DNA from: a virus
Length of the DNA: 21,005 nucleotides
Reading direction: 5' to 3' (one strand)
Virus record (IMG/VR): IMGVR_UViG_3300034374_004548
Coordinates: 1-21,005 of that record
The translations under genes and the position numbers were made by a program. Below, one piece after another: positions 1 through 21,005 of the stretch. Under the pieces are notes generated by a model. It did not search any database, had not been told where the DNA came from, and worked only from the letters and a program-made list of their open reading frames with translations. Numbering within the stretch: position 1 is the stretch's first letter; the number at the start of each line of letters is the position of its first letter.

Positions 1-153
1 GCAACGAAATCAGTTGCTAATGCTATTGCAAACAAGATAGCAAAGAAAGGTGTACAAGAACGACCATTTATACGTCCTAATTTAACCGACAACAATGTTA
101 GAGAGTTGTCAGAAAGACTTGCTAATTACATAGCAGAGACTGCTTTCCAATAA
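1..153 (+). CDS. C-terminal fragment of a phage structural protein (tail-completion/gp10-like candidate)
   Basis: Fifty codons are open from the first base of the window to a TAA at 151-153, so the start lies outside. The fragment carries the motif ERPFIRPNL followed by a helical end (NVRELSERLANYIAETAFQ). An 'RPFIRP' stretch near the C-terminus is typical of HK97 gp10-like tail-completion proteins and related neck proteins; I infer such a role from this motif alone. It sits directly upstream of the early gene block, which fits the end of a late operon. The family call is tentative because most of the protein is missing; that this is coding sequence is fairly sure. Confidence 0.5.
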   Translation, partial: ATKSVANAIANKIAKKGVQERPFIRPNLTDNNVRELSERLANYIAETAFQ

Positions 154-160
154 TTTTTTT
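132..160 (+). terminator. weak terminator-like hairpin at the end of the preceding gene
   Basis: AGCAG (132-136) and CTGCT (140-144) form a 5-bp stem with a 3-base loop, and a run of seven T lies at 154-160. The T-run starts 10 bases after the stem, which is not the usual geometry. The position, between a late gene end and an early promoter, is right for a terminator. Confidence 0.25.
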
Positions 161-177
161 ACATTATTTAAGAAACA

Positions 178-211
178 TTTGTTTTTATATCGCAAATTTA
201 TTTTATATTTG
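178..211 (+). promoter_or_regulatory. Bacteroidota-type promoter driving a leaderless gene
   Basis: TATATTTG at 204-211 matches the Bacteroidota -7 box TANNTTTG, and TTTG at 178-181 lies 22 bases upstream as a possible -33 element. The ATG at 216 begins only 4 bases after the box, so transcription would start at or very near the start codon and give a leaderless mRNA. Confidence 0.65.
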
Positions 212-215
212 TGGT

Positions 216-404
216 ATGGAAATAGAAAACATTATCAAAAGAATCAAGCTGAACAGAAAACACGGCTTGGTCAAGAAGGTATCGGAGGCAACTGGCATCA
301 GTCAACCTACCGTTAGAAAGTATTTAAAGGGCGAGGGCATCGTTTCAGAGAAGGCTCTCGTTGTTTTACGTCACGCATTAAAGGAGGTAGAAGATGCAGA
401 TTGA
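216..404 (+). CDS. small helix-turn-helix DNA-binding protein
   Basis: A 62-residue protein. Residues 18-38 (LVKKVSEATGISQPTVRKYL) have the form of a helix-turn-helix: a first helix, a turn at TGIS and a recognition helix starting at QPTVRKYL. The N-terminus is basic. This suggests a sequence-specific DNA-binding regulator acting early in infection; the target is unknown, but the palindrome at 1295-1348 and the promoter in front of this gene are candidates. The ATG at 216 was chosen because it follows a TANNTTTG promoter box by 4 bases. It overlaps the next gene by 11 bases, so the two are likely co-translated. A LacI-like or Cro-like fold is possible, but it is too short to assign to a family. 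Confidence 0.65.
   Translation: MEIENIIKRIKLNRKHGLVKKVSEATGISQPTVRKYLKGEGIVSEKALVVLRHALKEVEDAD
381..387 (+). promoter_or_regulatory. strong Shine-Dalgarno site
   Basis: AAGGAGG lies 6 bases before the ATG at 394, inside the end of the preceding gene. This is notable because Bacteroidota genes usually lack Shine-Dalgarno sequences, and because the upstream gene has none and is probably leaderless. Confidence 0.55.
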
Positions 405-684
405 TGCTTTTATCTATGTAGATGTAGATGAACTTATTGTTGAGTTCCCCTATTGCACAATGGTGTTTGACTTGCATTCAGTTGAGCGTAAAGCATACCA
501 GTTATTCGGTGAGGATTACGAGGATGCAGTTATCAAGGTTGACAACACATCAGTTGTATCATTCACCTATTTAGAAGATGACGCAAGGTATGACATTATC
601 AATGACCTTATCTACTATTACGGAGAACGTCCAAAGCACATTTTAATCAATTCAGAAAACAATACTAAAACAATATACAAATGA
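394..684 (+). CDS. hypothetical early protein, 96 residues
   Basis: I do not recognise this protein. It is acidic and rich in Asp, Glu, Tyr and Val, with alternating hydrophobic stretches (FIYVDVDELIVEF, VVSFTYL) that suggest a small alpha/beta fold. No membrane segment or metal-binding motif is visible. The start at 394 is supported by a strong AAGGAGG site 6 bases upstream. It overlaps the helix-turn-helix gene in front by 11 bases and the ERF gene behind by 4 bases (ATGA), so it belongs to the early recombination operon. A role as a recombination accessory or anti-host protein would be speculation. Confidence 0.7.
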   Translation: MQIDAFIYVDVDELIVEFPYCTMVFDLHSVERKAYQLFGEDYEDAVIKVDNTSVVSFTYLEDDARYDIINDLIYYYGERPKHILINSENNTKTIYK

Positions 685-1223
685 AAACATCAGAGAAATT
701 CACCAATTTAACTAAAGCCTTATTTGATTTTCAAGGCAAGGTTAGTAGCGTAAAAAAGAACGCTAAAAATCCTCATTTTAAGTCTAACTATGCAGACCTA
801 ACATCTATCCTTGATACCATTAACCCTATCCTTCAAGAGTGTGGTTTGCTTGTTACACAACACCCTAATGATGACGTATTAGTAACCACTGTTTACCACG
901 CTGAAAGTGGCGAGTGGATGCAGAGTGAACAAGTGTTAAGGATGAAAGATTTGAACAACCCACAACAACAAGGTAGTGCAATTACTTATGCAAGACGTTA
1001 TGCCCTTGCAAGTATCTTTAACTTATCTCAAGAAGATGACGATGGAAATAGTGCAGCTGCCGTTAAAGAACCACAGAAGATGGTGAAGGAAGTGTTGAAC
1101 CAACAGCATCCAATGTGGGAGAAGGCACTTGACCATTTGCAGAAGGGCAACCCAATTGCTGACATTACTCGCAAATATACGGTAGGTGCTAAAGAGTTAG
1201 AGTTGTTAAAAGCAGTTAAATGA
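681..1223 (+). CDS. erf: ERF-family single-strand DNA annealing protein
   Basis: A 180-residue protein with the hallmarks of the ERF superfamily of phage recombinases: NPHFKSNYADL at residues 30-40 and NNPQQQGSAITYARRYALAS at 92-111, followed by an acidic stretch (QEDDDGN). ERF proteins bind single-stranded DNA and anneal complementary strands during phage recombination and genome circularisation, usually together with an exonuclease; the YqaJ-like exonuclease two features downstream is the expected partner. The C-terminal ~50 residues (PMWEKALDHLQ onward) look like a separate small helical tail. The ATG at 681 overlaps the previous stop by 4 bases. Confidence 0.9.
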   Translation: MKTSEKFTNLTKALFDFQGKVSSVKKNAKNPHFKSNYADLTSILDTINPILQECGLLVTQHPNDDVLVTTVYHAESGEWMQSEQVLRMKDLNNPQQQGSAITYARRYALASIFNLSQEDDDGNSAAAVKEPQKMVKEVLNQQHPMWEKALDHLQKGNPIADITRKYTVGAKELELLKAVK

Positions 1224-1289
1224 ATGATGACTCAAGGATTTAGATATGAAAAAAAGTCAAGTAAATTGCACAAAAAACTTGACAAATAA
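1224..1289 (+). CDS. possible 21-residue basic peptide
   Basis: ATG at 1224 (and again at 1227) directly follows the ERF stop and opens 21 codons to TAA at 1287, giving a Lys-rich peptide (MMTQGFRYEKKSSKLHKKLDK). There is no ribosome-binding site beyond possible coupling to the ERF stop, and the same bases contain the 1256-1283 hairpin, so this may be chance. Confidence 0.2.
   Translation: MMTQGFRYEKKSSKLHKKLDK
1256..1283 (+). repeat. inverted repeat (7-bp stem) after the ERF gene
   Basis: GTCAAGT (1256-1262) and ACTTGAC (1277-1283) are perfect reverse complements separated by 14 bases. No T-run follows, so it is not a standard terminator. It may be an RNA hairpin or a protein-binding site in the 139-base gap between the ERF and exonuclease genes. 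Confidence 0.5.
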
Positions 1290-1294
1290 CAATC

Positions 1295-1348
1295 GGTGCA
1301 TTTACATATAATGTACAACATAACGTACAAATTATATGTTTTTGCACC
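1295..1348 (+). repeat. 54-bp interrupted palindrome in front of the exonuclease gene
   Basis: GGTGCA (1295-1300) pairs with TGCACC (1343-1348), and ACATATAAT (1304-1312) pairs with ATTATATGT (1331-1339). The two stems are separated on both sides by TTT, so the arms are 18 bases each with 15 paired positions. The 18-base centre holds two GTAC tetramers (1313-1316, 1325-1328). As DNA it could be an operator or replication/recombination site; as RNA it would be a long hairpin ending 14 bases before the ATG at 1363. A weak promoter-like TATGTTTTTG overlaps the right arm. Confidence 0.7.
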
Positions 1349-1362
1349 TTTAAAAATACATT

Positions 1363-1992
1363 ATGGAAATAACATTAACACAATCAGAAGACAAGTGGTT
1401 AGATGCGAGAGGAACTCGCTTCACCGCTTCAGAAATTCACAAACTAATGAGCAACTCAAGAAGTGGTTCTGCCCTATCTAAAACGGCAGAGACATACATC
1501 TATGAGAAGGCAGCTGAAATCTTAACTGGTGAACGCAAGATGGCTTTCGGTGCTGCCCTTGATTGGGGTAAGGAACAAGAGCCTAACGCCTTCCATACCT
1601 TCTCTCAATTAGACTTCCAAGAGTGGACATACTACGGAGGTGAAAACTATGTGTTCATTCCCTACTTGGATAACAGTGGTTATAGTCCTGACGGATTAAG
1701 TTCAGATGCTATACTTGAAATCAAATGTCCGTTTAATTCGGGTATCCATTTGAAGAACTTTAATATCTATGATGCAGGTACTCTTAAAGACATCCATCCT
1801 GAATACTACTGGCAGATGCAACTCGGTATGTTGGCAACCAATTTAGACAAGGGTTACTTCGTTAGTTATGATCCAAGAATGCCAAAACAAAAACAGTTGC
1901 ACGTTGCCGAGATTGAGAAGCACGATGTTGAGTTTGAGGTTACTGAAAAGTTGTCTATTGCTCACGACTTTTTGAAATTAATTTTGCAATAA
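1363..1992 (+). CDS. YqaJ-like phage recombination exonuclease
   Basis: A 209-residue protein of the YqaJ/lambda-exonuclease type in the PD-(D/E)xK nuclease superfamily. Visible signature parts are WLDARGTRFTASEIHKLM (residues 12-29), the catalytic Asp in SPDGL (108-112), the E-x-K core LEIKCP (118-123) and the helix YYWQMQLGM (148-156) with its conserved Gln. These enzymes digest one strand of linear double-stranded DNA from the 5' end, exposing single strands for an annealing partner, here the ERF protein upstream. The length is normal for the family. The ATG at 1363 was chosen because it begins the conserved N-terminal helix. The long palindrome at 1295-1348 lies immediately upstream and may control its expression. 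Confidence 0.9.
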   Translation: MEITLTQSEDKWLDARGTRFTASEIHKLMSNSRSGSALSKTAETYIYEKAAEILTGERKMAFGAALDWGKEQEPNAFHTFSQLDFQEWTYYGGENYVFIPYLDNSGYSPDGLSSDAILEIKCPFNSGIHLKNFNIYDAGTLKDIHPEYYWQMQLGMLATNLDKGYFVSYDPRMPKQKQLHVAEIEKHDVEFEVTEKLSIAHDFLKLILQ

Positions 1993-2012
1993 AGAAAAAA
2001 TAATTATATTTG
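1983..2012 (+). promoter_or_regulatory. Bacteroidota-type promoter for a leaderless membrane peptide
   Basis: TTTG at 1983-1986 and TATATTTG at 2005-2012 are 18 bases apart, a good match to the Bacteroidota promoter pattern. The ATG at 2017 starts 4 bases after the box, the same spacing as at 204-216. Confidence 0.7.
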
Positions 2013-2016
2013 AAGT

Positions 2017-2133
2017 ATGGAAACACCAGTAATATTTTTACCGATCGCGATTATTCTTGGTTTAATCGTAGTATCAATCTATGAGATTGGAAAGAATTAT
2101 TTAAAGAAAATAAAAAACAAATCAAATGTTTAA
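2017..2133 (+). CDS. 38-residue single-pass membrane peptide
   Basis: The ATG at 2017 opens 38 codons to TAA at 2131-2133. The product has one clear membrane segment (residues 5-22, VIFLPIAIILGLIVVSIY) followed by a strongly basic tail (KNYLKKIKNKSNV), so the C-terminus is expected in the cytoplasm. The start is supported by the promoter box 4 bases upstream, with the same geometry as at 204-216. Its last 8 bases overlap the start of the ParB-like gene, suggesting coupling. I do not recognise a family. A membrane-active peptide acting on the host, or a small-holin-type protein, are possibilities, not conclusions. Confidence 0.6.
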   Translation: METPVIFLPIAIILGLIVVSIYEIGKNYLKKIKNKSNV

Positions 2134-2890
2134 CATTACATCAGGAGCAATGGCGAAGACGAGTAACCACCTCCAACAAGAAGTAAACCAAGTTTACAAA
2201 ACAAACGACTACTCTAAATTTAAGAGTAAAGATGGCAACCGTAATTTGAACGAACTCCATCTAAAGAGATTAACCGAAAGCGTAAAGCATAATGATTTGC
2301 TATATGCTAACCCTATTCTCGTAAATGAGAAGTTTGAAATCATAGATGGTCAACACCGATTTAACGTATGCCGTCAGCTCAATAAACCAGTTTACTATAT
2401 CAAGGTAAAAGGTTTAGGCTTGAATGAGATTCAAATCTTAAATGCTAATTCTAAAAATTGGGCTTATCAAGATTACATAGATGGTTATTGCTCTATGGGT
2501 TTTACTGAATATTGTTATTTAAATAAATTGATGAAACAAACTAATTTAGGTGTAAGTATGTTATTATCGATGTATGCAAGTGATGACGGTGAAAACTCGG
2601 TCAAGTTAAAGAATGGTGAGTTAGTTTTAAATAATAAAACGAGAGGTGCAATTATTTTACAATGGTTGAATGATTGGCATTTATTCTACGATGGATATAA
2701 AAGACGTTCTTTTGTCAGAGCATTAGTTAACTTATACAATATAAAAGGTTACTCTCACGAGAAAATGATGCAGAAGATTAAGTATCAATCTGCAAAGTTA
2801 GTTGACTGTACTAATACCAAAACTTACCTGGCACTACTTGAAGAAATTTACAATTTCAAAGAACGTGGTGATAAATTAAGATTCTATTAG
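2126..2890 (+). CDS. ParB-like nuclease-domain protein
   Basis: A 254-residue protein. Residues 39-95 match the ParB/Srx-type N-terminal fold: LNELHLKRLTESVKHNDLLYANPILVNE, then the DGQHRF box at 74-79 and VYYIKV. In ParB relatives the DGQHR-type box binds a nucleotide and the domain acts as a CTPase switch or nuclease. No typical ParB helix-turn-helix is obvious behind it; the C-terminal 150 residues are helical and unrecognised. Phage versions occur alone without ParA, as here, and may act in DNA handling or host takeover. The start could instead be the ATG at 2150 (MAKTSNHLQQ), which has an AGGAG only 3 bases upstream; I chose 2126 because it overlaps the upstream peptide gene. Confidence 0.75.
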   Translation: MFNITSGAMAKTSNHLQQEVNQVYKTNDYSKFKSKDGNRNLNELHLKRLTESVKHNDLLYANPILVNEKFEIIDGQHRFNVCRQLNKPVYYIKVKGLGLNEIQILNANSKNWAYQDYIDGYCSMGFTEYCYLNKLMKQTNLGVSMLLSMYASDDGENSVKLKNGELVLNNKTRGAIILQWLNDWHLFYDGYKRRSFVRALVNLYNIKGYSHEKMMQKIKYQSAKLVDCTNTKTYLALLEEIYNFKERGDKLRFY

Positions 2891-2898
2891 TATATTTG
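2891..2898 (+). promoter_or_regulatory. Bacteroidota-type -7 box with no gene directly behind it
   Basis: TATATTTG at 2891-2898 matches TANNTTTG and begins right after the previous stop. At the position where the other such promoters have ATG, this one reads GTGTAA, so no protein can start there. No clear TTTG -33 element is seen. It probably drives the structured RNA at about 2903-2998. Confidence 0.5.
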
Positions 2899-2902
2899 TA
2901 GT

Positions 2903-2998
2903 GTAAACAACAACCAAGAGAGAGTTGGTTAAGTTTAAAGATATTGGGTCGGTGTGGTTAGATGTCTCTCTCACGTCTAACTGCCTCGACCTTTTTTT
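2903..2998 (+). ncRNA. candidate structured small RNA or leader with two complementary-loop hairpins
   Basis: Hairpin 1 has stem AACCAA/TTGGTT (2912-2917, 2925-2930) and loop GAGAGAG (2918-2924). Hairpin 2 has an outer stem GGTCG/CGACC (2947-2951, 2987-2991), an inner 8-bp stem GTTAGATG/CGTCTAAC with one G-T pair (2957-2964, 2974-2981) and loop TCTCTCTCA (2965-2973), followed by seven T. CTCTCTC of loop 2 is the exact complement of loop 1, so the loops could kiss. Loop 2 (2966-2973) also complements TGAGAGAG at 3003-3010, which overlaps the start codon of the next gene. The 5' end near 2903 is inferred from the promoter box. Confidence 0.6.
2947..2998 (+). terminator. rho-independent terminator ending 3 bases before the next ATG
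   Basis: The long hairpin 2947-2991 is followed directly by TTTTTTT at 2992-2998, the standard intrinsic terminator form. The ATG of the replication gene is at 3002, so a terminated transcript excludes that gene and a read-through transcript includes it. This geometry fits either a small-RNA end or an attenuator. Confidence 0.7.
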
Positions 2999-3001
2999 AT
3001 T

Positions 3002-3589
3002 ATGAGAGAGTCAATGATAATTTACCGCTCGTTCTATGATGCCATCAAGGAACTTGAGCCAACACACCAGGCAGAAGTTTGGAAAGCCGTCTTTGAGTAT
3101 GGTCTAAACAAAAAGGACATTAAGCTGAAAGGCTTACCTGCTACAATTTTTACTTTAATTAAACCACAGTTAGATGCTAACATTCGCAAGTATGAAAATG
3201 GATCTAAAGGTGGTCGTCCTAAAAAGCAAAAAGAAACCAAAGAGAAACCTAAACAAAACCTAAAAGAAACCAAAGAAGAACCTAATGTAAATGATAATCA
3301 AAATGATAATAAAAATGAATCGTTTGAAAAGGTGTGGGCTGCTTATGGTAGAAAAGGTAACAAGCAGACAAGTGAACAGAAATGGTTTAAATTAAAACCT
3401 AAAGAACGTGAGGAGATAGAAAAGCATATACCACGTTATATTAACAACCACAAGATCAACGACAAGTTAAACTTCGTTCCACACTTTACAACCTACCTTA
3501 ACCAACGCAGATGGGAAGACGAGTTGCCTTACCAAGAAATTAACAATAAATTTGAACTCAAAAATTTAGCGACATTAGATGATGATTGA
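3002..3589 (+). CDS. helicase-loader-like replication initiation protein (DUF6291-type N-terminus)
   Basis: A 195-residue, two-domain protein. Residues 1-72 (MRESMIIYRSFYDAIKEL to NGSKGGRPKK) match the pattern I associate with DUF6291 phage proteins, which often begin M-R-(E/D)-S-x-(I/F)-(I/F)-Y-R-S-F; this supports the start at 3002 over the ATG at 3014. A charged Lys/Glu/Asn linker spans about 73-105. Residues 107-175 (FEKVWAAYGRKGNK to HFTTYLNQRRWEDE) resemble the C-terminal domain of phage DnaD/DnaT-like replication proteins. The gene overlaps the DnaB-type helicase gene by 11 bases, so the product probably loads that helicase at the phage origin; this role is inferred. Its start codon lies 3 bases behind a terminator and can pair with the upstream RNA loop. 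Confidence 0.75.
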   Translation: MRESMIIYRSFYDAIKELEPTHQAEVWKAVFEYGLNKKDIKLKGLPATIFTLIKPQLDANIRKYENGSKGGRPKKQKETKEKPKQNLKETKEEPNVNDNQNDNKNESFEKVWAAYGRKGNKQTSEQKWFKLKPKEREEIEKHIPRYINNHKINDKLNFVPHFTTYLNQRRWEDELPYQEINNKFELKNLATLDDD

Positions 3590-4787
3590 ACAGAACTTAC
3601 TTTCAGCAATACTATCAAGCGACTATGCCAAGACATTCCTACCTAAACTAAATCCTGATTGGTTTACTGGATGGCACAAAGGTTTAGTCAGAACGATGCA
3701 AGATATGTATCAGCATAACGAACCTATCGCACTGCACACCGTTTATACTTACCATAAGGATAGAGCAAAGGACATAGGGTTTTTGATTAATGCATACGTT
3801 ACCGATAAGACGATTAACAATGACATACTCGCACTTGAGATTAATTACAAGCATAAGCAACTTTTAAATCAGCTCGGACAAATCGGAACTGATTGGGACT
3901 TATCCAAGATTCAAAACTTTTTAGAACAGATAAACCACGACTCAAGGATTACACTTTCAAATGAGGTGCAATCAATTAGTGAGGTAATGGGAAAGAAGAT
4001 TGATGAGATTGAGGAAAGGATTAAGTCAGGTAACAAAATGAAGGGGCTTCAAACAGGGTGGAGAACGCTTGACAAATATCTTGGAGGGTGGAATAAAGGA
4101 AACCTTGTTATAGTAGGTGGTAGACCTGGTATGGGAAAGAGTGCATTGGGGTTAAACATTTGTCGTGATGGTATGCAGTTTAACAAGTATCTATTCGTAT
4201 CGGTTGAGATGAGTGCAGATGAGTTAGCCGAAAGGATGTTAGCCGATATGACGAATATTGAAAATAGCAAGATAAGAAATGCCAATGTAAACGAGATTGA
4301 TTTGAGGAGAATGGTTGACTCTTTAAACGATGCAGAATTTGATATCATTGATACAAAGGATAACAACATTTACAACATTATTTCCTTGATTAAGATACAC
4401 CGTGCGAAGTTTGGTTTAGACGTTGTTGTAATCGACTACCTTCAGAAGTTAAACGCTGGTGGTAAAGATGCAAGGAGTAACGTGAGCAATGCAAGTACTG
4501 CTTTGAAAAACCTTGCGAGAGAATTAGGTATAACGGTTATCGCATTAGCACAGTTGAATAGAGATGGCAAGAACGCAAGACCAGAACTAACCGAGTTAAA
4601 AGAAAGCGGACAGATAGAGCAAGACGCAGACTGTGTACTATTTCCTTTTAGACCAAGTTACTATGAGGACATCAAACCCGAGATTGAAGATGCCGTTGTA
4701 ATCATTGCAAAAAATAGACACGGTAGATTGTGTGACATACCTTGCACTTTCGAGGGTAAATTTACAAGATATAGAGAAGCATTATGA
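3579..4787 (+). CDS. dnaB: DnaB-like replicative helicase
   Basis: A 402-residue replicative helicase of the DnaB/RecA-fold type. The N-terminal ~150 residues are a shortened helical domain. The motor shows Walker A GRPGMGKS (181-188), a catalytic Glu in SVEMS (208-212), Walker B VVVIDYLQ (282-289), a sensor-like ALAQLNR (322-328), LKESGQIEQDADCVLF (340-355) and the arginine-finger-type KNRHGR near the end. It would unwind the phage replication fork as a hexamer. It is somewhat shorter than bacterial DnaB, as is usual in phages. The ATG at 3579 overlaps the loader gene by 11 bases (an in-frame ATG also lies at 3582), and its stop overlaps the methyltransferase start (ATGA). Confidence 0.92.
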   Translation: MMIEQNLLSAILSSDYAKTFLPKLNPDWFTGWHKGLVRTMQDMYQHNEPIALHTVYTYHKDRAKDIGFLINAYVTDKTINNDILALEINYKHKQLLNQLGQIGTDWDLSKIQNFLEQINHDSRITLSNEVQSISEVMGKKIDEIEERIKSGNKMKGLQTGWRTLDKYLGGWNKGNLVIVGGRPGMGKSALGLNICRDGMQFNKYLFVSVEMSADELAERMLADMTNIENSKIRNANVNEIDLRRMVDSLNDAEFDIIDTKDNNIYNIISLIKIHRAKFGLDVVVIDYLQKLNAGGKDARSNVSNASTALKNLARELGITVIALAQLNRDGKNARPELTELKESGQIEQDADCVLFPFRPSYYEDIKPEIEDAVVIIAKNRHGRLCDIPCTFEGKFTRYREAL

Positions 4788-5557
4788 TACACATAAGTCT
4801 ATTTAGTGGGATTGGGGGCTTTGACCTTGCATCGCATTGGATGGGATGGAAAAATTATGTTAGTTGCGAAATAAACGAATTTGCAAATAAGATACTTGAA
4901 TATCATTTCCCTGATGCATATCACCACAGAGATATAACGACATTAACATATGACACAATTAACACTGAACTTACAAGGAGATTTGGAAGCCACTGGAGAA
5001 ACGATGAGATCATCGTCACTGGTGGCTTCCCGTAACTATGCCAACCGTTCTCAATGGCAGGAAAAAGAAAAGGAACAGAAGACGAACGCTATCTATGGGG
5101 AGAGATGCTTCGAGCAATTCAAGAAATTAAACCCACATACGTCATCGCAGAAAATGTATTTGGTATCACGAATATTGATGGCGGATTGGTTTTCGAGCAG
5201 GTGTGCCTTGACTTGGAAAATGAAGGGTACGAAATTCAGCCGTTTGTACTTCCAGCTGCATCCAAAAACGCTCCGCACCGAAGGGATAGAGTCTGGTTTA
5301 TTGCTACCAACTCCAACTTGTCAGGATGCAAAAATGAAAGAGAACAGTCCAAGTCAGCAACACAAAATAAACGAATTGAGTATAGCAGTGGCAGGTGGGA
5401 GCAGTTCCCAACTCAACCCCCGATTTGTAGCGGAGATGATGGGCTTCCCACCGAATTGGACGGAATTACCTTTTCAAAGTGGAGATCAGAATCAATCAAA
5501 GGATACGGAAATGCAATAGTTCCACAAGTGGCATACGAAATATTTAAACAGTTATGA
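4784..5557 (+). pseudogene. dcm: C5 cytosine DNA methyltransferase interrupted by an in-frame TAA in the PCQ motif
   Basis: One frame of 257 codons encodes a Dcm-type methyltransferase: motif I FSGIGGF, motif II SCEINEFA, motif IV TGGFP, ENV of motif VI, NAPHRRDRVWFIA (motif VIII) and GNAIVPQ (motif X). Between GGFP and the catalytic CQPFS sits TAA CTA (5033-5038), so the frame reads P-stop-L-C. Everything before and after is in the same frame, so the change is a 6-base insertion. The result is an 83-residue N-terminal piece and, from the ATG at 5054, a piece lacking the catalytic Cys. A working enzyme would need stop read-through and a loop two residues longer. The target-recognition region is short. 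A second frame (4950-5519) covers the same bases. Sequencing or assembly error is possible. Confidence 0.8.
4950..5519 (+). CDS. overprinted second-frame protein inside the methyltransferase gene
   Basis: An uninterrupted 189-residue frame, +1 relative to the methyltransferase frame, running from ATG 4950 to TAG 5519. Its second half has sequence resembling conserved phage proteins linked to Dcm genes: RCALTWKMKGTKFSRLYFQL, SGLLLPTPTCQDA and LNPRFVAEMMGFPPNWTELP. The LTWK, LPTPT and MGFP-W-L blocks look like those found in C-terminal parts of phage cytosine methyltransferase annotations, which I know from memory and cannot check here. If real, the bases at 5054-5519 encode two proteins at once. 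The 6-base insertion that stops the methyltransferase frame adds only Asn-Tyr here. Function unknown; a partner, or an alternative C-terminus reached by frameshift, is possible. Confidence 0.5.
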   Translation: MTQLTLNLQGDLEATGETMRSSSLVASRNYANRSQWQEKEKEQKTNAIYGERCFEQFKKLNPHTSSQKMYLVSRILMADWFSSRCALTWKMKGTKFSRLYFQLHPKTLRTEGIESGLLLPTPTCQDAKMKENSPSQQHKINELSIAVAGGSSSQLNPRFVAEMMGFPPNWTELPFQSGDQNQSKDTEMQ

Positions 5558-5994
5558 ATTACGAATATGAATACATTGTGTTGAAAGCACAACACACCAA
5601 ATTAAAAAACAGAAGCAGTGCTAAAATATCTGCTTTAGAGAATGAAATTAAACGGTTACGAAATCAAATAGCAAAACCATTCAAGCCAAAGATGAGCAAT
5701 GCAACTATGCAAGAGGTGTTAGATGCAGTATGCCACGCAACTGGTATACTACCTGATGAGATTATCTCTAAATGTAGGAAGATAGAATATGTTAGGGCAA
5801 GGCATCTATTCTGCTATGTATGTGCAAGGCATTTGAGATTGCCACTAACCAAGATAGGGTTGTTCATTGAACGTGACCATTCATCGGTAATACACGCAAG
5901 ACAGCAGTACCAAGATTTTTTAGATATGGGTTACCAGCCTGAAGTTTCATACTATAACCACACCATTGAGTCACTACATCTTAACCTTGTGTAA
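5554..5994 (+). CDS. stand-alone DnaA domain IV-like DNA-binding protein
   Basis: A 146-residue protein. Residues 8-40 are a charged, probably coiled-coil helix (ISALENEIKRLRNQIA). Residues 50-120 match the C-terminal DNA-binding domain of DnaA: ATGILPDEIISKCRKIEYVR, then a helix-turn-helix and the DnaA-box signature ERDHSSVIHA (106-115), which in DnaA contacts the DNA box. There is no AAA+ ATPase domain. It may bind the phage origin or capture host DnaA boxes; the neighbouring loader and helicase genes favour a role in replication initiation, but transcriptional control is also possible. It starts at an ATGA overlap with the methyltransferase stop. Confidence 0.8.
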   Translation: MNYEYEYIVLKAQHTKLKNRSSAKISALENEIKRLRNQIAKPFKPKMSNATMQEVLDAVCHATGILPDEIISKCRKIEYVRARHLFCYVCARHLRLPLTKIGLFIERDHSSVIHARQQYQDFLDMGYQPEVSYYNHTIESLHLNLV

Positions 5995-6001
5995 AGGAGT
6001 A

Positions 6002-6142
6002 TTGCGAAGTGATATCATTTTAGATGATGAAAAACAAGTCATCTACTATGCAAAGAAATACATCAAAGATGGATGGCAAGTGTATTCAATCGACTACAAA
6101 CCAAAAGTTCACATCACCTATGAACAACTTGTTAATAACTAA
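6002..6142 (+). CDS. small hypothetical protein with a non-ATG start
   Basis: This frame reads about 46 residues from TTG at 6002 to TAA at 6140: LRSDIILDDEKQVIYYAKKY and on to VHITYEQLVNN. The composition and the ordered hydrophobic/charged pattern look like a real small alpha/beta phage protein, unlike the overlapping low-complexity frame at 6024-6257. An AAAGGAG sequence (5993-5999) supports initiation here, but it is only 2 bases from the TTG, closer than normal, and there is no ATG, so the exact start is uncertain. It lies between the DnaA-like and sigma-like genes. No family is recognised. Confidence 0.5.
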   Translation: MRSDIILDDEKQVIYYAKKYIKDGWQVYSIDYKPKVHITYEQLVNN

Positions 6143-6168
6143 CAGAATAAAGCAAAGAGATTTGTTAT

Positions 6169-6726
6169 ATCAAAAAGCAGGATATCATAAACGAGTTATC
6201 CCAAGCACAATGGTTACGAGATTTTACTGTCAAGATAGCCAAAGAACTTGCATCTGATTTATATCAGGAGTTGTTTCTCATACTTTGTGAAAAGGATGCC
6301 CAATGGATTGAAGACAAATACACAAGTGGTTATTGGGAGGGTATAGTGATACGCATATGTTTAAATCAATTCTACGGCAAACGTACTAACTTTGATAAAC
6401 TGTATAAGCAACCGATCGGAATGTACGACACCGATGAGATACAGATAGAAAGTGAAAAGGAAACCAACTACAAGGAGTACTTCTATAAATCACTTGAGGC
6501 AATACTTAAAAACACCGAATGGTACGAAGCGAGGATTTTTGAACTTTACTCTAATGGGGATAACGATAAAGGGATAAAACCTCGCAGTGCCAGGTCAATA
6601 AGTAGAATCACTGGAATATCACGGCAAGAGATACTTCGTGTAATCAAAGAAATTAAAAACAAAGCAAATGAACACTTTAATACAAATTATAGGCATCTCA
6701 TCGTTAGCAATGATATTCGTCCGTGA
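6169..6726 (+). CDS. sigma-factor-like phage transcription protein, start codon unclear
   Basis: Coding-like sequence opens at 6151, directly after an in-frame stop, and ends at TGA 6724. The segment ASDLYQELFLILCEKD resembles the DLxQExFLxL helix of sigma region 2, and RSARSISRITGISRQEILRV near the end is a helix-turn-helix like sigma region 4. It may direct RNA polymerase to phage late promoters, such as the shared CTA-WW-TATA elements downstream. The first normal alternative start, TTG at 6271, would remove the region 2-like helix. The residues before it (KKQDIINELSQAQWLRDFTV) look conserved and coding, so translation probably begins at ATC 6169 or ATT 6160. I list 6169, giving 185 residues, with doubt. 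A sequence error in the start codon is possible. Confidence 0.6.
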   Translation: MKKQDIINELSQAQWLRDFTVKIAKELASDLYQELFLILCEKDAQWIEDKYTSGYWEGIVIRICLNQFYGKRTNFDKLYKQPIGMYDTDEIQIESEKETNYKEYFYKSLEAILKNTEWYEARIFELYSNGDNDKGIKPRSARSISRITGISRQEILRVIKEIKNKANEHFNTNYRHLIVSNDIRP

Positions 6727-6871
6727 ATGGGGCTACAAGTTCATCAAACCTTTTTCGTGTGAACTATGTCTATCCTTTTGGATGTCGTTACTTTGGTGGC
6801 ACTCATTAGAGGGGATACTATATGCAGGGGCATCAGCAATATTCGCAACAATTTTAAATCGTTATATATGA
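6668..6871 (+). CDS. small membrane protein with a CxxC motif
   Basis: A 67-residue protein with two or three hydrophobic segments (about 3-18, 34-46 and 48-63) and a cytoplasm- or membrane-edge motif FSCELCLSFW at 29-38. A CxxCxxFW signature is seen in small membrane proteins of the DUF1360 type; the resemblance here is limited to that motif. It overlaps the sigma-like gene by 59 bases and the following gene by 4 (ATGA). A holin role cannot be excluded from the size and topology, but no lysis enzyme gene is nearby and the Cys pair argues for something else. Confidence 0.6.
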   Translation: MNTLIQIIGISSLAMIFVREWGYKFIKPFSCELCLSFWMSLLWWHSLEGILYAGASAIFATILNRYI

Positions 6872-7149
6872 CAAAAGAAGAAATTATGTACATCCTTGAG
6901 GTTATTAAACCATACTTCGAGAGATTCAAAAAAGAGCAGGTGTTAAGAATGACACCAACAGACAACGTGACATTCCGAGAGATCTATCAAAAAGAGATGG
7001 GTAAGCCATTACCAACTTGCTCAACTTGTGTAGTAGATGGAATGCTTTCAATGATTATCAGAGCAGAACAACAAGTAAAAGAGTTAGCAACGATAGCTGA
7101 CGATGAGCAACCAGTAGCAAAACCAAAACGTAAACGCAAGAGTGAATAG
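6868..7149 (+). CDS. hypothetical phage protein with a CxxC motif and basic tail
   Basis: A 93-residue protein. I chose the ATG at 6868 because it overlaps the preceding stop as ATGA, and because the frame upstream of it only covers the membrane-protein gene. Residues 1-25 (MTKEEIMYILEVIKPYFERFK) are helical, LPTCSTCVVDGML carries a possible zinc- or disulfide-forming Cys pair, and the end is strongly basic (KPKRKRKSE), suggesting nucleic-acid contact. I recall similar short proteins in Bacteroidota phages but know no function. It overlaps the SAM methyltransferase gene behind it by 8 bases. Confidence 0.65.
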   Translation: MTKEEIMYILEVIKPYFERFKKEQVLRMTPTDNVTFREIYQKEMGKPLPTCSTCVVDGMLSMIIRAEQQVKELATIADDEQPVAKPKRKRKSE

Positions 7150-7708
7150 TTTCAACGGCAAATGGGATGACCAAACCTGCTTTAATTGGGAGATGTCACA
7201 CGGCATCAATCTTGAGTCAGTTCAGTTTGAGAATATGTATAAGAACACTGCAGACACTGTCAACAGATTAATCTCATTTGAGACCGTTTCAGATTTAGGT
7301 GGTGGAGTTGGTGCTTATTCAAGAGCATTAAAACGACTTGGCAAAACAGTAAATTACTATGATGCCAATGCACATCATTTATACTATGCTCAAGGTTACA
7401 ACGTTGCACACACCTATACACTTGGAGACTTCTCAACTAAAACGATTGAAGCAGACCTTGTCGTTTGTATTGAAGTGATGGAGCATATGACCGATGACTC
7501 GATCAAGCGTACACTTGACAACTGCAATTGCAAATACTTTCACTTCAGCTCAACACCTCACACTAACAAAATGGATGAAGATTGGGGACACATAAACATA
7601 AAGCAAGAGAATGAGTGGATAGAACTATTCAAGCAACACGGCTTCAACTTAAAAACAAAAGTATCTGTACCAACTCAATGGTCACTACTCTATGAAAAAG
7701 CACGTTAA
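7142..7708 (+). CDS. class I SAM-dependent methyltransferase
   Basis: A 188-residue protein with the Rossmann-type methyltransferase pattern: motif I VSDLGGGVGAYS (49-60) for SAM binding, an acidic end of the second strand (YYDAN, 72-76), and ADLVVCIEVMEHM (104-116), the form seen in Methyltransf-11/12/25-like small-molecule or RNA-cap-type methyltransferases. No target-specific DNA methylase motif (such as DPPY) is present, so the substrate is unknown. The GTG at 7142 is the likely start: it overlaps the previous gene by 8 bases, and the N-terminal residues NGKWDDQTCFNW look conserved-like. The 3' end overlaps the HNH gene by 17 bases. Confidence 0.75.
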   Translation: MNSFNGKWDDQTCFNWEMSHGINLESVQFENMYKNTADTVNRLISFETVSDLGGGVGAYSRALKRLGKTVNYYDANAHHLYYAQGYNVAHTYTLGDFSTKTIEADLVVCIEVMEHMTDDSIKRTLDNCNCKYFHFSSTPHTNKMDEDWGHINIKQENEWIELFKQHGFNLKTKVSVPTQWSLLYEKAR

Positions 7709-7931
7709 GAAATATCTCGATTACTTTGGTTACGATGAAACATCCTGGATTGCGTGTGAGTGGTGTGGTAAAACTTCTGTTGATATACATCACCTAACTG
7801 CACGTTCAAGAGGTGGTAAAGATGTAATTGAAAATCTTGCAGCGTTATGTAGAGATTGTCATCACGAGGTACACTTTGGCACTAAAATTAAGAATGAAGA
7901 ATTAAGAGAAAAACATTTATCAAATCTGTAA
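7692..7931 (+). CDS. HNH endonuclease
   Basis: A 79-residue HNH nuclease with all key parts visible: Cys22/Cys25 in CEWC, the first catalytic His pair in DIHHL (33-34), GG (41-42), Asn48, the second Cys pair in CRDC (53, 56) and the final HHEVH (57-61). Two Cys pairs bind a structural zinc and the His residues bind the catalytic metal. HNH proteins next to terminase genes often assist DNA packaging, cutting together with the large terminase; the probable small terminase follows 15 bases later, so that role is likely. A free-standing homing endonuclease is the alternative. Confidence 0.88.
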   Translation: MKKHVKKYLDYFGYDETSWIACEWCGKTSVDIHHLTARSRGGKDVIENLAALCRDCHHEVHFGTKIKNEELREKHLSNL

Positions 7932-7943
7932 TAAATCTGTAAT
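7922..7943 (+). repeat. tandem 11-bp direct repeat
   Basis: AAATCTGTAAT occurs twice back to back (7922-7932 and 7933-7943). The first copy contains the HNH stop codon (TAA 7929-7931), and the second ends 3 bases before the small-terminase ATG at 7947. It looks like a replication-slippage duplication between two genes. Confidence 0.7.
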
Positions 7944-7946
7944 GAG

Positions 7947-8318
7947 ATGGCAAATAACCCTAATGTAAAAGAGAACTTAAAACCATTTAAAAAAGGTGAA
8001 GATGAGAGAAGGTGGATGGAGGGCAGACCTAAAAAGTTCACAACTCTAATGAAGGAGGAAGGCTACAAGTTGAGTGAGGTTAACGATAGCATCCAGGCTA
8101 TTATGGCAATGGATGAGAAGACAATTAAAGACGTTCTCAAAAACGAGGAAGCAACGATGCTTGAAAAGACAGTTGCAAGGGCTATCATTAAATCATACGA
8201 AAAAGGCTCACTGTATTCAATGGACACTTTATTATCTCGTGTATTCGGTAAGCCAAAGGAGACGGTAGATGCAACAGTTGAGGCAAAGGTTGTGAACGTA
8301 ACTTTGAACTTGGATTAG
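7947..8318 (+). CDS. terS: probable terminase small subunit
   Basis: A 123-residue protein beginning MANNPNVKENLKPFKKGEDE and containing a GRPKKF segment, an opening I associate with phage small-terminase-like and DUF5681-type proteins. The rest is helical (LKNEEATMLEKTVARAIIKSYEKG) with a C-terminal beta-like end (AKVVNVTLNLD). Small terminases recognise the phage packaging site and load the large subunit. The placement right after an HNH nuclease fits, although the large subunit lies 2.4 kb further on, separated by small genes and a glycosyltransferase. No residue-level proof of DNA binding is visible. Confidence 0.55.
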   Translation: MANNPNVKENLKPFKKGEDERRWMEGRPKKFTTLMKEEGYKLSEVNDSIQAIMAMDEKTIKDVLKNEEATMLEKTVARAIIKSYEKGSLYSMDTLLSRVFGKPKETVDATVEAKVVNVTLNLD

Positions 8319-8375
8319 TAAGGTTATAGGTTGACATTTAAAATAAAATTGTAAGGATATAATATGACAAAACAA

Positions 8376-8391
8376 ACGGAGGTAACAAATG
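8376..8391 (+). promoter_or_regulatory. Shine-Dalgarno initiation region, first of two identical copies
   Basis: ACGGAGGTAACAAATG at 8376-8391 contains GGAGG 6 bases before the ATG at 8389. The same 16 bases recur at 9049-9064 before another small gene. Confidence 0.6.
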
Positions 8392-8586
8392 AAAACAGCA
8401 ATGCAAGAAATGTTGGAATTTGTACACGATGAAGTACAACTATTCGGTTCAGCAAGACAAATCCTAATCAATAAAATTAAAGAGATGATTGAGAAAGAGA
8501 AGGAGCAGAGGAAAGATGTGTGGCTAGACGGAAGGAATTCACGCAGCAATGGTCAAGACATTATGAAGCAAATTAAAAACCTTTAA
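8389..8586 (+). CDS. small accessory protein, related to the next gene
   Basis: A 65-residue, helical, charged protein (MKTAMQEMLEFVHDEV, then KEMIEKEKEQ). It shares its N-terminal pattern M-(K/R)-T-x-x-Q-E-(M/L)-(L/I)-E and an EKEK(x)Q segment with the following 83-residue protein, so the two look like diverged duplicates or members of one phage family. The start is supported by a GGAGG site. It opens a run of six short genes between the terminase subunits. The function is unknown; such runs often hold host-takeover or anti-defence proteins. Confidence 0.65.
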   Translation: MKTAMQEMLEFVHDEVQLFGSARQILINKIKEMIEKEKEQRKDVWLDGRNSRSNGQDIMKQIKNL

Positions 8587-8598
8587 AACAGAAGAGAA

Positions 8599-8850
8599 AT
8601 GAGAACACCAATACAAGAGTTGATTGAGCAACTTTACACAATGTACTACAAAGCGTTAACAATAGAAACAGACCTATCAAGGACTGGGTTGTCTAATGCA
8701 ATTTGCTTGGCAGAATCAATGCTTGAGAAAGAGAAACAAGTAATTATAGATGCCCATCTTGATGCTTATATAGATATGAATATGGCATTTAGAGGTGCAG
8801 ACAGAGCAGAGGAATACTACAACGAAACCTTTAACACCAAAGAGAAATGA
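8599..8850 (+). CDS. small accessory protein, related to the previous gene
   Basis: An 83-residue acidic helical protein starting MRTPIQELIEQLY, with ESMLEKEKQVIIDAHLDAYI in the middle and the end AEEYYNETFNTKEK. Short phage proteins with an EKE(K)Q(V)II-A segment and a C-terminal YYNETF are common in Bacteroidota phage genomes as far as I recall; none has a known role. It resembles its upstream neighbour at the N-terminus and in the EKEK segment. It overlaps the next gene by 4 bases (ATGA). Confidence 0.7.
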   Translation: MRTPIQELIEQLYTMYYKALTIETDLSRTGLSNAICLAESMLEKEKQVIIDAHLDAYIDMNMAFRGADRAEEYYNETFNTKEK

Positions 8851-9074
8851 AACAACAAACAGCAGATGAAATGTACTTATCTGGCATCAACTACAAAATA
8901 GGAGATGAAGTAGTACCAAAAGACAATCCAATTAAGGTTTATGGTAAATGCACTGGCTTTAAAGACGGATGTGTTTATATTGATGGTAAAAACTACGGAG
9001 GTATGTATTTTTTTATGAAGTCAGAATGGCAAGATGTTGAATTAATATACGGAGGTAACAAATGCCAGATATAA
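8847..9074 (+). CDS. hypothetical beta-rich small protein
   Basis: A 75-residue protein that I do not recognise. It is rich in Gly, Tyr and Lys with alternating strands (KIGDEVVPKDNPIKVYGKCTGF, CVYIDGKNYGG), resembling a small SH3-like or OB-like barrel. It starts at an ATGA overlap with the gene before, and its 3' end carries the ribosome-binding site and first 13 bases of the next gene. Confidence 0.6.
   Translation: MKQQTADEMYLSGINYKIGDEVVPKDNPIKVYGKCTGFKDGCVYIDGKNYGGMYFFMKSEWQDVELIYGGNKCQI
9049..9064 (+). promoter_or_regulatory. Shine-Dalgarno initiation region, second of two identical copies
   Basis: ACGGAGGTAACAAATG at 9049-9064 is identical to 8376-8391 and leads into the ATG at 9062. 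Confidence 0.6.
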
Positions 9075-9271
9075 CTATGTGTGAGGGTGAAGGATGCCCA
9101 ATTAAAGACCATTGCTATCGACATATAGCAAAGCCATCTGAATTTAGACAAGCGTATTTTGAAGAGAGTCCCTTTGATGGTGAGAGATGTGAAATGTTTT
9201 GGGGTGAAAACGCTACTCAAATGTATGAACAATTGAAAGAAATACTGAAGGTAAAAAATGAAAACTTGTAA
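9062..9271 (+). CDS. small Cys-rich, probably metal-binding protein
   Basis: A 69-residue protein with four Cys: MCEGEGCPIKDHCYRH at 6-21 and the fourth in GERCEMFWG. The C-x4-C-x5-C-Y pattern plus AKPSEFRQAYFEESPF resembles a short zinc-binding protein seen in many phages of Bacteroidota (recalled, not searched). A structural zinc site is inferred. It is preceded by a strong ribosome-binding site and overlaps the next gene by 14 bases. Confidence 0.65.
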   Translation: MPDITMCEGEGCPIKDHCYRHIAKPSEFRQAYFEESPFDGERCEMFWGENATQMYEQLKEILKVKNENL

Positions 9272-9485
9272 GGGATGTAACCAAACCAAACCAACGAGTG
9301 AATACTACAAGCACAATTCCAACAACGATGGATTGAACGGTAAGTGTAAGGACTGCATCAAAGCATATAGCAAACGAGTATACGACAACGCAATGAATGA
9401 CCCTTTTCTGCGAAGGCAGATGGCAGATAAAATAAGAAACTATAATCAACGAGTAAAACAAAAACGATGGAAACAGTATTTTTAG
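9258..9485 (+). CDS. small zinc-finger protein
   Basis: A 75-residue protein with a treble-clef-like zinc site: CKGCNQTKPTSEYYKHNSNN at residues 4-23, then GLNGKCKDCIKAY. The C-x2-C...C-x2-C spacing and the K-P-x3-(F/Y)-Y-K segment match the zinc module often found at the N-terminus of phage HNH nucleases, but the HNH catalytic residues are absent. The C-terminal part is basic (RNYNQRVKQKRWKQYF), suggesting DNA or RNA binding. It may be a nuclease remnant or an independent nucleic-acid-binding protein. Confidence 0.7.
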   Translation: MKTCKGCNQTKPTSEYYKHNSNNDGLNGKCKDCIKAYSKRVYDNAMNDPFLRRQMADKIRNYNQRVKQKRWKQYF

Positions 9486-9688
9486 GAAATGCGTGGGAAG
9501 ACCAGTACGGTCTGAACATCACAATTAACATTGAGAAGTTTGAACAAGCAATTAGACTTGGACAACTTGAAAAGAACAAGTATGGCGATGTACGTTTGCG
9601 TGTACAACGTTTGAACTCACCAAACGAAAAGAGCAAAGCAACGCATTATGTTGCAGTGCCAAAGCCCAAAAACGACAATCCTTTTTAA
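9467..9688 (+). CDS. hypothetical single-domain phage protein
   Basis: A 73-residue protein beginning METVFLGNAWEDQYGLNITI and containing GDVRLRVQRLNSPNEKSKAT followed by HYVAVPKPKNDNPF. The pattern of strands resembles an OB-like or single-strand-binding-type beta protein, and I recall similar short phage proteins, but no function is known. It overlaps its neighbours on both sides (19 bases upstream, 1 base with the glycosyltransferase start). Confidence 0.65.
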   Translation: METVFLGNAWEDQYGLNITINIEKFEQAIRLGQLEKNKYGDVRLRVQRLNSPNEKSKATHYVAVPKPKNDNPF

Positions 9689-10701
9689 TGAAGATTCTCT
9701 CTCTCTTTGACGGAATGAATGGAGTGTCCTTTCACCGATTGTACACTCCACTCGCCCGACTTCAAGTTGACTATGGAGTAACCGTTGACGTATCTCAAAA
9801 AGCAAAGGAATGGGGTGACCTTGAGTTTGAAAAGTACGATGTGGTTGTCTTCAATCGTTGGTTAGGTGGTTTGCAATATAACATACTTCCTATCCTGGCT
9901 AAAAAGAAGATTCCCTTTGTGGTTGACGTTGATGATTATTGGGTAGTCCCAAAGTACAACCCTGCTCACAAGTTTTATCGTGCTTACATAAAGAATGCAG
10001 TCAAGGACGCTATGTATTATGCCGATGCCGTAATGACAACTACACCACAGTTAGCAGGTCAAGTCAAAGAGTACAATGAGAACGTTCACATTATACCCAA
10101 TGCTTTAGACCTTAATCAAAGCCAATGGAAAGCAGAGAAGGAGCATCCATTCACATTAGGGTGGGTAGGTGGCTTATCTCACGTTGAGGATTTAAAACTA
10201 TTGAGCGAACAGATAGCACCTATTTGTGAGAAGTACAATGCAAGATTTTTGATGTGTGGTTATCACAACGGAGCAGAAGAGTGGATAGCAATGGAGAAGT
10301 CAATCACTGGCACTACTCCAGATAAAAGACCTGATTGGTTTGATGTAAGACAAGGCACACGAGCTGATAGATATGGTGAGTACTATTCAGAGATTGACAT
10401 AGCATTAGCACCACTTACACGAACTAACTTTAACCGACACAAGTCAGAGTTAAAAATCGTTGAGGCAGCTGCATACAAGTTACCGATATTTGTTTCCAAC
10501 GTTGAACCTTACACGAATCACAGAAATAATTTAGGTTGCTTCTTTGTCAACAACAACGATTGGTCAGAGATAGGCAAACTGATTGAGTCAGGTAAGTCAA
10601 AGCAGATAGGTGAGATTAACTACAACTATTGCAAAGAACATCACGATATTAAACAGATAAACGAAAAGAGATTAGCAGTTCTTCAGAGTGTAACAAGGTG
10701 A
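9688..10701 (+). CDS. GT-B fold glycosyltransferase (GT4-like)
   Basis: A 337-residue protein with the layout of a retaining GT-B glycosyltransferase. The N-terminal half shows FHRLYTPLARL (15-25), VVDVDDYW (78-85), ADAVMTTTPQL (112-122) and IIPNALD (135-141). The C-terminal Rossmann half shows FTLGWVGGLSHVEDL (155-169) and the nucleotide-sugar-binding helix KSELKIVEAAAYKLPIFVSN (252-271), with the two spaced Glu of the family. It would transfer a sugar from an activated donor; the target could be modified phage DNA, a virion protein or the host surface. It lies next to the large terminase, and a cytosine methyltransferase locus is present, so a DNA- or capsid-glycosylation role is conceivable but unproven. 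Confidence 0.82.
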   Translation: MKILSLFDGMNGVSFHRLYTPLARLQVDYGVTVDVSQKAKEWGDLEFEKYDVVVFNRWLGGLQYNILPILAKKKIPFVVDVDDYWVVPKYNPAHKFYRAYIKNAVKDAMYYADAVMTTTPQLAGQVKEYNENVHIIPNALDLNQSQWKAEKEHPFTLGWVGGLSHVEDLKLLSEQIAPICEKYNARFLMCGYHNGAEEWIAMEKSITGTTPDKRPDWFDVRQGTRADRYGEYYSEIDIALAPLTRTNFNRHKSELKIVEAAAYKLPIFVSNVEPYTNHRNNLGCFFVNNNDWSEIGKLIESGKSKQIGEINYNYCKEHHDIKQINEKRLAVLQSVTR

Positions 10702-10751
10702 AACAAAATTGATACTTTTTAACACGTAAATAAGAGGTTAATTATTTTAGA

Positions 10752-10760
10752 CTACTATAA
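10752..10760 (+). promoter_or_regulatory. possible late-type CTA-TATA element before the large terminase
   Basis: CTACTATAA overlaps the terminase ATG (10760) and resembles, with one base less, the CTA-WW-TATA elements at 12725, 18528 and 20928. The 58-base gap 10702-10759 otherwise holds only AT-rich sequence. Confidence 0.25.
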
Positions 10761-11944
10761 TGCAGATTAACTACAAGCGACCATATTTGACTTCCTACCA
10801 AAAAGCCATCCTTGATAGCCCTGCTCGTTATACGATAACGGCAGCGAGTACAAAGACTGGTAAAACGGCAAGTCATATCATATGGTTGTTTGAGCAGAGT
10901 TTAAAATTAAAAGAGAATCAATCGGTATGGTGGGTTGCACCAGTATACCAACAAGCAGAGATAGCATTCAGACGAATGAAATCACAAGTGAGTGAGAAGG
11001 GCTTCTTTCAATCCAATGAGAGCAAGTTAGTTCTTACCACTCCTATGGGTTCACGAATCGAGTTTAAGAGTGCAGAGAAGCCTGACAACCTTTATGGTGA
11101 GGATGTATACGCTGCCGTCTTTGATGAGGCGAGTCGTTCAAGAGAGGACAGTTGGTTTGCATTACGTTCAACCTTAACTGCAACACAAGCGAAGTGTAAG
11201 TTAATCGGAAACGTCAAAGGAAAAAAGAATTGGTTTTACAAGTTAGGTGAACGAGCAAAGAGTGGTGAGGCTAATTTTGAGTACTTCAAGATAACTGCTT
11301 ATGACGCTGCTAAAGAAGGCATCATTGAACTTGAAGAGATTGAACAAGCCAAACGAGATTTGCCTGACTACGTTTTTAAAGAACTCTATTTAGCAGAACC
11401 TGCTGACGATAATAGCAACCCTTTTGGACATACCAACATAGACAACTGCATAACTCCGATGAGTGGTGTACCCATTTGCTATGGCATAGACCTTGCCAAG
11501 TATACGGATTGGACTGTTATCATAGGACTCAATCAAGATGGCAGTGTCGCATACTTTGAACGCTTCCAAAAAGATTGGTCGCAGACGTTAGTAACCATCA
11601 AACAAACCATAGGTAACACACCTGCATTTGTGGATTCAACTGGTGTTGGAGACCCAATCGTTGAGCAACTACAACGAGAGCATCCACGAGTGAAGGGATT
11701 TAAGTTCACTTCACAATCAAAGCAACAACTCATTGAAGGGTTAGTGATGGCAGTGCAAGGTAATAACATAGGGTTTCCTGATGGGGCTATTGCCGATGAG
11801 ATGAGGAACTTTGAATTTGAATACTCACGAACTGGAGTAAAGTACACTGCACCTCAAGGACTGCACGATGACTGTGTAATGTCGTTAGCGTTGGCTTGGG
11901 ATTGCAAACAACATAACAAACCAGGATTGTTTTACTATGCATAA
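10760..11944 (+). CDS. terL: terminase large subunit
   Basis: A 394-residue packaging motor and nuclease. The ATPase part has a variant Walker A ASTKTGKT (29-36), Walker B YAAVFDE (117-123) and a coupling motif LIGN (148-151). The nuclease part has an RNase H-like fold with the first acidic residue in YGIDLAKYTDW (241-251, Asp244), the second in FVDSTGVGD (290-298, Asp292) and the third in LHDDCVMSLALA (368-379). It translocates DNA into the prohead and cuts the concatemer. It is slightly short for the family but has all catalytic residues. Unusually, no portal gene follows; the next gene is a tail assembly chaperone. Confidence 0.93.
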   Translation: MQINYKRPYLTSYQKAILDSPARYTITAASTKTGKTASHIIWLFEQSLKLKENQSVWWVAPVYQQAEIAFRRMKSQVSEKGFFQSNESKLVLTTPMGSRIEFKSAEKPDNLYGEDVYAAVFDEASRSREDSWFALRSTLTATQAKCKLIGNVKGKKNWFYKLGERAKSGEANFEYFKITAYDAAKEGIIELEEIEQAKRDLPDYVFKELYLAEPADDNSNPFGHTNIDNCITPMSGVPICYGIDLAKYTDWTVIIGLNQDGSVAYFERFQKDWSQTLVTIKQTIGNTPAFVDSTGVGDPIVEQLQREHPRVKGFKFTSQSKQQLIEGLVMAVQGNNIGFPDGAIADEMRNFEFEYSRTGVKYTAPQGLHDDCVMSLALAWDCKQHNKPGLFYYA

Positions 11945-11961
11945 AATAATAGAATTTAACA

Positions 11962-11969
11962 TAAATTTG
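11962..11969 (+). promoter_or_regulatory. Bacteroidota-type -7 box before the tail assembly chaperone
   Basis: TAAATTTG matches TANNTTTG and is followed by TAGT and the ATG at 11974, the same 4-base spacing as the early promoters, so a leaderless mRNA is likely. No good TTTG -33 element is visible. Confidence 0.5.
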
Positions 11970-11973
11970 TAGT

Positions 11974-12516
11974 ATGAGTTGGAAAGATATAACCATCAGA
12001 AAAGTTCAAGCCATCCAAGAGATTGACGAAACCTTTAACCCTATTGAAAGAATAGCGTATACGATTGCCATTATTGAGGGGATACCTTATGACGAAGTCG
12101 GGCAATGGACAATGGAGAAACTAAAAGCATATGACTTGAGTTGGTTGAGTGAAATACCAAAGTCAAAGTTTGCGTTCTCATTCAGATTTAAGAAACGATA
12201 CTTCAGGTTAATAACCAATGCTAAAGAAATAAAAGCACATCACTTTATTGAGTTGCAAGAGGTAACCAAAGGAGACATAATAGAGAACCTTCACAAGATA
12301 ATTGCGATACTTTCTTACCGAGTTAACTTTTGGGGTAAGCGTATAGAGGATGACTACCAGTGGAAGGAAGAGAACTTTCTTGACTTACCAGTAACGGACG
12401 TACACAATTACGCTCTTTTTTTTTCGGCAGTTTATCCCAAGTTGTTGGACGCTACCCTCGATTATTTGACGGAGGTGAGGAAGGAAGTGGAGACTCATTT
12501 GGATGGCTCTCATTGA
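11974..12516 (+). CDS. tail assembly chaperone, unshifted product (gpG-like)
   Basis: A 180-residue protein. It starts MSWKDITIRKVQAIQEI, then PIERIAYTIAIIEGIPYDEV, a central FRFKKRYFRLITNAKEI strand region and GDIIENLHKIIAILSYRV. This order (W-K-D-(I/V)-T start, short helical domain, beta strands, ENLH helix) is what I associate with tail assembly chaperones of Bacteroidota phages. Such proteins keep the tape measure in solution during tail assembly. A T-run near the 3' end (12416-12424) provides a slip site to a longer product. It follows the large terminase and precedes tail-tip and tape-measure genes. A TANNTTTG box 4 bases before the ATG suggests its own promoter. Confidence 0.7.
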   Translation: MSWKDITIRKVQAIQEIDETFNPIERIAYTIAIIEGIPYDEVGQWTMEKLKAYDLSWLSEIPKSKFAFSFRFKKRYFRLITNAKEIKAHHFIELQEVTKGDIIENLHKIIAILSYRVNFWGKRIEDDYQWKEENFLDLPVTDVHNYALFFSAVYPKLLDATLDYLTEVRKEVETHLDGSH

Positions 12517-12701
12517 TTGATAGGTTAGCAGGTGGAAAGCGTACCGAGTGGGACTTAATACTTGAAATGCCGTTGGTTGAGTTCTTCAACACGATTGCTT
12601 TTCACACCACTATCACAAAGCAACGAAACAAGAGATTAGACAAGGCAGCACAAAAAGGTTTTGAGAGTTATGTGTGTGCTTGTTTAAATGAGTTACTCTG
12701 A
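12384..12701 (+). CDS. -1 frame extension of the tail assembly chaperone (gpGT-like)
   Basis: The -1 frame relative to the chaperone is open from 12384 to TGA at 12699 and overlaps the chaperone's last 133 bases. It has no good start of its own, only a TTG at 12513 that would give 62 residues. Slipping at T TTT TTT (12417-12423) would join 150 chaperone residues to about 92 from this frame, making a protein of about 242 residues. The new tail (LIDRLAGGKRTEWDLILEMP and VEFFNTIAFHTTITKQ) has the helical, W-D-x-(I/V)-L form of the gpT-like domains that bind the tape measure. Fusion by programmed frameshift is widespread in siphophage tail modules, so this is likely, though not proven here. Confidence 0.65.
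   Translation, partial: LTSNGRTQLRSFFFGSLSQVVGRYPRLFDGGEEGSGDSFGWLSLIDRLAGGKRTEWDLILEMPLVEFFNTIAFHTTITKQRNKRLDKAAQKGFESYVCACLNELL
12417..12423 (+). other. candidate -1 ribosomal slippery heptamer
   Basis: T TTT TTT in the correct phase (codons CTT TTT TTT TCG at 12415-12426) inside a run of nine T (12416-12424). A slip of -1 leads into the long open frame ending at 12701. I see only a weak downstream stem (CCTC 12456-12459 with GAGG 12473-12476 or nearby), so the stimulator is unclear. Polymerase slippage on the T-run is an alternative mechanism. Confidence 0.65.
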
Positions 12702-12724
12702 TTTGGGACACTTTCTTCTATATG

Positions 12725-12734
12725 CTATTTATAG
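12725..12734 (+). promoter_or_regulatory. CTA-WW-TATA late-type element
   Basis: CTATTTATAG lies 4 bases before the ATG at 12739 and matches the CTAWWTATAR pattern found at 18528 and 20928. Confidence 0.35.
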
Positions 12735-12738
12735 TTAA

Positions 12739-13899
12739 ATGGCAGCACTAACAGTAGCACATTCACCAAGTGGTGACTACCAACCAGCATATAATGACAA
12801 TATCTATGTCGTTACCGATGCGAGTGGTTATGCAACGACCAATTCAAACTACCGATTTATAGCAGACGTAAAATCAAGTGGAGGTACATTGCTTACACGA
12901 TTGAAGTTTCCCATACATTATGGCTCATCTACAAACGGAGTGGTTAACATCTCACGAGTACTTGAGGACTATGTCACTCACGATTGGTTATTTGAAGATG
13001 CAGCTGCAAGTGGTTGCACTAACTCTTTCTACCAATACAAGGTTGACTTTGGTTATGAATATAGCACTGGAACAACATCTCCGATATTGCAAACCACTGG
13101 TGTGACTTCTGCAAGTGGATACGTTTGGAACGGATACCTTAACCCTATTGATTGGTTGAGTTATGCAGAGGACAACTTCCTAATGGAGAGTGGTAGCACT
13201 GCTCAATTTCTAACTAACAATAATGCAAAGCGTATACACATTGATCAAAAAGATTGGATCTACCTTTTACACGACGGCACTTGCGACCATTTATCTGTTA
13301 GTTTTTCTGGCGGTAGTAGTGTTAACATCGATACACCAACCACTAAAGTTGTTAGGGTTGCGATTGGCTCAAACATTCCAGGTGGCATACCAAGTGGCAC
13401 GACATCGTATACAATCACTCCTGAAGATAGTGGAAATAATGCTATTGGTAGCACTTATACTATTACTATTGACAACCGTTGTAGCAAGTACGATAATACT
13501 GATTTGTTTTTCTTAAATAGGTTAGGTGGCGTTGAGTCATTCAGATTTGATATGATAAGACGAGACAACTACGATATAGTACGAAAATCATTTAAGTCTA
13601 ACCCTTACGAGTTGAGTGGAACTAACTACACCTATTCAGCTCAAAGCCATTCCAAGAGTGATTACTTTACACAAGCCAATGAGAGGATAACGTTGAACTC
13701 AAACAACATCACCGAAGCAGAAAGCGAGTGGTTAAAAGAGTTAGTTATGTCACCGAGAGTGTGGATGTATGACGGCACATTGAAAGCAGTTAACATTACA
13801 TCAAGTGCATACGAGGTTAGGAAAGCAGTGAACGACAAAGTGTTTAACTTGACATTAGAGATTGAGACATCCTTCCCTGACAAGAGCCAACGTTTATGA
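12739..13899 (+). CDS. tail-tip or distal-tail-like structural protein
   Basis: A 386-residue, beta-rich protein high in Ser, Thr, Asn and Tyr, as is usual for phage tail structure proteins. It starts MAALTVAHSPSGDYQPAYND, has strands RFIADVKSSGGTLLTRLKF, a repeated Ser-Gly-Thr middle, and a C-terminal part with FRFDMIRRDNYDIVRKSFKS and SEWLKELVMSPRVWMYDGTL. The placement between the tail chaperone and a large tail-hub-like protein, and the 4-base overlap (ATGA) with the latter, suggest that the two form a tail-tip complex. A distal tail (Dit-like) or major tail protein role is possible; no enzymatic motif is seen. Confidence 0.6.
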   Translation: MAALTVAHSPSGDYQPAYNDNIYVVTDASGYATTNSNYRFIADVKSSGGTLLTRLKFPIHYGSSTNGVVNISRVLEDYVTHDWLFEDAAASGCTNSFYQYKVDFGYEYSTGTTSPILQTTGVTSASGYVWNGYLNPIDWLSYAEDNFLMESGSTAQFLTNNNAKRIHIDQKDWIYLLHDGTCDHLSVSFSGGSSVNIDTPTTKVVRVAIGSNIPGGIPSGTTSYTITPEDSGNNAIGSTYTITIDNRCSKYDNTDLFFLNRLGGVESFRFDMIRRDNYDIVRKSFKSNPYELSGTNYTYSAQSHSKSDYFTQANERITLNSNNITEAESEWLKELVMSPRVWMYDGTLKAVNITSSAYEVRKAVNDKVFNLTLEIETSFPDKSQRL

Positions 13900-16565
13900 T
13901 AGAGTTATTAGTTAACAATCAGAGGGTAGAGTTAAGCGATGGTTTTGACATCAAGATAACTCGTTCTATTGCCGATATTAAAGAGCCTCAATCAAGGTCA
14001 AGTGATTGGTCAAAGACGGTAACCATACCAGGAACAAAGGTCAACAATAAGTTATTCTCACACATTTTTGAGGTGGGTAACTCAATAACTGGCTCATCTC
14101 AATTCACACCTGACTTTAACCCTAACAAGAAAGCAAGTGCAGTTGTGTTGGTAGATGGGATGACGCAAATAGAGGGCTTTATTAGGTTGACAGAAATCGT
14201 TGTTAACGACAGTTCTGACATTGAGTATAACTGCACCATTCACGGACAGACGGCAGACTTGTTTACTTCGCTTGAGAATGCCAAGATGAATGAGTTGGAC
14301 TTCAGCGAGTACAACCACACAATGAACATTACTAATGTTATTGACTCGTGGGATAATCAAATCTATATCAATGCAAGTGCAGAGCCTTTTGCCTATGGTA
14401 AGGGCTATGTGTGGATGCAACCATTACCGAAGCACAATGTAGATAAAGTAGATAGGTGGAGAGTAGATGACCATATTCCTGCTCTATACGCAAAGACGGT
14501 TGTAGACAAGATTTTTGATAACATAGGGTATACCTACACAAGTGATTCATTCTTTAACACAGACCGATTTAAACGCCTTATATTACCTTATCAATATGGT
14601 GCAATAAATGATTCAGTAAGTGGTTCGACAAATAGACTATTTCAAGCACAAGTATCAGGTTCAACTACATTGAATGCAGGTGATGTTATACCTTTTAGCA
14701 ATGATAGTACAAGTGGTAATTTTGATAATGGAGGGAATTACAATACAACTACATATAGATATACATCTCCTGACACGGCAAGATATAATTTTTACATAGA
14801 ATTTGAAAGAGTTGGTTCATCAGGTGATATTGATATATTAATAGACATATATGTTAATGGAGTATCAAAAGGATTTTTTACTGTATCTATTTCAGACGGT
14901 GATACATCAGGAGTTAATTATATAACTATAAAAACGCTTGTTAAAAATGATTACATTGAATTTAGATACAATTCAACAAGGGATTCTGGTGGTGTAACTA
15001 CAACTCAACAAATAACTGCAAATTCATACTTATATAATGAAACTGCATCTAACCTTTTAGGTTACAATAATACAGTTGACTTTGCTCAATTCTTTAGTGG
15101 TGAGTATACACAAAAGGACTTACTCCTCAACTTTGTTAAGATGTTCAATCTCTATATTGAGGACACCGAAAGCAAGGAGTTGAGGATAGTGCCAAGAGAC
15201 GAGTTTTACGATGGCGAAAATGTAGATTGGTCAGATAAATTAGACTACTCACAACCTACTCAAGTGATACCTATGGGTGACTTGCAAAGCAACCCTTATG
15301 TATTCAGTTATAAGGATACCGATGACATCAAGAACAAAGAGTACAAAGAGCAGTATGATCAGGTTTATGGACAAAACATAGTAAGGATTGATAACGACTT
15401 TGTCAAGAGTGAAAAGAAGATAGAGGTTACATTTTCACCCACTCCATTAGTAGAAGCAGTTGGAACGACAAGATACTATTCTTGGATTCCAAAAGATGAC
15501 GCAAACTTCAGAGTCCTATACTATGGTGGTGCAGTAACTACACCTGCTTACTATACATTTGATCAAAATCCAAGCACGGCAAATACAACCAAATATCCCT
15601 TAACACTTCATATTGATGACCCTTCAGATATGCAGTTTGACTTAAACTTTGGTATGCCACGAAGACTATACACAGAGATCGGCTTTGAGTATAGTAATCA
15701 AAATTTAGTAAATCAATACTACTATAAGACGATCACAGAAATAGCTGACCGAAACTCTAAAATATTCAAGGGGTATTTCAGAATAACTCCTAACGATTGG
15801 GTTAACCTAAAGTTCAACAATCTCTACTTCTTTGAAAAGCAATATTGGAGATTGAACAAGGTAACCGATTACACACCTTTAGAAGATGGCGTGTTTGAGT
15901 GTGAGTTTTTATTGGCTACTTATTACCCACCATTTGAACGTAACACTGGTGCAGTTGGTGTGGGTGCATACGATGGCAGTGGTGTTCAAGGTGACTACTT
16001 CCCAACAGAAGGACGTGGTGGTTTCTTGGGGACATCAAGTGGAGGTGTAAATATAGGAGATAATCAAGGGGACGATGACAACATAAGCACTGGCGATGGC
16101 AACAACGTTCAAGGGACTTACAACACCGTATTAGGGGGAACTAATGTAGCAACTCCACGAGATTTCAACAACGTCACTGCATTAAGGTGTACTGATTTTG
16201 CTATCCCTGAATCAGATAGAGTATATGTAGAGAATTATCCCGTTATGGGAAGTTGGTTAGGCAGTGGTAAGGTAGTAACGATAGACAACACTGATAGTCC
16301 TTACACCCCAACTTATGACGATTGGTTAGTTCTCTGCGATACAAGTGGTGGAAGTATAACGGTTAACCTACCTGACCCAACTAATAACAGTGGTAAGATG
16401 TATGTCATTAAAAAGATAGATGCAACTAACCAAGTAACGATAACCGCAGGTGATGGTTCTATCTTAATAGATGACTCAACCTCACATTCAAGCAACGCTA
16501 AAAACGGATACGACCAAGTTGTATCTGATGGCACTCAATATTGGATAATAACACACGGACACTAA
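13896..16565 (+). CDS. large tail-tip/baseplate hub protein with adhesion-like domains
   Basis: An 889-residue structural protein. Residues 1-60 (LSDGFDIKITRSIADIKEPQ, then SRSSDWSKTVTIPGTKVN) and 110-230 look like a tail-hub head that docks on the tail tube. Residues about 240-388 form a separate beta-sandwich (GDVIPFSND, TARYNFYIEFERV, NYITIKTLVKNDYIEFRYNS) resembling C1q/TNF-type jelly-roll modules, and its DNA is more AT-rich than its surroundings. Residues 390-690 resume the hub (FAQFFSGEYTQKDLLLNFVK). The last 100 residues (DDWLVLCDTSGGSITVNLPD, YVIKKIDATNQVTI) match a beta module common at the ends of phage fibres. It probably forms the tail tip and contacts the host. The TAA overlaps the tape-measure ATG by one base. 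Confidence 0.65.
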   Translation: MIELLVNNQRVELSDGFDIKITRSIADIKEPQSRSSDWSKTVTIPGTKVNNKLFSHIFEVGNSITGSSQFTPDFNPNKKASAVVLVDGMTQIEGFIRLTEIVVNDSSDIEYNCTIHGQTADLFTSLENAKMNELDFSEYNHTMNITNVIDSWDNQIYINASAEPFAYGKGYVWMQPLPKHNVDKVDRWRVDDHIPALYAKTVVDKIFDNIGYTYTSDSFFNTDRFKRLILPYQYGAINDSVSGSTNRLFQAQVSGSTTLNAGDVIPFSNDSTSGNFDNGGNYNTTTYRYTSPDTARYNFYIEFERVGSSGDIDILIDIYVNGVSKGFFTVSISDGDTSGVNYITIKTLVKNDYIEFRYNSTRDSGGVTTTQQITANSYLYNETASNLLGYNNTVDFAQFFSGEYTQKDLLLNFVKMFNLYIEDTESKELRIVPRDEFYDGENVDWSDKLDYSQPTQVIPMGDLQSNPYVFSYKDTDDIKNKEYKEQYDQVYGQNIVRIDNDFVKSEKKIEVTFSPTPLVEAVGTTRYYSWIPKDDANFRVLYYGGAVTTPAYYTFDQNPSTANTTKYPLTLHIDDPSDMQFDLNFGMPRRLYTEIGFEYSNQNLVNQYYYKTITEIADRNSKIFKGYFRITPNDWVNLKFNNLYFFEKQYWRLNKVTDYTPLEDGVFECEFLLATYYPPFERNTGAVGVGAYDGSGVQGDYFPTEGRGGFLGTSSGGVNIGDNQGDDDNISTGDGNNVQGTYNTVLGGTNVATPRDFNNVTALRCTDFAIPESDRVYVENYPVMGSWLGSGKVVTIDNTDSPYTPTYDDWLVLCDTSGGSITVNLPDPTNNSGKMYVIKKIDATNQVTITAGDGSILIDDSTSHSSNAKNGYDQVVSDGTQYWIITHGH

Positions 16566-18508
16566 TGGCTATAAATTCAGCAGTAAACATTGATATAAAC
16601 GTTGACGGAACGACCACCGTTAAACAAGCAGCAGAAGCAGTTGAGAATCTTGGAGACAAGTATTCAGATGCACAAAAGAAAGCAGAAGAACTCGCACTTG
16701 CGAAAGGATTAGACAACAAGGAAACACAAGAAGCAATTCGCCTTGCAGGTAAGTATAAAGGAGAACTTGAACAACTCGACTTTGCCATTGACGCAGCAAA
16801 GGGAGGGAGTGACCAATTATTCAGAGCATCTCAAGGAATAGTTGCAGGTTTTGAGGTAGCAGCCGGAGCAGCTGCGATATTCGGTGGTGAGAGTGAGGAG
16901 TTAGAAAAGATTCTCATCAAGGTGCAAGGTGCAATGGCACTATCTCAAGGACTCAAAGACTTCAATGAGTTCTTACCTGCCATTCAGAATGTAGCAAAAG
17001 GATTTAGTGGTGTACTTACAAAAGCCGTTCAAGGTTTTTCTAAAGCATCCAAGATTGCATTAGCATCTACTGGTGTAGGTGCTTTGATAGTTGCCGTTGG
17101 TTTATTGATTGAATATTGGGATGACTTAAAGTCTGCTTTAAGTGGTGTTACTGCTGAACAAGCTGCACTAAATGAAACTCAAGAGGACTACAACAAATCG
17201 GTAGCCACTACAACAAAACAAGTCAAAGAAGTTGGTACTGCTTTTGAGTTAGCAAAGGCTGGTGTTATCTCTAAAGAGGAAGCACTATTTCAATATAATG
17301 AGACTTTAGGTGATGTACTTGGTAGGGCTAATTCGATAGAGGAAGCAGAGCAAAACTACATTGATAAAACTGATGCTTACATTAAAGCAACTGCACTTCG
17401 TAAACAAGCAGAAGTTTTACTTGAGAAGGCAGCACAAGCACAAGCAGACGCATTAACAACTACAACAGAAAACTCATTAAGTAGTTTAGATGAATTTATT
17501 TTAGGAACTCAAAAAGGCTTTGCAAAAATAATTGATTATTCAAGTGCAGGTCTTACAAACTTAAGTGGTAGTGTAGACAAATTCAGCAATGATTTAGCCA
17601 ATGCAAAAGCAAATGATATTAAAACTGAAAAGAAATATCAAGCTGATTCATTTACTACTCTTGCCGAAGGGTTGTTAAAAGAAGCGACTGAAATTGAAAA
17701 AACCAACGATATCAAAAGTAAGTCAAACGAGAACTTCAGAAAGAAACAAGAAGAGGATAGAAAGAAAAATCAAGAGGCAGCACAAAAGGCAGCAGAAGAA
17801 CAAAGAAAACTTGCAGAAGCACAAGCAGAGCAAAACAAATTTGTAGCAGATGAACAAGCCAAAGCAAATGAAGTTGTAGGTCGTTCATTAGCCAATTCAA
17901 TCACATCTACCATTAAGCCATTTGAGATGGTCACATTGGAGTTTGAAAAACAAGCGACAAGGCAAATGGGATTCTTTGAGAAACTTGGGAAGGCAGCAGT
18001 AGCGTATGGAGAGGAGATTGGCAATAGTGTAGGTCAAGGTTTAGATGTAGCATCACAATTAGCAGAAGCGTTTGCAGGTGAAGATGAGGAGAGGCAACGT
18101 AAAGCATTTGAGTTAAGTAAAAAGTTAAGGATTGCACAAGTAATAATGAGTTCTGTTCAAGGTGTACAAGATGCGTTTACAACGGCAAACAAAAGCCCAT
18201 TAGCAATTGCTTTTCCACCTTATCCTTATATCCAAGCAAGTTTAGCAGCAGCATTCGGATTAGCACAAATCAAACAAATTTCAAACCAACAGTATAAATC
18301 AACTAAAGCACCAAGTGTAAATACTGGAGGTGGAGGAGGTGCAGTAGCAAGACCAGGAGTGCCACAATTAAACGCACCAAGATTGCAATCGACATTGAAC
18401 GCTGACAACCAACTATTCTCTGAAAGGAGAGTGTATGTAACCGAGTCAGACATCACGACAACACAAAAGAAAGTAGCAACCACACAGAAGGTTAGTTTAG
18501 TAGAATAA
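16565..18508 (+). CDS. tape measure protein
   Basis: A 647-residue protein. The ATG at 16565 (MAINSAVNIDINVDGTTTVK) overlaps the previous stop as TAATG and is preferred to the TTG at 16541. It has Ala/Lys/Glu/Gln-rich coiled-coil stretches (about 390-440: KKQEEDRKKNQEAAQKAAEE), a Gly/Ala-rich hydrophobic helix (about 165-190: IALASTGVGALIVAVGLLIE) that could cross a membrane, and a low-complexity Gly stretch (GGGGGAVARPG) near the end. These are standard for tape measures, which set tail length and enter the host envelope. By the usual ~1.5 Angstrom per residue, the tail would be roughly 100 nm. The N-terminal VDGTTTVKQAAEAVENLG is typical of Bacteroidota phages. Confidence 0.8.
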   Translation: MAINSAVNIDINVDGTTTVKQAAEAVENLGDKYSDAQKKAEELALAKGLDNKETQEAIRLAGKYKGELEQLDFAIDAAKGGSDQLFRASQGIVAGFEVAAGAAAIFGGESEELEKILIKVQGAMALSQGLKDFNEFLPAIQNVAKGFSGVLTKAVQGFSKASKIALASTGVGALIVAVGLLIEYWDDLKSALSGVTAEQAALNETQEDYNKSVATTTKQVKEVGTAFELAKAGVISKEEALFQYNETLGDVLGRANSIEEAEQNYIDKTDAYIKATALRKQAEVLLEKAAQAQADALTTTTENSLSSLDEFILGTQKGFAKIIDYSSAGLTNLSGSVDKFSNDLANAKANDIKTEKKYQADSFTTLAEGLLKEATEIEKTNDIKSKSNENFRKKQEEDRKKNQEAAQKAAEEQRKLAEAQAEQNKFVADEQAKANEVVGRSLANSITSTIKPFEMVTLEFEKQATRQMGFFEKLGKAAVAYGEEIGNSVGQGLDVASQLAEAFAGEDEERQRKAFELSKKLRIAQVIMSSVQGVQDAFTTANKSPLAIAFPPYPYIQASLAAAFGLAQIKQISNQQYKSTKAPSVNTGGGGGAVARPGVPQLNAPRLQSTLNADNQLFSERRVYVTESDITTTQKKVATTQKVSLVE

Positions 18509-18509
18509 A

Positions 18510-18540
18510 GCCAAAAAATAAAAAACACTATATATAAGTA
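18510..18540 (+). promoter_or_regulatory. late-type promoter element, copy 1
   Basis: This block contains GCCAAAAA, AACACTA and CTATATATAA (18528-18537), and matches the block at 20910-20940 at 25 of 31 aligned positions without gaps. It fills the 31-base gap between the tape-measure stop and the next ATG (18540). Confidence 0.5.
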
Positions 18541-18809
18541 TGAGTTCAGCAACAGAGTTTATGTCAGGCTTTACTGGCAGCAAAGTAGTTTCAAACACAT
18601 CTGCAAATACAGGTAGATGGCAAGGTTTTGTCGTTAACGCAGACGCAGTGGTATCTGCAATGCTTGACCAAGACGATAATTCATTAATAACTGCACTTGG
18701 TTTAAGTGGTGTAACCTTATCGGCAGGTACATTTATAAGCGTTCCTAATGGACAAGCAATTACATCAATAACTTTATCAAGTGGTTCAGTTGTAATGTAC
18801 AACGTATGA
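18540..18809 (+). CDS. small beta-rich virion protein
   Basis: An 89-residue protein rich in Ser, Thr, Gly and Val: MSSATEFMSGFTGSKVVSNT at the start, FVVNADAVVSAMLDQDDNSL in the middle and AGTFISVPNGQAITSITLSS toward the end. The regular strands and repeated S-G-V/T pattern suggest a small decoration, spike or tail-tip accessory protein. It is led by the late-type element at 18510-18540 and overlaps the lectin-like gene after it by 4 bases (ATGA). No family is recognised with confidence. Confidence 0.6.
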   Translation: MSSATEFMSGFTGSKVVSNTSANTGRWQGFVVNADAVVSAMLDQDDNSLITALGLSGVTLSAGTFISVPNGQAITSITLSSGSVVMYNV

Positions 18810-19633
18810 TAGGTGTTGGAGTAGGTTTACGAAGAAGGCGTTTTGGTGGTGGTGGCTTTAGTGGTTTACTCGATGAATATTCAGGTGCTGCTGCTGCTTA
18901 TTCATTGCGTCAATTATCAAGCACTTCAACTAATGCTATTCGTGTAAGAAGGTTATCAGATAACACTGAAACAAACATAGGTTTTGTAGACAACGAATTA
19001 GACACATCAACGCTTTCTACTTTTTGTTCGGGAACAAATGGTTTTGTTACAACGTGGTATGACCAATCGGGAAATGGAAATGACGTAACGCAAAGTACTG
19101 CTTCAAATCAACCGAAAATATATGATAGTGTTAGTGGGGTGATTGAGGATAATGGAAAGCCAAGCGTTCAATTTGATGGTAGCAATGATTCCTTTGATAT
19201 GGCATCTGCAATAACAACATCTATTTATTCAAATTTTGCAGTAATTAAGAAACAAATAACAAATTCCGTAGGTTTAACTATTGGTTTGAATAATGGTATG
19301 TCAATAGGGGCGTGGAGTGATGGTAATATATATGAAAATAATGGCTCATCTTTTGTTTATACACCATATACTAACGATACTAATCAAAATTTATTCAGTG
19401 TTATTAAAAGTGGAAATAACTCATCAGATTTTTCAGCAAATCAAAATGGTGTGACGTTACCACCATTTACAGGTTCAGGATTTAACTCAATTTCTTTTAT
19501 ATATATTGGAACTCGAAATGTGAATTGGTTCGATGGTAATATACAAGAAATAGTTATTTACACATCCGACGAATCCTCAAACCGCACGGGCATCGAAACA
19601 AACATCAACGACTTTTATTCAATATACCTATGA
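18806..19633 (+). CDS. tail adhesin with arabinofuranosidase B-like/lectin-fold domain
   Basis: A 275-residue protein. After a Gly/Arg-rich start (MIGVGVGLRRRRFGGGGFSG) comes the pattern AAAYSLRQLSSTSTNAIRVR, DNTETNIGF and the signature GFVTTWYDQSGNGNDVTQST at about 87-106, then PSVQFDGSND. This is the conserved segment of the alpha-L-arabinofuranosidase B catalytic-like fold, a concanavalin-type beta sandwich frequent in phages of Bacteroidota. The C-terminal half continues as a LamG-like sandwich. It probably binds host surface polysaccharide; whether it cleaves any sugar cannot be told, as the enzyme's catalytic residues are not identifiable here. The DNA is AT-richer in the second half. 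It overlaps its neighbours by 4 bases on each side. Confidence 0.72.
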   Translation: MIGVGVGLRRRRFGGGGFSGLLDEYSGAAAAYSLRQLSSTSTNAIRVRRLSDNTETNIGFVDNELDTSTLSTFCSGTNGFVTTWYDQSGNGNDVTQSTASNQPKIYDSVSGVIEDNGKPSVQFDGSNDSFDMASAITTSIYSNFAVIKKQITNSVGLTIGLNNGMSIGAWSDGNIYENNGSSFVYTPYTNDTNQNLFSVIKSGNNSSDFSANQNGVTLPPFTGSGFNSISFIYIGTRNVNWFDGNIQEIVIYTSDESSNRTGIETNINDFYSIYL

Positions 19634-19863
19634 TAGGATACAAATACAACACCGAACAAGAAGCAAAAGACGCAGCACACCAATGCGATATATACTACGG
19701 CATCCCAACGGGTCAAGGTGGCGAGGTAACAAACAAGTGGATTGACTATCGATTTGCAGAATTGAACACACCACAATTTTACTACATTGTGTGGAACGAT
19801 ACATTAAACGTTGTTTTAGGTGAGCCAAGCGAATTTGAAGTAATACAACCCGATTTACCATAA
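19630..19863 (+). CDS. small hypothetical tail-associated protein
   Basis: A 77-residue protein (MIGYKYNTEQEAKDAAHQCD, then WIDYRFAELNTPQFYYIVWN, ending VVLGEPSEFEVIQPDLP). I associate this kind of short protein, with an early 'YNTEQEA' helix and an 'ELNTPQFYYI' strand, with the position right behind phage adhesins, where a fibre chaperone or adhesin accessory is plausible but unproven. It overlaps the adhesin gene by 4 bases and shares one base with the protease start. Confidence 0.65.
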   Translation: MIGYKYNTEQEAKDAAHQCDIYYGIPTGQGGEVTNKWIDYRFAELNTPQFYYIVWNDTLNVVLGEPSEFEVIQPDLP

Positions 19864-20909
19864 TGGAATTACCAGTATACAAATTAATCATAAACGAGGA
19901 GGACGAGACTGGAGTTGAGTTTGTTTCCCTTGTTACCAACCCTGCCATCGAAAGGGATTTTCAATACTTCAATCAAGACTTTGTTAAGCCTAATGCAGGT
20001 GAAGACGAAGGTGAGTTTATAAGCAGATGTATGCAAGTTGTTAAAGGTGAGGGTTACTCCGATGACCAGGCACTTGCAATCTGTTATAAATATTGGGAAG
20101 GTGAGAAGTTTGAGTCTTACAACGACTACCCAAAAGCAGCGAGTCAAAATGCTCAAAGAGGCATAAAACTAAACGAAGCAGTCGGAAACGATTGTGCTAC
20201 CTTAGTGGGTAAAAATCGTTCACGGCAGCTCATAGCAAGAGAAAATCTCTCATTAGAAACGATTAAACGCACTTACTCTTATTTATCAAGAGCCAAAGAA
20301 TATTACGACCCAAAAGACACTAAAGCGTGTGGAACTATTTCATACTTGCTATGGGGTGGTGAAGAGATGTTGAGATGGTCTGAACGTAAACTTGAGGAGT
20401 TAGAGTTAAGGAAGGCAAAACGCAAGTCTCGTTATGAGTCAAAGTTTGCTATCCAAGATGAGGAGAAAAGAATTATCACTGGAGCAGCAATGTTAGCTGA
20501 TAAAAAGATCTATCGTTATGACGATGTCAGAGGAGAATACTACGTTGTGTTTGATCGGGAGACAATCTTTCAAATTGCTAAAAAGTGGGCAAAGTCTGAC
20601 AGATACGATTCAGTAAACATACACCACGAGGTTGAGACTAAAGGACTATCCTTGTTTGAGTCTTATATCATAGACAGAGAGCGTGGCATTAACCCACCAA
20701 AAGGGTATGAAGAAGTAGCCGATGGAAGTTGGTTCTTGTCATACATAGTTAACGACGATGCTATATGGCAAAGAGTAAAGGATGGTGAGTTCAAGGGCTT
20801 CTCTGTTGAGGGGTATTTTGACTTTGAACGCAACAAAGAGGACGAGATAATGGATGCGATAATGAGGAAGATGAAGGACATTGTCAAGAAGTGGGATGGT
20901 AAAAATTGA
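19863..20909 (+). CDS. XkdF-like prohead protease with two inserted phage modules
   Basis: A 348-residue protein. The frame of an XkdF-type phage protease is split: residues 1-33 (GVEFVSLVTNPAIERDF) and 200-320 (KRIITGAAMLADKKIYRYDD, VNIHHEVETKGLSLFESYII, GFSVEGYF). Candidate catalytic residues are His254/255 and a Ser in the GLSLFES segment (263 or 267), placed by analogy. Between them lie a short module with RCMQVVKGEG...AICYKYW (55-78) and a ~95-residue helical module from PKAASQNAQRG (90) through CGTISYLLWGGEEML (156-170), both seen in other phage portal and protease proteins. It would process the scaffold and capsid during head maturation. Head genes are expected just downstream. Confidence 0.8.
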   Translation: MELPVYKLIINEEDETGVEFVSLVTNPAIERDFQYFNQDFVKPNAGEDEGEFISRCMQVVKGEGYSDDQALAICYKYWEGEKFESYNDYPKAASQNAQRGIKLNEAVGNDCATLVGKNRSRQLIARENLSLETIKRTYSYLSRAKEYYDPKDTKACGTISYLLWGGEEMLRWSERKLEELELRKAKRKSRYESKFAIQDEEKRIITGAAMLADKKIYRYDDVRGEYYVVFDRETIFQIAKKWAKSDRYDSVNIHHEVETKGLSLFESYIIDRERGINPPKGYEEVADGSWFLSYIVNDDAIWQRVKDGEFKGFSVEGYFDFERNKEDEIMDAIMRKMKDIVKKWDGKN

Positions 20910-20940
20910 GCCAAAAATTAAGCAACACTAATTATAAATA
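20910..20940 (+). promoter_or_regulatory. late-type promoter element, copy 2
   Basis: This block holds the same elements as 18510-18540 (GCCAAAAA, AACACTA, then CTAATTATAA at 20928-20937), with 25 of 31 identical positions. It begins at the first base after the protease stop and lies 2 bases before the ATG at 20943. Confidence 0.5.
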
Positions 20941-20942
20941 AA

Positions 20943-21005
20943 ATGAATAGTAAAGAAGTAATTCAAGAAATCCGTCACCTTTTATTCGGAGAAGAAGAAG
21001 AGGTA
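20943..21005 (+). CDS. start of a probable scaffold or head-assembly protein (cut by the window end)
   Basis: Twenty-one codons from the ATG at 20943 are open to the window end: MNSKEVIQEIRHLLFGEEEE, then V. The short helix followed by an acidic run resembles the beginning of proteins that follow XkdF-like proteases and act in head assembly or scaffolding. With only 21 residues the assignment rests mainly on position. It is led by the late-type element at 20910-20940. Confidence 0.5.
   Translation, partial: MNSKEVIQEIRHLLFGEEEEV

Follow-up and report, generated by a model that had tools for sequence, protein, structure and literature searches.

The window, the whole stretch of 21,005 nucleotides analysed here, is a linear 21-kb virus record in which a gap carrying a predicted RNA is flanked by a ParB-like gene and a DUF6291 gene, with a gene for a DnaB-like helicase next (Table 1). 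The coordinates given by a first-pass annotation for the promoter box, stems, loops, T7 and start-codon match were all exact when checked base by base. Promoter, leader, terminator hairpin and U-run are followed by a gene on the same strand, which is the layout of an attenuator. The RNA is predicted to fold into two hairpins at -32.5 kcal/mol (z = -2.5), and only 3 of 200 shuffled sequences folded as well or better. A covariance model, R1, matched positions 2898-2998 with 90.7 bits (E 9.7e-15), the window itself being part of the R1 alignment. Beyond the helicase gene, positions 4784-5557 hold a cytosine-type DNA methyltransferase gene in which a stop splits GGFP from the in-frame LCQPFS just before the catalytic motif, representing either a broken gene or two pieces, and positions 5554-5994 encode a phage protein with a DnaA C-terminal DNA-binding domain (PF08299).

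Table 1. Features of the leader RNA and the adjoining genes, in window coordinates
Feature	Position	Strand	Basis or remark
TATATTTG promoter box, Bacteroidota-type -7 (TAnnTTTG)	2891..2898	+	sequence
Predicted leader / small RNA, ~96 nt	2903..2998	+	model R1 match 2898-2998
P0 outer helix, UAAAC 2904-2908 / GUUUA 2933-2937	2904..2937	+	fold
Hairpin 1 (P1), AACCAA 2912-2917 / UUGGUU 2925-2930	2912..2930	+	fold, covariation
Loop 1 GAGAGAG, complementary to loop 2	2918..2924	+	sequence; at least 34 loop-1 strings family-wide
Linker AAGUUUAAAGAUAUU	2931..2945	+	length conserved (mostly 15-19 nt); sequence kept within one subgroup only
Hairpin 2 (P2), 19-bp intrinsic-terminator hairpin	2946..2992	+	fold; compensatory changes along most of stem
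Loop 2 CUCUCUC, tip of terminator hairpin, complementary to loop 1	2966..2972	+	sequence
U7 tract of terminator	2992..2998	+	sequence
First operon gene: DUF6291 domain and replication-initiation-like C-terminal part	3002..3589	+	Pfam PF19808; PHROG replication initiation / primosomal families
DnaB-like replicative helicase	3579..4787	+	Pfam DnaB_C E 4.9e-68; phrog_19

A family of leader RNAs in phage genomes

The architecture is common to at least ~74 non-identical relatives, in the order TAnnTTTG box, hairpin 1, linker of 13-21 nt, terminator hairpin of 17-19 bp, U-run and start codon; loop 1 is usually 6-9 nt long, and loops of 7 nt tend towards GUNNNAG. The same RNA and promoter pattern lie behind an unrelated upstream gene in the close relatives L007 and L008, and loci fetched with the helicase protein have the same layout with other loops, namely GGTCAG/CTGACC (L018, L019), GTGGAAG/CTTCCAC (L020) and GTGAAGG/CCTTCAC (L021); L022-L026 carry GTGGGAG or GTGGAAG with the partner CTTCCAC. 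The outer helix P0 is frequent among relatives and is missing, as judged by eye from the alignment, in L022/L023, L049, L051, L092 and L126.

Viral contigs were scanned with a linker pattern (AAAGATATTTGCC, a spacer and T6) that ignored the loops, yielding at least 44 members, at least 35 of them with distinct loop contexts; a scan by partial linker, in which the U-run was not required, returned no member without one. Another scan used neither linker nor loop sequence: eight helicases were aligned, giving 80 loci, and the 2 kb upstream of 60 of these were examined for a terminator hairpin whose loop complements, over 6 nt or more, that of the hairpin just before it. This arrangement was present at 29 of the 60 DnaB helicase loci, compared with 2 hits in the reverse-strand control (6-nt, low complexity) and 0 in the downstream control, and a few of the 29 contigs overlap the earlier set (e.g. 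L296, L304). In the linker-free set the sequence of the linker varies and its length, 13-21 nt, does not. The conserved AAAGAUAUUUGCC linker was rejected as the key element, since the first set had been chosen by it and the linker-free scan revealed variation. Of the 43 records matched by model R1, 42 contained a single copy and the remaining one, L138, two.

The window had no match in Rfam 15 at the gathering score, and a search of five loci at E ≤ 1 returned nothing but an opposite-strand mir-9449 match (E 0.97); no paper describing such an RNA was found in a literature search. Among the matches listed in bacterial genome contigs, none has the hairpins, pattern matches in 4 of 400 genomes of Flavobacterium's family were all without them, and an R1 search of three Bacteroidota genomes gave nothing. 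With two class I members as Blast queries, no true member turned up among named phages, and the Riemerella and F. columnare phages with distantly related genes are without the leader. The leader is an undescribed family of structured phage RNAs, and its carriers are a large group of phages, mostly marine, with Bacteroidota as their probable hosts given the promoter type and the cultured members of a variant class.

In this variant, loop 1 is 14 nt long and its first 8 nt (GCUUCGAC or GCUCUGAC) are predicted to pair with the terminator loop. It is carried by L030, L127 and the cultured Flavobacterium phages snusmum6-1 and hattifnatt9-1, with L339 similar; in the two cultured phages, which were isolated on Flavobacterium sp. 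LMO6 and LMO9 (PMC7077304), the variant RNA precedes a helicase gene, its position being about 9708-9829 in MN812234.

Promoter, terminators and downstream genes

The promoter box that the first-pass annotation had noted ahead of the two hairpins is kept across the family, as TAnnTTTG was present in all 47 of the 47 members with enough sequence, against a chance of 0.028 per 31-nt window. Of 49 members, 39 have the box 35-48 nt ahead of the AAAGATATT-type linker and eight have it ~95-100 nt ahead, the other two losing the promoter region to the contig end. The eight are one clade (L029, L032, L043, L058, L064, L088, L107 and L280), in which an additional terminator-like hairpin (GAGGGGTAGTAACAACACCTGCTGCCTCTCTTTT and variants), ~30-95 nt ahead of the linker, separates the promoter from hairpin 1 and accounts for the greater distance, resulting in tandem terminators; the extra hairpin was read directly in five clade members (L029, L058, L064, L088 and L280). 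On the opposite strand, no conserved promoter of the TAnnTTTG type was found between 50 nt before the linker and 300 nt past the U-run. Predicted folds of the nascent RNA paired at least 5 nt of the terminator 5′ arm with upstream sequence in 33 of 74 members, with no consistent helix among the folds seen.

In every member whose ATG start can be read, 0-13 nt separate the end of the U-run from the first ATG, and L089 and L104 have no ATG at the expected position. The first genes are varied, comprising DUF6291 genes (MRES and MAENKKSF types), Lin1244-like, MQNTGQI-type, NUMOD4-HNH and GIY-YIG-like genes and small ORFs. A DnaB helicase 38-100% identical to that of the window follows 0.5-1.2 kb downstream in 39 contigs. 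The two leader copies of L138, on the reverse strand at ~6204 and ~9682, have different loops; one stands before a NUMOD4-HNH endonuclease gene (between ERF and YqaJ genes) and the other before a replication gene, so homing endonucleases may carry the leader RNA with them or capture it.

Covariation of stems and loops

The first-pass annotation had proposed a kissing-loop fold and had suggested an alignment of relatives with a covariance analysis as its check. RNAalifold on 40 sequences gave 21 base pairs, 19 of which have compensatory double changes, and all five P1 pairs covary; the CC/GG of stem 1 in the window, for example, is replaced by a compensated GC/GC in L007/L008. Complementarity of the loops is likewise kept in the relatives. 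When the longest complement to loop 2 was sought in the loop-1 region for 17 distinct loop-2 sequences, selected independently of the loops, it averaged 6.94 nt with the RNA's own loop 1 versus 3.48 nt for all cross pairings, and the highest mean in 2,000 permutations of the loop partners was 4.82 nt, far below 6.94. These 17 sequences, from the linker-pattern set, constitute the unbiased loop test, the linker-free set having been selected on complementarity. Pooling both sets gives 34 different strings for loop 1, of which a few represent a single type read at more than one length. The two loops have changed in concert, giving more than 30 matching versions, so the loop-loop pairing appears to be real; covariation in stems and loops alike strongly supports the kissing-loop fold.

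The GA/CT composition of the window's loops had raised the concern of chance pairing. This is ruled out by loop complementarity in relatives with unrelated loop sequences, and the concern about low complexity is removed because the loops of most relatives are non-repetitive (e.g. GGUCAG/CUGACC, GUUGCAG/CUGCAAC and GUCGAG/CUCGAC). Chance is not an explanation, since relatives preserve both hairpins by compensation and the loop complementarity with wholly different loops. At the level of sequence, these comparisons establish that the leader RNA is conserved and covaries, that it contains a loop-loop pair as well as a terminator, and that it is linked to replication operons.

Exchange of loop types between related genomes

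L013 and L014 have identical helicases and the loop types GTGGAAG versus GGTCAG, while the helicase of the window, with loop GAGAGAG, is 98% identical to theirs. L013 and L015 are 97.6% identical downstream, and the differences within the RNA are confined to stem-loop 1 and the upper half of hairpin 2. L007 and L008 carry the RNA of the window, yet their helicases are only 43% identical. On the helicase tree, 12 loop types require at least 19 changes, the minimum possible being 11. The loops behave as specificity alleles that can be exchanged, since genomes that are almost identical carry different types. Predicted pairing energies averaged -8.3 kcal/mol with the own partner, -1.7 across types and -2.9 for composition-shuffled loops, and the own partner was best in 12 of 12 types (one tie). 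Judged from the sequences and these energies, at least 34 mostly non-cross-pairing loop types are exchanged between related genomes. Plain recombination, with matching of the loops maintained in cis, could account for the exchange.

Complementarity of loop 2 to the start codon

Loop 2 had also been proposed to pair with the start of the next gene and repress its translation. The match is present in the window, where TGAGAGAG (3003-3010), over the ATG at 3002, complements loop 2, and a match of 7-8 nt is shared with seven relatives (L007, L008, L029, L032, L043, L064 and L107), all with a DUF6291 gene starting MRES. It is confined to the GAGAGAG lineage and missing in every other loop type and in the DUF6291 subgroup starting MAENKKSF; in the other 32 members the complementarity between loop 2 and the start region is 2.72 nt against a permutation mean of 2.96, with 998 of 1,000 permutations equal or higher, and even in L043 a synonymous GAG to GAA change weakens the pairing. 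Start-codon pairing was accordingly rejected as a family property, and translational repression by this route is extremely improbable. All MRES-type DUF6291 genes seen are paired with the GAGAGAG loop and vice versa (window, L029, L032, L043, L064 and L107), an association that may reflect linkage or a further role of loop 2 peculiar to this lineage.

Proposed mechanism and alternatives

The best overall explanation, to which we give an even chance when taken as a whole, is that the replication-operon leader is a transcription attenuator with built-in self-recognition. Its core, an attenuating leader, is likely. Most transcripts would stop at the U-run to give the ~96-nt RNA, and read-through would give the replication mRNA, while the two loops would pair within one RNA or between two. 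The terminated RNA of one genome copy would then contact, loop to loop, the leader being transcribed from another copy and favour termination, so that replication-gene expression would drop with rising copy number and a resident phage would repress only phages sharing its loop type. This action in trans is proposed because loop type appears to be under diversifying or self-matching selection, and we advance it tentatively, on the doubtful side of even. Against repression by a resident phage counts the origin of the cultured phages with the variant RNA, which are from a set isolated as virulent (PMC7077304). A rough geometric estimate, assuming 5-6 bp for stem 1, 7 bp for the kiss and 18-19 bp for the terminator stem, gives a straight stack of 76-87 Å and a linker reach of ~96-120 Å; since the reach exceeds the span, intramolecular kissing would be possible but tight, requiring P0 to open, and intermolecular kissing would be equally possible. 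Intramolecular kissing could make the free RNA inert in trans. A broader proposal, that the RNA alone confers self-recognition through dozens of loop types that do not pair with one another and are swapped in the manner of incompatibility or immunity alleles, and that the resident or first-arriving phage silences the replication genes of same-type newcomers and its own excess copies, is rather doubtful.

The first-pass annotation had left the choice between a free small RNA and an attenuator. The attenuator is favoured by the position of the U-run, which in almost all members ends immediately ahead of the first gene, by the DnaB helicases downstream and by the tandem terminators of one clade; the two may both be true at once, because the terminated leader would itself be the ~96-nt RNA. 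In the alternative of a stable phage small RNA, the kiss would fold or dimerise the RNA, which would act on other targets, and the downstream gene would use incomplete termination. The strong promoter box, terminator and compact fold would suit such an RNA, as would the members that precede other genes, e.g. an HNH endonuclease (L138) and small ORFs. It is nevertheless unlikely, as the terminator adjoins the first gene of the replication operon in nearly every member, a second terminator would be superfluous and the wider family has no fixed sequence to pair with a constant outside target. We likewise consider improbable a purely cis-acting switch, in which the kiss would either compete with the terminator of its own transcript or assist it, with folding speed or a factor from the phage or the host setting the outcome, and the loops would drift as long as they match. 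Covariation by itself requires only matching, and the conserved linker length is about enough to bridge the hairpins, but both loops are replaced wholesale between nearly identical genomes and cross-pairing is very low, which suggests that type identity matters. A structured leader beside replication genes could also be bound by the product of the first gene as autoregulation, or could modify RNA polymerase like HK022 put, and tandem terminators could call for antitermination; this is very unlikely, since the first genes differ in kind while the RNA stays, and the hairpin sequences are almost free to vary, which a fixed site for a protein or polymerase would not be.

Comparison with known systems

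Attenuation with self-recognition, if true, would make RNA-defined immunity groups conceivable in phages of probable Bacteroidota, and would place the replication control of a large metagenomic phage group under a testable RNA mechanism. The covariation is unusually clear and includes a tertiary loop-loop pair that ordinary secondary-structure models leave unscored, and the family provides a natural set of ~30 largely orthogonal kissing pairs for RNA design. In ColE1, RNA I and RNA II have 7-nt complementary hairpin loops in which changes create new specificities, and they are opposite-strand RNAs controlling a primer rather than a terminator. The leader resembles them in its complementary 7-nt loops and differs in that both loops are on the same strand and one caps a terminator. 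The Gifsy-1 leader IsrK is present both as a terminated small RNA and as a read-through mRNA, according to the passages on it in PMC4825925, which mention no comparable kissing terminator loop; its sequence is unrelated.

The nearest working models, by analogy, would be the pT181-type attenuators and the P4 CI RNA. With pT181-type plasmid attenuators the leader shares attenuation, loop-loop contact, a terminator just before the gene and orthogonality through loop changes (PMC4878617); pT181 has in addition an antisense RNA and an antiterminator helix, whereas the family described here has no conserved antisense promoter of the TAnnTTTG type. In the P4 system, as set out in the relevant passages of PMC4825925, a same-strand RNA derived from the leader pairs with complementary stretches of the leader (seqA/seqC) and causes termination before the replication genes. 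As in the P4 CI / P1 C4 type, the complementary segments described here lie on one transcript, action in trans being a proposal. In contrast to P4 CI as portrayed there, the RNA consists of two plain hairpins, one of which is the terminator, with no separate processed antisense segment, and it occurs in many loop alleles in probable Bacteroidota phages.
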